From an uncultured Acetobacterium sp. (GTDB lineage: Bacteria > Bacillota > Clostridia > Eubacteriales > Eubacteriaceae), in contig NZ_OY760905.1 of the NCBI RefSeq assembly GCF_963664135.1, positions 3,622,736-3,686,735 on the forward strand: a DNA stretch of 64,000 bases, written 5' to 3'. A program made the translations under genes and the position numbers. The notes beneath the pieces are model-generated. The model had not been told where the DNA came from. It searched no databases and was given only the letters and a program-made list of their open reading frames with translations. Below are positions 1 to 64,000 of the stretch, in pieces. Every line of letters begins with the position of its first letter. The first letter of the stretch is position 1.

Positions 1-53
1 ATGCTTCCGGTAATACCCAAAACAACGGTTTTGTTTTTTAATAAATTTTTCAT
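1..53 (-). CDS. coaBC: CoaBC, phosphopantothenoylcysteine decarboxylase/synthetase, N-terminal fragment
   Basis: Only the first 17 codons lie inside the window; the rest continues beyond base 1. The start is ATG with an AAAGGAAAG ribosome site just upstream. The visible peptide ends in VVLGITGS, matching the N-terminal flavin-binding strand and loop of the CoaB/CoaC flavoprotein family (usually V-L-G-V-T-G-G/S-I-A-A-Y-K). The bifunctional enzyme makes 4'-phosphopantetheine on the route to coenzyme A. The divergent neighbour is an ECF S component of the pantothenate type, which fits the same pathway. The call rests on a short motif plus context; another flavoprotein decarboxylase such as a UbiX type is possible. 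Confidence 0.55.
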   Translation of the reverse strand, partial: MKNLLKNKTVVLGITGS

Positions 54-134
54 TGGCTTTCCTTTACGAAATTTTTTTCATTCATTTTCATAATCATTAT
101 ACCAAACCCAGGGGCAAGGAGTAAATATAAGTTT

Positions 135-158
135 TTATTGTAATTTTTTATTGTAATT
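135..158. promoter_or_regulatory. Tandem TTATTGTAATT repeat in the coaBC/panT divergent gap
   Basis: TTATTGTAATT occurs at 135-145 and again at 148-158, a 13-base period, between the two divergent genes. It could be a paired operator for a regulator of both genes, or just A/T-rich sequence. No known factor is recognised. Confidence 0.25.
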
Positions 159-229
159 AAATACAAAGGGCGTTAAAATATAGGTGCATTGTATCCGGCG
201 TGACTGGAACGATAGCAGGAGGTTAAGAA

Positions 230-859
230 ATGAAAAATACCAAGACCAATGACCTGGTCAAACTATCTTTTTTTGTTGCAATCATTATTTTGTTGGCAGC
301 GACACCGTTTTTAGGTTATATACCGCTGGGATTTACCCGGGCCACCATTATCCACATCCCTGTCATTATTGGCAGTATTCTTCTGGGACCATTCTATGGT
401 GCTTTTCTGGGATTTGTTTTTGGTCTCACCAGCCTGATCAACAACACCTTTAATCCCACGGTGACATCTTTTGTTTTTACCCCTTTTTATTCACTGGGAA
501 CCTATTCCGGTAATTTTTGGAGTCTGATAGTCTGTTTTGTGCCAAGAATTCTGGTCGGCGTGGTACCACATTATATTTATAAAGGCATGAAAAAAGTCAA
601 AAATAATGATGCTTTGGCATTGACGGTTGCCGGTATCGGCGGATCGCTTACGAATACCCTGTTGGTTATGAATTTTATCTATCTGTTTTTTGGCCAAAGC
701 TATGCCGAAGCTAAAAATGTGGCCTTGTCCACACTGTACGGCGTAATCTTGTCGGTCATTGCCATCAATGGCATTCCAGAAGCCATTGTCGCCGGAATTC
801 TCACTGCCGCAATATGCAAGGCATTACTGAGGTACACGAACAAAGCGGCACTCCAATAA
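230..859 (+). CDS. panT: ECF transporter S component, probable pantothenate carrier
   Basis: A 209-residue membrane protein with about six hydrophobic segments, the size of S components of energy-coupling factor transporters. The N-terminal part (residues 10-75), with FVAIIILLAATPFLGYIPLG followed by a conserved T-R-A-T-I-I-H-I-P stretch and a G-x-x-x-G-x-x-F-G loop, is typical of the PanT-like S family (PF12822). It would bind vitamin substrate in the membrane and share an ECF ATPase/T module encoded elsewhere. The start has AGGAGG at about 8 bases. The divergent coaBC start supports pantothenate as substrate, but specificity is inferred from context; a folate- or riboflavin-type S protein cannot be excluded. 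Confidence 0.75.
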   Translation: MKNTKTNDLVKLSFFVAIIILLAATPFLGYIPLGFTRATIIHIPVIIGSILLGPFYGAFLGFVFGLTSLINNTFNPTVTSFVFTPFYSLGTYSGNFWSLIVCFVPRILVGVVPHYIYKGMKKVKNNDALALTVAGIGGSLTNTLLVMNFIYLFFGQSYAEAKNVALSTLYGVILSVIAINGIPEAIVAGILTAAICKALLRYTNKAALQ

Positions 860-905
860 GGTACAGGTACAAAATACAATAATTTGAAATTGATTAAAGC
901 AAATA

Positions 906-943
906 AAACTGTTTCGGATGAAAATCCTGAGGCAGTTTTTTTT
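906..943 (+). terminator. Intrinsic terminator after panT
   Basis: An imperfect hairpin with AAACTG pairing CAGTTT and an inner GGAT/ATCC stem is followed by a run of eight T. It separates panT from the nucleotidase gene. Confidence 0.7.
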
Positions 944-1068
944 ATTGATTTTACTTTTTATTGCTTTGAAATCTTTCTGAAAGAATATATAATGATTATC
1001 AAATGAAAGAAACCAAAAAGAATTTCAATATCTAAGAATCGAACAATTAAGGAATGAGGAGCAAAACG

Positions 1069-3033
1069 ATGAAAAATTGGAAAAAGAGTTTGAGTATTGT
1101 GCTGATGGTGTTTTTGGTATCAGGAGTTTGGGGATCCTCAGTTTTTGGAGCAACCGTAAACGATGACCAAACCATTACCCTGAAGATCATTCATACCAAT
1201 GACACGCATTCCCGTTATACCTATAGTGCCAAAAATAATACCATCGGTTATGCCAAACTAAAAACCATCATCAATCAGGAAAATCCTGATTTGACGGTGG
1301 ATGCCGGCGATATTTTTCATGGACAGTCCTTTGCCACCATTGAACAAGGCGGCAGCATTGCTGAACTGGTGGCCGCCGTGGGTTTTGACGCCATCGCTCC
1401 GGGAAACCATGATTTTAATTACGGCAGTGCCCGGTTGCTGGAACTGGGTGCCATGGCCAACACCAAAATTCTGGGGAACAATGTCGTCTACGCTGATTCC
1501 GGAAACTCCTTTTTTAGTGAGAACTATTTAATAAAAGAAATTGATGTCAATGGTGAGGTCATCAAAATCGGCGTGTTTGGACTGATCAGCCCGGACATTT
1601 ATTCCGATACGGCACCAGCCAATGTGGCGGGACTTTCATTTGGTACCCGGGAATCCACGATTGAAACTGCCAAGCAATCCGTGGCGGCCCTGGAAGCCCA
1701 GGGCTGTGATGTGATTGTCGCCCTGACCCACATCGGCGATTCAGATAACGGTACCCTGATGCGCAGCGATGCCATTGCCGAAGGTGCTCCGGGTATTGAT
1801 GTGATTGTGGATGGGCACACCCATGATGTGGAAAACCGCGAAGTTAACGGTACCTTGATCGTCCAAACCGGTTGTTATTCCAGTGCCGTGGGTGAGGTGG
1901 ATATTACCCTGAAAAAAGCAGTGGCTCTGGTTGCCCGGGTAGAAAGTCCCGAGGAAACTGTGACGGATGCGTTAACAGAGGAAACAGATATATTACCAGC
2001 AGAAGAAATAACAAATGAAGCAGCGTCAGAACAAATAAATCCAGAGGATGTTTCTGAAGTAGAAATGCTAACTGAAACAGCTGTTCCTGCCCCAAAAGCA
2101 GAAACGCTTAATACCAGTGCCATTAAAACCACTTATGTAGTAGAAAATAAAACCGCTTCTCTGACAACCGCCGCCCAGGCTACTGATGATGTCATTCCGG
2201 CGGATCCAACAGTTGCCGCCTTAACCGCAGCGATTGAAGCCCGGGAAGATCCGATTAAAAAACAGGTGGTCGGCAACACTCCGGTGAAATTAGGGGGACC
2301 AACGGATAACATCTGGCAGGATGTGCGGTTGGGAGAGCTGAATCTGGGCAGAGCTTTAGCTGACAGTTATCGTTTTGTAACGGGCGCCGATATTGCTGTT
2401 GAAAATGCCGGCGGAATCCGGGCTCAGATTCCGGCTGGAGAGATTAACAAAGGGCAGGTCATTGATGTGCTTCCCTTTGGAAATTATCTGGTCACCAAGC
2501 GAGTTTCCGGAGCAGACGTCAAAAATATGCTGGAGACGAGCATTGAAATTGGAGTCAACAACCAAATTGCCAAAGATAAAAATGACAACTCCTGGCCCAG
2601 CAATAGCGGCAGCTACCTGCAGTGGAGTGGTATCACCGCCCAATATGATTTATCCAAACCCAAAGGCGAACGGGTATTCTCGGCAACCGTCGGGGGAGCA
2701 AACCTGGATCCGAATCAGATGTATACCGTAGCCTGCAACAATTATCTGGCCACCAGCAGTGACTACCCGAGTCTAAAAGCAACGGCCATTATCAATGAGT
2801 ATTCAGCCTGTGATGAATCCTTTATCAGCTATCTGCAGACTGCCGGAAATGATCGTTTTTTAACGGCCCTTAACACCCCTAACGTCACTGTTGGAACGGC
2901 ACCCCAACCGGTACCTAATCCTCAACCGGCGCCCAATCCGCAGCCGATACAAAAGCAGTCATCCGATAATCCCCGAACCGGCTATGGCCAATGGCACTGG
3001 ATAATATTGTTTCAATCAGTCTTCAGCTTCTGA
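1069..3033 (+). CDS. Secreted bifunctional 2',3'-cyclic nucleotidase/5'-nucleotidase with damaged wall anchor
   Basis: Secreted metallophosphoesterase, 654 residues from ATG 1069, chosen over ATG 1054 because GAGGAG lies 7 bases upstream. A signal peptide (residues 1-28) ends near SVFGA. The calcineurin-like domain follows with IIHTNDTH, GDIFHG, GNHDFNYG and DGHTHD, the metal ligands of the UshA/YfkN family. Residues of about 290-390 are an acidic, Ala/Thr/Glu-rich insert that separates it from a C-terminal 5_nucleotid_C domain (about 395-610, with NAGGIRA and LPFGN). It would release nucleosides and phosphate from extracellular nucleotides. The end carries proline-asparagine repeats and NPRTG, a sortase signal of the N-P-x-T-G type, but no membrane helix follows in frame. 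The helix is present in the -1 frame, so the end looks frameshifted. Confidence 0.88.
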   Translation: MKNWKKSLSIVLMVFLVSGVWGSSVFGATVNDDQTITLKIIHTNDTHSRYTYSAKNNTIGYAKLKTIINQENPDLTVDAGDIFHGQSFATIEQGGSIAELVAAVGFDAIAPGNHDFNYGSARLLELGAMANTKILGNNVVYADSGNSFFSENYLIKEIDVNGEVIKIGVFGLISPDIYSDTAPANVAGLSFGTRESTIETAKQSVAALEAQGCDVIVALTHIGDSDNGTLMRSDAIAEGAPGIDVIVDGHTHDVENREVNGTLIVQTGCYSSAVGEVDITLKKAVALVARVESPEETVTDALTEETDILPAEEITNEAASEQINPEDVSEVEMLTETAVPAPKAETLNTSAIKTTYVVENKTASLTTAAQATDDVIPADPTVAALTAAIEAREDPIKKQVVGNTPVKLGGPTDNIWQDVRLGELNLGRALADSYRFVTGADIAVENAGGIRAQIPAGEINKGQVIDVLPFGNYLVTKRVSGADVKNMLETSIEIGVNNQIAKDKNDNSWPSNSGSYLQWSGITAQYDLSKPKGERVFSATVGGANLDPNQMYTVACNNYLATSSDYPSLKATAIINEYSACDESFISYLQTAGNDRFLTALNTPNVTVGTAPQPVPNPQPAPNPQPIQKQSSDNPRTGYGQWHWIILFQSVFSF

Positions 3034-3080
3034 GTTTATTAATTGTGGTTTTAAGAGCTGTTGTTGCTATAAAATCAACG

Positions 3081-3109
3081 TTTGCGGGCGGGTACTACCC
3101 GCCCGCAAA
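3081..3109. repeat. Perfect GC-rich palindrome (copy A of intergenic repeat family)
   Basis: Two 14-base arms, TTTGCGGGCGGGTA and its exact complement, flank one base. The CGCCCGCAAA end is shared with repeat copies in the ilv-leu gaps. It lies just behind the nucleotidase stop and has no T-run, so it is not a classical terminator. Confidence 0.8.
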
Positions 3110-3164
3110 GCTCGGTGGATAACGACGGATACTTTTGACAAGTATCCAGTAATGCTTAACAAAA

Positions 3165-3181
3165 GGAGGTAATTCCATATC
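3165..3181 (+). promoter_or_regulatory. Strong ribosome site before tadA with no standard start codon
   Basis: GGAGGT at 3165-3170 is an ideal Shine-Dalgarno sequence, but the only in-frame codon at normal spacing is ATC 3179. ATA 3177 is out of frame because of an eight-A run. The in-frame TAA at 3170-3172 excludes any start further upstream. Confidence 0.6.
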
Positions 3182-3208
3182 AAAAAAAATAACAACCTCC
3201 AGGAAATA

Positions 3209-3640
3209 ATGTCCCTGGCCATCGAAATGGCCAGGCTGGGTGAAGTAAACGGAGAGGTACCCATCGGCGCGGTCATCGTTTGTGATGGTGAGATCATTGC
3301 CAGAGCCCATAATCAAAAAGAAACCCTGGTCGACCCGACCGCTCATGCCGAAATGTTGGTCATTCGGGAAGCCGCCCAAAAATTAGGACGTTGGCGGCTG
3401 GATGACTGCCGACTATACGTTACGGCTGAACCCTGTGTGATGTGTATGGGCGCCATTATTCAGGCGCGAATCTCAATGCTGGTCTATGGGGTGGCTGAAA
3501 AGAAATTTGGCGGAGTGGAGTCTACCGCTTTTTTAGGTCAACACCCGATGCTCCCCAAAAAGATGGAAATCTATGCTGGGATCTGTGAAAAAGAATGTGA
3601 AGATTTACTGAAAGATTTTTTTGAGAAAAAGAGAATTTGA
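3209..3640 (+). CDS. tadA: tRNA-specific adenosine deaminase TadA
   Basis: Converts adenosine-34 of tRNA-Arg(ACG) to inosine. The zinc cytidine-deaminase fold shows HAE (with the catalytic Glu of TAHAEMLVI) and the PCVMC pair (E-P-C-x-x-C). GEVPIGAVIV near the N-terminus and a C-terminal DFFEKKR helix are standard for TadA. From ATG 3209 the protein has 143 residues, slightly short: the family has about 8-10 residues before the aligned methionine. The frame stays open upstream to codon ATC 3179, where it would add IKKNNNLQEI, and that position is served by a perfect GGAGGT. True initiation may be at ATC 3179, or one A of the eight-A run may be missing. ATG 3209 has a weak AGGA of its own. Confidence 0.9.
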   Translation: MSLAIEMARLGEVNGEVPIGAVIVCDGEIIARAHNQKETLVDPTAHAEMLVIREAAQKLGRWRLDDCRLYVTAEPCVMCMGAIIQARISMLVYGVAEKKFGGVESTAFLGQHPMLPKKMEIYAGICEKECEDLLKDFFEKKRI

Positions 3641-3718
3641 ATAAGTATTCAGAAGTTTAAAAAGATCTGTGAAATAAGCCGTTTAATTGGGTATTGAATT
3701 AAGGCGTAGTATATGATA

Positions 3719-3743
3719 ACATGTTCTTCATAGAGAAACATGT
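3719..3743. promoter_or_regulatory. Near-perfect inverted repeat upstream of DUF362 gene
   Basis: ACATGTT...AAACATGT arms flank a short centre about 85 bases before the DUF362 start, just after a TATGAT-like hexamer. It could be an operator or a small hairpin. I recognise no specific regulator. Confidence 0.25.
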
Positions 3744-3827
3744 GTATCTCAAACAAGAACAACAATGGAGCGATTGTCTGAACAATACACGGTTCGACTA
3801 AAATGATTTAGAATAGGAGAAATACGA

Positions 3828-4964
3828 ATGAATCAGAAATCTAAGGTATATTTTACAACATTACGAACAACCGGTTCCAACAATATATTAAAAAAATTGG
3901 AAAAGCTGGTCACTGCCGCTGGAATGACCGATATTGATTTTGAAAACAAATTTGCCGCTATCAAAATCCATCTGGGCGAACCGGGAAATCTGGCTTATTT
4001 ACGCCCTAACTATTCCAAGGTAATCGTCGATATGATCAAAGAAAAAGGCGGGAAGCCATTTCTTACTGACTGCAATACCCTTTACGTTGGTCGCCGAAAA
4101 GATGCCCTGGAGCATTTGGATGCCGCCTATGAAAATGGTTATAATCCGTTTGTCACTGGGTGCCACGTAATCATTGGCGACGGCTTAAAGGGGACTGACG
4201 ATATTGAGGTGCCATTAGAAGGTGGCGAATGTGTAAAAAGTGCAAAAATCGGTCGGGCGATAATGGATGCGGATGTGTTTGTTTCGATGACGCATTTCAA
4301 AGGACATGAAAACACTGGTTTTGGTGGCGTCTTAAAGAACATTGGGATGGGCTGTGGTTCCCGTCGAGGAAAAATGGAAATGCATTCAAACAGCAAACCC
4401 TTTGTCAAAGAGAAGAAATGCCGTAGCTGCAAAATGTGTTCAAAAATCTGCGCATTTAGCGCTATCTCATATCGGGTCGAAGATGGAAAAGCCCGAATCA
4501 AGCCGGATACATGTGTCGGTTGTGGTCGCTGTATTGGCGTTTGTCCCTTTGATGCGATTTCGCCAAAATATGATGAAAGTAATGATATTCTCAACAAAAA
4601 AATTGCTGAATATACCAAGGCAGTAGTAACGGGTCGTCCCCAATTCCACATCAGTTTTGTCATCGATGTTTCACCCAACTGTGATTGTCACGTGGAAAAT
4701 GATCTGCCAATCATCCAGGACGTCGGAATTTTTGCATCCGTGGACCCGGTTGCGCTGGATATGGCTTGTGCCGACGCCTGTAACAATGCCCGGATTCTCC
4801 GGGGCAGCTGCGCTGAAGAACGGATAGTCGAAAATGAAGTCCATGATCTGTCTGATCTGGATGTCTTCACATTGGTTCACCCGGATACAAACTGGAAGGT
4901 CTGCGTCGATCATGCCGTCAAGCTGGGTCTTGGCAACAAGGAATATGAAATTACCGAAGTTTAA
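3828..4964 (+). CDS. DUF362 domain protein with two [4Fe-4S] ferredoxin sites
   Basis: A 378-residue cytoplasmic protein. Residues 1-185 and 270-360 form the DUF362 fold (KIHLGEPGN, MTHFKGHENTGFGGVLKNIGMG). Between them is a bacterial ferredoxin insert with CRSCKMCSKIC and CVGCGRCIGVC motifs, each giving four cysteines for a [4Fe-4S] cluster. The family is common in clostridia and methanogens and is annotated only as an iron-sulfur protein; an electron-transfer or cluster-related role is likely, but no reaction is established from sequence. It stands alone between tadA and the ilv-leu T-box, with AGGAG 8 bases before its ATG. A conserved DVDPVALDM-type stretch near residue 305 is typical of the family. 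Confidence 0.85.
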   Translation: MNQKSKVYFTTLRTTGSNNILKKLEKLVTAAGMTDIDFENKFAAIKIHLGEPGNLAYLRPNYSKVIVDMIKEKGGKPFLTDCNTLYVGRRKDALEHLDAAYENGYNPFVTGCHVIIGDGLKGTDDIEVPLEGGECVKSAKIGRAIMDADVFVSMTHFKGHENTGFGGVLKNIGMGCGSRRGKMEMHSNSKPFVKEKKCRSCKMCSKICAFSAISYRVEDGKARIKPDTCVGCGRCIGVCPFDAISPKYDESNDILNKKIAEYTKAVVTGRPQFHISFVIDVSPNCDCHVENDLPIIQDVGIFASVDPVALDMACADACNNARILRGSCAEERIVENEVHDLSDLDVFTLVHPDTNWKVCVDHAVKLGLGNKEYEITEV

Positions 4965-5026
4965 ATGCGGTTTTGATAGGGTTGCAAACTAGAAACCGAT
5001 ATCATGATTTCTTTCATATTTAGTGA

Positions 5027-5055
5027 TTGACAAAGATAAAATAAATAGATATAAT
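5027..5055 (+). promoter_or_regulatory. Consensus sigma-70/A promoter of the ilv-leu locus
   Basis: TTGACA and TATAAT, both perfect, are separated by 17 bases. Transcription would start near 5062, directly before the T-box leader. Confidence 0.88.
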
Positions 5056-5061
5056 GACTCA

Positions 5062-5393
5062 AATAGTAAGCCTAGCAAGCTTAGAAAATAGAATAAAATA
5101 ACTGCTATGACCAAGAGAAAGATGCCAAAAATTGTATTTAAGAGAGTTGGAGAATGGTGTGATTCCAATAGTACGATGGTATGTAATACTCACTTGCGAG
5201 TTGCCAACCTGAAAATTTACCCAATTAGTAGGGACGGCCGTAATCCATTAGGATGTCAACGTTAAATGACTATGGTTAGGTTCGTCTTGCGATCAGACCA
5301 GAAGAGGAATTAGTTGTAAAACTATTTCAAATTTAGAGTGGTACCGTGGATACTTATATCCGCCTCTGTTGTTATACAGAGGCGGATTTTTTT
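5062..5393 (+). ncRNA. T-box leader, probably leucine-specific
   Basis: The leader shows a stem I base (GTTGG 5146-5150 with CCAAC 5204-5208), the T-box sequence AGAGTGGTACCGTGG at 5335-5349, and a strong terminator at 5358-5393 (ATCCGCCTCTGT with its complement, then seven T). The T-box UGGNACCG element pairs with the uncharged tRNA acceptor end and forms the antiterminator. The codon in the predicted specifier position is CTC at 5189-5191 followed by A, i.e. leucine; that assignment is by eye. It should raise ilvC expression when tRNA-Leu is uncharged. Confidence 0.9.
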
Positions 5394-5440
5394 AGTTTGT
5401 AACGTTATAAAATTAAGTGTAATAAACAAACAAAAAGTAA

Positions 5441-5555
5441 GTACCGACAATTGTTAATCGTGTTGTACCCAAAGGGCAGACCCTGTGCATCAAGGCGAAC
5501 AGGCGATAGCCTGTACGAATTGCAAGCATTCAACTGATTAACAATTGGTCGGTAC
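5441..5555. repeat. Large palindromic intergenic element, copy B
   Basis: About 19-base terminal inverted repeats (GTACCGACAATTGTTAATC and a one-base variant of its complement) bound a 115-base element. Inside are TACCCAAAGGGCAGACCCT, which is the complement of the core of copies D, E and G, and a small hairpin ACAGGCGATAGCCTGT. It has no coding capacity. It lies between the T-box terminator and ilvC. Confidence 0.8.
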
Positions 5556-5646
5556 GATTTACACGATAGTGTATATAATGGTCACGTCAAGTGAATTTAT
5601 ATAATTAGAAAATTAAACTATTAAAACATTTCAAGGAGGAAATTAA

Positions 5647-6642
<996 letters not shown>

Positions 6643-6660
6643 TCGAGAGACTGATAAACT

Positions 6661-6812
6661 ACCGTATCGATCAATTGTTAATCTGTTGAATGCGCGCAAT
6701 TCGTACAGTTGCGAAATCAGTAAATCTGAATTTATTAGAAACTGTCCGCAACTGTTCGCCTTGAGGCACAGGGGCTGCCTTTTGGGTACAACATGCAAAC
6801 AATTGTCGGTAC
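6661..6812. repeat. Large palindromic intergenic element, copy C (inverted relative to B)
   Basis: Matches the complement of copy B over both ends: ATCAATTGTTAATC at the left, TTCGCCTTGAGGCACAGGGG and TGGGTACAACA inside, and CAATTGTCGGTAC at the right. It is about 37 bases longer because the central hairpin is replaced by a bigger one (ACAGTTGCG...CGCAACTGT). With copy B it brackets ilvC in opposite orientation. Confidence 0.75.
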
Positions 6813-6835
6813 TGCGTTATCCGTTCGACATAAAT

Positions 6836-6865
6836 AAAAAGGCAGAAGTCCTTCTGCCTTTTTTT
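6836..6865 (+). terminator. Intrinsic terminator between ilvC and leuA
   Basis: GGCAGAAG and CTTCTGCC pair around a two-base loop, preceded by A-rich and followed by T-rich sequence. It would end ilvC transcripts 55 bases before leuA. No T-box motif accompanies it. Confidence 0.85.
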
Positions 6866-6920
6866 AAAACACAAAAACGAAAATTTATATAGAAAAACAA
6901 AATAATTAGGAGGAGATGTA

Positions 6921-8456
6921 ATGAGCAGAATAGTAAAAATATTTGATACCACCCTTCGAGATGGGGAACAGTCACCGGGTTGCAGTATGAACCTGAAAGA
7001 AAAATTAGAGATGGCGAAACAACTCGAACGCTTGAGAATTGATGTCATTGAAGCAGGTTTTGCCATTGCATCTCCTGGTGACTTTGAGTCAGTTCAACTG
7101 GTTGCCAATGAAATTAAAAATGCTACCGTGGCCAGCCTGGCCAGAAGCACCGAAAAAGACATTACCACCGCCTATGAAGCCTTAAAAGGAGCGGTTAATC
7201 CCCGGATTCATTACTTTTTGGCAACTTCGGATATTCACATGGAGTACAAGTTGCGGATGTCCCCGGAAGCGGTTCTGGAAAAAGCCATTGCGATGGCTAA
7301 ATTTGCCAGAAACCTTTGCGGCGAGGTTGAATTTTCGGCCGAAGATGCCTCCCGAACCCGACCAGAATTTTTATATCAGGTGCTGGAAGGGGTTATTAAT
7401 GAAGGTGTTACCATTGTCAATGTACCGGATACAGTAGGGTACACCACCCCTGGTGAATATTTTAAATTTATTGAAGGGATTCGCAACAACGTGCCAAACA
7501 TTGACAAGGCGACCATCTCGGTTCACGTTCATGACGATTTGGGGCTGGGTGTGGCCAACTCATTAGCGGCCATTCAGGCCGGTGCCGGTCAGGTGGAATG
7601 TACGGTTAACGGGATCGGTGAACGGGCTGGTAATGCGGCGCTGGAAGAAATTGTCATGGCACTCAAAACCCGTTATGATGTTTACCAGGTAGATACCAAC
7701 ATCGATACAACTCAGATCTATCGCTCCAGCCGCTTGTTATCTAAGTTGACAGGGGTTCGGGTACAGCCCAATAAAGCCATTGTCGGCGAAAATGCCTTTG
7801 CCCATGAGTCTGGTATTCATCAGCATGGCATGATGGCCAATAAGGAAACCTATGAAATCATGACGCCCGAATCGATTGGTTTAAAGGAAAACAAGATGGT
7901 GCTGGGAAAACATTCCGGTAAACACGCATTTGTCGATAAACTCGCATCTCTGGGTTATACCTTAAGTGATGATGAGGTCCTGGATTTATTTGATCAGTTC
8001 AAGGTATTGGCTGACAAGAAAAAAGTCATTTCTGATAAAGACATTTTAGCATTGGTTGAACAAAAACAATTGGCGATTCCAGAAGTTTATTCCCTCGATC
8101 GTTTTGTCATCAGCACCGGGAACACCATTTCGACTGCCGCGACAATTCGCTTAAGAAAAAATGGCAATCTCATCGAAGGCGTATCCTTGGCAGATGGACC
8201 GATCTCAGCCGGGTTTAAAGCCATCGGCGAACTGGTTGATTGTGGTGAACTGACCCTGATCGATTATGGGGTGACAGCGGTCACCGATGGCACCGATGCC
8301 CAGGGTGAAGCCCAGGTGAAAATTTCGGATGGCACCCATGTGTACCATGGTCGGGGACTGAGCACTGATATCATTGATGCCAGTTTAAAAGCTTATATTG
8401 ATGCAGTAAACCAGATGCTTTATATACAAGAAACGCAAACAAGCGAAGCTCAGTAA
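6921..8456 (+). CDS. leuA: 2-isopropylmalate synthase
   Basis: Condenses acetyl-CoA with 2-oxoisovalerate, the committed step of leucine synthesis. The 511-residue length is normal. The HMGL-like TIM barrel starts with FDTTLRDGEQSPG (catalytic Arg and metal Asp), followed by HVHDDLGLGVANS (metal-binding HxH type region) and NGIGERAGNAALEE. The C-terminal regulatory LeuA dimer domain occupies about residues 385-500, ending in STDIIDASLKAYIDAVN, the leucine feedback domain. AGGAGG precedes the ATG. Gene order leuA-cimA-leuC-leuD-leuB supports the leucine rather than homocitrate role. Confidence 0.96.
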   Translation: MSRIVKIFDTTLRDGEQSPGCSMNLKEKLEMAKQLERLRIDVIEAGFAIASPGDFESVQLVANEIKNATVASLARSTEKDITTAYEALKGAVNPRIHYFLATSDIHMEYKLRMSPEAVLEKAIAMAKFARNLCGEVEFSAEDASRTRPEFLYQVLEGVINEGVTIVNVPDTVGYTTPGEYFKFIEGIRNNVPNIDKATISVHVHDDLGLGVANSLAAIQAGAGQVECTVNGIGERAGNAALEEIVMALKTRYDVYQVDTNIDTTQIYRSSRLLSKLTGVRVQPNKAIVGENAFAHESGIHQHGMMANKETYEIMTPESIGLKENKMVLGKHSGKHAFVDKLASLGYTLSDDEVLDLFDQFKVLADKKKVISDKDILALVEQKQLAIPEVYSLDRFVISTGNTISTAATIRLRKNGNLIEGVSLADGPISAGFKAIGELVDCGELTLIDYGVTAVTDGTDAQGEAQVKISDGTHVYHGRGLSTDIIDASLKAYIDAVNQMLYIQETQTSEAQ

Positions 8457-8491
8457 AATCAGTTTAAATCCATAACAAGGGAGGACTTGGG

Positions 8492-10072
8492 ATGTCAGAA
8501 AAAATATTAGTTTTTGATTCAACCTTAAGAGATGGAGCCCAAGCGGAGGGGATTTCGTTCTCGGTTGAAGACAAGATCCGAGTAATGGAAACCCTGGATA
8601 AAATGGGGGTTGATTATATCGAAGCCGGCAATCCCGGTTCGAACCCGAAAGACATCGAATTTTTTAATCGGATCAAAGGCGTGCAGCTTAACCACGCCAA
8701 ACTGGTCGCCTTTGGCAGCACCCGCCGCGGGGGCATTGCCGTTGAGGACGATGCCAATTTAAAAGCCATTCTGGAAACCGGGACCCCGGGAGTCGCCATC
8801 TTCGGAAAAAGCTGGACCTTCCATATTACCGACATTATTAAAACGACGCTTGAAGAAAACCTCAAAATGATCGAAGAAACCATGGCCTATCTCAAAGCCC
8901 AGGGAAAAGATGTCACCTTTGATGCCGAGCACTTCTTTGACGGTTATAAAAATGATCCGGCTTACGCCATCGAAGCCTTACTGGCAGCACAAGAGGGGGG
9001 CGCAGATTGTCTGGCGCTCTGCGATACCAATGGTGGCACCCTGCCCTTTGAAATTCAGGAGATCGTCACCGATGTGCGAAACAAACTGAAAATCCCTCTG
9101 GGAATTCACTGCCATAACGATAGCGGGCTGGCTGTGGCTAATTCGCTGATGGCTGTTCACGCTGGTGCCCGGCAGGTTCAGGGAACCTTCCTGGGCTATG
9201 GTGAACGCTGCGGCAATGCCAATCTGGCCACGATTATCCCTAATCTCCAATTGAAAATGGGATTCTACTGTCTGGCCGCTGAAGAACTTTCAAAACTCAC
9301 ATCTTCGGCGATCCGAATTGCCGAAATTTCCAATTACGCTCTGACCGGACGAGAACCCTTTGTCGGAAAATCAGCCTTTGCCCATAAGGGCGGCATGCAT
9401 ATCGATGCGGTGATGAAAAATCCGGCGTCCTTTGAACATGTCTCACCAGAAACGGTTGGCAACGAACGACGGATTTTAATGTCCGAGGTTTCCGGTCGCA
9501 GCACCATTATTCAGTTAATTAATGAGGTGGATCCAAGTCTGACCAAGAAATCCGAAGAAACCACCCGGGTGATGGATCGCATCAAGGAACTGGAATACCA
9601 GGGTTATCAGTTTGAAGGCGCTGAAAGCAGTGTCAAACTGTTGATCCGTAAGGAACTGGGCTTGCACAAACCCTTCTTTACCCTGGAAGATTTCAAAACC
9701 ATTGGCGAGCAAACCCACACCAAGGAAGCCCTCAGTTCTTCGGCCGTAGTAAAGATCAATGTCGATGGTCAATCGGAAATCAATGCCGCCGAAGGCGACG
9801 GACCGGTTAACGCCCTGGATAAGGCGCTCAGAAAAGCGCTGGAAGTCTTTTATCCCAAAATCAGCGAAGTCCGCCTGACTGACTTCAAGGTGCGCGTCAT
9901 CGATTCCAAATCGGCCACCGCCTCCAAGGTTCGGGTGCTGATTGAAAGCTCCGACGGCAACGACATCTGGACCAACGTCGGCGTTTCCACCGATATTATC
10001 GAAGCCAGTCTGATCGCCCTGATCGACTCTATTGAATATAAGCTCTTAAGCGATGAGGAACGGGGAAAATAA
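8492..10072 (+). CDS. cimA: (R)-citramalate synthase
   Basis: Makes citramalate from pyruvate and acetyl-CoA, the threonine-independent entry to isoleucine. It is a 526-residue paralogue of LeuA with the CimA signature FDSTLRDGAQAEG in place of DTTLRDGEQSPG. Other motifs are DAEHFFDGYK, ALCDTNGGTLP and GIHCHNDSGLAVANS, and a C-terminal LeuA dimer domain ends in STDIIEASLIALIDSIEY. GGGAGG lies 9 bases upstream. It sits 35 bases after leuA, so the two are probably translated from one message. LeuC, LeuD and LeuB downstream would carry out the next steps for both citramalate and isopropylmalate. No threonine deaminase gene is in the window. Confidence 0.95.
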   Translation: MSEKILVFDSTLRDGAQAEGISFSVEDKIRVMETLDKMGVDYIEAGNPGSNPKDIEFFNRIKGVQLNHAKLVAFGSTRRGGIAVEDDANLKAILETGTPGVAIFGKSWTFHITDIIKTTLEENLKMIEETMAYLKAQGKDVTFDAEHFFDGYKNDPAYAIEALLAAQEGGADCLALCDTNGGTLPFEIQEIVTDVRNKLKIPLGIHCHNDSGLAVANSLMAVHAGARQVQGTFLGYGERCGNANLATIIPNLQLKMGFYCLAAEELSKLTSSAIRIAEISNYALTGREPFVGKSAFAHKGGMHIDAVMKNPASFEHVSPETVGNERRILMSEVSGRSTIIQLINEVDPSLTKKSEETTRVMDRIKELEYQGYQFEGAESSVKLLIRKELGLHKPFFTLEDFKTIGEQTHTKEALSSSAVVKINVDGQSEINAAEGDGPVNALDKALRKALEVFYPKISEVRLTDFKVRVIDSKSATASKVRVLIESSDGNDIWTNVGVSTDIIEASLIALIDSIEYKLLSDEERGK

Positions 10073-10090
10073 TTAACAAAATTACTATAT

Positions 10091-10143
10091 CGGTTCAAGG
10101 GGCGAGGGTCTGCCCTTTGGGTATTATCAATCGCCCGCAAACG
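10091..10143. repeat. Intergenic palindromic repeat, copy D
   Basis: The element runs from CGGTTCAAGGGG through GAGGGTCTGCCCTTTGGGTA to TCGCCCGCAAACG. The outer GGGCGA/TCGCCC arms can pair, with GGG/CCC hairpins inside. It lies in the 187-base gap between cimA and leuC; the rest of the gap shows only the leuC ribosome site. Confidence 0.75.
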
Positions 10144-10259
10144 TAATTCTCACGACATCGTTCTGTTGGCGGGAACTTAAAATAACACATTCAAACTGAC
10201 AGCAAAGCTTGGGGCAATCACACAATTGCCGGAAATGTTTACAACTCGGAAGGAGATGA

Positions 10260-11528
10260 GTGGCATTGGGAATGACAATGACTCAGAAAATATTAGCAGC
10301 CCATGCAGGATTAACAGAGGTAAAACCAGGCGATTTGATCATGGCCGACTTGGATCTCGTACTTGGAAATGATATAACCGCACCGGTAGCCATCAACGTC
10401 TTTGAAGGCATCAATGCAAAAACCGTGTTTGATAAAGATAAGGTGGCGCTGGTACCAGACCACTTCGCCCCTAATAAAGACATCAAAGCCGCTGAACAAT
10501 GCAAGAAAATGAGAACCTTTGCCAGAGAGCATAAGATTACCAATTACTTTGAAATCGGCCAAATGGGTATTGAGCATACCCTGTTGCCCGAAAAAGGACT
10601 GGTCGTCACCGGCGATTTAGTTATCGGTGCCGATTCCCACACCTGTACCTACGGGGCACTAGGAGCCTTTTCAACCGGCGTCGGTAGTACCGATATGGCC
10701 GCCGGGATGGCAACCGGTAAAGCTTGGTTCAAAGTGCCAGCTGCCATTAAGATTGTCTTAACCGGAAAGCTGAATAAATACGTATCTGGTAAAGACGTAA
10801 TCCTCCATATTATCGGTATGATCGGGGTGGATGGGGCTCTTTATCAGTCCATGGAATTTGTCGGCGACGGTATTGCCAACCTGACCATCGATGACCGCTT
10901 TACTATTGCCAACATGGCTATTGAAGCTGGTGCCAAAAACGGCATCTTCATGGTCGATGATCGAACGCTGGAATACGTGAAAGATCATTCCAAAAGAGAA
11001 TTTACGGTTTACACCGCCGACGAAGATGCCGAATATGTTCGCACCATTTCAATCGACTTGTCAACCATCAAACCGACCGTTGCTTTTCCATCTTTGCCGG
11101 AAAATACCAAAACTACCGACGAAATCACCGAACCGATTGTGATTGATCAGGTGGTCATCGGCTCATGTACCAATGGACGACTGTCTGATTTTTCAAAAGC
11201 GGCCAAAATATTCGAAGGCCATCACGTGGCTAAAGGGGTTCGGGTGCTGATTATTCCCGCAACCCAGAAGATATATCTGCAATGTATGGAACTGGGTTAC
11301 TTTAAAACCTTTGTGGAAGCTGGTGCCACCATCAGTGCGCCGACCTGCGGACCTTGCCTGGGTGGACACATGGGTATCCTGGCCGCTGGCGAGCGATGTC
11401 TGGCTACCACCAACCGTAACTTTGTCGGACGAATGGGTCATGTCGACTCCGAAGTTTATCTGGCCAACCCTGAGGTTGCAGCAGCGACTGCTATTTTAGG
11501 TCGGATAGCTGATCCCACCGAGTTATAG
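10260..11528 (+). CDS. leuC: 3-isopropylmalate dehydratase large subunit
   Basis: Aconitase-family [4Fe-4S] hydro-lyase subunit that, with LeuD, isomerises 2- to 3-isopropylmalate, and here probably citramalate to 3-methylmalate. The 422-residue length places it in the archaeal/clostridial LeuC2/HacA-like group. Cluster ligands lie in IGSCTNGR and CGPCLGGH, and the substrate motif [13 protein letters not shown] is present. The start is uncertain: GTG 10260 has AGGAG only 4 bases upstream; TTG 10266 would give the common N-terminus [11 protein letters not shown] at better spacing. LeuD follows after 15 bases. Confidence 0.95.
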
Positions 11529-11543
11529 GAAAGAGGAAAGTAC

Positions 11544-12032
11544 ATGAAAGCACAAGGAAGCGTATTCAGATACGGAAGCAACGTTGACACCGACGTAATC
11601 ATACCAGCACGATACTTAAATACCAGTGACCCTCAGGAACTGGCGCAACACTGTATGGAAGATATTGATGCTGATTTCATCAAAAATGTAAAAGATGGCG
11701 ATATCATTGTAGCTGACAAAAACTTCGGTTGCGGATCGTCCCGGGAACATGCCCCCATTGCCATCAAGGCCGCCGGCATATCCTGTGTGATCGCCGCCGA
11801 TTTTGCCCGAATCTTTTACCGCAATGCCATTAATATCGGTCTGCCGATTCTGGAATGTCCGGAAGCCGTCGCCGGGATTGAAGCCGGAGATGAAATAGCC
11901 GTGGATTTTGATACCGGTATCATCACCAATATTACCAAAAACACGACCTATCAGGGACAAGCTTTCCCCGAGTTTATGCAAAAAATCATCGTAGCTGGTG
12001 GCCTGGTCAACAGCATTAACAAAAATTTATAA
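11544..12032 (+). CDS. leuD: 3-isopropylmalate dehydratase small subunit
   Basis: Swivel-domain partner of LeuC, 162 residues as expected for the short LeuD family. Conserved segments are [17 protein letters not shown] near the N-terminus, the [15 protein letters not shown] loop that contacts substrate, and the [15 protein letters not shown] helix. AGAGGA precedes the ATG at 15 bases behind the leuC stop, so the two subunits are co-translated. It acts as a LeuCD heterodimer in the cytoplasm. Confidence 0.96.
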
Positions 12033-12070
12033 AAACTACATTATACTAAATTATTCTGTAATTATTCATT

Positions 12071-12120
12071 CGCCGGAGCGAGGGTCTGCCCTTAGGGTAT
12101 CTGTGATCGCCCGCAAACGT
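12071..12120. repeat. Intergenic palindromic repeat, copy E
   Basis: The same core as copy D, GAGGGTCTGCCCTTAGGGTA, followed by GTGATCGCCCGCAAACGT. It is in the leuD-leuB gap. The left end is diverged (CGCCGGAGCGA). Confidence 0.72.
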
Positions 12121-12173
12121 CATTCATTTAAAAACAGCATAATCACCAAATAAAACTTAAAGAGGAGAACACC

Positions 12174-13235
12174 ATGAATTATAAAATAGCAGTAATCCCC
12201 GGAGACGGCATCGGCCCCGAAATTGTCGGAGCCAGTATTAAAGTCCTTGATAAAATCGCTGAAAAATATAACCATACCTTTAACTACACCGAAGTTCTGG
12301 CCGGTGGTGCCGCCATTGATGCCTGTGACAACCCCCTGCCTCAGGAAACGGTTGACGTCTGTTTAGCCAGCGATGCCGTGTTACTCGGCGCCCTGGGTGG
12401 ACCAAAATGGGATAACTTACCTGGCGACAAACGACCAGAAGCCGGCCTGCTGGGTCTGCGAAAAGCCCTGGGTCTGTATGCCAACCTGAGACCAGCCATT
12501 CTTTATGATGAATTAAAAGCCGCCTGTCCCTTAAAACCAGAAATTATTGGGGACGGACTGGATATCATGGTTGTTCGTGAACTGACGGGTGATGTTTATT
12601 TCGGCGAAAAAGGCCGGGATGGCGACTTCGCTGCCTGGGATATTATGAAATACACCCGACCAGAAGTGCTGCGGATTGCTAAAAAAGCCTTTGAAATTGC
12701 CATGAAGCGAGACAAAAAAGTCACTAACGTGGACAAAGCCAATGTTCTGGAAGTATCCCGCTTCTGGAGAAGCTGTGTGGAAGAAGTCGCCAAAGACTAT
12801 CCCGAAGTCGAACTGAACCATCTGTATGTCGACAATGCCGCCATGCAACTGGTCATTAACCCTAAACAATTTGATGTCATTGTCACCGGAAACCTGTTCG
12901 GCGATATCTTATCCGACGAAGCCAGCATGATTACTGGTTCTATCGGAATGTTGCCATCAGCCAGCATGGCCGACGGTAAATTCGGAATGTTTGAACCAAT
13001 CCATGGTTCGGCTCCAGATATTGCCAACCAGAACAAAGCCAACCCGATTGCGACGATCGTTTCGGTTGCGATGATGCTACGTTATTCGCTGGATCTGATT
13101 GAAGAAGCCGATGTCATTGAAGCCGCTGTACAAAAAACCCTGGCTCAAGGATACCGCACCGGCGATATTTTCAGTGAGGGCATGACTCTGGTCGGCACCG
13201 TTGAAATGGGCCAAAAAATCATCGAAAATTTATAG
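12174..13235 (+). CDS. leuB: 3-isopropylmalate dehydrogenase
   Basis: Oxidative decarboxylation of 3-isopropylmalate with NAD+ to 4-methyl-2-oxopentanoate; here it probably also acts on 3-methylmalate from the citramalate route. The 353-residue protein has PGDGIGPEI at the N-terminus, the substrate arginines in [10 protein letters not shown] and [12 protein letters not shown], and the metal/NAD signature [37 protein letters not shown] is the adenine-binding region. AGAGGAG precedes the ATG. Repeats E and F lie directly before and after the gene. Confidence 0.96.
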
Positions 13236-13250
13236 AAGCCATTTACTATC

Positions 13251-13287
13251 AGGTTCGTAGGGGCGGTTATCAACCGCCCGCAAACCT
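13251..13287. repeat. Intergenic palindromic repeat, copy F (short form)
   Basis: Nested arms AGGTT...AACCT and GGGCGGTT-ATC-AACCGCCC form a compact hairpin between leuB and ilvD. It has the GGTTCGT left end and CGCCCGCAAAC right end of copies D and G but lacks the GGGTCTGCCC core, so it looks like an internal deletion form. Confidence 0.75.
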
Positions 13288-13336
13288 GAACTGTATTAAT
13301 TTGAAACCATCAAAACCACAAACGAAAGGAAATCAA

Positions 13337-15001
13337 ATGAAAAGTGATCGTGTAAAAAAAGGTGTAGAAACAACTCCCCAGCGTTCTTTGTTCAAAGCCA
13401 TGGGCTATATTGATGAAGAACTGGAGCAACCATTAATCGGAGTAGTCAATTCTTTTAATGAAATTATCCCCGGCCATATTCATTTAAATACCATCACCAA
13501 AGCGGTTAAAGAAGGCATCCGCATGGCGGGCGGAACACCCATCGAATTCCCGGCTATTGGCGTTTGTGACGGCATCGCCATGGGACATGTGGGGATGAAA
13601 TATTCCCTGGCTTCCCGGGAAATCATTGCCGATTCCATTGAAATCATGGCCACTGCTCATTCCTTTGATGCACTGGTTTTGATTCCCAATTGCGATAAAA
13701 TCGTCCCCGGGATGTTGATGGCAGCAGCCCGGCTCAATATTCCTGCCGTAGTCGTTAGTGGGGGACCAATGCTCACTGGTAAGGCTGTGGGACAAAAAGA
13801 AACCGATTTAAATACCGCCTTTGAAGCAGTTGGTGCTTTCAACGCTGGCAAAATCGATGAAAAAGAACTGAAATCTTTTGAAGATTCCGTTTGCCCCGGC
13901 TGTGGTTCTTGCTCGGGAATGTTTACCGCCAACAGCATGAACTGTTTAACCGAAGTGCTTGGAATGGGATTGCCTGGTAATGGTACCATTCCAGCTGTCT
14001 TTGCTGAACGAATCCGATTGGCTAAAAAAGCTGGCATTCAGGTTATGGAAATGTGGAAAAAGGACATCAAACCTCGGGATATCATGACCGATGCCAACTT
14101 TAGAAATGCCCTGGCCTGCGATATGGCTCTGGGTTGTTCTACTAACAGTATTCTCCACTTACCTGCCATTGCCAATGAAGCCGGGGTCTGCATTGACTTA
14201 CAAGAAGTCAACGAGATTTCCGCCAAAACGCCTCATTTGTGTAAGCTGGCCCCAGCCGGAAACCACCATCTGGAAGATCTTTACTATGCTGGTGGGATTC
14301 AGGCAGTCATGAAAACATTGGCCGACGCCAAGCTGATTGACACCAGTTTAATGACGGTAACCGGAAAAACCATTGCTGAAAATCTGACTTGTGTGACGAA
14401 TAAAAATCCGGAAGTCATCCGACCACTGGACAATCCCTATAGCAAAACCGGTGGTTTAGCGGTGCTGTTCGGAAACCTTGCCCCAGATGGCGGCGTTGTT
14501 AAACAGGGAGCCGTGGCACCAGAAATGTTAAAACATGAAGGTCCGGCCCGAGTGTTTAACTCCGAAGAAGAAGCCACCGCAGCCATTAAAGCAGGAAAAA
14601 TTGTGGCTGGAGATGTCGTTGTCATCCGTTATGAAGGACCAAAAGGTGGCCCCGGGATGCGGGAAATGCTTTTCCCAACCTCTGCCATTGCCGGTATGGG
14701 TCTGGATAAAGATGTGGCCCTTATCACTGACGGTCGTTTTTCCGGAGCCACCCGTGGTGCTTGTATCGGACATGTATCTCCAGAAGCAGCCGCCGGCGGA
14801 ACCATCGGTCTGATTGAAGAAGGCGACATTATTGCCATTGATATTGTCAACCGTTCCCTGGCAGTAAAGGTAGATGATGCCGTTCTGGCCGAACGAAAAG
14901 CTAACTGGGTTCCCATTGAACCAAAAATCAAAACTGGCTACCTGTCTCGCTATGCCAAACTGGTTACCTCCGCCTCCACGGGAGCCGTATTCGAAAAATA
15001 A
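13337..15001 (+). CDS. ilvD: Dihydroxy-acid dehydratase
   Basis: Fe-S enzyme that dehydrates dihydroxyisovalerate and dihydroxymethylvalerate to the 2-keto acids. From ATG 13337 (AAAGGAAA 8 bases upstream) it has 554 residues, the normal IlvD length; an ATG at 13301 has no ribosome site and would add 12 unrelated residues. Motifs: NCDKIVPGM with the first cluster cysteine, [19 protein letters not shown] with the second, [12 protein letters not shown], and [12 protein letters not shown] near the C-terminus. It is oxygen-sensitive if it carries a [4Fe-4S] cluster, fitting an anaerobe. Confidence 0.96.
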
Positions 15002-15029
15002 AACATAATAATCAATGTTGTATATAAAC

Positions 15030-15128
15030 GGTTCGTCGGGGCGAGGGTCTGCTCTTTGGGTATTATCAATCGCCCGCAACGTAATGTCAAAACAAACGTC
15101 AAGTGCTTGCCAGCCGTCCCGACGAACC
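15030..15128. repeat. Intergenic palindromic element, copy G (complete, with terminal inverted repeats)
   Basis: Perfect 11-base terminal inverted repeats, GGTTCGTCGGG at 15030-15040 and its complement at 15118-15128, bound a 99-base element. The core GAGGGTCTGCTCTTTGGGTA and TCGCCCGCAACG match copies D and E. This is the best-defined member of the shorter form. It ends 45 bases before ilvB. Confidence 0.82.
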
Positions 15129-15172
15129 ACTATACCAATCAAAATACATAACAGCAGAAAGGAAGTGAAAAT

Positions 15173-16834
15173 TTGGAAAACAAAAATTTATTATTAGGTT
15201 CGGAAATCACAGTACGTTGTTTGGAAGAACAGGGTATCAAGCATGTTTTTTCATTCCCCGGCGGTGTGGTTATTCCATTATTTGATGCTTTTTATCGATT
15301 AGATCACGATATTACCGAAATTGGTCCCTGCCACGAACAAAACGGTGTGCATGCCGCCGACGGTTACGCCAGAACAAGCGATACGGTGGGGGTCGCCATT
15401 ACCACCTCCGGCCCGGGAGCAACCAATGCCATTACCGGGATTGCCAACGCTTACCTGGACTCGGTACCACTGGTTGTTATCACCGGTCAGGTGGCCTCAC
15501 CACTGCTGGGTAAGGATTCCTTCCAGGAAATTGACATTACCAGCGTAACCATGCAGATAACCAAACATAACTATCTGATCACCAAGGTTGAAGATTTGGC
15601 TGACACAATCCGGGAGGCCTTTGTCATTGCCCAGTCGGGACGACCCGGACCTGTTGTAATCGATATCCCCAAAGACATATTTTTGGCCAAAACGCATTAC
15701 GAAAAGATGTTTATTCCCAAATTGCGACAGATTTATCCGGAAATTATGGGATCACGGGTCTTTGAAGCGATTGCTGCCATCAATGCCGCCAAACGTCCAA
15801 TGATCTATGCCGGGGGTGGGGTGCTTAAATCAAAAGCTCACGAAGAATTACTGGCTTTTGCGGAAAAAGCCGGAATCCCGGTGGCTAATTCATTAATGGG
15901 ATTAGGGGGCATTCCCCGAGATCACGAGCTGTCCATGGGATTGGTCGGGATGCACGGTTTCCAGGAAACCAATCTGGCCGTCATCAATTCAGATTTGCTG
16001 ATCGCCATTGGGGCCCGCTTTAGCGACCGGGTCACTGGTAATTGCGATGCCTTCGTCCGTGACAAGAAAATCATCCATATCGATGTGGATCCCACCGAAT
16101 TCGCCAAAAACATTCCAGCTGAAATTCAGATTCAGGGAAACATCAAAGATGTTCTGCCACTACTGACTGAAGGGATTGAAGAAAAGTCTCATCCCGAATG
16201 GGTTGAAAAAATAAAAGGCTGGATTATTCCCTGTGCCGAAAAAGGGAACTATCATCCTAAGAACATCCTTAACACCATCAACGCCGCCTACCCGGAAGCC
16301 TTTGTGGTCACCGAGGTTGGTCAGCATCAAATGTGGGTAGGACAATACTGGAACGTCAAGCGTCCGGCTCAATTTATTACCTCCGGTGGTTTAGGTACCA
16401 TGGGCTACGGCCTGGGTGCTTCTATCGGAGTCAAACTGGCTAATCCCGATGCCGATGTGCTGCTGGTAGCTGGGGATGGCAGCTTTCGAATGAACTGTCA
16501 GGAGCTGATCACCGTCAGTAAATATAAGATTCCTTTAAAAATCTTCCTCTTTGACAACGAAGCACTGGGGATGGTTCGACAATGGCAAAAGCTGTTCAAT
16601 GACAAACGCTATGCTCAAACCGATATCGTTCAATGTACCGACTACATCATGCTGGCCGCCGCCAGCGGGATTCCCGGTTACAAGGTCACTAACATGGAAG
16701 AACTGGAAAACACTCTCGAAGAAATTAAAGACCAACAGGGACCGTTACTGGTTCATGTCAAAATTTCCAATGAAGAAGGGGTTTACCCCATCGTTCCGGC
16801 CGGCTGTGCCATCGACGAAATTTATTACGAATAG
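15173..16834 (+). CDS. ilvB: Acetolactate synthase large (catalytic) subunit
   Basis: Thiamine-diphosphate enzyme that condenses two pyruvates, or pyruvate and 2-oxobutyrate. It has 553 residues from a TTG start with AAAGGAAG at 7 bases. The N-terminal domain carries the catalytic Glu in GPCHEQNGVHAADGYAR and the FAD-domain features of the AHAS branch. The C-terminal ThDP domain has VAGDGSFRMNCQEL, with N-x-D nearby (LFDNEALGMV). No ilvN/ilvH regulatory subunit follows; a terminator comes 25 bases after the stop. Either the small subunit is encoded elsewhere or this is a stand-alone enzyme. A catabolic AlsS is less likely given the operon. Confidence 0.93.
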   Translation: MENKNLLLGSEITVRCLEEQGIKHVFSFPGGVVIPLFDAFYRLDHDITEIGPCHEQNGVHAADGYARTSDTVGVAITTSGPGATNAITGIANAYLDSVPLVVITGQVASPLLGKDSFQEIDITSVTMQITKHNYLITKVEDLADTIREAFVIAQSGRPGPVVIDIPKDIFLAKTHYEKMFIPKLRQIYPEIMGSRVFEAIAAINAAKRPMIYAGGGVLKSKAHEELLAFAEKAGIPVANSLMGLGGIPRDHELSMGLVGMHGFQETNLAVINSDLLIAIGARFSDRVTGNCDAFVRDKKIIHIDVDPTEFAKNIPAEIQIQGNIKDVLPLLTEGIEEKSHPEWVEKIKGWIIPCAEKGNYHPKNILNTINAAYPEAFVVTEVGQHQMWVGQYWNVKRPAQFITSGGLGTMGYGLGASIGVKLANPDADVLLVAGDGSFRMNCQELITVSKYKIPLKIFLFDNEALGMVRQWQKLFNDKRYAQTDIVQCTDYIMLAAASGIPGYKVTNMEELENTLEEIKDQQGPLLVHVKISNEEGVYPIVPAGCAIDEIYYE

Positions 16835-16858
16835 CCAGAGATAAAGACAATGATAAAC

Positions 16859-16897
16859 AAAAAATCACCGTGATTGAAAACATCACGGTGATTTTTT
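16859..16897 (+). terminator. Strong terminator ending the ilv-leu locus
   Basis: TCACCGTGAT and ATCACGGTGA pair around a seven-base loop, with A-run before and six T after. It may work in both directions. Confidence 0.92.
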
Positions 16898-17356
16898 CTG
16901 TCGATCTATTATTAGCATGTAGATGAACCGTATTCGCCCAGACACCGACGAACCAATCTAGAAAGAGTAGGAAAGAATTAGGTTGTGTTCTTTATGATTT
17001 GGAAATGCCCCGCATTGATTTCTTTTTAATTAGACGCTACAATGGTTATCAAGATACCAGTCGAAAGTGCTATTGACAGCTTCAATAATCGGATTACAAA
17101 TTTGTTAATAAGTATTAGTTACTAGTAAATATTGATAGTATTTTGGAAATAAAAATTGTATAATACTGGTTATAATGATGAATGCAATTTGATAAATTGA
17201 CTAGAAAATCAGCGTTATGAGGCAAAAAATTATTTGATTTTGAAAGGAGCGATAATTTGATTCAAGCGCGAAAAATAAACGATGACTAAAATCGAATTTC
17301 ACAAATGCATTTGACAAAATCTTATCTTAATTACGCAACAAAAGGAGCGAAGCTAT
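16898..17356. other. Non-coding gap before the chemoreceptor, with a possible leader peptide
   Basis: About 460 bases without a gene. GAACCG...ACCGACGAACCA at 16925-16956 resembles the end of repeat copy G and may be a decayed copy. TATAAT-like hexamers occur at 17158 and 17170 without a well-spaced -35 box. A ten-residue reading frame at 17257-17289 begins with TTG behind AAAGGAGCGA, the same ribosome-site sequence that precedes the chemoreceptor ATG. Confidence 0.4.
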
Positions 17357-20089
17357 ATGAAATGGATTTATGATATGAAGATCACCCGGAAACTGGTTAT
17401 TAGTTTTATACTAGTGTCTTTGGTGGCGGGTATTGTCGGATTAATTGGAGTTGTTAATCTGTTTAAAATTAATACAACGTATATTGATACCTATAATAAT
17501 GTAACCACTGCCCATATGAGTACCGGAAACTTGCTTTCAAGTCTGGAAAAGATGAAATATGAATTGGTTGATATAATTCTGGAATCAGATGTAGATCAGA
17601 TCAAGCAAGATGCGGAAGATATTGCTGCTGATAAAGAAGTTATCAGCAGCTCGATGGATCAATTTGAAGCGACAATAAGCAATGAAGAATTGCAAGTCGA
17701 ATTTGCTAAACTTAAAACAACCATTGCCAATGTTGAAAAACAGATTGATACTGTTATTGGTCTGGCACTGGAAAATAAAGATACAGAAGCATTCGCGATG
17801 TTAGATGAAACCTCGGTATTAACAGCTTCATTTGAAACAGCAGCTTCAGAAATGGGTGATTTAATTAAAATGAAGGCTGATTCAGGGACAGACCAAATCA
17901 ATGAAAACACTGGTGATACCTATGCCTCAGTTACGCTTATGTCGGTGGTCACAATTTTGGGGATGATTTTGGCTATTTCACTTGGCATCTTTTTAAGCAA
18001 GATTATTGGAAAACCAATACAAAAGGTGTCAGAAAGTCTGAACGAGATGAACCAGGGTCATTTTGTTATGCGTCTTAAAATGAATCAAAAAGATGAAATT
18101 GGCGAGATGGCTGATGCCTTGGATACCTTCTCAGAGAGTATCCAGACGGTTATTGTTGGTACTTTGAATAATGTGTCAGCTGGGGACGTCAGTGCTGACA
18201 TTGTTCCCAGAGATGATCAAGACGAATTGGCACCAGCTCTTATCCAGATTATCGAAACCATCCGGGCGCTGGTTAATGAAGCAAACATGCTTTCTGCCGC
18301 TGCCGTGGCTGGAAAACTGAACACCAGAGGCGATGTGAATGCCTTTACTGGCGGGTACCGACAAATTGTTGAAGGGGTTAATGCGACTCTGGATGCGGTG
18401 GTTGGTCCGCTGAATGTAGCAGCCGACTATGTTGAACAGATCAGTCGAGGTATTATCCCTGAAAAGATCACGGATACCTACAATGGCGATTTTAACATCA
18501 TTAAAAATAATTTAAATACCTGTATTGACGGCTTAAGCGCATTATCAGAAGGTAAGCGTATTCTTGAAAAGATGAGCGTCAATGATTTTTCAGAGGAAAT
18601 GACGGGTCAATATCTGGGCATTTACGCGGATATTGCCGATGCCATTAATGCTGTTCATGAGCGTTTCATCCGGGTGGTCAATATTGCTACTCATATTGCC
18701 GCAGGTGATATGAGCGACCTGGAAACCTTGAAACAGATTGGCAAGCGAAGTGAAAATGATAGCTTAAACCCAAGCTTGATGGCCATGATCGAAAATATTC
18801 TAAGTCTGGTTCAGGAAACTGAAAGCATGGCCAGTATTGCTGTAGAAGGAGATTTGGCAAATCGGGGCGATGTATCCAAATTTCAGGGAGAATTTGCAAA
18901 GGTCATCGATGGATTTAATCAAACACTGGATGCCATTATTCAGCCGTTGACTGAAGCAGCCAGCATTCTGGATTTATTAGCGACTGGAAATCTAAAAATT
19001 ACGATGGAAGGTAATTATCAAGGGGATCATGCCAAGATCAAGAATGCTTTGAATAATACGATTGTCTTTTTGAAACGCTATGTCGACGAAATTTCGGAAA
19101 CTCTGGAAGCCATGGGTCAGGGAAGTTTAAATCAGGAAATTACCACTGAATACCTTGGTGACTTTCTGCCAATTAAAACATCACTTAACGCAATTAATGA
19201 AAAACTCAGCCAAACCATGAAGGAGATTAATGACGCTGCAGGACAAGTAGAGATGGGCGCAAAACAGATTTCGGATGGAGGACAGAACCTGTCACAGGGA
19301 ACCACCGAGCAGGCAAGTTCAATTCAGGAATTAACGGCTTCCATTGAAGAAGTGGCAGCAGAAACCAAGCGAAATGCCATGAATGCTAATCAGGCCAACG
19401 AGTTAGCTGTCAGAGTGAGAAAAAATGCTGAAGTTGGAAATGCTCAGATGGAAAATATGGTTACAGCGATGGATGAAATCAGCGACTCATCCAACAACAT
19501 TTCCAAAATTATCAAAGTAATTGATGACATTGCCTTCCAGACTAATATTCTGGCACTGAATGCCGCAGTGGAAGCGGCTCGGGCAGGTCAGCATGGTAAA
19601 GGCTTTGCTGTGGTAGCGGAAGAGGTCAGAACGCTGGCTGCCAGAAGCGCCGAAGCAGCAAAAGAAACCACTGGTTTAATTGAAGGTTCCATTGACAAAG
19701 TGGAAGTCGGAACCAAAATTGCAGATGAAACCGCCGAAAGTCTTAAAGAAATACTAAATGAAATTGAGCAGGTAACCGGTCTTGTTGGTAGTATCGCTCA
19801 GGCGTCCAATGATCAAGCTTCCGAAATTGCTCAAATCACCCAGGGCATTGAACAAGTTTCTCAGGTGGTGCAAACCAATTCTGCTACAGCAGAAGAAAGT
19901 GCCGCCGCCAGCGAAGAATTATCTAGTCAGGCCGAGATGCTCAAACAAATGGTAGGTGTCTTTGAATTAAAAAGTGTCGGGGGCGCCAAAAGAGCTGAGA
20001 ATCGATTTGTAGAAAAGAAAGCGATAAAAATAGCTACGGATATTTCATTTGAACCCAGAATTGTTTTGGATGACAACGACAAATATTAA
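17357..20089 (+). CDS. Methyl-accepting chemotaxis protein with a long poly-HAMP region
   Basis: Membrane chemoreceptor, 910 residues, well above the usual 550-670. TM1 is at about 13-36, an extracytoplasmic four-helix-bundle sensor at 37-188, TM2 at 191-214 and HAMP from 215. Residues 269-620 hold a chain of HAMP-like units, including two repeats of about 80 residues at 311-390 and 491-570 (both contain RGDV-x-x-F-x-G, a D-A-x-x-x-P-L turn and G-D-x-x-x-I-K-N-x-L-N). The signalling hairpin tip is at about 716-760 ([20 protein letters not shown], then [15 protein letters not shown]). It would control CheA-CheW; the ligand is unknown. Ribosome site AAAGGAG. Flanked by terminators and possibly monocistronic. 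Confidence 0.93.
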
Positions 20090-20165
20090 GGAATGAAGTG
20101 ACAATCTAAATTAGATTTTGGCAGATGATCGTGTCTGATACGATTTGATTTGTTCCAAATAAGAT

Positions 20166-20220
20166 AAAAAAACTTTGCAATCATCAGTCTTTGATAAGGC
20201 GTGACGGCAGAGTTTTTTTT
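20166..20220 (+). terminator. Probable terminator after the chemoreceptor
   Basis: AAACTTTGC pairs with GCAGAGTTT (one G-U) around a 28-base loop and is followed by eight T in total. The loop is long, so strength is uncertain. Confidence 0.6.
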
Positions 20221-20306
20221 ATGGAACTGGGTTTAATTAATGCAGATTGAAGTGATGGGTCAAATTTAAATATTTACAAAAATTCTGTCACAGCACTTGC
20301 CACACG

Positions 20307-20335
20307 TTGAACAGGATACCTTTCTGTGTTAAAAT
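20307..20335 (+). promoter_or_regulatory. Promoter of the GGDEF-aldolase pair
   Basis: TTGAAC and TAAAAT are spaced by 17 bases, about 60 bases before the GGDEF start. Together with the terminator upstream it fills the 300-base gap after the chemoreceptor; nothing else is visible there. Confidence 0.65.
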
Positions 20336-20393
20336 GAATAGAATTAAACATCTTATAAATACAAATCTTATTAACTGTTGAGAAGGGATTTGC

Positions 20394-21413
20394 ATGGATA
20401 CGAATAGAATTAACACCGAATTTATTGAACGTTATGGCAATAAAGAAATGTTGGCCGTGGAAAAGCAGTCCGCCGCGTGGATAAAAATTGGCGTATGTCT
20501 TTTTTTATATGGAATTACGATGTTAATACAATTTAAATTTCGATCATTATTTGATATAAACATGAGTGGCGTGGCGGCCCAGCTGCAGGTAATCGTTTCA
20601 ACCTATTTGGTTATTTCAGTAAAAAAACAAGGATATCCGATTGCCATTGCGATGAATATGGTGGTCGCTTTAATGGTAGCAATTCTCGTTTTCGGTAACG
20701 GAAACATGAATGCTGTACCAGGTATTATCGTTCCAATCTGTACAATTATTACAATTAGCATTATTTCTTACTATCGGAAGGGGCTGGATGCTAAGCTGGA
20801 AGAAGTTTCAAAACAAAAAGAAGAACTGACAGTCTTATATGAGGAACTGGCAACCTCAGAAAAAGAAATTATCAAACAGAACATTCAGCTGACAGAATAC
20901 AATAATGAAATGAAGAAAAAAGAGATCAGACAAAATTATTTTGCCTATATTGATATCTTAACCGAAATTCCCAATCGTAAAATGATCATTGAAAAACTGG
21001 ATCATTTGGTGATGCTTGCTCGCAATGAAGAAATGAGTTTTGCCGTCGTTTTTATGGATTTAGATAATTTTAAACGGATCAATACCGCTAATGGCTATCA
21101 TATTGGCGATTTATTACTAAAAGCGATTGTGGCAAAAATTAAAGGGATCATTTATGAAGAGGATACACTGGGACGTCTGGGCAGCGATGAATTTGCGTTA
21201 ATCATTCAACATAATCTGACCGAAGCAAAAATCTATGACTATGTGGAAAGAATCAGACTAGCGTTGTTGGAGCCTTTTACGATCGAAAATATAGAATTTA
21301 ATATCAAGGCAAGTTTTGGAATTTCTATTTTCCCCCGTGATGGGACTAACTCGGAAGAAATATTAAACTATGCTGATACGGCAATGTGTAAAGCGAAAGA
21401 AAACCGAAGGTAG
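20394..21413 (+). CDS. Membrane GGDEF-domain protein, putative diguanylate cyclase
   Basis: 339 residues: four or five hydrophobic helices (about 30-125), a coiled coil (130-178) and a GGDEF domain (about 180-339). The metal Asp is in FMDLDNFKRIN (D222). The signature is RLGSDEF (261-267), i.e. GSDEF rather than GGDEF, and the usual D-x-L-T-G-L-P-N-R entry reads DILTEIPNR. No R-x-x-D inhibitory site precedes the signature. The enzyme may make c-di-GMP, but the two substitutions leave activity open. The aldolase gene starts 4 bases after its stop, so they share a transcript. Confidence 0.85.
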   Translation: MDTNRINTEFIERYGNKEMLAVEKQSAAWIKIGVCLFLYGITMLIQFKFRSLFDINMSGVAAQLQVIVSTYLVISVKKQGYPIAIAMNMVVALMVAILVFGNGNMNAVPGIIVPICTIITISIISYYRKGLDAKLEEVSKQKEELTVLYEELATSEKEIIKQNIQLTEYNNEMKKKEIRQNYFAYIDILTEIPNRKMIIEKLDHLVMLARNEEMSFAVVFMDLDNFKRINTANGYHIGDLLLKAIVAKIKGIIYEEDTLGRLGSDEFALIIQHNLTEAKIYDYVERIRLALLEPFTIENIEFNIKASFGISIFPRDGTNSEEILNYADTAMCKAKENRR

Positions 21414-21417
21414 AAAC

Positions 21418-22077
21418 ATGATATTGAAAAAAGAACGTCAAGATGTGGTTAAATACTGTCGGAAAATGATTACAACTGGTTTGACCAAAGGTACTGGTGG
21501 GAACATTAGTATTTATAGTCGGGAATTGAGTTTGATGGCAATCAGCCCCAGTGGGATTGATTATTTTGAAACTGAACCGGAAGATGTGGTAGTCATGGAT
21601 CTGGATGGGAGAATTGTCGACGGTGAGCGAAAACCGTCCAGTGAACAGGCATTGCATCGGATTTTCTATGTCAAACGAAATGATATTAATGCCGTTGTAC
21701 ACACCCACTCTGTTTATTCGACCGTTCTGGCAACCTTGAGACAGCCACTTCCAGCATCCAGTTACCTGGTTGCATATTCAGGTCTGGATGTGCGGTGTGC
21801 CAATTATGCTTCTTTTGGAACCGATGAACTGGCACAAGTGACCTATCAGGCAATGGTTGACCGCTACGCCGTATTAATGGCCAATCATGGTTTGCTGACA
21901 GGGAGCAAAGATATCCTCAACGCATTTAATATTGCCGAGCAGATCGAACACTGTGCTGAAGTTTATGTTAAGGCAAGGTCAATCGGTCAGCCAGTGATTT
22001 TAGATGAAGCAGAAATGAAGCAGATGATTGTTAAGTTTAACAGTTCCTATGGCCAGAAAACAGTTAAAACAGGATAA
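21418..22077 (+). CDS. Class II aldolase/adducin family, L-fuculose-phosphate aldolase-like
   Basis: 219-residue zinc aldolase. TGGNIS (phosphate binding), the zinc ligands in HTHSVYST and the later ANHG, and a catalytic Glu in the SEQALHR region match the FucA/AraD family. It would cleave a sugar 1-phosphate to dihydroxyacetone phosphate and an aldehyde; the substrate (fuculose, rhamnulose, ribulose, or 5-deoxy sugars from methionine salvage) cannot be read from sequence. The ATG at 21418 was chosen because an earlier in-frame ATG lies inside the GGDEF gene; AAGG is 6 bases upstream. No kinase or isomerase is nearby. Confidence 0.85.
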   Translation: MILKKERQDVVKYCRKMITTGLTKGTGGNISIYSRELSLMAISPSGIDYFETEPEDVVVMDLDGRIVDGERKPSSEQALHRIFYVKRNDINAVVHTHSVYSTVLATLRQPLPASSYLVAYSGLDVRCANYASFGTDELAQVTYQAMVDRYAVLMANHGLLTGSKDILNAFNIAEQIEHCAEVYVKARSIGQPVILDEAEMKQMIVKFNSSYGQKTVKTG

Positions 22078-22093
22078 AAAATATATAAGCGAA

Positions 22094-22139
22094 AGTCTTG
22101 CAGGTTGAACCAAGAATTGGTTACTGTAGGGCTTTTTTT
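22094..22139 (+). terminator. Terminator after the aldolase
   Basis: AGTCTTGCAG pairs with CTGTAGGGCT through several G-U pairs, with an inner AACCA/TTGGTT hairpin, then seven T. Confidence 0.75.
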
Positions 22140-22173
22140 ATGATTACACCAGAATCAGCTGATATTGTAATGA

Positions 22174-22202
22174 TTCTAAAAAATCGATCGATATGATATA
22201 AT
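22174..22202 (+). promoter_or_regulatory. Extended -10 promoter of the first ClC gene
   Basis: TATAAT preceded by TGA (extended -10) and a weak TTCTAA at 17 bases, 50 bases before the ClC start. Confidence 0.55.
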
Positions 22203-22251
22203 CGTCATTAAAGTGAATAAATTGCTAAGGCATTAATTTTTGGAGGATAGT

Positions 22252-23484
22252 GTGGGGATTAAATTTAAAGAGATGGTCGTGATGACCTTGTTTGTTGCCT
22301 TACTGGGTGGAACCATCGGCGGGATAACCTGGGTGCTTTTGTATATCATGAATATGGGCATTAATTTTGTATGGACGGACGTCAGGAATCTAATTAATTT
22401 TACCCTCTACCCGGTGATTGTTTGTGCATTTGGCGGTCTGCTGATTGGTCTTTGGGAGAAACGATTTGGTCCTTATCCCCGGGAAATGGCGGAAATTTTA
22501 AAGGATGTCAAAAAAGGCGAAAAGATACCCTACAATAATTTGCATATTATCGGGATTTCGGCATTGTTGCCGCTAATTTTTGGTGGTAGTCTGGGGCCAG
22601 AAGCGGGATTAACCGGCGTAATTGTTGGCTTATGTTTCTGGTTTTCAGATCGCTTTAAATTTATTTCTGCGGAGATGGAAGAATTGCCTCAGGTTGGGAT
22701 GGCAGCAACCATCGGGGTTATTTTTGGCTCCCCGTTGTTTGCCTTTGTCAATCAGATTGAAGATGAAAACAAACCGACAGTAATTCCCAAAAATCTAAAA
22801 ATGATGATGTACTTTGTTGGAATTATCAGCGGATATGGGGTATTAACATTACTACAGAATTTACTAGGCGGACGGTTGGGCTTGGGGCGTTTTCCAGCCA
22901 TCGAAAAGATAACAGCTGTCGAATGGGCAGCGGTCATTCCCTTGGCGCTTATCGGGGTGGCAGCGGGAATGCTATATTATCTATTTATGAAAATGACTAA
23001 AGCAGCGGTAAAACCATTGGCGAAGAACATCGTAACCCGAGGCATCATTGGCGGAATTATTCTGGGTACAGTGGGAATATTTTTGCCTTATACCATGTTT
23101 TCTGGTGAGCATGAAATGGTCGAGGTCATGAACGCCTGGCAGGGTATGGGCTTTGCGGTGCTTCTTTTATCAGGGACGATAAAACTCTTGATGGGCAATA
23201 TCTGTCATGAAATGGGCTGGCGGGGTGGGAACATTTTCCCAACAATTTTTTCGGGCGTTTCCATTGGTTATGCTTGTGCGTTGATACTGCCCGTTGATCC
23301 GATTTTTTGTGTCGCAGTGGTGACTGCGGCGCTGACTGCCACCGTCATGCGAAAACCGCTGGCAGTGATTTTACTGCTGCTGATTTGCTTTCCTGTTAAT
23401 GGAATTATTCCAATGACTATTGGTGCAGTCATTGGTGGTGCTATCCCGGTGCCAAAATTTTTAGGACTGGAGGTACCAGAATAA
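22252..23484 (+). CDS. ClC-family chloride channel or H+/Cl- exchanger, copy 1
   Basis: 410-residue polytopic protein of about ten helices. GGSLGPEAGLTG matches the G-x-x-G-P-E selectivity loop and GWRGGNIFPTIFSG the G-x-F-x-P loop of ClC proteins; the set is shorter and more divergent than EriC. GTG 22252 was chosen because GGAGG ends 5 bases before it and because the start then aligns with copy 2; a TTG at 22240 lies upstream of that ribosome site. ClC proteins move chloride, often coupled to protons, in acid or osmotic stress. A clear paralogue lies at 24589. Confidence 0.85.
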   Translation: MGIKFKEMVVMTLFVALLGGTIGGITWVLLYIMNMGINFVWTDVRNLINFTLYPVIVCAFGGLLIGLWEKRFGPYPREMAEILKDVKKGEKIPYNNLHIIGISALLPLIFGGSLGPEAGLTGVIVGLCFWFSDRFKFISAEMEELPQVGMAATIGVIFGSPLFAFVNQIEDENKPTVIPKNLKMMMYFVGIISGYGVLTLLQNLLGGRLGLGRFPAIEKITAVEWAAVIPLALIGVAAGMLYYLFMKMTKAAVKPLAKNIVTRGIIGGIILGTVGIFLPYTMFSGEHEMVEVMNAWQGMGFAVLLLSGTIKLLMGNICHEMGWRGGNIFPTIFSGVSIGYACALILPVDPIFCVAVVTAALTATVMRKPLAVILLLLICFPVNGIIPMTIGAVIGGAIPVPKFLGLEVPE

Positions 23485-23521
23485 ATCTTGAAATAAAAAA
23501 GTGCTTCTTTAATGAGGTATT

Positions 23522-23555
23522 TCAGACCGATGACAAAGATCCAGATTATCGTGGA
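23522..23555 (-). pseudogene. Fossil fragment of an hdeD-like gene
   Basis: Read on the minus strand the segment encodes STIIWIFVIGL, against SMMIWIFVIGL in the intact hdeD-like gene at 25900-26436. Of 34 bases only five or six differ, mostly at third codon positions. No open frame surrounds it. Confidence 0.7.
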
Positions 23556-23556
23556 T

Positions 23557-23602
23557 AAAAAAAATTATGAAATCACCGTCAGTTTTATAATGAGGTGATT
23601 TC
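23557..23602 (-). terminator. Terminator of the glpF-like gene
   Basis: On the minus strand GAAATCACC and GGTGATTTC pair and are followed by ATAA and eight T. Confidence 0.8.
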
Positions 23603-23685
23603 AACAGATTATATGCTATTTGTGTATGTTCGTCCTGAAATACAGATACTCAAACATACAAACTTGTTTTTTTAAAACGAAAATT

Positions 23686-24414
23686 TTATATGCACATCAT
23701 TAAAACCATATTGTAAATACCAGCCCCAAGTAGACCACCAACAATTGGGCCAACAATGGGAATCCAGGCATAGGACCAATCAGAATCTCTTTTTCCTGGT
23801 ATTGGTAGAATTGCATGGGCAATTCTCGGTCCTAAATCTCTTGCGGGATTAATGGCATAACCTGTTGGACCTCCTAAGCTAAGTCCAATTGCCCAGATTA
23901 AAAAACCTGTTGCCAAAGCTCCAAGAGCACCTATGTTATTGTTCACATTAGAAATACCAAGAATACCAATCAGCAACATGGCTGTTCCAATAATCTCGGT
24001 AATCAGGTTCCATAGCTTGCTACGAATAGCTGGCCCGGTTGCAAAAACACCAAGTTTTCCATCGGGATCTTCCGTTTGAGAAAAATGTTCATGATAAGCC
24101 AAATAAACAACAATAGCTCCAAGAAATGCTCCTAACATTTGAGCGCCGATGTACCAGGGAACTAAAGTCCATGGAAATGACCCAATCGCTGCCAGTGAAA
24201 TTGTAACCGCAGGATTCAAATGAGCTCCCCCGATCCATCCGACGACGTAAACTGCTATAGCGACTGCAAAACCCCAGCCAGCTGTAATAACAATCCAACC
24301 ACTGGAATTCCCCTTTGTTTTGCTGAGAACTACATTTGCTACAACACCATCACCAAGAATAATGAGAATCATCGTACCAATCACTTCTGAAATAATCATT
24401 GCCAAGTCTGACAT
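23686..24414 (-). CDS. glpF: MIP-family channel, aquaglyceroporin (GlpF type)
   Basis: 242-residue six-helix channel with two half-helix NPA motifs: GGAHLNPAVT (about 63-72) and GYAINPARDLGPR (about 188-200). The Asp after the second NPA (NPARD) is the usual mark of glycerol facilitators as opposed to AqpZ (NPARS). It allows passive passage of glycerol or other small polyols and perhaps water. TAGGAGGT lies 8 bases before the ATG. The gene faces opposite to both ClC copies and sits exactly between two decayed gene fragments. No glycerol kinase is adjacent, so a role in osmotic balance is as likely as glycerol use. Confidence 0.92.
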   Translation of the reverse strand: MSDLAMIISEVIGTMILIILGDGVVANVVLSKTKGNSSGWIVITAGWGFAVAIAVYVVGWIGGAHLNPAVTISLAAIGSFPWTLVPWYIGAQMLGAFLGAIVVYLAYHEHFSQTEDPDGKLGVFATGPAIRSKLWNLITEIIGTAMLLIGILGISNVNNNIGALGALATGFLIWAIGLSLGGPTGYAINPARDLGPRIAHAILPIPGKRDSDWSYAWIPIVGPIVGGLLGAGIYNMVLMMCI

Positions 24415-24514
24415 GCTATTCTACCTCCTAAAACAATAATTTGTTCCTTATGTTTGGTTATATAGCCTTTTTATTTCCGGGCAAACACTTTAGCCTAAAA
24501 TTCTGAAAATACGG

Positions 24515-24580
24515 ATGTATTTTATTGGGATTATCAGCGGATACAGGGTATTAACATTACTACAGAATTAATTAGGCGAG
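24515..24580 (+). pseudogene. Fossil fragment of a ClC gene forming the leader of ClC copy 2
   Basis: In frame it reads MYFIGIISGYRVLTLLQN, stop, LGE, against MYFVGIISGYGVLTLLQNLLGG in the middle of ClC copy 1 (bases 22808-22873). The last bases of the fragment (GGCGAGGTG) now provide the ribosome site of copy 2. It is closer to copy 1 than to the matching part of copy 2. Confidence 0.82.
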
Positions 24581-24588
24581 GTGAAATT

Positions 24589-25821
24589 ATGTGGCTTAAA
24601 TTAAAAAAGAACCTGGTAATGATCTTGATTGTCGCATTTTTAGGTGCGGTTATCGGTGGAATTACCTGGCTGTTACTCTTTCTTTTAAACCTTGGCATTG
24701 ATTTCTTATGGTCGTTTTTACCTGAACATATTGATTGTGCTTTTTATCCACTGGTGATCTGCGCTGTGGGTGGACTTTTAGTTGGTTTATGGGAAAAGAA
24801 GTTTGGACCCTATCCCAGAGAACTTACGGAAATTGTGAATGAAATAAAAAGTGGTAAAAAAATCCCCTACAATAATTTGCATATTATTGGATTGGCCGCC
24901 CTGCTGCCACTGATTTTTGGTGGCAGCCTGGGGCCGGAAGCCGGTTTGTCTGGGATTATTGTGGGTTTATGTTACTGGTTCTCTGATAAATTCAAATACA
25001 CCATTCAGGAGGTTGAGGAAATTGCCGAAATTGGAATGGCGGCCACGATTGGGGTGATTTTTAATTCGCCGTTATTTGGTTTTGTCAATCAGATCGAAGA
25101 TGATAACAGTCTGAGTCAGATTCCCAAAAACACAAAAATGCTATTGTATTTCGTCGGTATCATTGGTGGTTTTGGGGCTTTCCGTTTTTTGTCCAACACC
25201 ATCGGCGGGGGATCGGGTTTGGGAAACTTTCCCGCCATCGAAACTCTGGGAACCACTGAGTGGACAATGGTGATTCCCTTGGCTCTGGTTGGGAGTTTGC
25301 TGGGGATGCTTTATTTTGTTTTTAAGGGCGTGGTTAAATTTGCAGTTCGCCCGCTGAAAGATAAAGTGGTCGTGAAAGCTGTTCTTGCCGGTGCGATTCT
25401 TGGGGGCGTGGGGATTCTATTACCCTATACCATGTTCTCGGGTGAACATCAAATGGAAGAATTGATGCATGGTTGGGAAACAATTGGGGTGGCATTGCTC
25501 TTTGTGACTGCTTTAGTTAAGCTGCTTATTACCAATGTCTGTCTGGAAATGGGCTGGCGGGGCGGACATATTTTTCCAGTGATATTTGCCGGAACCGCCA
25601 TCGGTTATGCTTTGGCGATTATCCTACCCATTGATCCGATCTTTTGTGTAGCGGTGGTAACAGCCGCCCTGACCAGCGCCATTCTGCGAAAACCGCTGGC
25701 AGTTATCCTGCTGCTGCTGATTATGTTTCCAGTTAGTGCCATTATTCCCATGGCCATCGGGGCGGTCATCGGCGGCGCCATTCCGATCCCTAAATTTGCA
25801 GGAGCGGGAGCATCGGAATAA
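24589..25821 (+). CDS. ClC-family chloride channel or H+/Cl- exchanger, copy 2
   Basis: 410 residues, colinear with copy 1 at every loop: PYNNLHIIGLAALLPLIFGGSLGPEAG, GFVNQIEDD, TMFSGEHQM, MGWRGGHIFP, DPIFCVAVVTAALTSAILRKPLAVILLLL. Differences cluster in the helices and in the segment after the GGG loop near residue 205. GAGGTGA is 5 bases before the ATG and comes from a fossil piece of another ClC copy. No nearby promoter matches the consensus. Chloride or proton/chloride exchange is inferred from the family; the clustering with hdeD, antiporter and aquaporin genes supports a stress role. Confidence 0.85.
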   Translation: MWLKLKKNLVMILIVAFLGAVIGGITWLLLFLLNLGIDFLWSFLPEHIDCAFYPLVICAVGGLLVGLWEKKFGPYPRELTEIVNEIKSGKKIPYNNLHIIGLAALLPLIFGGSLGPEAGLSGIIVGLCYWFSDKFKYTIQEVEEIAEIGMAATIGVIFNSPLFGFVNQIEDDNSLSQIPKNTKMLLYFVGIIGGFGAFRFLSNTIGGGSGLGNFPAIETLGTTEWTMVIPLALVGSLLGMLYFVFKGVVKFAVRPLKDKVVVKAVLAGAILGGVGILLPYTMFSGEHQMEELMHGWETIGVALLFVTALVKLLITNVCLEMGWRGGHIFPVIFAGTAIGYALAIILPIDPIFCVAVVTAALTSAILRKPLAVILLLLIMFPVSAIIPMAIGAVIGGAIPIPKFAGAGASE

Positions 25822-25835
25822 ATCTTAAAATCAAT

Positions 25836-25870
25836 AAAAAAGATGCCAACTTTTGGGGAGGCATCTTTTT
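25836..25870. terminator. Bidirectional terminator between ClC copy 2 and hdeD-like gene
   Basis: AAAAAGATGCC and GGCATCTTTTT pair around a 12-base loop; T-runs occur on both strands, serving both converging genes. Confidence 0.85.
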
Positions 25871-25899
25871 ATTGGGAAAATTAATTTAATGAATCGTTT

Positions 25900-26436
25900 C
25901 TAGGCCTGGGTTGACATGGTGGATGCAAAAAGGGCAATACCACCGACGATTAAATAAATACCGGCAATGATTGAGAACGCGAATAACATGACGTATGGGT
26001 TAAAAAGAAAGAAAAATCCAAGAATAGTATTAATAATCCCTGCCGCCAGAAGCCATCCGGTGCCAGCACCACCTTGTTTTTTTAATAGTGAAGAAGCAGT
26101 AATTTGATTAATGCCGGTAAACAGGGTCATAAATGCCAGCATAAAACCGAAGGTTTCAGCTCGGGCTAATGCTGGAGCAAAAATCAGCATAAATCCAAGA
26201 ATTACTGCCATAATACCTGAAGTAAGATTCCAGCCGTTTTTAATCTCACTCTTGGCATAATCATAAATAATAAATACGCCATATACCATCAGACCAATGA
26301 CGAAGATCCAGATCATCATGGAGACGAAGAACTGCGGAGCGATAAACACCCCAATACCCAGAAGAACCATGATAATGGAGGCCGCAATACCTAATCCTTT
26401 GTGGCCCTTAGTTACATTACCTACAACGTTTTCCAT
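25900..26436 (-). CDS. HdeD-like DUF308 membrane protein
   Basis: 178-residue protein with six hydrophobic helices in three repeated pairs (MVLLGIGVFIAP, GIMAVILGFMLIFAP, GIINTILGFFFLFNP), the DUF308/HdeD pattern. HdeD of enteric bacteria is linked to acid resistance at high cell density; the clostridial members are uncharacterised. ATG 26436 follows TAGGAGG at about 7 bases; a longer frame to 26481 has no ribosome site. It converges with ClC copy 2. A 34-base fossil of the same gene lies behind ClC copy 1. Confidence 0.82.
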   Translation of the reverse strand: MENVVGNVTKGHKGLGIAASIIMVLLGIGVFIAPQFFVSMMIWIFVIGLMVYGVFIIYDYAKSEIKNGWNLTSGIMAVILGFMLIFAPALARAETFGFMLAFMTLFTGINQITASSLLKKQGGAGTGWLLAAGIINTILGFFFLFNPYVMLFAFSIIAGIYLIVGGIALFASTMSTQA

Positions 26437-26541
26437 TTTTCTACCTCCTAATTTTGAAAATTTTGTAATGAGTAATAACAATAATCACTCTTTTTACTAG
26501 ATGCCCAATTATTTGATGTTTAAACAAAAAAAAATTTAGCG

Positions 26542-26570
26542 TTGTAAAAACAAAAAAATGGGTAGATAAT
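26542..26570 (+). promoter_or_regulatory. Promoter of the DUF6325-SHOCT-antiporter-cls operon
   Basis: TTGTAA and GATAAT are spaced by 17 bases, about 85 bases before the first gene. Confidence 0.5.
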
Positions 26571-26653
26571 TCACATGGACATAAGCTTTATAAACAACGA
26601 AAATTTAGAAAAAGCATGGTATATCAGAAGTGATATACAGAAGGGAGAGAAAA

Positions 26654-27073
26654 ATGCGCGGCCCTATTGATTATATTGTATTGGAGTTTGTAGGAAACCA
26701 GTTTAAAGGAGAGGTGTTGGATGCCTTGACTGATGCGGTCAATAAAAAGATCATAAACGTATTGGATATTGCACTGATTCACAAAGATAATGAAGGTAAT
26801 GTCACTGCCATGGAATTGAGTAATGTGGACAATGAATTAGCCCGGGCTATTGATGCAACTCACAAAGAGAATAAAGGGTTTATTTCGATTGAGGATAAAG
26901 AAGAAGTGGGGGAACTGTTGGATCTAAACAATTCGGCGGGATTGTTGATTATTGAACAATTGTGGGCAAAGGATTTAAAAAAAGCGCTGCTGAAAGCCAA
27001 TGGCAGACTAGTATCAGAAGGCCGGATCCATCCGGATGCAGCAGCAGAATTAGATAAAGAGGAGGAAATTTAA
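26654..27073 (+). CDS. DUF6325 family protein
   Basis: 139 residues from ATG 26654 (GGGAGAG 6 bases upstream; an ATG at 26630 has no site). Starts MRGPIDYIVLEF and alternates helices and strands; residues of about 100-139 carry a helix with VSEGRIHPDAAAELDKE. This small soluble family of unknown function is often encoded next to a SHOCT-domain protein, as here, where the stop codon abuts the next ATG. It may help anchor or regulate envelope or stress proteins, but no reaction can be assigned. Confidence 0.75.
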   Translation: MRGPIDYIVLEFVGNQFKGEVLDALTDAVNKKIINVLDIALIHKDNEGNVTAMELSNVDNELARAIDATHKENKGFISIEDKEEVGELLDLNNSAGLLIIEQLWAKDLKKALLKANGRLVSEGRIHPDAAAELDKEEEI

Positions 27074-27373
27074 ATGGGTGGATTACTAAGAGGTATGGCA
27101 CGAACCGCAGTTGTAGCGGGAACTGCTACCGCAGTATCAAATAATGTCAGTCGCCGTCAGTCGCAACGGTTTGCACAAAAAGATCAGGAGGCCTATGCGC
27201 AACAACAGCAGGCATATCAACAGCAACAGGTATATCAGCCGCAAAGTTACCAGGAAGATGCAGATGTTGATGAACAATTGGAACAATTGACTAAACTTGG
27301 GCAGTTGCGTGATCAGGGCATTTTAACCCAACAGGAGTTTGACGCTAAGAAGAGACAAATTCTGGGATTATAG
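27074..27373 (+). CDS. Short protein with C-terminal SHOCT domain
   Basis: 99 residues: a glycine/alanine-rich N-terminus (GLLRGMARTAVVAGTATAVS), a glutamine/tyrosine-rich low-complexity middle (about 38-62) and a C-terminal SHOCT helix pair (about 68-99, QLTKLGQLRDQGILTQQEFD). SHOCT domains are short oligomerisation or targeting modules. It begins immediately after the DUF6325 stop with GAGGA upstream, so the two are co-translated and probably act together. Confidence 0.8.
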   Translation: MGGLLRGMARTAVVAGTATAVSNNVSRRQSQRFAQKDQEAYAQQQQAYQQQQVYQPQSYQEDADVDEQLEQLTKLGQLRDQGILTQQEFDAKKRQILGL

Positions 27374-27388
27374 TCAGAATGTGCGTTC

Positions 27389-28684
27389 ATGTATAATTTC
27401 AATGAGCTGCTGATTCTCTTTACGGTAATCCTGTTGCTGGTGGTAGTTTTTAGCTTTATAAATGAAAAAACTATAAAACTTCCTTATGAAATTGGGCTGG
27501 TTGTGTTTGGATTGGGATTTTCACTAATTATGATTTTAATTCAAAAATTGAATGTCATTACTATTCCCACAGAAATATTGGATCTGCTCAGGCAATTCAA
27601 TTTCAATGATTTTCTGATTCATGGGGTCTTGTGTTTTATGTTATTCAGTGGAGCATCCCGGATCAAATTCAGTGATTTCAATGAGGATAAGTTCCTTATT
27701 GGAAAAATGGCGATATTAGGTACATTACTGTCAATTTTAGTATATGGGATGCTTTTTTATGGGTTAGGCTATTTACTCCAAATGAATATGAGTTTTTTGG
27801 AAGCCTTTATTCTGGGTTCTGTTGTGGCACCTTCTGACCCAATCTCAGCCATGAGTATTCTCAGTAAAGTAGGATTGCCTCATCGGTTGTCCCTGATTAT
27901 TGAAGGGGAGTCGCTGTTCAATGACGGCGTGGCGGTAGCAATTTTTGCTACCCTAATGAGCATTTTAGAACAAACCGCCCAGGATATTTCACTGGGCGGA
28001 TTTGTCTGGGGATTGACCACGGATATTTTAGGCGCCATCGGGGTTGGTTTAATTGTATCTTTTTTATTGTTTCAGATTTTCAGATATTCGGAGAATCGTT
28101 ACATTAAAGTATTAACCAGTCTCTTAACTGTGATGTTGGCTTATCTGCTTTGCGAGCATCTTGGTTTTTCAGGACCAATTGCCGCCGTGATCTGTGGACT
28201 TTTTTATGCCACCGGAATTGCCGGACAGCAGAAAAAAGGAGTGGGTTTGAAAAACAGAGAAGTGCATGATTTATTTTACGCCTTCTGGAGCGTTATTGAT
28301 AACCTCTTAAACGGAATCCTGTTTCTTCTGGTGGGTCTTTTATTTGTGGACACCCGAAATCTGGAAAGCTTTTCAAATATTGGAATTCTGGCCATCGTTG
28401 TCGGTTCGATTTTCATTAATACCATTTCCCGGTCAGCTGGGGTTTTTGGAAATGTGGTTTTTGCCAAGAAATTGCCCCTTGATATGTCAAAGTTCAGTTA
28501 CACAATTTTTTTCACCTGGGCAGGATTAAAAGGTGGACTTTGTCTGGCGCTGGTTATGGGAACTGGAACATCGCTATCTACTGAAACCTATAACATTTTT
28601 CTGGCTGCTACCTATGCCATCGTTTTGTTCACCACGGTATTTCAGGGTCTCACTATAGGTAAGGTTTATGAAAAACTGAAATAA
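27389..28684 (+). CDS. CPA1-family Na+/H+ antiporter (NhaP-like)
   Basis: 431 residues, about 12 helices. VAPSDPISAMSIL and the helix EGESLFNDGVAVAIF contain the Asp residues of the ion site (N-D motif) characteristic of the CPA1/NhaP family. It exchanges cytoplasmic Na+ (or K+) for H+. The protein lacks the long cytoplasmic tail of some relatives. The ATG is 15 bases after the SHOCT stop and has no clear ribosome site, so translational coupling is likely. In a sodium-dependent acetogen it would affect the Na+ gradient, an inference from organism type. Confidence 0.88.
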   Translation: MYNFNELLILFTVILLLVVVFSFINEKTIKLPYEIGLVVFGLGFSLIMILIQKLNVITIPTEILDLLRQFNFNDFLIHGVLCFMLFSGASRIKFSDFNEDKFLIGKMAILGTLLSILVYGMLFYGLGYLLQMNMSFLEAFILGSVVAPSDPISAMSILSKVGLPHRLSLIIEGESLFNDGVAVAIFATLMSILEQTAQDISLGGFVWGLTTDILGAIGVGLIVSFLLFQIFRYSENRYIKVLTSLLTVMLAYLLCEHLGFSGPIAAVICGLFYATGIAGQQKKGVGLKNREVHDLFYAFWSVIDNLLNGILFLLVGLLFVDTRNLESFSNIGILAIVVGSIFINTISRSAGVFGNVVFAKKLPLDMSKFSYTIFFTWAGLKGGLCLALVMGTGTSLSTETYNIFLAATYAIVLFTTVFQGLTIGKVYEKLK

Positions 28685-28709
28685 GCAGAGATTTAAATGG
28701 AGGTGAATG

Positions 28710-30236
28710 ATGAAAAGAATCGTAAGCAATATTAAAAACAATTCGAAGTTTATAATCAATGTATTATTAATTGTGATTCAATTGGTTTTTTTTGGGATAC
28801 TCATTTACAAATTCAGGGAGCATGCTTTAGCAGCCTATTGGGTAGTTGAAGCCATTGCTATTTTAGTGGTGCTTTATATTATTTATCAGAATAAGTCAGC
28901 TTCTTATAAAATTTCCTGGATTGTTTTTGTATTAATCTTGCCGATCGCGGGCATTCTACTCTTTCTTCTGTGGGGAGAAAGTCGGATTTCCGAAAAATCG
29001 ATGAATTTTTTGAACACCATCGATAAAAACACCTTTGGTAAACTCCAGCAAAATAAGGATGTCTATCATGAGATAAAAGATCCTGGGATTAAAAAACAGG
29101 TTGATTTAGTTAGTCACCTGGGGGATACGCCGGTTTGGAAAAACACTAAAACAGAGTATTTAAAACTGGGAGAGATTATGCATCAGGCTAATCTTGATAT
29201 TATTAATCAAGCTGAAAAATTCATTTTTCTTGAATACTTCATTGTTACCGCAGGAAAAATGTATGATGAATTAATGGCGGCCTTATACGCAAAAGCGGAA
29301 GCAGGTGTTGAAGTGCGGATGATGGTTGATGCAGGCGGTAGCATGACAACTATGCCTAAGGATTTTTTTAAAACCTGTGCGGAGCATAAGATTCAATGCG
29401 TTCCTTTTAATCCGCTGTCGGCATCACTTTATCGGTTTATCAGCTTTCGGGATCATCGAAAAATGACGATTGTGGACGGTAATATAGCCATTGCCGGTGG
29501 TATTAACATTGGGGATGAATATATCAATGAAATAGAAGTCCATGGGCATTGGAAAGATATGGCATTGTGCATTGAAGGCGACGCTGTATACAGCATGACG
29601 GCCATGTTTCTCAACATGTGGGAGTATGTCACCAAAGAACAGACAGCGTTGGAGGATTATCGGGGAACCAAGGAGAGCCCTCAGACCGATGAATTTGTGA
29701 TGCCATTCTGTGATGGCCCGATGAATAATAAAGAACCCATTCAGAATACCTATATGAATCTTTTTGTCAATGCCAAACGATATATTTACATCACAACGCC
29801 GTATCTCATTTTAGATACAGATCTCACAAATTGTATCTTAATGGCAGCAAGAAGCGGGGTGGATGTTCGAATTATCACTCCAGGAATACCGGATCAAAAA
29901 ATAGTTTATGCAACAACCCGATCATTTTATGGCACACTTTTAGCTGAAGGGGTACGGATTTATGAGTACACACCGGGATTCCTTCATGGTAAGGTGCTGG
30001 TTACCGATGATGACGTCGCCATTGTGGGATCAATTAACATGGATTATCGCAGTCTGACCTGGAATTATGAATATGGAACCTGGATTCATAATTCTAAAAC
30101 GGTGATGGATATCAAAGAAGATTTGTTAGGCATTATTGAAGTAAGTCATGAGGTTTTATACTCGGACTGGAAGAAGTCGAACTTCCTGAAAAAGGTGGGT
30201 CAATCAATTTTAAGAATTACAGCACCGTTGATGTAG
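28710..30236 (+). CDS. cls: Cardiolipin synthase (phospholipase D family)
   Basis: Joins two phosphatidylglycerols into cardiolipin in the membrane. Two N-terminal helices (about 15-37 and 42-60) plus a third near 70-88 precede two PLD domains with H-x-K-x4-D motifs: DHRKMTIVDGNIAIAGG (about 250) and HGKVLVTDDDVAIVGS (about 425). The 508-residue length is typical of Gram-positive Cls. Two tandem ATGs occur at 28707 and 28710; the second has GGAGG at 6 bases and is preferred. It lies 25 bases after the antiporter and ends the stress operon. Confidence 0.93.
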   Translation: MKRIVSNIKNNSKFIINVLLIVIQLVFFGILIYKFREHALAAYWVVEAIAILVVLYIIYQNKSASYKISWIVFVLILPIAGILLFLLWGESRISEKSMNFLNTIDKNTFGKLQQNKDVYHEIKDPGIKKQVDLVSHLGDTPVWKNTKTEYLKLGEIMHQANLDIINQAEKFIFLEYFIVTAGKMYDELMAALYAKAEAGVEVRMMVDAGGSMTTMPKDFFKTCAEHKIQCVPFNPLSASLYRFISFRDHRKMTIVDGNIAIAGGINIGDEYINEIEVHGHWKDMALCIEGDAVYSMTAMFLNMWEYVTKEQTALEDYRGTKESPQTDEFVMPFCDGPMNNKEPIQNTYMNLFVNAKRYIYITTPYLILDTDLTNCILMAARSGVDVRIITPGIPDQKIVYATTRSFYGTLLAEGVRIYEYTPGFLHGKVLVTDDDVAIVGSINMDYRSLTWNYEYGTWIHNSKTVMDIKEDLLGIIEVSHEVLYSDWKKSNFLKKVGQSILRITAPLM

Positions 30237-30280
30237 TGTGTTTTTACTGCAATAAAATACTGAAAAACCATCAGAAAACG

Positions 30281-30321
30281 AAATGCGATGGAAGTTATAT
30301 TATTTAACTTCCATCGCATTT
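30281..30321. terminator. Hairpin terminator between cls and potD
   Basis: A perfect 17-base stem, AAATGCGATGGAAGTTA and its complement, around seven bases. It can serve cls and the converging potD; the T-run is short. Confidence 0.8.
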
Positions 30322-30413
30322 ATTTGTACGGTCGGCATCGGCCAATCTAAATATTAAAAAATGTGTAGACAAGCATTGTTATAATCAAAAATTGACCGTG
30401 GGGAGAACAGCAT

Positions 30414-31454
30414 TTATTTTGAAACATTTACTTCAGTCCAGGCACGATTGTAAATTTCTAAAATATCACTGGGTAGATCTTTAAAAATCTCACAGCGGGC
30501 TAGATCTTCTTTAGTAATATTAAAGGCGGTGTTTTTTTGCCAGCTTTCATCAAGCAAGCCAATCGCCTGGGTGACCGGGGTTGAGTAACCAACGTATTCG
30601 ACATTTTTGGCAGCCACTTCCGGTGTCAGCATGTAATTGATGAATTGTTCGGCCAGTTCCGGGTTCTGGGAATTTTTGGGAATAACAAAATTATCATAAA
30701 AAGCATTGGAACCTTCTTTGGGAACGGCAAAAGCCAAGGAGTCATTATCACTCATAATAATCGACGCATCCCCGGAGTAGACCACTGCCATGGCAGCATC
30801 TTTGGTAGCCATCAGGCTTTTAACGTTGTCAGTCACATAGGCCATTACTAGGGGCTTTTGCACAATGAGGGCATCCCGGGCTGCATTGATATTGACTTCA
30901 TTGGTTTCGTTCATGGAAAAGCCCAGCCGTTTTAGGGAGGCACCCATACTGTCCCGGATGCTGTCGTACATTAAAATCTTAGACGCATATTTGTCATTCC
31001 ATAAAATATTCCAGCTGTCCACCGGGTCGGTCACCTGATCGGTGTTATAAATAATCCCTAAGACGCCATAGAAATAAGGAACCGAATACTGATTGTCGGG
31101 ATCGAAGGGCAGGTTTAAGGCAGTGATATCAATATTGGCAAGGTTGGGGATGTTTTCTTTGCTGATCGGACGCAACATCTCTTCTTTGATCAGGCGTTCA
31201 ATCATGTAATCCGACGGTACCAATACATCATAGGTATCCGATGAGTTTTTAACCTTGACGTACATGTCTTCGTTAGAGGTATAGGTTTCATAATTGACCC
31301 GACAATTATATTCTTCTTCAAATTGGGCAATAATTTCGGGATCCATATAATCGCCCCAATTGTAAACATTGAGGACTGCTCGATCGTCTGATGCGCAGCC
31401 GCCAAGCATTAGCGGCAGGCATAGAACAGCTAAGACTAATAAGATTTTTTTCAT
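30414..31454 (-). CDS. potD: Spermidine/putrescine-binding lipoprotein PotD
   Basis: 346 residues. A lipoprotein signal peptide ends at LMLGGC (Cys 20 to be lipidated). The mature part is a periplasmic-binding-type fold with NVYNWGDYMDP at its start, the D-x-x-V-P-S-D-Y-M segment (VLVPSDYMIERL) and VPYFYGVLGIIYN, as in PotD/PotF. It delivers polyamines to PotABC. Gene order ABCD on the minus strand with D last is the common Gram-positive arrangement. It follows potC by 45 bases with AGGAG at the start. Confidence 0.93.
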   Translation of the reverse strand: MKKILLVLAVLCLPLMLGGCASDDRAVLNVYNWGDYMDPEIIAQFEEEYNCRVNYETYTSNEDMYVKVKNSSDTYDVLVPSDYMIERLIKEEMLRPISKENIPNLANIDITALNLPFDPDNQYSVPYFYGVLGIIYNTDQVTDPVDSWNILWNDKYASKILMYDSIRDSMGASLKRLGFSMNETNEVNINAARDALIVQKPLVMAYVTDNVKSLMATKDAAMAVVYSGDASIIMSDNDSLAFAVPKEGSNAFYDNFVIPKNSQNPELAEQFINYMLTPEVAAKNVEYVGYSTPVTQAIGLLDESWQKNTAFNITKEDLARCEIFKDLPSDILEIYNRAWTEVNVSK

Positions 31455-31499
31455 TCTATTCTCCTTTTAAATTTTTCTATTCGATTAAATAAATAACTG

Positions 31500-32276
31500 C
31501 TAAATTTGTTTGATCCCTTTTTCGCTGCGGATATTGATGATGATCAATAAAAGCATGATACAACCAAACATAATCGTGGACAGGGCATTAATTTTGGGAT
31601 TAATACCGGCCTTGGCCATGGAGTAAATGGTGATCGACAGGTTACTCACGCCGTTACCGGTGGTAAAGAAACTGATCACAAAATCATCAATGGACAGAGT
31701 AAAGGCGATTAGTGCTCCCGAGGTAACACCCGGTAGAATCTCAGGAAAGAGAACCTTCCAGAAGGCATATCTGGGGGTAGCACCCAAATCAAGGGCGGCA
31801 TCAAAGATATTCTCCGGCAGTCGGCTGAACCGGGGCATGACGGATAAAATCACATAGGGGATACAAAAGGTGATATGAGCAATAATCACAGTGGTCAGCC
31901 CCATTTTCATGCCAGCAAAAATAAATAGCGACATCAGGGTGATGCCCATAACAATATCCGGCACCAGCACCGGGATATTATTCATAAACAGATAGGGCTT
32001 TTTAAGTCGCGAACGCATTTGATAAATACCCAAAGCCGACAAAGTACCGACCACCGTGGAAACGGCGGTGGCTACCAGCGCAATGACGATGGTATAGTAC
32101 AGCGCCTGCAGGATATAACGATCCTGAAAAAGCATGACATACCATTTTAAGGTAAAACCGGACCAGGAACCCATAATTTTTGAATCGTTAAAAGAATAAA
32201 TAATCAGGACCAAAATAGGCGCGTACAAAAACAGCAAAATGAAACCAAAGGCGAGATTCTTAAACAGCTTTCTCAT
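31500..32276 (-). CDS. potC: Spermidine/putrescine ABC transporter permease PotC
   Basis: 258-residue permease with six helices. The EAA loop that docks the ATPase reads AALDLGATPRYAFWKVLFPEILPGV (shown in part: DLGATPRYAFWKV). The short length and IYSFNDSKIMGSWSGFTLKWY near the N-terminus are typical of PotC/PotI. Its ATG overlaps the potB stop (ATGA), with GGAGG-like sequence inside potB, so B and C are translationally coupled and form the heterodimeric channel. Confidence 0.93.
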   Translation of the reverse strand: MRKLFKNLAFGFILLFLYAPILVLIIYSFNDSKIMGSWSGFTLKWYVMLFQDRYILQALYYTIVIALVATAVSTVVGTLSALGIYQMRSRLKKPYLFMNNIPVLVPDIVMGITLMSLFIFAGMKMGLTTVIIAHITFCIPYVILSVMPRFSRLPENIFDAALDLGATPRYAFWKVLFPEILPGVTSGALIAFTLSIDDFVISFFTTGNGVSNLSITIYSMAKAGINPKINALSTIMFGCIMLLLIIINIRSEKGIKQI

Positions 32277-33121
32277 AAGATTTGGCCTCCTGTATCAATT
32301 TCTTTTCCGGCGATTAAACGGGCAATACCCAGAACCAGAAAAATAATCGTCATCAGCACCATCGAAATGGCGGATCCGAAATTCCAGTTATTGACGGTTA
32401 AAAATTGCTGTTCAATGAGATTTCCGATCAGCATGTATTTCCCGCCACCTAATAGGTTGGAAATAACAAAGGTGCTCACGGCCGGCATAAAGACCATCAT
32501 GCAGCCCGAGACAATTCCTGGTAAACTGAGAGGAAATTTGACTTTCATAAACATCTGAAAATGGTTGGCGCCCAAATCGGTGGCGGCCCTTAACAAATCC
32601 GGATCGATTTTTTTAAGTGAGGTATATATCGGTAACAGCATATATGGGAAAAAGTTATAGACCATGCCCAGAATGACTGCCGATTGGGTATAGAGCAAGG
32701 TCGCATCGGTAAAACCTAATAAACCCAGAAATTTTACCACCAAACCGCTGCCACTGAGCAGAACCATCCAGGCATAGGTTCGTAGCAGAAAATTTACCCA
32801 CATTGGCAGAATCATCAGTACGATCATCAGATTCTGGCGATGTTCCGGCAGCGAAACAATCAGGTTCCCCAGCGGGTAGGCAATCATAAAAGAAATTACG
32901 GTGGCAATCACGGCGTATAAAAAGGAGCGGTACAAAAGTTCCAGATAAACCGGATCCAGAAATTCCTGGTAATTTTCCAGGGTGAAGGTATATTCGCCCA
33001 TTTTAAAATCCGGGTTGGATAAAAAGCTGAACCAGATCACCACCAGCAGGGGAACCGCAATAAAAATAATCATCCACAGGCCATACGGGTAAGCGATGTA
33101 CTCCTTAAATGTCTTCATCAT
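32273..33121 (-). CDS. potB: Spermidine/putrescine ABC transporter permease PotB
   Basis: 282 residues, six helices, with the periplasmic loop [21 protein letters not shown] after helix 1 seen in PotB/PotH proteins (first part FSFLSNPDF). The cytoplasmic EAA loop is [21 protein letters not shown] (core [10 protein letters not shown]). It overlaps the end of potA by 17 bases and the start of potC by 4, an uninterrupted operon. Confidence 0.93.
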
Positions 33122-34172
33122 CGGAATCCTTTTTCATGATATGGATGTTATTGGGGTCGACCCAGATACTGATCTGATCGCCGGGGAAAAACTCCCGGGT
33201 GGTGTGAATCAGCCAGTGGATTATGCCGCATTTCATCAGGATTTCATAGTGCATCCCCAGGAAGGTGACCGATTCGATAATTCCGTCCAATAAGCCGTCG
33301 CCAGGCTTGGCGATTTCGATGTCTTCCGGGCGGATAACCGTGAGAACATTTACGTTTTCGCCGAAGCCCTTGTCCACACATTTAAAATCGACATCCTGAA
33401 TCTTTACCAGGCAATCTTTAAGCATGGTCGAATCGAGAATGTTGCTTTCACCGATAAAATCGGCGGCAAAGGCGTTTCGGGGTTCGTTGTAAATATCCAC
33501 CGGCGAACCGATTTGTTGTATCCGGCCACGGTTCATAATGATGATGGTGTCAGACATGGTCATGGCTTCTTCCTGATCGTGGGTAACATAAATAAAGGTG
33601 ATCCCGGTTTTTTTCTGGAGGTTTTTCAGTTCCAGCTGCATATTTTTACGGAGCTTGAGATCCAGAGCGCCTAGAGGTTCGTCCAACAGCAGAACCCGGG
33701 GGTGATTGACCAGGGCTCGGGCAATGGCCACCCGTTGCTGTTCGCCGCCGCTTAAGGAATTAACATCCCGCTGTTCTTGACCTTGTAAATTGACCATCCG
33801 CAGCATTTCCTGAACCAGGTTTGCTATTTCATCCTTAGGCTTCTTTTGAATTTTCAGACCAAAGGCGACATTATCATAAACATTAAGATGGGGGAACAGG
33901 GCATATTTTTGAAAGACGGTGTTGATGGGACGTTTGTTGGCCGGTATATTGACCAGTGATTTTCCTTCAAAAAGAATATCGCCGCCATCTGGGGTTTCAA
34001 AGCCCCCAATCATCCGCAATAAGGTTGTTTTCCCACATCCGCTGGGACCAAGAATGGTTAAAAATTCATTGGGGCGGATATGAAAATTGATTTCATCAAT
34101 GATCTTTTTGTCCCCATAGAATTTAACTAAATTCTTGACTTGAATTATCTTTTCAGTTATATTTGTTTTCAA
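33105..34172 (-). CDS. potA: Spermidine/putrescine ABC transporter ATPase PotA
   Basis: 355-residue ATPase. Walker [11 protein letters not shown]-loop in [12 protein letters not shown], signature [15 protein letters not shown] and Walker [13 protein letters not shown] are followed by a C-terminal TOBE domain (about 275-350). TTG 34172 is taken as start: GGAGG lies 9 bases upstream, while an ATG at 34217 precedes that site and adds 15 unrelated residues. It energises PotBC. A promoter and a terminator-like hairpin lie in the leader just upstream. Confidence 0.92.
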
Positions 34173-34215
34173 TTCATAAATCCTCCGAAGCTTTATCAAG
34201 ATGATAAATTTAAGC

Positions 34216-34242
34216 AAAAAAATCCCCAGGCTTTCCCCAGGG
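34216..34242 (-). terminator. Attenuator-like terminator in the potA leader
   Basis: On the minus strand CCC-T-GG, six-base loop, CC-T-GGG forms a short GC hairpin followed by GA and seven T. It lies between the promoter at 34278-34306 and the potA start. Confidence 0.6.
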
Positions 34243-34277
34243 TAATTAAGCGATTCATTGCTTGTATAATGTCTTTT

Positions 34278-34306
34278 ATTCTATCATGGAATTGTTTGTG
34301 TTGCAA
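34278..34306 (-). promoter_or_regulatory. Promoter of potABCD
   Basis: On the minus strand TTGCAA and TAGAAT are spaced by 17 bases with TGA before the -10. Start of transcription is expected near 34271, giving a leader of about 100 bases. Confidence 0.65.
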
Positions 34307-34372
34307 TAAAATTACAACATCAATAACTGTGATTTTATAGTAGTTAGTAGCGTCTGCTGTTATAGACAAGAT

Positions 34373-34407
34373 ATGCCCGCATGACAGATCGACTGTCGTG
34401 CGGGCAT
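34373..34407. terminator. Stable hairpin between motB and the pot leader
   Basis: ATGCCCGCATGACAG pairs with CTGTCGTGCGGGCAT (one A.G mismatch) around five bases, 35 bases past the motB stop. There is no T-run, so it may stabilise the 3' end or be a weak terminator. Confidence 0.6.
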
Positions 34408-34443
34408 AATTTAAGTGGATTGATTTTTTATTGAGACATTTTT

Positions 34444-35184
34444 CTATTGTGATTTTTCGGTAGCATTGAAATCGGTTCTTAAGATGACAATATCAACGCG
34501 ACGATTTTTGGCTTTTCCTTCTTCAGTGTCATTGGGAGCAACGGGCCGATATTCGCCATATCCCACGGCACTGATTTTATCAGCCGGGAAACCTGATCGG
34601 GACACGATGATCTCCAGCACCTTTGAGGCACGCATAACCGATAAATCCCAGTTATTACTATACATACTGTTGTTTATCGGGACATTGTCGGTATAGCCTT
34701 CAATTCGAACGTAGTTATCGACAACTTTTAAAATATTACCCAGTTCAACCAAAGTGTTCACTGTTTCCGGCTTAACAGCCGGACTTCCCGAATCGAAGAG
34801 GACATAGTCTTTAAAGGTGATCCAGATGCCGATATCACCGAGATTAACGGTTACCTGGTTTTGCAGACCTTTTTCATTAATCAGTGATTGAACCTGTTCA
34901 ACGATTTTTTCCAGGTCTTGTTCGGTTACATTTCCGTCTGTGGGTTTGACTTCATTCAGTTTGACATCTTCTACAGGACTGCCTTGATCGCCACCATCAA
35001 CTTTCTGCTGATCACCAGCCAGCGCAGAGTTTAAAGAACTTGATAATTCTTTATATTTATCGGCATCGACAGCGCTCATCGCATACATCACGACAAAGAA
35101 AATCATCAGCAGCGTAATGAAGTCGGCGTAGCTTAGTAACCATCGCTCAGTGGTGTCCTTTTCGGCTTCTGGTTTACGTTTCAT
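34444..35184 (-). CDS. motB: Flagellar stator protein MotB
   Basis: 246 residues. A short basic N-terminus, one helix with the ion-carrying Asp (YADFITLLMIFFVVMYAMS, D at about 21), a linker and plug, and a C-terminal OmpA-like peptidoglycan-binding domain (about 135-235: FDSGSPAVKPET, EGYTDNVPI, NWDLSVMRASKVLEI). With MotA it forms the stator around the flagellar rotor. It starts 27 bases behind motA. Whether protons or sodium drive it cannot be told from these residues alone. Confidence 0.93.
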   Translation of the reverse strand: MKRKPEAEKDTTERWLLSYADFITLLMIFFVVMYAMSAVDADKYKELSSSLNSALAGDQQKVDGGDQGSPVEDVKLNEVKPTDGNVTEQDLEKIVEQVQSLINEKGLQNQVTVNLGDIGIWITFKDYVLFDSGSPAVKPETVNTLVELGNILKVVDNYVRIEGYTDNVPINNSMYSNNWDLSVMRASKVLEIIVSRSGFPADKISAVGYGEYRPVAPNDTEEGKAKNRRVDIVILRTDFNATEKSQ

Positions 35185-35210
35185 AGTTTGTGTTAACTCC
35201 TTCTCGGAAC

Positions 35211-36029
35211 TTATTTACCTTTTTTAGCCTTACCCTTGGCCGGCTTACCTTCACCTTTTTGACCGCCGCCTTCCAGTTCTTTCATGGATAGATAGCCCTT
35301 CAGCTTTTCTTCAACAAAATTAGGGTTGGCACCTTCCTGAATCAGGATCAATCCTTCAATAATCATGGAATTATAGACCATTTCTTTCTTGCTTTTATTC
35401 TTTAAATTAGAACCAATGGGAAGCCAAAGCAGGTTGGCCGTAGCAAGACCGTAGAGCGTACAGATAAAAGCGACGGCAATGGATTCACCCAATTTATCTG
35501 GTTCAGATAAATTTCCCAATACATTGATCAGTCCCAAGCAGGTACCGATGATCCCTAAAGTTGGCGCAAAGCCACCGGCTGCTTCAAAGATGGCCGCACC
35601 GCCATGATGACGGTGCTCGATCATATCAAGATCCGACTCCAGGGCTTCCCGGGTTTTAACCGGATCAAGACCGTCAAGAATAAACTGCAGGCCACGTTTG
35701 GTAAAAGCATCGATGGCATTATTTTCCAGTACTTCTTTTTCAAGACTCAGAATCCCTTTGGTGCGAGCCGTTTTTGACATGGCTTTCATATTTTCAATCA
35801 GTCCGGGATAATCGTAGTTCTTGTTGGTAAAAGCGACTTTAAACAATTTGGGTACTTTTTTAATTTCGGACATCGGAAAAGACATCCCGGTGGCCCCAAT
35901 TGTTCCGAGTATAACGATCATAAATGCGGTTGGCGACAAAAGGTGAAGTGGGGCGCCGCCTTCAAGCCAAAAGGCAACGATAATTGAAGCTAGCCCGCCT
36001 ATAGAAAAAATGATGACAAATATATCCAA
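35211..36029 (-). CDS. motA: Flagellar stator protein MotA
   Basis: 272 residues with four helices (two near the N-terminus, two at about 145-205). The cytoplasmic loop between helices 2 and 3 contains the charged residues that contact FliG. GGFAPTLGIIGTCLGLI and AVAFICTLYGLATANLLWLPI are the MotA/PomA helix 3 and 4 signatures. The C-terminal tail is rich in Gly, Lys and Ala (KGEGKPAKGKAKKGK), unusual in length but without a domain. TTAGGAGG precedes the ATG, with a sigma-28-like promoter about 90-115 bases further up. Confidence 0.93.
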   Translation of the reverse strand: MDIFVIIFSIGGLASIIVAFWLEGGAPLHLLSPTAFMIVILGTIGATGMSFPMSEIKKVPKLFKVAFTNKNYDYPGLIENMKAMSKTARTKGILSLEKEVLENNAIDAFTKRGLQFILDGLDPVKTREALESDLDMIEHRHHGGAAIFEAAGGFAPTLGIIGTCLGLINVLGNLSEPDKLGESIAVAFICTLYGLATANLLWLPIGSNLKNKSKKEMVYNSMIIEGLILIQEGANPNFVEEKLKGYLSMKELEGGGQKGEGKPAKGKAKKGK

Positions 36030-36118
36030 AAAGAAATCCTCCTAAATTGCAAATGAAAATAGTGATATTTGATTAATCGGTTATAGCAATCACTGTTGTA
36101 TTATTTGGTACATAATTA

Positions 36119-36145
36119 ATATCGACATATTTAAGCGTTGTTTTA
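36119..36145 (-). promoter_or_regulatory. Sigma-28 (SigD/FliA) type promoter of motAB
   Basis: On the minus strand TAAA, 15 bases, GTCGATAT, one base away from the B. subtilis SigD consensus TAAA-N15-GCCGATAT. It lies in the 290-base gap between motA and the HD-GYP gene, where nothing else is evident. Confidence 0.75.
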
Positions 36146-36322
36146 GAAAAATCTAAAACTTAGTCAAAATTTATTATTGAAGTAAAATCATACTTATCCT
36201 TATCTTACCTTTAATTAAGAATATGGTCAAGTCAGATTTGGCAAAACTAAAATTTTAAGTCAATTAAACTGAACTAAAAAGCCAGGGAATCAAACAAAAA
36301 TGGATTCAACAAAAAATTACCC

Positions 36323-37384
36323 TTAAAAAACCCCGGTAATCGTTACATTGAGAAATTCACGATCGCTGAGACAAATTTCATATGGCGGAATTTCAACATC
36401 ATCTTTTTTAAAAATGCGAACGGTAGGTCGCATTGAGAAGCTTTCGTAATTTTTCAGAACGATACCAGAAAGCCCATTGCTTAATAAAACACAGGTACCA
36501 ATCGGATAAGGCGCGATTTTTCGAACAAAAACACTAACAAGATCCGGGTCGAAAAGCGAATGGGAGCAGCCCATGATATACTCGATGACTTCAGAAGGAA
36601 TAATGGCCTTGCGATAGGGACGATCCGAGGTCATGGCATCATAAACGTCAGCGATTGAGATAATTCTGCCGAAAAGTGAAATCTCTTCTTCCTTTAAATT
36701 ATTGGGATAACCGCCACCGCCGAACTTTTCATGATGTTCGAGGATGCCAATACGAGAAGACATGTTAACGTTAGAAACTTTTTTAATATACTCATACCCC
36801 AAAATGGAGTGGTTTTGCATTTCTTCGGATTCATCCGCGGATAGGACCGCCTCTTTACAAAGGATGTCTTTTTTTACAAAGACTTTTCCAATATCATGAA
36901 GAATGGCACCAAAGCCCAATTCGCATAGTTGTTCTTTGCGAAGCCCCAGAGCGGAGCCAAGCACAATTGACAAAACAGCTACATTGACAGAATGGTAATA
37001 GGTATAGTCGTCAAAAACTTTCAGGTCAACCATATTGATTACCATACTGCTATTATTCAGAATCTCCTCGACGATGGACTCGATCTGTTGCTGCATTTCT
37101 TTAAAATCTTTAATGCCGCGCTGATGTTCAGTAGAAATGAATACATTTTTTATGCATTTTACTGTTTTAGCCCGCACCCGGTCTGTAATGATGCCGATTA
37201 TCTGAATATCTTTCGATAAGTCATCTTCTACATAAATACCATTAAAGTTAAGTTTTTCAATGCTTTTTATATATTCTCTGGTGAGAATGGTGTTTTTAGC
37301 CAATATTAATTCGCCATGTTCCCCCCACAGGTTATTGCCTAACATCATTCCTTCACGCAGGCAAAATAATGGTACATATCTCAT
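36323..37384 (-). CDS. HD-GYP domain protein, putative c-di-GMP phosphodiesterase
   Basis: 353 residues from ATG 37384 (GGGAGGA 8 bases upstream); a longer frame to 37465 has no ribosome site. The N-terminal 110 residues are a DUF3391-like segment without a recognised sensor. The HD-GYP domain (about 130-310) has HSVNVAVLS, HDIGKVFV, HHEKFGGGGYP and ADVYDAMTSDRPYR, so the metal and GYP residues are complete. It should hydrolyse c-di-GMP. A short C-terminal beta-rich domain (315-353) follows. It is divergent from the hydrogenase-like operon across a 285-base gap. Confidence 0.9.
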   Translation of the reverse strand: MRYVPLFCLREGMMLGNNLWGEHGELILAKNTILTREYIKSIEKLNFNGIYVEDDLSKDIQIIGIITDRVRAKTVKCIKNVFISTEHQRGIKDFKEMQQQIESIVEEILNNSSMVINMVDLKVFDDYTYYHSVNVAVLSIVLGSALGLRKEQLCELGFGAILHDIGKVFVKKDILCKEAVLSADESEEMQNHSILGYEYIKKVSNVNMSSRIGILEHHEKFGGGGYPNNLKEEEISLFGRIISIADVYDAMTSDRPYRKAIIPSEVIEYIMGCSHSLFDPDLVSVFVRKIAPYPIGTCVLLSNGLSGIVLKNYESFSMRPTVRIFKKDDVEIPPYEICLSDREFLNVTITGVF

Positions 37385-37435
37385 GGTGCTTCCTCCCGAA
37401 AAATTGACCTCTGTTTGGTCTGAACTTAAGTATTT

Positions 37436-37465
37436 ATTATACCTATAAGACGGCACCATTGGCAA
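37436..37465 (-). promoter_or_regulatory. Promoter of the HD-GYP gene
   Basis: On the minus strand TTGCCA and TATAAT with an 18-base spacer, about 50 bases before the start codon. Confidence 0.6.
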
Positions 37466-37605
37466 TGGAAATTTATTGGTAGAAGATGATAAAAGAGCGG
37501 TAATTTAAAAAATTTAAGGGTATTATAATTTTTATTCAGAATTTTATCCTTATTTTGGAGGAATTCGGTTATCCTTATTTATACCATGACATTTTTGCTC
37601 AGGCG

Positions 37606-37634
37606 TTGACAGACAAAAAATGTGATGATACCAT
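37606..37634 (+). promoter_or_regulatory. Promoter of the sensory hydrogenase operon
   Basis: TTGACA, 17 bases, TACCAT with TGA before the -10 (extended). It lies inside the longer upstream reading frame, so transcripts would start near 37641 and support ATG 37669 as the first start. Confidence 0.6.
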
Positions 37635-37668
37635 GAAACAACTAGAATATTTTAAAGAGGAATATGTG

Positions 37669-37911
37669 ATGAAGACAATAAGAGTATGTGTTGGCAGTTC
37701 CTGTCATGTGAATGGATCTTATAAGGTAGTTCAAGCATTAAATCAGATCATTGAACAGCGGGGACTTAAGAATGATGTTGAATTGGTCGGATCATTTTGC
37801 ATGGGAAAATGCACAGAGGGGGTTGCTGTCGAATGTGATGACATCATCTATGCCGTTTCAGCTGAAAATGCGGAAGAAATTTTCGAAAAAATATGGGGGA
37901 AAACTAATTGA
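37669..37911 (+). CDS. Thioredoxin-like [2Fe-2S] ferredoxin (NuoE C-terminal type)
   Basis: 80 residues from ATG 37669, which has GAGG 8 bases upstream and fits the family N-terminus MKTIRVCVGSSCH; the open frame reaches back to 37555 but that part is not ferredoxin-like. Four cysteines, C7, C12, C44 and C48 (C-x4-C...C-x3-C), match the thioredoxin-like [2Fe-2S] fold found in NuoE, HydC and HndA. It overlaps the next gene by four bases. It is likely the electron partner of the hydrogenase-like protein downstream. Confidence 0.87.
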   Translation: MKTIRVCVGSSCHVNGSYKVVQALNQIIEQRGLKNDVELVGSFCMGKCTEGVAVECDDIIYAVSAENAEEIFEKIWGKTN

Positions 37912-39611
37912 GTATCATCAATTTTTCAAAAGAGAAATGTCGTAATTGTTATAAATGTATTCGGAATTGTCCGGTCAAGGCGATTAAGTTAAAGGACAAG
38001 CATGCTCAAATTATCCAATCGATGTGTATTGGCTGTGGTATTTGTATTGCCACCTGTCCCCATAATGCTAAAGAAATTCACAGTGATGTCAAAACAATCA
38101 AGGAATGGCTAAAAACAGAACAGGTCGTTTTGAGCTTATCCGCTGTTTTTCCGACGGCTTATTACCTGGATCATCCCAGACAATATCTGGGGATTCTGCG
38201 GGAACTGGGATTTGAGATCATTGAAGAAACATCAATTGGTGCGGAAATTGTGGCGAATGCCTATTCCAAAGAGTATTACAGCGATAAAAAGTTTGTGATT
38301 TCCTCAGCCTGTGCGGGGATTAAAAATCTGATTGAAATCTACTATCCCCAGTATGTATCGTCGCTGAGCCGGGAAGTGTCGCCGATGATTGCGCATGGAA
38401 AAATTTTGCGGGAAAAATACCCGAATGCAAAAATCGTTTATGCCGGGTCCTGTCTGGCAAAGAAAATGGAAGTGCATGACAAGGATGTCCGCGGTGTCAT
38501 TGATGGCGTGCTAACTTTTGATGAAATTGATGCCTGGATCAAAGAAGAAAATATTATTCCCCAAAAAATGCCGGCGGAAGATTTCAATGCCATCGGAACC
38601 GATACGGGACGGCTCTATCCGATAACCGGTGGACTGGCTAGGAATAGTGTCGAAAATCTGGATGGCAGCCGGAAAATTCTGCGCATTGATGGGGTTAAAA
38701 ACTGTATGCAGTTTTTAGATGAAATACATCAGTTGGATAAAAAATACTGGATTGAAATGAATACCTGTGAAGAGGGCTGTGTTAATGGACCTGGTAATCT
38801 GCACAGTCCTTTATCTAAATATGAAAAAGTCGAAATGCTCCAAACGTATATTGATATGAACAGTAAAAAACAGCCTAACGAAGCGATTCCTGAAATTGAT
38901 ACCAAACGCTCGTTCCATAAACGGCCGGTTCATCATTTGGGGGAAGTACCGGAAGAAGAAATTGTAAATATTCTGAATCAAATGTCAAAATTCACCGAAC
39001 GGGATGAGCTCAATTGTGGTACCTGCGGTTATGAAACCTGTCGGGATAAGGCTAGAGCTGTTTATTGGAATATGGCGGAACTGGATATGTGTCTGCCATT
39101 GATTTCCAGTAAGAGCGAAGCCATTTCAAATCTGATTATCACCACCACACCCAACGCCATTGCAGTACTGGATAAAAAGTTCAGGATCATTGAGTTCAAC
39201 GCTGCAGCTGAACGGCTCTTTAATATGAAACGGGAGGACGTGATGCGTTACAATTTCATCGATGCCCTGGATTATAATCCGTTTAAGAAGTTAAACTATG
39301 AGAAGAATTATATTTATACTGGAAAAGGCCATTATGAACGGGAGAACCGAACGTTTATGGAAATCTTGACTTATATTCCTGAACAGGAATTATATATGGG
39401 TATTTTTATCGATATTACCAAACAGGAAAAACAGGAACAGGACTTGCTGAAGATGCAGGAGGAAACCCTGAAGATGGCGCAGCGAGTTATTGACAAACAA
39501 ATGCGGGTTGCTCATGAAATCGCCGGATTGCTGGGAGAAACAACGGCTGAAACCAAGGTGACCTTAACCAAACTCCAGAAAGTTGTGACCAGTCGGGAGG
39601 TTGAACTTTAA
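37908..39611 (+). CDS. Putative sensory [FeFe]-hydrogenase with Fe-S and PAS domains (HydS, group C type)
   Basis: 567 residues from TTG 37908. Order: two [4Fe-4S] ferredoxin sites (C11/14/17/21; C40/43/46/50); an H-cluster domain (about 70-330) with ligands C135 in SSACAG, C182 in GSCLAKKMEV, and C287/C291 in NTCEEGC; an Fe-S motif CGTCGYETC...C (C370/373/378/395); a PAS domain (about 408-505); and a helical tail (508-567) with AHEIAGLLGETTAETK. In catalytic enzymes L1 is T-S-C-C-P; here the proton-relay Cys is Ala134, as in sensory members. Likely role: sense H2 or redox state and signal through PAS to the phosphatase encoded one base on. A catalytic role is unlikely but not excluded. Confidence 0.85.
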   Translation: MSIINFSKEKCRNCYKCIRNCPVKAIKLKDKHAQIIQSMCIGCGICIATCPHNAKEIHSDVKTIKEWLKTEQVVLSLSAVFPTAYYLDHPRQYLGILRELGFEIIEETSIGAEIVANAYSKEYYSDKKFVISSACAGIKNLIEIYYPQYVSSLSREVSPMIAHGKILREKYPNAKIVYAGSCLAKKMEVHDKDVRGVIDGVLTFDEIDAWIKEENIIPQKMPAEDFNAIGTDTGRLYPITGGLARNSVENLDGSRKILRIDGVKNCMQFLDEIHQLDKKYWIEMNTCEEGCVNGPGNLHSPLSKYEKVEMLQTYIDMNSKKQPNEAIPEIDTKRSFHKRPVHHLGEVPEEEIVNILNQMSKFTERDELNCGTCGYETCRDKARAVYWNMAELDMCLPLISSKSEAISNLIITTTPNAIAVLDKKFRIIEFNAAAERLFNMKREDVMRYNFIDALDYNPFKKLNYEKNYIYTGKGHYERENRTFMEILTYIPEQELYMGIFIDITKQEKQEQDLLKMQEETLKMAQRVIDKQMRVAHEIAGLLGETTAETKVTLTKLQKVVTSREVEL

Positions 39612-40774
39612 TGCCTTTATTTATGGATATTGCCAGTGATAGTGTCAATAAGGTTCATGAGGAGCTTTGCGGCGATAATGTTGAAGTCCGGATTAATGAC
39701 GAAAGCGTCATTGTGGTGCTGGCTGATGGTTTGGGGAGTGGCGTCAAGGCTAATATTCTGGCAACCCTGACATCTACCATTGCGGCAACCATGCTGGAAG
39801 AAAAAATGGGGATTATGGATGTGCTGGAGACACTTGAGGCAACCTTACCAAAATGCAGTGTCCGGAAGCTGGCCTATTCCACCTTTACCATTGTTCAGGT
39901 TTTCAGAAACCGGTTGGCTTACATTCTTGAATTCGACAATCCACCTTTGGTGTTTATCCGAGATGGCGAGATTATTGAACTGGATCGTCAGGCAATCGAA
40001 TTTCAGGGTAAATCGGTTTATGAGACCACCATGGAAATTGAAAAAGGCGATATTATGGCTTTTTTTAGTGATGGTGTGATACACGCCGGGATCGGTAATT
40101 TTTTGAATTTTGGATGGCAGTGGGAAGAGGCTGCTGATTATTTATTGGCGCGATCTTACGAGAATAAAAAAGCCAAGGATATTTCCATGGCCCTGGTGGA
40201 TACCTGTTATAATCTTTATGGTGAAGAACCGGGGGATGATACCACCGTCGCAGTGATTAAGGTTGAAGAACGGAAATATGTCACAATGTTTTCCGGCCCC
40301 CCCCTGGATATGAGTAAAGATGCTGAAATTAAGCGGTTAATGGAACGGGGACGAGGCAAAAAGGTTATTTGTGGCGGCACTGCCGCTAACATTATTGCCA
40401 GAGAATTTGGGGAAGAAATTGTGGTTGATTTTAAAACCATGTCGGAAAGAGTACCCCCGATTGCCCGGATCAAAGGCATCGATTTAGTCACCGAAGGGGT
40501 GCTGACCATGCAGGAAACCATTCGCATCTGTGATGATTATATTCATAACCGGGTTGGCCGGGAAATATTTCAGGAAAATAACGGTGCATCAATGTTGGCT
40601 AACCTGTTATTCAATGAAGCCACTACCATAGATCTGATCATGGGGAATTCAATCAATCCGGCTCATCAAAACCCGGATTTTCCCGAAGAACTCACAACTA
40701 AATGGCGGGTAACCCAAAAACTCATTGATATGTTGCGTTACTTTAACAAAGAAGTAAACATCATTTATGTTTAA
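39611..40774 (+). CDS. SpoIIE-type PP2C serine phosphatase with unusual C-terminal extension
   Basis: 387 residues; its ATG shares one base with the preceding stop (TAATG), with GGGAGG upstream, so the two are translated together. Residues 1-220 are a SpoIIE/RsbU-type PP2C domain with metal Asp in CGDN (D22), ADGLGSG (D39), FFSDGV (D154) and PGDDTT (D209/D210). Residues 221-387 form an extension without a family I recognise; it has CGGTAANIIARE and a helix-rich end. The phosphatase would remove phosphate from a Ser/Thr on a target such as an anti-sigma antagonist, but no STAS or anti-sigma gene is nearby. Confidence 0.85.
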   Translation: MPLFMDIASDSVNKVHEELCGDNVEVRINDESVIVVLADGLGSGVKANILATLTSTIAATMLEEKMGIMDVLETLEATLPKCSVRKLAYSTFTIVQVFRNRLAYILEFDNPPLVFIRDGEIIELDRQAIEFQGKSVYETTMEIEKGDIMAFFSDGVIHAGIGNFLNFGWQWEEAADYLLARSYENKKAKDISMALVDTCYNLYGEEPGDDTTVAVIKVEERKYVTMFSGPPLDMSKDAEIKRLMERGRGKKVICGGTAANIIAREFGEEIVVDFKTMSERVPPIARIKGIDLVTEGVLTMQETIRICDDYIHNRVGREIFQENNGASMLANLLFNEATTIDLIMGNSINPAHQNPDFPEELTTKWRVTQKLIDMLRYFNKEVNIIYV

Positions 40775-40804
40775 ATGTCTGGAATAATCTACTTAGGATA
40801 AAAT

Positions 40805-40838
40805 GAAGCGGAACACCCCGGTGAGGGTGTTCCGCTTC
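40805..40838. terminator. Hairpin between the sensory operon and the APC permease
   Basis: A perfect 14-base stem, GAAGCGGAACACCC and its complement, around six bases. The genes converge here; the T-run is poor. Confidence 0.75.
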
Positions 40839-40925
40839 TAAAATTATATGCTTTGAGGAGAAAAGCTATATATGCTATTTACCCAAATTGTATTGATCAA
40901 ACGCAAATTTAAATAATTTCTTAAA

Positions 40926-42260
40926 TTAATTAAGTTTTTTTAAAACTCCAAAACGGTAATATGCGTAGCCAGCACCAAAAACAAAAGCGCAAATCACAAA
41001 ATAGAGACCAAATAAGGGATTCTGAATGCCGCCTGAGAAAATAATCAATGAGCCAATCGAAGCCAGAATAGGGCAAATAAGACCTCTGAAGAGACTTTTT
41101 ATTTCTTTCTTTTTCCATAACATAAATACCTTATAATACAGCCCCAGATACAAAAGATAACTGGTTACAATGGCAATTTCTGAAATGTCAGAATTTGGAA
41201 ACAGGTTATACTTCTGGGAAAAATAATGAACCAGCAACCAGAATGAAACGATAATCAGCGCGAAAAGAGCTGAATTCACCGGAAAATCAAATTTCTTTGA
41301 GATTTGGATCATCGCTTTCGATTTAGGCATCATTTGGTCCAGTCCTAAAGCGTAGGGCATTCTAATCATCGCCATTACCAGGCCATTAAGGGTACCAAGA
41401 ACGGAGATAAAAACAAACAGCATCAAGATTTTTGCGCCGCTGGGTCCGAAAATCATGTTGGCAGCAAAATCCAGATGGGCATCGCCAGTCCTCATAATTT
41501 CGGCAGGACCGACCAAATTGGAAATTCCGACAAAATAAATAATATAGAGAACCAGAATAATCAGCGGACTGATGGCCAGGGCTAAAGGCAGATTTCGTTT
41601 GCTGTTTTTAATTTCGTAGGCGACAGAGGTGGAAATAATCCATCCATCAAATGAAAAAGCAATTGGTGCAATCGCGGCAATCCAGCCTGTGGAGCTAACT
41701 TCTGATATGGCCGTAGTGGTGAAGTATTCCCCGCTACCACCAAAAATAAGACCAGCAATACCGATGATTACCAGCGGAATCAGCTTAATAACCATGGCGC
41801 CACTTTGGAAATAACCGCCGATTTTGGCAGAAAAAATATTTGTTGCGTACAGAATAAAAAAACAGCCAATTCCAGCTAAAATTTGAATTTCCAGAGTCTG
41901 CTCCACATTAAAGAGGATACAGAAATAGATGCCGGAAACCCAGGCTAAAATGGCAGTAATGGTTGGCAAGTAAATAAAGGTTTGAAACCATCCATAGGCG
42001 GCCCCCATGCTGGGGCTGATAAATTCTTTGGCATAGGAAAGAACCCCGCCGGGGTGATCTGTTCTGGCAGCAAGTTCAGCGATGGTTAGGCAGCCAAAAA
42101 CAATACTAATGGCGGCAATAACAAAAACCAGAATGCCTAATGCAACACTTCCACCGGTTGCGACGAGAATATTATCGCTTTTGAAAAAAATACCGGAACC
42201 AACAACAACGCCAACAATAAGAGCAATAGCGGTAAATAAGTTATAACGTGATTGTTGCAT
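40926..42260 (-). CDS. APC-family amino acid permease
   Basis: 444 residues, about 12 helices. VGVVVGSGIFFKSDNI near the N-terminus (G-S-G-I-F) and AFSFDGWIISTSVAYEIKNSKRNLP are typical of the LAT/SteT branch of the amino acid-polyamine-organocation superfamily. It would import or exchange an amino acid; substrate is not determinable (serine/threonine or neutral amino acids are known for relatives). It has a GGAGGT ribosome site and lies 34 bases after upp on the same strand, so co-transcription is possible though the functions are unrelated. Confidence 0.87.
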   Translation of the reverse strand: MQQSRYNLFTAIALIVGVVVGSGIFFKSDNILVATGGSVALGILVFVIAAISIVFGCLTIAELAARTDHPGGVLSYAKEFISPSMGAAYGWFQTFIYLPTITAILAWVSGIYFCILFNVEQTLEIQILAGIGCFFILYATNIFSAKIGGYFQSGAMVIKLIPLVIIGIAGLIFGGSGEYFTTTAISEVSSTGWIAAIAPIAFSFDGWIISTSVAYEIKNSKRNLPLALAISPLIILVLYIIYFVGISNLVGPAEIMRTGDAHLDFAANMIFGPSGAKILMLFVFISVLGTLNGLVMAMIRMPYALGLDQMMPKSKAMIQISKKFDFPVNSALFALIIVSFWLLVHYFSQKYNLFPNSDISEIAIVTSYLLYLGLYYKVFMLWKKKEIKSLFRGLICPILASIGSLIIFSGGIQNPLFGLYFVICAFVFGAGYAYYRFGVLKKLN

Positions 42261-42294
42261 AGCAACCTCCAGAGGTATTGGATTCTAATTGGAG

Positions 42295-42924
42295 TTATTT
42301 TGTTCCAAAGAGTCGGTCTCCGGCATCTCCTAAGCCAGGAACAATGTAGGCATGTTCGTTCAAGTGGTCATCAATGGCGGCACAAAAAATGGGAACATCG
42401 GGATAAGCGGTGGTGACGGCCTTAATACCTTCGGGACAGGCAAGAATGTGCACCACTTTAATGTTCGGGCAGTTGGCTTCTTTTAAAAGTCGGATCGTAT
42501 GAATCACAGAAACGCCGGTGGCAAGCATGGGGTCAACAATAATGGCTTCTCTTTCAGCGATGTCCGAAGGCAGTTTTTTATAATATTCCACGGCCTGAAG
42601 GGTTTCGGGATCACGATACAGACCGATGTGGCCAATTTTGGCCTTGGGGATAATATTGGTAAAACCTTCAACCATGCCTAAACCTGCCCGTAGAATAGGG
42701 ACAATGACCACATCCTTTTCGGCCAGAACTTTTTGGGTCGTTTTACAGATGGGGGTTTCAATGTCAATTTCTTTTAGTGGAAAATGTTTAGTAACTTCCC
42801 AGGCCATCAGGCTGGACAGTTCTTTTACCAATTCTCGGAATTCTCGAGAAGGGGTTTCCATCTTTCGAAGATGGGTTAATTTGTGCATGACTAGTGGATG
42901 ATCCACTATGGTTACATTTTGCAT
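42295..42924 (-). CDS. upp: Uracil phosphoribosyltransferase
   Basis: Salvages uracil with PRPP to UMP. 209 residues, the family length. The PRPP loop is DPMLATGVSV, the uracil site GLGDAGDRLFGTK is at the C-terminus, and PILRAGLGMVEG is the conserved strand. AAAGGAG lies 8 bases before the ATG. No pyrR or uraA is adjacent; the gene downstream is an APC permease rather than a uracil permease. Confidence 0.96.
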   Translation of the reverse strand: MQNVTIVDHPLVMHKLTHLRKMETPSREFRELVKELSSLMAWEVTKHFPLKEIDIETPICKTTQKVLAEKDVVIVPILRAGLGMVEGFTNIIPKAKIGHIGLYRDPETLQAVEYYKKLPSDIAEREAIIVDPMLATGVSVIHTIRLLKEANCPNIKVVHILACPEGIKAVTTAYPDVPIFCAAIDDHLNEHAYIVPGLGDAGDRLFGTK

Positions 42925-43004
42925 GGGTAATCTCCTTTTATCGTTATTAGATTAATAATACGATAATTGACTAAATAATTCTACAATTATTTAAGAATTA
43001 TTTG

Positions 43005-43032
43005 TTGACACTTGGGAAATAAGGGTTAAAAT
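43005..43032 (+). promoter_or_regulatory. Promoter of the glutaredoxin-ydbC pair
   Basis: TTGACA and TAAAAT with a 16-base spacer, 60 bases before the glutaredoxin start. Confidence 0.65.
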
Positions 43033-43092
43033 GAAAGAATACGACGAAATTAAAAGACTTGGAAATAAAAAAAAGAAAGGTGACCGATTAAA

Positions 43093-43341
43093 ATGAAAGA
43101 AATAAAGTTATATACTTGGGCCCACTGTCCATATTGCAGAGCAGCAAGAGAACTTCTGGAAGAAAAAGGATTGAAGTACACCGATATTGATATTTATAAT
43201 GACGAGCAAACACGTCGCCAACTACAAGATCAGACAGGTCATTACACAGTGCCTTTTGTCTTTATTGGGGAGACATTTATTGGCGGTTTTTCAGAACTGA
43301 AAGAAATCGAGTTTAGTGGTAAACTTGACGAATTATTATAA
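43093..43341 (+). CDS. Glutaredoxin
   Basis: 82-residue dithiol glutaredoxin/NrdH-like protein with C-P-Y-C (residues 12-15), the cis-Pro TVPFVFIG and GGFSEL glutathione/tail motif (G-G-x-x-E/D-L). It reduces disulfides. The CPYC site and TVPxVFI-GGxxEL favour a GrxC-type over NrdH (C-V/M-Q-C). AAAGGTGA precedes the ATG. It is co-transcribed with ydbC 12 bases later. Confidence 0.92.
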   Translation: MKEIKLYTWAHCPYCRAARELLEEKGLKYTDIDIYNDEQTRRQLQDQTGHYTVPFVFIGETFIGGFSELKEIEFSGKLDELL

Positions 43342-43353
43342 TGCGAGGTTAGT

Positions 43354-43575
43354 ATGGCTGCGATTACATTTAAAGTTGTAGAAGAAATTGGCGTCCTCAG
43401 TGAATTACCAAGCGGGTGGCAAAAAGAGTTGAATCTGGTCAGCTGGAATGAACGGGATCCTAAGTATGATCTGAGAGACTGGAATGCTGATCACGAAAAA
43501 ATGCGTAAGGGAATCACATTAACTGCTGATGAATTAGTCCAATTACGTGATATCCTAAATGGAATGGAACTTTAG
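43354..43575 (+). CDS. YdbC/PC4-like transcriptional coactivator domain protein
   Basis: 73 residues. ITFKVVEEIGVLSE, then GWQKELNLVSWNERDPKYDLRDW (core ELNLVSWN and YDLRDW), and HEKMRKGITLTADE match the YdbC family, whose structure is a PC4-like single-strand DNA-binding fold. The biological role in Firmicutes is unclear. It follows glutaredoxin by 12 bases with GAGGT upstream and ends before a terminator. Confidence 0.88.
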   Translation: MAAITFKVVEEIGVLSELPSGWQKELNLVSWNERDPKYDLRDWNADHEKMRKGITLTADELVQLRDILNGMEL

Positions 43576-43589
43576 TAAAATGAATTAAT

Positions 43590-43630
43590 AAAACAGCGTA
43601 CCTCACTATTTGGTGGGATACGCTGTTTTT
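43590..43630. terminator. Terminator after ydbC
   Basis: AAAACAGCGTA and TACGCTGTTTTT pair, with an inner CTCAC/GTGGG stem; the T-run serves the plus strand and A-run the converging gene. Confidence 0.88.
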
Positions 43631-43648
43631 AATTGGTTTTATGCATAT

Positions 43649-44152
43649 TTATTTGATGGGTTCCGCGCAATTTGCGGAGCCAGAGCTTAACAGCATCTCC
43701 AGACCATGATCAAGCGCCGGTAAAATCGCTTCCAGGTTTTCTTTGACCGCTTTGGGGCTGCCGGGAAGGTTAATAATCAGAGTTTGCTTACGGATGCCGG
43801 CGGCGCTTCGGCTGAGCATCGCTTTTGGGGTAATTTGGAGACTGTGATAGCGCATGGCTTCAGGAATACCCGGAGTCATGCGGTCACAGACGGCAATGGT
43901 GGCTTCGGGCGTCCAATCCCGCTGGGAAAACCCGGTGCCGCCGGTGGTCAGGATTAAATCAAGGTGATCTTCGTCAGCCCAGACGATTAGGGCTTCCTTG
44001 ATGGTTTCCAGATCATCTGGCAGAATAACGGTTTTAACTACCTCATAAAGATCCGTCTCTGCTAACATGGTTTGAATCATGGGACCGCTTTTGTCTTCGC
44101 GTTGGCCCGTAGAGCCTTTATCGCTTAAGGTCATTATTCCAGTTCGATACAT
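43649..44152 (-). CDS. mogA: Molybdopterin adenylyltransferase MogA/MoaB family
   Basis: 167 residues with the MPT-binding fold: TLSDKGSTGQREDKSG at the N-terminus, TTGGTGFSQRDWTPEAT (GGTG site and catalytic Asp), and INLPGSPKAVKENL. It adenylates molybdopterin ahead of metal insertion. It lies 9 bases after the moeB/thiF-like gene with GGAGG upstream and is divergent from moaA, so the whole region is a cofactor locus. MoaB and MogA cannot be separated with certainty by eye. Confidence 0.88.
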   Translation of the reverse strand: MYRTGIMTLSDKGSTGQREDKSGPMIQTMLAETDLYEVVKTVILPDDLETIKEALIVWADEDHLDLILTTGGTGFSQRDWTPEATIAVCDRMTPGIPEAMRYHSLQITPKAMLSRSAAGIRKQTLIINLPGSPKAVKENLEAILPALDHGLEMLLSSGSANCAEPIK

Positions 44153-44161
44153 ATGTTCCTC

Positions 44162-44836
44162 CTAAATATTAAATGTAAAAAAATCGTTGGACAATAAATC
44201 AATATATAAAAGTTTATTGCGCAAAAGCTCTTCCTTGCCAGTGATTACTTTTAAAGCCTCGGATACTTCCAGGGATGCAGCCAGCGCTGGCGTAAAAGAT
44301 GGGTTGCCCAATGCTTTGGAATCATGTTCTTTCTCACCGGCGTAAAGTCGGGAAAGGGTGTCATCTTCGGGGAAGACCGTGGTTATTTGGGCAAACCAGC
44401 CGCCAATAGCCCCATGGATCAGGGGGATGTTTTTCTGTTTGCAAAGCGTCTGGACGATCATCCGGGCGGGAACATTATCCAGTGCGTCCACCACAAGATT
44501 GGCATCGCCGACGAGGGATGCGCCGTTTTCTTCATCCAGAAAATCATGATAGTAGGTGACGTTGACCTCTTTATTAATCAGCTTTACTCGTGCCGCTGCT
44601 GCTTTTGCTTTAGGGGTGCCAAGATTTTTTTCGGTGGAAAATATTTGTCGATTCTGATTGGATTCTTCAAAAACATCGCCATCAATCAGGATGAGTGATC
44701 CAATTCCGATCCGGGCCAGCATTTCAATAATATAGCCGCCTAAACCACCACAACCCACCACACAAATTGAGGCGTTTTGAATCCGTTCGAATTCTTCTTG
44801 AGAAAAAGCCGGGAAGTTTCGTTCATAGCGTGACAT
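44162..44836 (-). CDS. ThiF/MoeB/HesA-family adenylating enzyme
   Basis: 224-residue E1-like enzyme. The nucleotide loop is VGCGGLGGYIIEMLARIGIG, followed by DGDVFEESNQNRQ (Asp and Arg of the adenylation site) and DALDNVPAR. The Zn-binding C-x-x-C pairs of full MoeB are missing, and the protein is shorter, as in clostridial HesA/MoeB/ThiF types. Next to mogA and opposite moaA, it probably activates the MoaD-like sulfur carrier for molybdopterin synthase; no moaD/moaE is in the window. A thiamine role is the main alternative. Confidence 0.82.
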   Translation of the reverse strand: MSRYERNFPAFSQEEFERIQNASICVVGCGGLGGYIIEMLARIGIGSLILIDGDVFEESNQNRQIFSTEKNLGTPKAKAAAARVKLINKEVNVTYYHDFLDEENGASLVGDANLVVDALDNVPARMIVQTLCKQKNIPLIHGAIGGWFAQITTVFPEDDTLSRLYAGEKEHDSKALGNPSFTPALAASLEVSEALKVITGKEELLRNKLLYIDLLSNDFFTFNI

Positions 44837-44900
44837 AGTATCGCCTCCTTTTGATACAGTATAACAATTTTTAACAAATAATTAAAGTCAGGAATTAATA

Positions 44901-44929
44901 TTGTTTTTTTGGGTAAAAATCGTTAGAAT
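44901..44929 (+). promoter_or_regulatory. Promoter of moaA
   Basis: TTGTTT and TAGAAT with a 17-base spacer, far upstream of moaA. It implies a leader of about 250 bases. Confidence 0.5.
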
Positions 44930-44935
44930 AGAGTT

Positions 44936-45187
44936 ACAGTATTTAAAAAGGGAAAAATTGGTAGGTAAAGAGAAAAAATCTGTGGTCTAACAATAAAACA
45001 CTAACAATTGGATGCGGTTTATTTGTTGCCCAAGATATGATGATCAGTACATGTAATAAATTGTTCGATCTAGTTATGAATGAAAACGATTGAGATAGAA
45101 CTAAACCGGATGGTGAAGATGGGTTGAAAAGCGGAAAAAGTAGAGAACCCTAGCCATCACAGGGGGAAAGCAGAAAGCAGGTAGCAA
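44936..45187 (+). ncRNA. Long moaA leader, candidate structured RNA
   Basis: This 250-base stretch has no gene. Near its end (45109-45158) GATGG/CCATC and GGGTT/AACCC nest into a hairpin with an asymmetric internal loop, followed by a purine-rich segment up to the start. The Mo-cofactor riboswitch often precedes moaA, but I do not recognise its conserved sequence here. No T-run terminator is seen, so control, if any, would be at translation. Confidence 0.35.
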
Positions 45188-46147
45188 ATGAATGATCATT
45201 TTGGAAGAAAAATAAATTATATGCGTATCTCCATCACCGATTTATGCAATTTAAGATGTGTCTACTGTATGCCGGAAGAGGGAATTGAGAAACATCCCCA
45301 TCAGAAGAATCTCTCGTTTGAAGAAATTCTCGATCTGATAAAAGCTGGTGTTAATTTGGGCGTTGATAAGATTCGGCTAACCGGTGGAGAACCGCTGGTA
45401 CGCCATGGAATTGTCGATTTAGTACGAGAAATTGGTAGGATTCCCGGCATCAAGGATTTGACCATGACTACTAATGGTATCCTGTTGCCTAAATACGCCA
45501 AAGACCTGAAAGAAGCTGGTTTAACCCGGGTAAATATCAGCCTGGATACCTTTGATCCCGAGAAATTTCACAAGATCACCCGCTGGGGTCATCTTGAAGA
45601 TGTTCTTGCAGGGATTGCAGCAGCCAAAGAAGTGGGGATGCATCCAATAAAAATCAATACGGTGCTAATTAAGGATTTTAATGACGATGAAATCGAAGCT
45701 TTTGTGAATTACACCAAAGAGGAAGATGTTTATGTACGCTTTATTGAACTGATGCCTTTGGGTGAGTCCAGCGGTTTTGCTGAAAATAAATATCTTTCCA
45801 ATAATGAGGTATTAAAACGGATGCCGGCACTAACGCCACTGTTGGAGCCGGATAAAACGGGACCAGCAGAATATTATCAATTGCCGGGAGCTAAAGGCAG
45901 AGTCGGGCTGATCAATCCCATCAGTAAGCATTTTTGTAGTGAATGCAATCGGATCCGGGTGACCACTGATGGTAAGATCAAACCCTGTCTCCATTCGGAC
46001 TATGAAATTGATCTGGTAGCACTGCATAAAGAAGGAAAAAGTTATCAGGAAATTTTACTGCAGGCAATCGATGATAAACCGGAGAAGCATCACATTAACG
46101 AGCATGAAAAGCAGTTGCGAAGAAATATGAACGAGATTGGAGGTTGA
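45188..46147 (+). CDS. moaA: GTP 3',8-cyclase MoaA
   Basis: Radical SAM enzyme for the first step of molybdopterin synthesis. 319 residues. N-terminal cluster C-x3-C-x2-C in [18 protein letters not shown] motif LTGGEPLVR, and a C-terminal second [4Fe-4S] site in [21 protein letters not shown]. The usual C-terminal GG end is present (MNEIGG). Start ATG 45188 with AGCAGG upstream, at the end of a long leader. moaC begins one base after its stop. Confidence 0.96.
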
Positions 46148-46148
46148 C

Positions 46149-46646
46149 ATGGACAAGGAAAATTTAGAATTCACCCACTTTAATGAAGCGGGACGGAGTA
46201 AAATGGTCGACGTCACTGAGAAAAAAAGCACCGAACGGGTAGCGATTGCCAAAGGGTCAATCGCGATGAAAAAAGAAACGCTCCAAAAGGTGATTGACGG
46301 ACAGATGAAAAAGGGCGATGTGTTGGGCGTCGCCCAGATTGCCGGGATTATGGGGGTTAAGCGGACGGCGGATTTGATTCCGATGTGCCATAATATTTTT
46401 ATCTCCGGCAGTGATATCAATTTTCAAATTGATGAAGAAAATTCAAGAATTTTAATTGAGGCAACTGTCAAGAATACCGGTCAAACCGGGGTGGAAATGG
46501 AAGCATTAACCGCTGTTTCAGTGGCAGCGTTGACCATTTATGACATGTGCAAAGCAGTTGATAAAGAAATGACTATTGAAAATATTTATCTGGCTAAAAA
46601 AACCGGAGGCAAATCCGGGGTATTTATTAATCCAAATCAGAAATAG
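46149..46646 (+). CDS. moaC: Cyclic pyranopterin monophosphate synthase MoaC
   Basis: 165 residues from ATG 46149, which has GGAGG within the moaA end; the longer frame is inside moaA. Typical motifs are [34 protein letters not shown] (core LIPMCH) and [21 protein letters not shown] (core GVEMEALT), ending with KTGGKSG. It makes cyclic pyranopterin monophosphate with MoaA, to which it is translationally coupled. Confidence 0.96.
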
Positions 46647-46662
46647 AACTAAAAATTAAACG

Positions 46663-46691
46663 TTGATTGCTTTGATGTCTGTTTTCATAAT
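46663..46691 (+). promoter_or_regulatory. Possible promoter of the MOSC gene
   Basis: TTGATT and CATAAT with a 17-base spacer, about 90 bases before the MOSC start. Confidence 0.4.
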
Positions 46692-46777
46692 CAATTATGT
46701 ATGCCGTGCAGTGTAATAATTGTTTTAGGCAAACAGACCGCGAAGCTCACGGAATTATAAAATTGAGGAGAAATACA

Positions 46778-47215
46778 ATGAGTGGAAAAGTTATCGCAGT
46801 TAATATCAGTGAAAAAAAAGGTGAAATGAAAAAACCAATTCCATCAGGAAATTTTATTGAAGATTTTGGTTTAGAAGGAGATGCCCACGCCGGCAAATGG
46901 CATCGTCAAGTCAGCCTGCTAGGTCAAGAAAGCATCGACAAAATGATTGAAATGGGTGCCGCCGGACTATGTGCCGGGAATTTTGCCGAAAACATCACCA
47001 CCGAAGGAATCTGTGTGTACGAACTTCCGGTGGGAACAAAACTAAAAATTGGTGAAACACTCCAGGAAGTGACCCAGATTGGCAAAGAATGTCATGCTGG
47101 CTGTGAAATTGCTCAACAGGTGGGGGATTGTATTATGCCAAGGGAAGGTATTTTTACGATCATTTTAAAAGGTGGTACCATCAAAGCTGGCGATAGCGTT
47201 GAAATTGTCGAATAA
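46778..47215 (+). CDS. MOSC-domain protein
   Basis: 145 residues from ATG 46778 (GAGGAG at 8 bases). A beta-rich MOSC domain with GLEGDAHAGKWHRQVSLL, and the conserved Cys of the family in GKECHAGCEI. MOSC domains are found in Mo-cofactor sulfurases and as single proteins thought to bind or carry sulfur or the pterin. It is placed right behind moaA-moaC, so a role in late Mo/W cofactor handling is likely. Formate dehydrogenase and related enzymes of acetogens use this cofactor (family knowledge). Confidence 0.88.
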   Translation: MSGKVIAVNISEKKGEMKKPIPSGNFIEDFGLEGDAHAGKWHRQVSLLGQESIDKMIEMGAAGLCAGNFAENITTEGICVYELPVGTKLKIGETLQEVTQIGKECHAGCEIAQQVGDCIMPREGIFTIILKGGTIKAGDSVEIVE

Positions 47216-47408
47216 GTCAACCAGATATCAATTATTATAAATACGAAAATAGCGACAATTGTTGGATTAGACCAGTAGCCCGATTGGGTGAAAAGCTGAT
47301 AAACCATTGTCGTTATCTGTTTTTTGCCGATCCTGATAATTTTGGAGTTCGACTATCCTCTCAATTCTTAATATAATTAACAAATCACAAAAAATAGTTC
47401 TAAGTGTA

Positions 47409-47436
47409 TTGCAATGTTAGAATAAAGTGTTACAAT
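47409..47436 (+). promoter_or_regulatory. Promoter of the small membrane protein and glyA
   Basis: TTGCAA and TACAAT with a 16-base spacer, 60 bases before the small gene. The preceding gap from 47216 shows nothing else. Confidence 0.5.
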
Positions 47437-47498
47437 AGTAAATGTTATTGCCGTACAAGTGTCGCCTGTTGGGAGACACTCGCCTAATGGAGGACAAT

Positions 47499-47687
47499 AT
47501 GAATGAGTTTATTAATGACATGGCTGGAGTGGCCTGGAGTATTATCCCGATATTATTGATCTTTTTTTTGATGTCAGGTATTATGTTTGTCTTTTATTTT
47601 AAGGTAAAAGTTGAAGAAATATCGATCTCATTAAAAAGTATTGCTGCTTCTTTAGAAAGGCTGTCAAATCGGCGAAATGACTATTAG
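47499..47687 (+). CDS. Small single-helix membrane protein of unknown function
   Basis: 62 residues from ATG 47499 (GGAGG at 5 bases). One hydrophobic helix (about 14-36, [20 protein letters not shown]) precedes an amphipathic basic tail with [16 protein letters not shown]. The length and layout resemble small Gram-positive transmembrane proteins, but I do not recognise a family. It ends 22 bases before glyA, so it shares the transcript. Confidence 0.65.
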
Positions 47688-47709
47688 AAAGAGTTTTATG
47701 GAGGAAAGT

Positions 47710-48951
47710 ATGTATTTTGAAAAAGTAAAAGTTGCAGATCCTGAGATTTATGAACTCATGGAAAAGGAATTGCAGCGACAACAGAGTCATTTAGAGCTGA
47801 TCGCCTCTGAAAACTTTGTGTCGGAAGCTGTGATGATTGCCATGGGGAGCCATTTAACCAATAAATATGCCGAAGGTACCCCGGGACATCGGTTCTACGG
47901 AGGCTGTGTTCATGTAGATACCATTGAGCAGGTCGCCATTGATCGAGCCAAAACTTTATTCGGCGCGGAGCATGCCAATGTGCAACCACATTCTGGTGCC
48001 CAGGCAAATACTGCTGTATACATGGGTATTCTGGAACCGGGAGATACCGTTTTAGGAATGCGATTAGATCAGGGTGGCCATTTAACCCATGGTAGTCCAG
48101 CCAATCTCTCGGGTAAATATTACAATTTTATATCCTATGGTGTGGATCAGGAAACTGAAACCATTAACTATGATGAAATAGAGAAACTCATTAAAGAGCA
48201 CAATCCTAAATTAGTAGTTGTTGGTGCCAGTTCATATCCAAGAGCCATCGATTTTGAACGCATTTCAAAATTAACCAAGGCAGCCGGTTGTTATCTGATG
48301 GTTGATATGGCACATATTGCTGGTCTTGTGGCGGCTGGACAGCACCAAAGCCCGGTACCCTACGCAGATTTTGTAACCACCACCACTCACAAAACATTAA
48401 GAGGCCCAAGAGGTGGCATTATTTTATGTAAAAAAGAATATGCCAAACAGATTGATAAGGGCGTATTCCCTGGCACCCAAGGGGGACCATTGGAACATAT
48501 GATCGCCGCCAAAGCAGTCGCCTTTAAAGAAGCAGCAACACCAGAGTTTAAAGCTTATCAGGAACAAGTGGTCAAAAACGCCAAAGTGTTGGCAGCAGCT
48601 CTTGAAAAACGCGGCTTTAGAATTGTTTCTGGCGGTACTGATAATCATCTGATGCTGCTTGACGTCAGTAAAGTTGGCTTAACCGGGAAAGAAGCCGATG
48701 AAACCCTGGGCAAGGTCAATATTACGGCCAATAAAAATGCCATTCCTTATGACAAAGAAAGTCCTTTTGTCACCAGTGGAATCCGGGTGGGTACTCCTGC
48801 TATTACATCCCGCGGTTTGGTAGAAGAAGACATGGAAGTTGTTGCCGACGCCATCGAAGCGGCACTGATTAAAAAAGATATGGAACTGGCGCTTGAAAAA
48901 GTCGCTTTTTTAACCGAAAAATATCCTTTGTATCCGGGATTAATGGGCTAG
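47710..48951 (+). CDS. glyA: Serine hydroxymethyltransferase
   Basis: PLP enzyme exchanging serine and glycine with tetrahydrofolate, linking to the one-carbon pool. 413 residues from ATG 47710 (GGAGG 7 bases upstream); a longer frame to 47677 lacks a site. Motifs: [49 protein letters not shown] and the PLP lysine in [14 protein letters not shown]. In an acetogen it connects amino acids to the Wood-Ljungdahl folate branch (inference). Confidence 0.97.
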
Positions 48952-48999
48952 ATAAAAAAGTTAGACAAGAAATTTACAGAAATAATTTGTAAACAAATA

Positions 49000-49028
49000 A
49001 GCAGGGGCTTGAATTTCAAGCCCCTGCT
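49000..49028. terminator. Hairpin after glyA
   Basis: Perfect stem AGCAGGGGCTTGAA and its complement with almost no loop; T-run absent, so it may act as a weak terminator or 3' end stabiliser. Confidence 0.65.
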
Positions 49029-49115
49029 GTGTTACAGTAAGAGAATCGAATTTACAATATTTTATTGCAGTATTTTTTATAGTATTTTATTTAAAACAAA
49101 GAGAAAAGGAAAAAG

Positions 49116-49397
49116 ATGGATAACTTAATTATATATAGTGCCCTTTATTTAGGCATCATTAATTTAATTACTTTTTTCTTATTTTGGAACGATAAGCGAC
49201 GATCAAAAAAGGCCGGGTGGCGAATTCCGGAAAAAACCCTGTTAGGATTATGTGTCGTTGGCGGATCGGTAGGAGGCATCTTGGGTATGCGTGTTTTTCA
49301 TCATAAAACAAAGCATCTTCAATTCTCAGTGGGTATGCCAATTATTCTTATTCTTCAGGTGGGACTGTTTATTTTTCTTTTCATGAGAGGGTTTTGA
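49116..49397 (+). CDS. DUF1294 membrane protein
   Basis: 93 residues with three hydrophobic helices. FFLFWNDKRRSKKAGWRIPEKTLL and GGSVGGILGMRVFHHKTKH (core RVFHHKTKH) are the family signature. Function is unknown; DUF1294 proteins are small inner-membrane proteins in many bacteria. AAAAGGAAAAAG precedes the ATG. It lies between glyA and the leucine tRNA. Confidence 0.88.
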   Translation: MDNLIIYSALYLGIINLITFFLFWNDKRRSKKAGWRIPEKTLLGLCVVGGSVGGILGMRVFHHKTKHLQFSVGMPIILILQVGLFIFLFMRGF

Positions 49398-49427
49398 CAA
49401 AAAAGATCAAAAAAGAGCCAGAAGATC

Positions 49428-49456
49428 TTGACAAGTTGAAAAAAAAAGAGTAATCT
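49428..49456 (+). promoter_or_regulatory. Possible promoter of tRNA-Leu
   Basis: TTGACA and TAATCT with a 17-base spacer, 25 bases before the tRNA. The -35 box is perfect, the -10 poor. Confidence 0.4.
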
Positions 49457-49480
49457 ATAGTGGTGTTCAAAATAATACTT

Positions 49481-49565
49481 GCGAGAGTGTTGGAACTGGC
49501 AGACAAGCACGTTTCAGAGGCGTGTGCCGAAAGGCGTACGGGTTCGACCCCCGTTTCTCGCACCA
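49481..49565 (+). tRNA. tRNA-Leu (anticodon CAG)
   Basis: Acceptor GCGAGAG pairs with TTCTCGC, followed by A and an encoded CCA. The D-arm has AACTGGCAGA of leucine tRNAs, the anticodon stem CACGT/GCGTG encloses TTCAGAG with anticodon CAG at 49515-49517, and a long variable arm (TGCC-GAAA-GGCG) marks a class II tRNA. T-arm ACGGG-TTCGACC-CCCGT. Confidence 0.96.
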
Positions 49566-49575
49566 TGTGAACTAC

Positions 49576-49617
49576 AAAACCAGACAAAATCGATTAATGA
49601 TTTTGCCTGGTTTTTTT
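49576..49617 (+). terminator. Terminator after tRNA-Leu
   Basis: AAAACCAG/CCTGGTTTT and AAAATC/GATTTT pair around a short loop and are followed by seven T. Confidence 0.88.
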
Positions 49618-49724
49618 CATTTGGGGTTAATCAGCGTGAAAAAGGGTAAATTTGTTAATAAAAAGAAGAAACTTGGTTATCTATGAATCTTCAAATAGAG
49701 AATTAAAACATCGTTATTGCAAAA

Positions 49725-49740
49725 GGGAGGTGTTAATATA
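49725..49740 (+). promoter_or_regulatory. Ribosome site with an apparent AUA start
   Basis: GGGAGG at 49725-49730 is followed at 7 bases by ATA 49738, then AAG TGT GAA. The codon stands exactly where the methionine of a zinc-ribbon protein (M-K-C-x-x-C-G) is expected. The in-frame TTG 49717 lies upstream of this site and has none of its own. Confidence 0.5.
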
Positions 49741-51099
49741 AAGTGTGAAAAATGCGGAGCTGAAAATGACGCGTCCAGCTTGTTTTGCGAGAATTGTGGC
49801 AGTCCAATAAGAAGTTTGGCAAATTGGGAGACCGATGAGGATAATAATGCGACAGTTAAGGAAGAAAAGGCGGGTCAAACGGCGGTAGTTAAGCCGGAAA
49901 AGAATTCGACCAAAAAAGTAATTCTGATAGTTTCAGCAGCCGTGCTTGGTTTGATTTTGGTCATTGGTGGGGTTCTGGGATTTTTAAATTTCCAGAAGGT
50001 AAATGCCATTAACAGCGGGATAAAAAATGGCGAGAGTTTATTAGCGGATACTAACTACACCGAAGCACTAACGGTTTTTGATGATGTGCTAAAGATTGAT
50101 TCTAATAATGCCGACGCGATTTTTGGAAAAGCAAAGGCCTATACAGGATTGTCAAATTTTGTAATGGCCAAGACCTTTTATGAAGATGCGTTGTTAAAAG
50201 AAAAGAATAAAGAAAAACAGAAACAAATTTATGATGCCTACATTAATTCAGAGATAATGGCCAAGGTAATGGAGAATGATCTTTTTACCCTGCTTGATCG
50301 GGCCGCTGCGGCGACGGGTGAAAAAAAATATAGCAACCAAAAAAGTGATTATGCGGTAAAAGTGCCTTCGTTTAAGCTTAATCCGGGAACCTATCAAGGA
50401 ACTCAATCCCTGGAGATCGTCAAGGGCGACATAAATGATAAGGTTTATTACACCACGGATGGCTCCCAGCCTGCGGTTGGATCAATCGAATATACTGATC
50501 CGGTTTTACTGCAAAAAGGTGAACACATTATTAGAGCCATCGAAGTGGGCAGCAGCGGATTCTCCAGTAAAACGATTGAAGGAAAGTATAGCATCGTGGA
50601 TGTCCCAACGACAACCGGTGGAACTGTATCAGGAGGTGGTACGTCTGACGCTGCGGATTATTATAATTTCAGTTTAGTTGCTTCTTCGACCTTACCGAAT
50701 ATGTCTGGGATCAGTTATTATGTTGGCAATGTCATGGACGGCAATGATAACACAGCCTGGGTTGAAGGCGTTGCAGGAGATGGCGTGGGAGAGCACATTC
50801 AATGTGTTTATAACGGAACCGGACCGCTGACTATCCATGGATTCGCCATAAAAACTGGATATGTTAAGAGTTCCACGACCTTTGCCGAAAACGGCAGCGT
50901 CCGCGGTTTGGCGGTTTATGTGAATACCAATCCCATCGCAAATGCGATGCTCGAACGCATTCGCGATGAACAGACGGTTTCGATAAGTCCCACAACTATT
51001 AATCCCGGAGATTCGCTCGTTTTTATGATCGACAGTGTGGTACCGGGACCATCAGATGGCGAACACGACACGGCCATCTCTGAGATCAGATTGTTCTGA
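49738..51099 (+). CDS. Zinc-ribbon, TPR and chitobiase-like membrane-anchored protein
   Basis: About 453 residues. Order: zinc ribbon at the N-terminus (CEKCGAENDASSLFCENCG), a linker, one membrane helix (about 62-86), TPR-like helices (about 92-170), a chitobiase C-terminal-like beta domain (about 205-285: VYYTTDGSQP, GEHIIRAIEV), a GGTVSGGG linker and a beta domain of about 130 residues with NTAWVEGVAGDGVGEHI, like the NADase-type glycan-binding domain. The ribbon lies inside and the rest outside. It may bind cell-surface glycans or be a structural or sensory envelope protein. The start codon appears to be AUA; a TTG 21 bases upstream lacks a ribosome site. Confidence 0.75.
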   Translation: MKCEKCGAENDASSLFCENCGSPIRSLANWETDEDNNATVKEEKAGQTAVVKPEKNSTKKVILIVSAAVLGLILVIGGVLGFLNFQKVNAINSGIKNGESLLADTNYTEALTVFDDVLKIDSNNADAIFGKAKAYTGLSNFVMAKTFYEDALLKEKNKEKQKQIYDAYINSEIMAKVMENDLFTLLDRAAAATGEKKYSNQKSDYAVKVPSFKLNPGTYQGTQSLEIVKGDINDKVYYTTDGSQPAVGSIEYTDPVLLQKGEHIIRAIEVGSSGFSSKTIEGKYSIVDVPTTTGGTVSGGGTSDAADYYNFSLVASSTLPNMSGISYYVGNVMDGNDNTAWVEGVAGDGVGEHIQCVYNGTGPLTIHGFAIKTGYVKSSTTFAENGSVRGLAVYVNTNPIANAMLERIRDEQTVSISPTTINPGDSLVFMIDSVVPGPSDGEHDTAISEIRLF

Positions 51100-51151
51100 T
51101 TGGCGGGTTTGGAAAAGACAAGTTAGCAATAAGTTAAAATAAAAAAATCTG

Positions 51152-51182
51152 AAAAATCCAGGGATTGAATTCCTGGATTTTT
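51152..51182 (+). terminator. Terminator after the zinc-ribbon protein
   Basis: AAAAATCCAGG and CCTGGATTTTT pair around nine bases. Confidence 0.85.
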
Positions 51183-51290
51183 GAGTGTGAATAGTGAACT
51201 GGTTATTTCGCCTTTTCTTTATCTTTTCTGCTCAAATAATGTTATAATAACTTGGTAATAAACTACCGAAATGAAGTGAAAGAGGTCTTA

Positions 51291-53369
51291 ATGAAGTTTC
51301 AGGAGATTTCAGATAAGCTGATCCGTTTTATTAAAAAATATAATTATCTTGCCGAAGATCGAAGTACCAACGTCATTTTTTTATTAAAGTGCTCTGTTCT
51401 AAAATATCTGTCAGACAATCAGCGCATTGATTTTGAGCGGCATCAGTCGGAGCTTAAAAAGAATTTTACATTAGATTATATGATGGAACTCTGGCAGGGA
51501 GAACCAATCCATGAAGCATTTTGGGTTCAACCGAAGGGGGATATCCAGCCTCTTGGGGATGAAATATGGGATTGGGTCTGTGACCTAGTTGAAAAATCAC
51601 CATCACTTAAAGGGGAAAACCCGGGGCTGATTGGTAATCTTTACGAAGAAAGTCTGTTAATTAATCACAAGAAAAACCAGGGAATTTTTTACACCCCTGA
51701 AAATATCGCTGGTTATATGGCATCAAAAGTGTTGAAAAATATAAAAATAGGGGATAAATCCCAAATTATTAGGATTTTAGACCCGGCTTGCGGAAGTGGT
51801 TCCCTTTTAAGTGCTGTTTATGATCAAATTATTTTGAATTGTGGCGAAATGGGACAAAGTGAAACAGATGCCTTGCATCAGTTATTGTTAGAGAAATGTC
51901 TCCTGGGCGTAGACCGAGATCCGCTGGCCTGTTTGGTTACTCGACTCATCCTCAGCCTAAAAGGAAACAGATATGTTAAACCATTGGGAATTATTTGTGG
52001 CGATATTTTGATTGAAGATTTGATCGAAAATGAATCAGTGGATGTCGTCATTGGTAATCCTCCCTATGTTGGGCACAAAGAAATCAATACCGACTATATG
52101 AAAAATCTTAAAAATCGGTATTTTGAAGTATATCAGGACAAAGGCGATCTTTCTTATTGTTTTATCCATCGGGGTTGGGAGCTGTTAAAACCGGAGGGAC
52201 AACTGATTCATATTACTTCCCGTTATTTTATTGAAGCATTTTATGGAAAACCTTTACGAGCCTTTATTAAAAAATCTTTTGGGATCCAGGAAATTGTCGA
52301 TTTCAATGGACTGCGAATTATCGAAGGAGTGGGGGTTGACCCGGCGATTATCCGGCTGATCAAAAAGAATCAGGTAGATAAGAACCACACCATTCAGATC
52401 AAACGGTTTTTTATTAAAAACCATAAACCGGAGACCTATCCGGAATTGATTCATTTATTAGCTCAGGCGAAATTGGTCGAGCAACCGGCCGAAAATCAAC
52501 TATTTGAGGCGTTCGAGATTCAACAGGCTGGCTTAAAGGATGATTCCTGGCGGCTTTATTCGCCAATTACTCGGGGAATTATCGAAAAGATCGAGAAAAA
52601 GACACCGTTTACTCTGGACAATGTGGTTCAAAGCTTTCAGGGGATTATCACCGGAAATGACAAAGCCTTTATCTTTAATGATGGGGATGAAGCACTTAAG
52701 GAATTTGAAACAGATCTTTTAAAACCCTGGATTAAAAATAAAGATGTGGGCATGTTCACAGTGGCGGAACCACAAAAAATAATTCTCTATACCAACAGTA
52801 TCAATAATATTAAAAAATATCCTCAGGTTGAAAAACATCTGGAAAATTTCAAGGAAAAGCTCAAAAACCGTCGGGAGTGCCAAAGTGGCAAGCTGCCCTG
52901 GTATAAACTGCAGTGGGGCAGAGATCCTGATCATTTTGAAGGACGCAAGATCATATTTCCATATAAAGCAACGCAGAATCGTTTTGCGATTGATGAAGAT
53001 AAATGTTATTTCAGTGCAGATGTGTATGGACTGATCCTGAAACCCCGACTTTATCATCAAATAACTGAGGAGTTTCTGGTTATTCTGCTGAACAGCCGAC
53101 TGTACAATTATTATTTTAAGTCATATGGAAAAAAAATGGGTGATAAGCTTTATGAATATTATCCCAATACGTTGTTGAGATTGGGTATCCCAGATATAAA
53201 AGATGAAAATATTAAGTATTTTAAAGACTCATATGATAGAATCGTTCAATTAAAGAAAAATGGAGACACTGAACAATTGAGCAATGTTCTTGCGGAAGTT
53301 GATGCGTGGTTCTACCGTTTTTTTGAGTTAAACCAAACAGAAATGGAAGTAATCGAAACGAAATTATGA
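51291..53369 (+). CDS. Solitary Eco57I/TaqI-like N6-adenine DNA methyltransferase
   Basis: 692 residues from ATG 51291 (AGAGGT 5 bases upstream). An N-terminal helical region (1-125), then an amino-methyltransferase fold with QGIFYTPENIAGYM, SAM motif I DPACGSGSLL, motif IV NPPYVGH (the N-P-P-Y of adenine enzymes), and a C-terminal TaqI-like target-recognition region (about 400-690). No nuclease motif (P-D...E-x-K) or separate restriction gene is seen, so it is probably an orphan methylase or the M/S part of a type IIG system that lost cleavage. Flanked by core genes, not mobile elements. Confidence 0.85.
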   Translation: MKFQEISDKLIRFIKKYNYLAEDRSTNVIFLLKCSVLKYLSDNQRIDFERHQSELKKNFTLDYMMELWQGEPIHEAFWVQPKGDIQPLGDEIWDWVCDLVEKSPSLKGENPGLIGNLYEESLLINHKKNQGIFYTPENIAGYMASKVLKNIKIGDKSQIIRILDPACGSGSLLSAVYDQIILNCGEMGQSETDALHQLLLEKCLLGVDRDPLACLVTRLILSLKGNRYVKPLGIICGDILIEDLIENESVDVVIGNPPYVGHKEINTDYMKNLKNRYFEVYQDKGDLSYCFIHRGWELLKPEGQLIHITSRYFIEAFYGKPLRAFIKKSFGIQEIVDFNGLRIIEGVGVDPAIIRLIKKNQVDKNHTIQIKRFFIKNHKPETYPELIHLLAQAKLVEQPAENQLFEAFEIQQAGLKDDSWRLYSPITRGIIEKIEKKTPFTLDNVVQSFQGIITGNDKAFIFNDGDEALKEFETDLLKPWIKNKDVGMFTVAEPQKIILYTNSINNIKKYPQVEKHLENFKEKLKNRRECQSGKLPWYKLQWGRDPDHFEGRKIIFPYKATQNRFAIDEDKCYFSADVYGLILKPRLYHQITEEFLVILLNSRLYNYYFKSYGKKMGDKLYEYYPNTLLRLGIPDIKDENIKYFKDSYDRIVQLKKNGDTEQLSNVLAEVDAWFYRFFELNQTEMEVIETKL

Positions 53370-53486
53370 ATTACGAAAGTACCGTGAGCTTCGCTACCGG
53401 TTTGCGGAAACCGGAACCAAAGCAAATTTTGTTCAATTCTTTTGAATTTAGTGATTGCTATTCAAATTAAATAGTGAAAGGACATT

Positions 53487-54815
53487 ATGCAGGAAAACTT
53501 TTTTAACCGAAATTATGAAGGTCAAATTGCCGATAATGCCCCGCTTGCAGTCAGAATGCGTCCCCAAACGCTGGAAGAATTTGTTGGTCAGCAACATATT
53601 ATTGGTAGGGGGAAACTCTTATATCGCCTGATTGAAGCGGATAAACTATCCTCGGTGGTGTTTTACGGGCCACCAGGTACCGGCAAAACATCTTTGGCCA
53701 AGATTATTGCCAATCGGACCAATGCCGTGTTTTATGAGCTTAATGCCGTTACTTCAGGTAAAAAAGAAATCACTGAGGTTTTGGATAAAGCTAAGGACAA
53801 TCTGGGGGTTTATAATAAGAAATCGATTCTTTTTATTGATGAGATTCACCGTTTCAATAAGGCCCAACAGGATGCCCTGTTACCTAGTGTTGAAAAAGGT
53901 CTGGTAACGCTTATCGGAGCGACCACTGAAAATCCCTATTTTGAAATTAACTCACCGCTGTTGTCCCGCTCCACCATCTTTGAGTTTGAAAATCTGACTC
54001 CGGATGACATCCGCTGTGTGATTGAACGAGCCATTAATGACCGGGAGCGGGGTTATGGCGTCATGAAAATAGAATGTGATGCCGATGCCCTCGACCATTT
54101 TGCGGAGGTCGCCAATGGTGATGTGCGCCGGGCTTTGAATGCCCTGGAATTGGGGATTCTGACGGTGGACAAAAATGAAGACGGAGTGATTCATATCGAT
54201 CTGGAAACGGCCCAGGAATGCATTCAGCAACGGGCTGTACAGTACGATAAAAATGGCGATAATCATTATGATACCATTTCAGCCTTTATAAAAAGTATTC
54301 GGGGCTCCGATCCGGATGCCGCTTTATATTGGATGGCAAAAATGATTACCGCCGGAGAAGACCCGAAATTTATTGCCAGGCGGATTGTCATCTCGGCTTC
54401 CGAAGACATCGGCAATGCCGAGCCGATGGCTTTACCGGTGGCAATGGCCGCCGCTGATGCGGTTCAGTTTATCGGCATGCCCGAAGCCCGGATCAATCTG
54501 GCACAGGCCGTAGTTTTTCTGGCCTGCGCTCCCAAAAGCAACGCCTCCTATCTGGCGGTGGATGCTGCCATTGCTGCTGTCAAACATGTGTCTAACAGCA
54601 ATGTGCCGGCGCATCTGCAGGATACCCATTATTCCGGCAGTGAAAAACTGGGAAGGGGGATGACTTATCAGTATCCCCATAATTATCCTGGTCACTATGT
54701 GAAACAACAATACCTACCGAATGACCTGGTGGGCACCCATTTTTATGAGCCCACAGAAATGGGACACGAGCTCAAAATGAAAGAATATCTGATCAAAAAT
54801 GGAATAATAAAATAA
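53487..54815 (+). CDS. rarA: Replication-associated recombination ATPase RarA/MgsA
   Basis: 442 residues. Clamp-loader-like AAA+ ATPase: Walker A GPPGTGKTS, Walker B ILFIDEIHRFNKAQQD, sensor GATTENPYFEI, and a C-terminal MgsA/WRNIP1 tetramerisation domain (GSDPDAALYWMAKMI, RRIVISASEDIGNA). It acts at stalled replication forks. It is 117 bases behind the methylase, probably with its own control. Confidence 0.95.
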   Translation: MQENFFNRNYEGQIADNAPLAVRMRPQTLEEFVGQQHIIGRGKLLYRLIEADKLSSVVFYGPPGTGKTSLAKIIANRTNAVFYELNAVTSGKKEITEVLDKAKDNLGVYNKKSILFIDEIHRFNKAQQDALLPSVEKGLVTLIGATTENPYFEINSPLLSRSTIFEFENLTPDDIRCVIERAINDRERGYGVMKIECDADALDHFAEVANGDVRRALNALELGILTVDKNEDGVIHIDLETAQECIQQRAVQYDKNGDNHYDTISAFIKSIRGSDPDAALYWMAKMITAGEDPKFIARRIVISASEDIGNAEPMALPVAMAAADAVQFIGMPEARINLAQAVVFLACAPKSNASYLAVDAAIAAVKHVSNSNVPAHLQDTHYSGSEKLGRGMTYQYPHNYPGHYVKQQYLPNDLVGTHFYEPTEMGHELKMKEYLIKNGIIK

Positions 54816-54854
54816 AAAATAATAGAAAAATCAAGAATAGAAAAGGAGAGACAT

Positions 54855-57809
54855 TTGAAAAAGGAAATAAGAGATCAACAAGAAAAAATGTTTAAACTGG
54901 AAGAGAATGTCCATGGCTTTATTTTAAAAAAAGAAGAATTTGTCGATGAAATAGATAGCATTGCCCGGACCTTTGTTCATGAAAAAACCGGAGCCCAATG
55001 TTTATACATTTCGGCAGATGATGACAATAAGGTTTTTTCCATCAGTTTTAGAACCCCATCCACTGATAGCACTGGGGTGCCCCATATTCTGGAGCACTCG
55101 GTTTTGTGCGGATCAAAAAAATACCCGGTCAAGGAGCCGTTTGTGGAATTGGCAAAAGGCTCATTGAACACTTTTTTAAATGCCATGACCTATCCGGATA
55201 AAACCATGTACCCGATCGCCAGCACCAATGCCAAGGATTTTATGAATCTGATGGATGTTTATTTGGATGCGGTTTTTTACCCTAATATTTACGGAAACCC
55301 CTATACTTTCCAACAGGAGGGTTGGCATTATCATATTGAGAATGCCGATGATCCGATTATTTATAATGGGGTGGTTTATAATGAAATGAAGGGCGCTTTC
55401 TCCAATCCGGAAGAAGTGCTGCAAAATAAAATATTTGAATCCCTTTACCCTCAATCCTGCTACCGGTTTGAATCTGGTGGTGATCCGGATGTGATTCCAG
55501 AATTGACCTATGAGGATTTTCTGGGCTTCCATAAAAAGTATTATCATCCCTCCAACAGTTATATTTATCTGTATGGCGACGGTGATGTTCGGGCACACCT
55601 AAAATATTTAAATGATGAATATCTGAATGTGTTCGAAAAACAGGTTGTCGATAGCGAAATTGCGGAACAAAAACCGTTTGAAAAACGGCAGCAGGTGACC
55701 GCTAGCTATGGGGTGTCCAAAGAAGAATCCCTTGATAATAAAGCCTACCTGGCCTTAAACGTCGTATTGGGAAATACCTTACCTTATGAGGATGCGCTGG
55801 CTTTTGATATCCTCTCGCATATTTTACTCAATAATAATTCATCACCGTTAAAAGAAGCCTTGTTGGATCTTAAAATTGCGGAAGATGTGAGCTACCATTA
55901 CAGTAGTTCATTAAAACAGCCCTATTTTTCAATTGTCCTCAAAAACACCGAGGCAAAACATGCAGAATTATTTACAAAAACGGTTGATGATGTGTTAAAC
56001 AAACTGGTTAAAGACGGTTTAGACCCCCTTAGTGTGGAAGCGGGCATCAATATCCATGAGTTTTCTCATATAGAAGGGGAATATGGCTCCTATCCCAAAG
56101 GGCTGATCTACGGCATCGATATGATGGACAATTGGCTTTACGGCCATGAACCCACCGATTATCTGAAATACAAATGGGTTTTCAAAAAACTTAAAGAAAG
56201 CTGGAAAGATGGATACTTTGAAAAACTGATCAAACGACTGCTGATTGATAATACCCATCAATCCCTGGTTACCATTGTGCCGGATAATACCCTTCAAGAA
56301 AAAGCCGATCGGGCTCTGGAGGAAAAGCTGGCATCTTTTAAAGCCGGACTGACAACGGAAGAACTAAACGCTTTAGTTGACGAAACACAGATGCTGATTG
56401 AAAAGCAAAATGAAGAAGATTCACCAGAAGATCTGGAAAAAATACCCAAACTGTCCCTTGAGGATATTAACAAAACGGGTCGAACCTACCCTATGGAAGT
56501 GAGTAATGCCTTAGATACAACCCTGCTTTTCCATCCCGGTTTTACCGGGGACATTTCCTATTTAAAACTGTATTTTGATTACAGTGATGTACCTCAGGAA
56601 GACTTGAAATATTTATCGCTGATGTGTAAAATATTAGGCGGGCTCAGTACAAAAAACATGGATTTCCACCGCTTGAGTCAGGAAATCGAAATTCATACCG
56701 GGGGATTATCCTTTGGGGTCGAATCTTATGATGACGTTCATCAATATGGTGATTTTACGTCAAATTGTTATATTAAAGGTAAAGCGGTGGCTGAAAACAT
56801 TCCGACTTTAATTAATATTATGACGGATGTAATTACCCAGACCCAGTATCAGGAAAAGAACTTGATTCATGATATGATTCGGGAAATCAAGACCCATAAA
56901 GAAACCCAATTCCTGACCGCCGGACATGTGGTTGGGGTGCAACGGCTACAATCTTACTACTCCCAGTCGGCCCGTTTATTTGAAGAGTTTGGCGGCATTG
57001 AGTTTTATCGGTTTATTGCTGATCTGGAAGCAAATTTTGATAAAAAATTTGAAGAACTGGCAAAAAAACTAACTGAAATTGCCGAGATTGTGTTCACCAA
57101 GAAAAAACCGATTATCAGCATTACCGGAACCGAAGCGATCCGGGATCGGACGCTGGCAGCGCTGAAACCTTATGTATCCGGTCTGTCAACTAAAAAAGAG
57201 GTAAAAAATGCCTTTAAGTTTGATACGAAGATTGCCAATGAGGGTTTCTTGACTGCAGCCAAGATTCAATATGTGTCTCAGGGGTACAATATCAGAGATT
57301 TAGGTTATCAATACGCTGGTTCTCAGTTGGTGCTGAAAGGTATTCTTTCAATGGACTATCTGTGGAACAAGGTTCGAGTTCAGGGTGGCGCTTATGGCGC
57401 ATTTATGAGCATCGGACGAAGTGGCGATTTATATTTTGGATCGTATCGGGATCCCAAATTGAAAAAGACCTTTGAAGCCTATCAGGGCGTCATTGACTAC
57501 ATCAATAATCTGGATCTTTCAAAAAGAGAACTTGAAAAATATATTATTGGTACCATCAGCAGTAAGGATGTGCCATTGAGTGCGTCTGTCAAAGGTGAAA
57601 TAGCAGACAATTTCTATTTCAGCGGCGTCACGACGGAGGATCTTCAGACTGAGCGGGATGAAATTTTAGAAACCTCCTTAGAACAATTAAAAAGCTATGC
57701 TGAAATGGTTGCTGCTGTCCTTGCTAAAAATGCGATTTGTGTTTTAGGAAGTGAAGAAGCCATCACCGAAGAAAAGGAATTGTTTAAAGAAACCCGTTAT
57801 ATCAAGTAG
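54855..57809 (+). CDS. M16C insulinase-family metalloprotease (PreP/falcilysin-like)
   Basis: 984 residues from TTG 54855 (AGGAGAG upstream). The inverted zinc motif HILEH lies near residue 80, with the third ligand Glu in the ENEMKGAF region (VVYNEMKGAF), and the four half-domain pattern with an M16C-associated helical hairpin (about 470-560) is evident from length and conserved segments (SLNTFLNAMTYPDKTMYP, RVQGGAYGAF). It degrades peptides, probably in the cytoplasm as no signal peptide is seen. It lies 40 bases after rarA. Confidence 0.93.
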   Translation: MKKEIRDQQEKMFKLEENVHGFILKKEEFVDEIDSIARTFVHEKTGAQCLYISADDDNKVFSISFRTPSTDSTGVPHILEHSVLCGSKKYPVKEPFVELAKGSLNTFLNAMTYPDKTMYPIASTNAKDFMNLMDVYLDAVFYPNIYGNPYTFQQEGWHYHIENADDPIIYNGVVYNEMKGAFSNPEEVLQNKIFESLYPQSCYRFESGGDPDVIPELTYEDFLGFHKKYYHPSNSYIYLYGDGDVRAHLKYLNDEYLNVFEKQVVDSEIAEQKPFEKRQQVTASYGVSKEESLDNKAYLALNVVLGNTLPYEDALAFDILSHILLNNNSSPLKEALLDLKIAEDVSYHYSSSLKQPYFSIVLKNTEAKHAELFTKTVDDVLNKLVKDGLDPLSVEAGINIHEFSHIEGEYGSYPKGLIYGIDMMDNWLYGHEPTDYLKYKWVFKKLKESWKDGYFEKLIKRLLIDNTHQSLVTIVPDNTLQEKADRALEEKLASFKAGLTTEELNALVDETQMLIEKQNEEDSPEDLEKIPKLSLEDINKTGRTYPMEVSNALDTTLLFHPGFTGDISYLKLYFDYSDVPQEDLKYLSLMCKILGGLSTKNMDFHRLSQEIEIHTGGLSFGVESYDDVHQYGDFTSNCYIKGKAVAENIPTLINIMTDVITQTQYQEKNLIHDMIREIKTHKETQFLTAGHVVGVQRLQSYYSQSARLFEEFGGIEFYRFIADLEANFDKKFEELAKKLTEIAEIVFTKKKPIISITGTEAIRDRTLAALKPYVSGLSTKKEVKNAFKFDTKIANEGFLTAAKIQYVSQGYNIRDLGYQYAGSQLVLKGILSMDYLWNKVRVQGGAYGAFMSIGRSGDLYFGSYRDPKLKKTFEAYQGVIDYINNLDLSKRELEKYIIGTISSKDVPLSASVKGEIADNFYFSGVTTEDLQTERDEILETSLEQLKSYAEMVAAVLAKNAICVLGSEEAITEEKELFKETRYIK

Positions 57810-57831
57810 GAGATTTTAGAGGGGAGAGGTT

Positions 57832-59226
57832 ATGAAAAGAAAAATAGGACTATTGGTTATTCTTAGCCTGGTTTTTTTTACAAGCAACGCTTTAGCAGCA
57901 GGTTTACCTACTTATGGAGCGGATGAAGGTGTGATCATTTTTGAAAAGAATAGCGGTGATATTCTTTTTCAACAAAAACAGAATGATAAATTTTATCCAG
58001 CCAGTACCACTAAATTGATGACAGCGCTGGTTGCCGTAGAAAACGGAGATTTGACCGAGAATTTCACCGTGGGGGATGAGATTCTCAGTTTGGCTGAAGA
58101 CAGCAGCACGGCGGGGCTTGAAGAAGGGGAAGTAATCTCACTAAACGAACTTCTTTATGCGTTATTGCTGCCATCTGGAAATGATGCAGCCGAAACCATT
58201 GCGGTTAATATCGGTCGAAAAATTGCCGGAGACAATTCGCTCTCCTCAGAAAAAGCGTATGAAGCTTTTGTCAAAGCTATGAATACCAAAGCAAAAGAGC
58301 TGGAGATGACCGGTTCGAATTTTACAAATCCACACGGTTTGCAAAATGAAAATCACTATACAACACCGGCTGATTTACTGAAATTAGCCCAAGTTGCTTT
58401 TGGCAATGAAACCATCAGTGCGGTGACCAGATCCAAGGTTCATGAGGTTCAAACGAATAAAGTCAAACATAAGTGGAACAATTCCAATCTTATGCTATAC
58501 TCAAACTTTAATGAATTGTCGGAGGATTATCGGGTAGCCAATAATTTGTCAGCTGGAACCAATCCCGTTTTCAATGGTTATGCAACCAGCGGAAAAACCG
58601 GCTATACTGAGGAAGCGAACAAATGTCTGGTTTTTGAAGGCGAAGGTAATGATAAAAATATGATTGGCGTTATTTTAAATGCCGATCAGACCGTTCTTTT
58701 CAAGGAAGCCAGTGATACCATCAATGCGGTGGTTAAAGAATATCAATTGCTGGAATGGACCAAAGAAGATGACAAAAACAGGGTCGCCCAAGTGGTTAAT
58801 TACCATGTTTTTGATGGCAATAAGCTGGAATATAAGACCAATGAACCACTTATTACGGCGGTACCCCAATCAACTAAAGATCAGTATAAAGAAGCGGTTA
58901 AGTGGGATGAAGCAAAGGTCATGGGCGATGAAACCCTGACCAATCTGCAAGCTGATATTAAAGAAGGCGATCAGATCGGCGAACTTCAAGTTTATAAGGG
59001 GGATACCTTTGTTGAAGCCACCCCTGTTTATGCCGCCAATTCCATGAAAGCCAGAAATTGGACCGATTATCCGATTCTTTACTGGTATGTGACAATCATT
59101 GTAATCCTGATGCTGTTGGCCATTCTGCGGATTATGTTTGTTCAGTTTATGCGGAAAAACAATATCCGCTATAAAAAAATAAAAATCAAAAAAAAGCCAG
59201 ATCCACAAACCAGGCGAAGAAGATAA
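57832..59226 (+). CDS. D-alanyl-D-alanine carboxypeptidase (PBP5/DacF family)
   Basis: 464 residues. Signal peptide (1-22, ending in ALAAG), then the S11 peptidase domain with S-x-x-K (ASTTKLMTA), S-x-N (PSGNDAAE) and K-T-G (TSGKTGYT). A C-terminal PBP5-like beta domain (about 320-400) precedes a membrane helix (about 418-440) and a strongly basic cytoplasmic end. It trims the pentapeptide of peptidoglycan outside the membrane. GGGGAGAGG lies upstream; it is 22 bases after the protease. Confidence 0.94.
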   Translation: MKRKIGLLVILSLVFFTSNALAAGLPTYGADEGVIIFEKNSGDILFQQKQNDKFYPASTTKLMTALVAVENGDLTENFTVGDEILSLAEDSSTAGLEEGEVISLNELLYALLLPSGNDAAETIAVNIGRKIAGDNSLSSEKAYEAFVKAMNTKAKELEMTGSNFTNPHGLQNENHYTTPADLLKLAQVAFGNETISAVTRSKVHEVQTNKVKHKWNNSNLMLYSNFNELSEDYRVANNLSAGTNPVFNGYATSGKTGYTEEANKCLVFEGEGNDKNMIGVILNADQTVLFKEASDTINAVVKEYQLLEWTKEDDKNRVAQVVNYHVFDGNKLEYKTNEPLITAVPQSTKDQYKEAVKWDEAKVMGDETLTNLQADIKEGDQIGELQVYKGDTFVEATPVYAANSMKARNWTDYPILYWYVTIIVILMLLAILRIMFVQFMRKNNIRYKKIKIKKKPDPQTRRRR

Positions 59227-59238
59227 ATATGAACCTTA

Positions 59239-59287
59239 AAAAAATGAGATGTGTTTGTTAATAAACAATCACATCTCACGTTTTTTT
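59239..59287 (+). terminator. Terminator after the carboxypeptidase
   Basis: TGAGATGTG and CACATCTCA pair with an inner TTGTT/AACAA stem, then CG and seven T. Confidence 0.88.
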
Positions 59288-59288
59288 C

Positions 59289-59317
59289 TTGACAGCTGGG
59301 GACGAGAGCGTTATAAT
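59289..59317 (+). promoter_or_regulatory. Consensus promoter of cbiMQO
   Basis: Perfect TTGACA and TATAAT with a 17-base spacer, 165 bases before the cbiM ATG. Confidence 0.85.
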
Positions 59318-59396
59318 TATTATAGTATTTAAAGCATTGAAGTGCAGAATACGAATCAATTTTAAAGAAACAGAAAAAAAGATACGAAAATGATAC

Positions 59397-59447
59397 CATG
59401 AAGGTGTTTCCTGTGCTGAAGCCAGGATGTATTCTTCATGTTTTTTT
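59397..59447 (+). terminator. Leader terminator upstream of cbiM, candidate riboswitch platform
   Basis: CATGAAG/CTTCATG and CCTG/CAGG pair to form a hairpin followed by seven T, between the promoter and cbiM. With the preceding 75 bases it makes an attenuator-like leader. I do not recognise a B12 box or other known riboswitch consensus. Confidence 0.65.
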
Positions 59448-59480
59448 GTATAGTTTTTTAACTTTAAGGAGGTTTTTATT

Positions 59481-60494
59481 ATGCACATGGCAGATGCTTT
59501 AGTTTCTCCCGCAGTTGGAGGAATCATGCTCGCAGCAAGCGCTGGAGCAATCGCCTACTCGGCGTATAAATGTAAAGATGATTTAGATGAAAAGAAAATC
59601 CCTTTAATGGGTGTTATGGGCGCAGTGATCTTTGCCGGGCAAATGATTAACTTCACCATTCCTGGAACCGGTTCCAGTGGACACATTGGTGGTGGGATTT
59701 TACTGGCGGCTTTATTAGGGCCATTTCCCGCATTCTTAACCATTACGGCGGTATTATTAATTCAGGCACTATTCTTTGCAGATGGTGGTCTCTTGGCCTT
59801 AGGCGCAAATATTTGGAACATGGGATTTTATGCCTGTTTACTGGTTTATCCCTTGGTCTTTAAGCCGATTGTTAAAAAAGGACTGACGCCAACCCGAATT
59901 ACGGTAGCATCAATTGTTTCAGTTGTTTTAGCGTTGACTGTAGGTGCCGTTTCGGTTGTTCTTCAAACGGTGGCTTCTGGGATTACCGAACTTCCGATGG
60001 TTACCTTTATGGGATTGATGATCCCAATTCACCTGGCGATTGGTCTGATTGAAGGAATTGTTACCGGCGGTATTTTAGTCTTTGTTTATAAAATGAGACC
60101 AGAATTATTGGAATCTTCTGTGGAAAATAAGAAATTACCCAAGAGTCTTTCGATTAAAAAAGTAATGGGAATCCTGCTGGTTTTTGCTGTCGTTGTTGGT
60201 GGCGGGTTATCTGTCCTGGCTTCTTCTAATCCAGATGGACTGGAATGGTCAATGGAAAATGTTGCTGGAACAACTGAGCTGACCGCAACTGGAAATGCCC
60301 ATGATAGTGCTGCAAGCATCCAAAAAAGTACTGCATTTTTGCCTGATTATGGCTTTAAGTCAGCTAATGGCGAAGGTTCAGCCGTGGGAACCAGTGTTTC
60401 CGGAATTATCGGTGCAGGAATAACCTTGATCATGGCAGGCGGAACCGGCGGTCTGATTTATGCAATTAAACGAAAAAAAGAGAAAGCTGCATAA
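59481..60494 (+). CDS. cbiM: CbiM/NikM-type S component with fused PDGLE (CbiN-like) domain
   Basis: 337 residues. The N-terminus MHMADALVSPAVGG supplies the metal site (Met1, His2 and a later His) and follows AAGGAGG. About six helices form the S protein (1-210). A C-terminal domain with one helix, SSNPDGLEWSM (PDGLE motif), an outside loop and a final helix replaces a separate CbiN/NikN. It binds Co2+ or Ni2+ for the ECF module CbiQO downstream. Cobalt is needed for corrinoids and nickel for CODH/ACS in acetogens; sequence alone does not settle which metal. Confidence 0.92.
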   Translation: MHMADALVSPAVGGIMLAASAGAIAYSAYKCKDDLDEKKIPLMGVMGAVIFAGQMINFTIPGTGSSGHIGGGILLAALLGPFPAFLTITAVLLIQALFFADGGLLALGANIWNMGFYACLLVYPLVFKPIVKKGLTPTRITVASIVSVVLALTVGAVSVVLQTVASGITELPMVTFMGLMIPIHLAIGLIEGIVTGGILVFVYKMRPELLESSVENKKLPKSLSIKKVMGILLVFAVVVGGGLSVLASSNPDGLEWSMENVAGTTELTATGNAHDSAASIQKSTAFLPDYGFKSANGEGSAVGTSVSGIIGAGITLIMAGGTGGLIYAIKRKKEKAA

Positions 60495-60535
60495 GTTGAT
60501 TTGATAAAGTTTTATTTTTACAAATAATTATTTCG

Positions 60536-60565
60536 AATAGCCTCTGTTTATTAGCAGAGGTTATT
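60536..60565 (+). terminator. Hairpin between cbiM and cbiQ
   Basis: AATAGCCTCTG and CAGAGGTTATT pair around eight bases (one G-U pair). The T-run is weak, so it may reduce rather than stop transcription into cbiQ. Confidence 0.5.
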
Positions 60566-60593
60566 CTTTATTTTAAACCTGAAAGGTAATGGA

Positions 60594-61391
60594 ATGTCAA
60601 CAATAACAGATTCTATGAACACAATCAATTCTCTTGAAGAAATGGCCGATGGTAATACCATCATCCATCATTTACATCCCATGGTCAAGCTGATCACCAC
60701 CATGCTTTATCTGGTGCTGGTGATTTCCTTTAATCCATACAATATTACCGGGTTAATGGTGTTTGCTTTTTATCCGGTGATCCTAATGGCGCTGGCAGAA
60801 ATTCCCTATAAACCCTTATTAAAACGACTGCTGATTGCACTGCCCTTTTCGTTCTTTGCCGGTATTTCCAACGTTATTTTTAATCAGAATCTGGCATTAA
60901 TGATCGGCCCTGTTCCCATCACTTTTGGTTTCATTTCCTTTGTTTCAATTATGGTCAAAACGGTCTTTACTGTTATGGCGGTGCTGATCCTGATTGCGAC
61001 AACATCATTGCCGAAGATATCCTATCAGCTTTTATCCATTAAGGTACCTAAAATAATTGTTGAACAAATTATGCTTACCTACCGCTATATTTCGGTGTTG
61101 TTGGATCAGGTATCCAATATGTATACTGCCTATATTTTGAGAGCCCCCGATTCAAAAGGGATCAAAATGAAGGATATGGGCATATTTGTCGGCCAATTAT
61201 TGTTAAAGAGTTTTGACCGGGCTGAAAATATTTATGTTGCTATGAAATGTCGCGGGTATGATGGTAATTATCTTTATGCTAAACCCAATCCGATTCAAAA
61301 AAATGATTGGATTTTTCTGGTTTCAGTTTGCGTCGTTTTATGTTTGATGCGTTTTTTTGATCTAAGCCAATTTATCGGCAGTTTCATATAA
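60594..61391 (+). CDS. cbiQ: Cobalt/nickel ECF transporter T component CbiQ
   Basis: 265 residues, five or six helices. The cytoplasmic coupling region holds the conserved A-R-G pattern variant ILRAPDSKG and MKCRGYDG (the second helix motif R-G). It links CbiM to the CbiO ATPase. AAAGGTAATG precedes ATG 60594. It lies 13 bases before cbiO. Confidence 0.92.
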   Translation: MSTITDSMNTINSLEEMADGNTIIHHLHPMVKLITTMLYLVLVISFNPYNITGLMVFAFYPVILMALAEIPYKPLLKRLLIALPFSFFAGISNVIFNQNLALMIGPVPITFGFISFVSIMVKTVFTVMAVLILIATTSLPKISYQLLSIKVPKIIVEQIMLTYRYISVLLDQVSNMYTAYILRAPDSKGIKMKDMGIFVGQLLLKSFDRAENIYVAMKCRGYDGNYLYAKPNPIQKNDWIFLVSVCVVLCLMRFFDLSQFIGSFI

Positions 61392-61403
61392 TGAGGAGTT
61401 CCA

Positions 61404-62135
61404 ATGCTAGCAATTGAAAAGTTAAACTATGCTTATCCGGATGGTCATCAGGCGATTCGGGATGTGAATTTGAAAATAGAAGAGGGTGAAAGTATCGCTC
61501 TGGTTGGCGCTAACGGCGCAGGAAAATCCAGCTTGTTTAAGTTGATCATCGGTATTTCTGAAATTAAAGATGGATCGATAAAAGTTGGTGAACTTTCAGT
61601 GGGAAAAAAAACACTGAAGGATGTGCGAAGAAAAGTCGGGATGGTCTTTCAGAATCCAGATGATCAATTATTTATGACCAAGGTATATGACGATATTGCT
61701 TTCGGACCGAGAAATGAACTTTTAACTGAGGAAGAAGTGGAAGTGCGGGTCGTTAATGCTTTGGAAACTTTGGGAATTACTCATCTCAGAGACCGGATGC
61801 CCCATCGGTTGTCCGGCGGGGAAAAACGAGTTATTGCCATTGCTTCGGTATTGGCTATGAACCCTCAGATTATCTTGTTTGACGAACCGACGTCTTTTCT
61901 GGATCCCCAGGCCAGACGAAATGTAATTAATACATTGGATGCGCTGAAAATGACTAAAATCATTGCTACCCACGACCTCGATATGGCTCTGGACATCTGC
62001 GATCGCGTGATTATTTTACATCATGGCAGCGTTTTTGCCGATGGAACGGTAAATGATATTCTACTGGATGAAAATTTATTATCCCAATGCCATTTAGAAC
62101 TGCCCCTCTGTAAGCAAAAACCCCGGGAACGTTAG
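61404..62135 (+). CDS. cbiO: Cobalt/nickel ECF transporter ATPase CbiO
   Basis: 243-residue ABC ATPase: Walker A GANGAGKSS, Q-loop VFQNPDDQLF (the N-P-D-D-Q of ECF ATPases), signature LSGGEKRV, Walker B IILFDEPTSFLD and the H-loop ATHDLD. With one ATPase gene present it would act as a homodimer. GAGGAG lies 5 bases before the ATG. Confidence 0.95.
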   Translation: MLAIEKLNYAYPDGHQAIRDVNLKIEEGESIALVGANGAGKSSLFKLIIGISEIKDGSIKVGELSVGKKTLKDVRRKVGMVFQNPDDQLFMTKVYDDIAFGPRNELLTEEEVEVRVVNALETLGITHLRDRMPHRLSGGEKRVIAIASVLAMNPQIILFDEPTSFLDPQARRNVINTLDALKMTKIIATHDLDMALDICDRVIILHHGSVFADGTVNDILLDENLLSQCHLELPLCKQKPRER

Positions 62136-62156
62136 ATTGATAAATTATTAATATCA

Positions 62157-62182
62157 AAAGCTTGATTTAATCAGGCTTTTTT
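62157..62182 (+). terminator. Terminator after cbiO
   Basis: AAAAGCTTGAT and ATCAGGCTTTT pair around three bases, then six T in all. Confidence 0.88.
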
Positions 62183-62275
62183 ACGTTTTAGAGTCGATTA
62201 AAATGATGGTGTCAAGAAAAACAACTTAAATTCATCGGTTTGTTTTAAGAATAGTCAGAGGAATTGTATTCTTAA

Positions 62276-62304
62276 TTGAAATTTTAAATTTTATAAGATA
62301 TAAT
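62276..62304 (+). promoter_or_regulatory. Promoter of xpaC-telA
   Basis: TTGAAA and TATAAT with a 17-base spacer, about 27 bases before the xpaC start. Confidence 0.75.
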
Positions 62305-62330
62305 TAATTCAATGTTTGGGAGGTCAAACG

Positions 62331-63611
62331 ATGATGAAAAAGGATTATTCAAATATCGGAAATGATATAAAGGATATTGTTCAAAACGCCTTAAATTCAG
62401 ATGAATTTAAAGAGCTCAATAAAAATATTTCCGAAACCGTAAACCGAGCGATGGAAGAAGTCAAGCGAAGTGGCCAATATTGGCAGGAACAACAAAAACA
62501 GCAACGGGAAAACAACCAGGAATCCAGAACACAGGCGGCTAATGCCAGAAAGGTGCAAAACCGGATCAATCGACAACAGACCAGAGAAATGGTAGAAAAA
62601 AACTACAATCAAACCATGAGTAGACCAGCAAAAAAACAAACTAAAAATCTCATCTCAAAATCACCTCACGGCCGTGTATCTGGAGTATTGTTAATGGTAT
62701 TTGGAGATATCGGGATAGGATTATCTTTGTTGTTCTTTCTTATTTATGCATTTCTAACCAATCTTTTTAGCAGTACCATGTTACTTTGGACGCTGCCAAC
62801 TGGAGCCTTGTTGACGATGTTCGTTCTTGGGGTTTTAATGACTGCAAAAGGGTCAGGGCTGAGAGCCAGAGTCAAACGGTTCAGGCAATATGCCAGCCGT
62901 TTGAAAGATCGAAATTTTTGCAAAATTACCGAGTTATCAGATCCGATTGGCCGTAGTAAAAAATATGTGGTCAAGGATCTCAGAAAAATGATTCGCCTGG
63001 GTATGTTTCCAGAGGGACGCATTGATGAAGAAGAAAACTATCTGCTAATCAGCGATGAAGCTTATGAAAATCATTTAAAACTAAAAGAAGGTAAGCGACT
63101 TCAGGAAGAAAAAGTTCGGTCGGACCAGGAAGCACTTGAACAGAAGCAAAAATTGGAGCAGCAAAATCCGCAAATGAAGGAAGTACACGAAGTCATTGCT
63201 GAGGGACAAAATATTGTCAAACAGATCAATGAAGCCAACATCGCCATCGAAGGCACAGTAATTTCAGAAAAACTGGATCGTCTGGAAAAGGTAATTACCA
63301 AAATATTTGAATTTATTGAAGAAAATCCCGATGGATTACCAGAAATCAGAAAATTTATGGGATACTATTTGCCAACGACGTTAAAATTAGTATCAGTATA
63401 TCAGGATTTAGATGCAGAAGCCATACAAGGGGCCAATATCATGGCCACCAAAAAAGAAATTGAAGATACACTGGATACCATTAGTCACGCCTTCGAAAAT
63501 CTGCTGGATAGTTTTTATGAAGATACCGCAATGGATGTATCCACGGATATTTCGGTACTTAATACCATGCTGGCTCAGGAAGGCTTAACTAAAAGAGACT
63601 TTAAAAAATAG
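62331..63611 (+). CDS. XpaC-like protein (5-bromo-4-chloroindolyl phosphate hydrolysis family)
   Basis: 426 residues from ATG 62331 (GGGAGG at 7 bases; a second ATG follows at once). A glutamine/arginine-rich helical N-terminus (1-105), two membrane helices (about 120-165), then a long charged coiled coil and helical C-terminal part (250-420). Fits the XpaC family, which usually pairs with TelA; despite the family name, enzymatic activity is doubtful. telA follows at 90 bases. Confidence 0.85.
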   Translation: MMKKDYSNIGNDIKDIVQNALNSDEFKELNKNISETVNRAMEEVKRSGQYWQEQQKQQRENNQESRTQAANARKVQNRINRQQTREMVEKNYNQTMSRPAKKQTKNLISKSPHGRVSGVLLMVFGDIGIGLSLLFFLIYAFLTNLFSSTMLLWTLPTGALLTMFVLGVLMTAKGSGLRARVKRFRQYASRLKDRNFCKITELSDPIGRSKKYVVKDLRKMIRLGMFPEGRIDEEENYLLISDEAYENHLKLKEGKRLQEEKVRSDQEALEQKQKLEQQNPQMKEVHEVIAEGQNIVKQINEANIAIEGTVISEKLDRLEKVITKIFEFIEENPDGLPEIRKFMGYYLPTTLKLVSVYQDLDAEAIQGANIMATKKEIEDTLDTISHAFENLLDSFYEDTAMDVSTDISVLNTMLAQEGLTKRDFKK

Positions 63612-63702
63612 GCAGTGATTAGGATAAGAGAAATCAACGCCAAAGCATTATAATTTAGGTTGAAATTCTAAAAATAAGATAAATGAAATATGAGGAGAAG
63701 CG

Positions 63703-64000
63703 ATGATGGAAGACAACACAAATGATTATTCTCAGGTAACCCCCACCTTGACATTTGATCCCTTTGAAGGAGAAAAGACAGTGACTGCCAATCAGCATCA
63801 GGAGCTGAAGGGGGATCGACAAGTTTTTGATGAAAGTCGCTTAACGCCTGAAGAACGAAGAATGGTGGACGATTTTGCCAGCAAGATTGATCTGACTAAT
63901 TCCAGTTTAGTAATGCAGTTTGGGGTCGGTGCTCAAAAAAAGATCGCTGATTTTTCTGAAACCGCATTAAATAATGTCCGTACCAAAGATATGGGCGAAG
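63703..64000 (+). CDS. telA: Toxic anion resistance protein TelA, N-terminal part
   Basis: Ninety-nine codons before the window ends; the gene continues beyond. Two tandem ATGs (63703, 63706) follow GAGGAG. The visible part contains LTFDPFEG, DDFASKIDLTNSSLVMQFG (in part FASKIDLTNSS) and QKKIADFSETALNNVRTKDMG (in part KIADFSETAL), which are TelA hallmarks. TelA and XpaC commonly occur together and are linked to tellurite or envelope stress; the mechanism is unknown. Confidence 0.9.
   Translation, partial: MMEDNTNDYSQVTPTLTFDPFEGEKTVTANQHQELKGDRQVFDESRLTPEERRMVDDFASKIDLTNSSLVMQFGVGAQKKIADFSETALNNVRTKDMGE

Follow-up and report, generated by a model that had tools for sequence, protein, structure and literature searches.

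A three-gene operon in an uncultured Acetobacterium encodes a group C3 sensory [FeFe]-hydrogenase cassette with the gene order of hfsABC, in which H2 would be signalled to a serine phosphatase, a reading to which we give a probability of about 0.8. The window is the whole stretch of 64,000 nucleotides that was analysed, and the features below are numbered from its first letter.

37606..37634, + strand: promoter-like site, TTGACA, 17-nt spacer and TACCAT, with TG before the second hexamer (10/12 matches)
37669..37911, + strand: thioredoxin-like [2Fe-2S] ferredoxin, 80 aa, in the hfsA position (PF01257, E 5.7e-7)
37908..39611, + strand: HydS, group C [FeFe]-hydrogenase, 567 aa, with a TTG start overlapping the ferredoxin stop
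37920..38069, + strand: two N-terminal [4Fe-4S] motifs of HydS, C11 C14 C17 C21 and C40 C43 C46 C50 (two Fer4, Pfam)
38124..38792, + strand: H-domain of HydS, aa 73-295 (PF02906, E 1.9e-44)
38310, 38451, 38766, 38778, + strand: H-cluster cysteine codons (C135, C182, C287, C291)
39009..39098, + strand: C-terminal Fe-S motif Cx2Cx4Cx16C (C370 C373 C378 C395; PF04060, aa 368-397), in 33/33 rows
39108..39422, + strand: PAS region of HydS, Pfam core aa 410-455 (PF00989, E 2.5e-7)
39462..39572, + strand: C-terminal output helix of HydS, aa 519-555, best kept of the seven HydS regions compared
39611..40774, + strand: SpoIIE/PP2C-type serine phosphatase, 387 aa, in the hfsC position (SpoIIE PF07228, E 1.4e-17, aa 30-218)
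40265..40771, + strand: C-terminal domain of the phosphatase, aa 219-387, with invariant GPP, CGG, TEG, N and Q
40805..40838, no strand assigned: inverted repeat that separates the operon from the convergent gene after it and resembles a minus-strand terminator

Operon structure and its first and third genes

The three same-strand genes have overlapping ends, as the first-pass annotation had described, although the start that it had given for the first of them, at 37606, was wrong: the TTG at this position lies inside the TTGACA of the -35 box, and the conserved start of the ferredoxin is the ATG at 37669. The promoter scan as a whole returned 10 sites against 9.5 expected; at this site, TTGACA was identical in all 10 loci aligned (the Acetobacterium locus included), as were TANNAT and the spacing. 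The complete trio was found in 8 of 10 related loci; of the other two, one starts inside HydS and one has a broken HydS frame. The gene 3' of the phosphatase is convergent and by eye resembles a permease. Hydrogenase genes lie near the cassette in many relatives, whereas the Acetobacterium operon stands alone. Its HydS is 98% identical to a protein from an A. woodii MAG.

The earlier identification of the first gene as a thioredoxin-like ferredoxin was borne out by Pfam, and its cysteines C7, C12, C44 and C48 were invariant among the 16 rows aligned. That of the third gene as a SpoIIE-type phosphatase agreed both with Pfam and with profile matches to the structures of SpoIIE and RsbX. In an alignment of the Acetobacterium phosphatase with those from 27 of 40 fetched loci, residues D22, D39, D154, D209 and D210 were invariant (28/28 rows), including what we take to be the SpoIIE/PP2C metal ligands. 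For the C-terminal domain of the phosphatase no Pfam family was found, and the matches to the 28 members were single and weak (best E 0.011). The best PDB chain in the profile search, a phosphoheptose isomerase, reached only E 0.14 and was rejected as an identification. The AlphaFold models of the phosphatase (pLDDT 45) and of HydS (pLDDT 36) were too poor for use.

HydS is near-obligately paired with the phosphatase

When 391 genomes of the class were surveyed, the phosphatase was found directly 3' of 109 of the 114 HydS genes, and HydS directly 5' of 109 of the 115 phosphatases. The pairing is therefore near-obligate; three of the five HydS genes without an adjoining phosphatase encode longer proteins (open frames of 881-891 aa).

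HydS was aligned with its counterparts from 32 of 40 fetched loci, giving 33 rows in which C135, C182, C287 and C291 were invariant and the PF00989 PAS domain was always present. The domain order proposed from the first reading, four H-cluster cysteines followed by an Fe-S motif and a PAS domain, is thus upheld by Pfam and by the alignment. In trees that held no named group C protein, and in which groups were labelled by motifs and architecture, the HydS rows grouped together in a single clade that excluded groups A, B and D (support 96/96 with 33 rows and 99 with 22 rows). Group A-type rows numbered 6 and 15 in the two trees, and group B was represented by 2 of the 12 loci fetched, the rest having been dropped by the motif filter, and the split of C plus D from A plus B had a support of only 91/83. 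A position among non-hydrogenase Fe-S proteins, which had been named beforehand as evidence against the assignment, was not obtained in these trees, which contained hydrogenase-type rows only. Domain order, cysteine motifs, trees and phosphatase linkage together support the earlier proposal that HydS is a sensory [FeFe]-hydrogenase of group C and that a phosphatase is its partner.

As described for HydDB group C3 (M2f), members carry two N-terminal clusters, the H-domain, a C-terminal four-cysteine motif, a PAS domain and an adjacent Ser/Thr phosphatase (PMC5037454, PMC8163306), and no difference in kind was found in the Acetobacterium cassette, which has a Ser in place of Pro in L2 and no hydrogenase gene nearby. 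It fits the phosphatase-linked group C3 type, an already known kind, with H2 sensing putative, as also in the HydDB label "phosphatase-linked, putative" (PMC5037454). Thus the class invoked by the first-pass annotation does exist, but it is better known than that annotation suggested, even if such switches are still hardly understood, as the literature already includes HydDB C3, the Ruminococcus albus cluster and the deletions of hfsA to hfsD. Group D HydS proteins (TamHydS type) formed the nearest clade in the trees and share the C-terminal motif, but they lack the PAS domain that is present here, so the Acetobacterium protein is not placed among them. A group D HydS of 447 aa is also encoded in this genome, beside HydABC, a HATPase and a DRTGG-like protein.

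A putative H2-to-phosphatase signal and its alternatives

Compared to CpI, with equivalence assigned by motif, the pocket of HydS carries Ala at C299, Gly at M353 and Asn at M497. From published descriptions, the first two correspond to A131 and G177 of Thermotoga maritima HydS (PMC10055695, PMC8163306), whereas the M497 position is occupied there by S267. A Cys at the C299 position was found in 12 of the 33 rows, so that its loss is not a mark of the family. The equivalent of P354 in L2 is Ser in Acetobacterium HydS, a residue common to the genus, and Pro in the other 32 rows. These changes could be read as those of a protein without an H-cluster that serves as a structural scaffold for the phosphatase, but the four cysteines and the equivalents of K358 and E361 are retained, and HydF is encoded in the genome, which makes a scaffold very improbable.

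Instead, the hydrogenase probably senses H2 and controls the phosphatase, as far as its residues and gene context indicate. H2 would react at a slow, tuned H-cluster, without the proton-relay Cys and with Gly replacing Met353, and the small [2Fe-2S] ferredoxin may be the electron partner of HydS. The redox change would then be handed along the Fe-S clusters until it reached the C-terminal cluster and the PAS domain, although in group D the C-terminal cluster was reported to have a negligible catalytic effect, challenging earlier ideas of signal transduction (PMC13104023). From there, the highly conserved C-terminal helix could relay the signal to the phosphatase. The mean majority fraction of this helix was 0.82 versus 0.53 for the H-domain over the 33 rows, its bounds having been set after the alignment was inspected. 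By eye it resembled a histidine-kinase dimerisation helix, but no such family was among the 25 of 33 families listed, and the His of the Acetobacterium helix is Gln in 29/33 rows; therefore it is not called a kinase domain.

An alternative is that HydS is a low-activity catalytic hydrogenase or a redox sensor, which through the [2Fe-2S] ferredoxin and its Fe-S clusters would read the ferredoxin pool or the cell potential rather than H2, and would control the phosphatase accordingly. The small ferredoxin gene, which in at least 30 of 39 loci lies immediately before HydS, would suit such a role, as would the N-terminal cluster cysteines, seven of which are kept in 32-33 of the 33 rows and the eighth, C43, in 27. 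Nevertheless, a plain redox sensor would have no need of the H-cluster ligands that every row retains, and turnover of H2 is described for both TmHydS and TamHydS (PMC10055695, PMC8163306), so that we regard this alternative as unlikely.

Genetic data bearing on both readings come from Thermoanaerobacterium, where hfsABC, compared by description, has the same order of small protein, PAS hydrogenase and serine phosphatase (PMC11837493, PMC5707799). In hfsABCD a further hydrogenase gene, hfsD, follows the phosphatase, whereas in Acetobacterium the convergent gene takes its place; and HfsA is described in PMC11837493 as aligning with no known protein, in contrast to the thioredoxin-like ferredoxin found here. 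Each of the four hfs genes has been deleted (PMC5707799). Loss of hfsA or hfsB raised the ethanol yield about 1.8-fold and the adhE transcript two- to threefold, an effect of both genes that also favours a ferredoxin-redox sensor, whereas deletion of hfsC and/or hfsD left ethanol at the wild-type yield; H2 sensing by hfsB was described as unverified (PMC5707799). From such genetics in relatives, for the sensor of H2 preferred here, it is possible, at no better than even odds, that ferredoxin and HydS restrain the phosphatase without H2 and that H2 releases it. When hfsD alone was returned to a ΔhfsABCD strain, the ethanol phenotype resembled that of ΔhfsB (PMC11837493), which implies that HfsC is dispensable for this phenotype and weakens both the proposed sign and the best explanation.

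The HydS cluster of R. albus likewise combines a group C hydrogenase with a PAS domain and a serine/threonine phosphatase (PMC6776011), but there it shares a transcript with genes for a ferredoxin hydrogenase and an alcohol/aldehyde dehydrogenase, whereas the Acetobacterium operon is alone. According to the same source, this eight-gene cluster was down 111-fold in co-culture with the H2-consuming partner Wolinella. As its output, Zheng et al. proposed a Ser/Thr kinase, not a phosphatase, according to PMC5707799. No study of HydS in Acetobacterium was found among the open-access literature matches listed.

The phosphatase would remove phosphate from a Ser/Thr phosphoprotein, with a partner-switch logic like that of SpoIIE, RsbU or RsbX. 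SpoIIE-type phosphatases act on STAS phosphoproteins, and on this basis its target could be a partner-switch protein of the genome, or else the HATPase that neighbours the group D sensor (1.519 Mb). Candidates are, at 143-145 kb, a stressosome-like STAS/STAS/HATPase/SpoIIE cluster, at 1.336 Mb a SpoIIAA/AB-like STAS/HATPase pair and at 1.421 Mb a lone STAS protein, but none is near the operon, and this identity of the target is doubtful.

A TnpB-like protein and an RNA beside the cassette in relatives

In 14 of the 391 genomes, though not in the present Acetobacterium genome, the cassette is followed by a TnpB-like protein whose RuvC site is degenerate and by a conserved RNA, which in all 14 cases lie downstream of HydS and the phosphatase. 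PF07282 was found in 5/5 of the TnpB-like proteins (at least one above the family cut-off) and guided_TnpB also in 5/5 (one displayed score being below the NCBIfam cut-off), and the best PDB chain was a TnpB (E 6.5e-8). At what we take to be the RuvC positions, the first Asp was absent in 14/14 proteins and the Glu in 13/14, and the third position still carries an acidic residue, D or E. One mark of a TldR, a nuclease-dead regulator derived from TnpB, is kinship with TnpB/Cas12f together with lost RuvC residues, and this was found here; another would be a guide RNA beside the gene that matches a promoter.

The RNA lies beside the TnpB-like gene in 14/14 loci, 13 of which entered its alignment, and nine searched against Rfam gave no family at gathering score. 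No convincing guide match was found in five 19-kb neighbourhoods, where ten guide/offset trials gave counts about those of shuffled guides; two trials gave 3.5-fold and 4-fold the mean of the shuffled guides, none of their seeds exceeding 8 nt, and the longest seed in any trial was 9 nt. A link between TnpB and hydrogenases did not appear among the open-access matches listed (titles and starts of abstracts, bioRxiv not included), and the wiring of a HydS-phosphatase switch to a disabled TnpB-like protein with its own RNA may be new.

Tentatively, HydS and the phosphatase might form a portable module converting H2 into a phosphosignal, in which the C-terminal helix would contact the orphan phosphatase domain and lineages would add different outputs. 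In the 14 genomes, the nuclease-dead TnpB-derived protein and its conserved, pseudoknotted RNA would let H2 gate an RNA-guided transcription regulator, and in Acetobacterium the cassette alone would act on a remote target. We consider this extension improbable as it stands.

How H2 pressure sets the products of fermentation is an old question. Two [FeFe]-hydrogenase sensors of H2 are predicted in this one acetogen, of group C3 with a phosphatase and of group D beside a HATPase, and as the genus grows on H2 the question becomes testable there. The output helix, the orphan domain of the phosphatase and the TnpB-like protein and RNA of the relatives would provide handles on the missing output side.

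Operon structure and hydrogenase class

The operon lies in a genome (G000) of 4,084,676 bases assembled as a single contig, in which the window occupies G000:C1:3622736-3686735, and consists of three genes:

37669-37911, + strand: gene 1, 80-aa thioredoxin-like [2Fe-2S] ferredoxin (PF01257)
37908-39611, + strand: gene 2, HydS, predicted 567-aa sensory [FeFe]-hydrogenase with a PAS domain, TTG start
39611-40774, + strand: gene 3, SpoIIE-type phosphatase, kin to SpoIIE and RsbX structures

The ferredoxin cysteines C7, C12, C44 and C48 were invariant in the 16 rows aligned. A promoter-like site, TTGACA plus TACCAT, was detected ahead of the ferredoxin gene, with TTGACA and TANNAT at equal spacing in 10/10 loci; as the scan overall gave 10 promoter-like sites against 9.5 expected, the site rests on this conservation and not on the scan. 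The gene start at 37606 proposed in the first-pass annotation falls in the TTGACA of this site and had to be replaced by 37669.

The closest relatives of HydS were found in an A. woodii MAG (98% identity) and in A. wieringae (90%), followed by A. paludosum, A. tundrae and A. fimetarium (76-77%) and a Eubacteriaceae MAG (61%), the labels being mostly Acetobacterium; a 387-aa phosphatase was present behind HydS in all 10 loci of these relatives. In a locus from a Eubacteriaceae MAG (L017, 6001-7681), the reading frame of HydS is interrupted within the PAS region and that of the phosphatase is intact, the interruption being either an assembly error or decay.

In an alignment of the window sequence with 32 of the 40 fetched loci, the positions corresponding by motif to C300, C355, C499 and C503 of the reference hydrogenase CpI (HydS C135, C182, C287 and C291) were kept in 33/33 rows, as was a C-terminal Cx2Cx4Cx16C. 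The C299 position is Ala in the window (Cys in 12 rows, Ala in 10, Ser in 10 and Phe in 1), the M353 position is Gly (32/33 rows) and the M497 position is Asn (17/33). Thermotoga maritima HydS, for which extracts of PMC10055695 and PMC8163306 give Ala, Gly and Ser, shares the Ala and Gly of the window but has Ser instead of Asn.

In a first tree (33 HydS, 20 group D-like, 6 group A-like and 2 group B-like rows), HydS formed a single clade (96/96), as did the D (100/100) and A (100/100) rows, and the split of C+D from A+B was supported at 91/83. A quicker second tree (22 C, 14 D, 15 A-type and 2 B rows) was concordant (C 99, D 100). The tree placement advised in the first-pass annotation thus sets HydS in its own clade apart from A, B and D, within rows that were all of hydrogenase type, labelled from motifs and architecture, and held no named group C sequence.

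The phosphatase linkage and the output side

Linkage was assessed in a class sample of 391 genomes (HydS, E <= 1e-80; phosphatase profile, E <= 1e-25), which gave 114 HydS matches in 112 genomes and 115 phosphatase matches in 111. A phosphatase was located -60 to 400 nt downstream for 109/114 HydS, the exceptions being three long proteins (G037, G056 and G093), the first HydS of a tandem pair (G040) and that of G096, where a phosphatase is encoded elsewhere on the same contig. Reciprocally, HydS was directly upstream of 109/115 phosphatases; three of the other six are partial matches (G248, G345 and G042) and one is too close to the contig start (G108), leaving those of G096 and G121 as truly without HydS directly upstream. 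The long HydS proteins (877-881 aa; L202-L204 from G093, G056 and G037) have no downstream phosphatase match, and their extra C-terminal part might, at a guess, be an output domain fused to HydS in a group C1-like manner.

Of 398 genomes sampled from the phylum, 119 had the phosphatase; HydS was upstream of it in each of the 30 loci listed, one of them from the window itself, and the phosphatase was <=1.5 kb downstream in 28 of 30 HydS loci. In five further loci with phosphatases among the most divergent, it came straight after HydS in four, and in the fifth (L200) it was uncalled as a gene, but the match starts 75 bases behind HydS. Domains, motifs, tree and this linkage fit the putative H2-sensing type of operon, with a group C hydrogenase paired to a phosphatase, described in the first-pass annotation.

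By blastp, a ferredoxin immediately preceded HydS in 30/39 loci, and L112, where gene calling missed it, also has one (seen as L055, from the same genome). A second hydrogenase-subunit-like ORF (>400 aa with a blastp match to HydS, so that it may be HydA or HydB) was found within six genes in 25/39 loci; none was found within six genes of HydS in the window.

Residues 219-387 of the phosphatase gave single, weak Pfam matches only (28 rows) and no significant PDB chain, and carry invariant GPP, CGG, P, L, TEG, T, G, N, Q and P; this region of the HydS-linked phosphatase is conserved and has no family name. In HydS, the mean majority fraction was 0.64 for the N-terminal ferredoxin part, 0.53 for the H-domain, 0.65 for the C-terminal Fe-S part, 0.49 for PAS, 0.44 for the linker, 0.82 for the C-terminal helix (aa 519-555) and 0.39 for the tail, with region bounds chosen after the alignment was viewed. 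The region predicted to contact a partner is the best-kept part of the protein, which fits the near-obligate phosphatase neighbour.

Concerning the sign of regulation, extracts of PMC5707799 on the Thermoanaerobacterium hfsABCD operon report that loss of hfsA or hfsB increases ethanol ~1.8-fold with a raised adhE transcript, that ethanol stays at wild-type yield upon loss of hfsC and/or hfsD, and that high ethanol yield requires wild-type C and D; H2 sensing by hfsB is stated there as unverified. In a simple reading, A and B would restrain C. Against this, hfsD alone in a ΔhfsABCD strain produces a ΔhfsB-like ethanol profile (extracts of PMC11837493), so that hfsC is dispensable there. The HydS/phosphatase cluster of R. 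albus is down 111-fold in co-culture with Wolinella, for which its authors propose H2 sensing (extracts of PMC6776011). If both the hfs reading and the R. albus sensing hold, H2 would lift the restraint, a sign to which we give no better than even odds; hfsD is present in hfsABCD but absent at the window operon, and both systems belong to other species.

Elsewhere in G000, a second predicted sensor was found, a HydS of group D-like type (447 aa, no PAS; G000:C1 1517608-1518948, L004 and L205), whose neighbourhood includes HydABC, HATPase-like proteins and a protein resembling DRTGG at E 7.7e-5, short of Pfam's cut-off. The genome has 7 PF02906 matches in all and HydF. In a search for possible targets of the phosphatase, SpoIIE gave 5 matches, STAS 4 and HATPase_c_2 24 at E <= 0.01 (8 above cut-off), none close to the operon save the phosphatase itself. 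A stressosome-like cluster of two STAS proteins, a HATPase and a SpoIIE-type phosphatase was observed at G000:C1 143060-144871.

A TnpB-like protein and a conserved RNA in relatives

A protein of ~510 aa was encoded behind the phosphatase in 5/40 fetched neighbourhoods. All five members match the Cas12f1-like TNB domain (PF07282) and guided_TnpB, the sole guided_TnpB score shown being below NCBIfam's cut-off, and the protein matches TnpB/Cas12f chains (best E 6.5e-8). It was detected in 14/391 class genomes (E <= 1e-20; L151-L164), with no match in G000. The open frames (490-565 aa, e.g. L118 11958-13571) are on the same strand and downstream of HydS-phosphatase in 14/14, at a distance of up to 112 nt in 11 genomes and of 2.8-3.3 kb in the other 3; L116 has an AdhE-like gene in between. 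At the positions taken to be those of the RuvC site, the first Asp is missing in 14/14 and the Glu in 13/14 (G086 keeps it), and the third acidic residue is still D or E. Nuclease-dead TnpB regulators (TldRs) are a known kind, fliC- and csrA-linked in extracts of PMC13418256; among the papers listed by one direct search of open-access literature, no hydrogenase-linked TldR was found.

Straight behind the TnpB-like gene, 14/14 loci carry a conserved RNA with the 3' end AGCTATCT:

L118 13576-13685, + strand: conserved pseudoknotted RNA, equivalents in 14 genomes

In an alignment of 13 of the 14 loci, the pseudoknot helix, drawn from these same sequences, pairs in 13/13, and two of its base pairs have changes on both sides. 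When the structure was taken as a whole, the covariation score and the percentage paired were each reached by 0/500 shuffles, the pairs changed on both sides by 14/500 and further pair types by 453/500. The model built from 13/14 hits all 14 protein-bearing genomes, plus a weak second match in G155, and 0/6 HydS genomes without the TnpB-like protein; no Rfam family matched the RNA in the nine loci searched. Beyond the scaffold, the sequence differs between species in a guide-like way and, by eye, runs into a terminator-like stem in most loci; no guide target was found in nearby sequence. A conserved leader-like sequence lies downstream of the TnpB-like gene in L155 and L158-L162, reminiscent of the yybP-ykoY manganese riboswitch; in L155, L158 and L161 it reached no Rfam gathering score.

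The operon belongs to an ordinary class, and the lasting value of the analysis lies in a sharper view of its output side and in the TnpB-like lead in its relatives.
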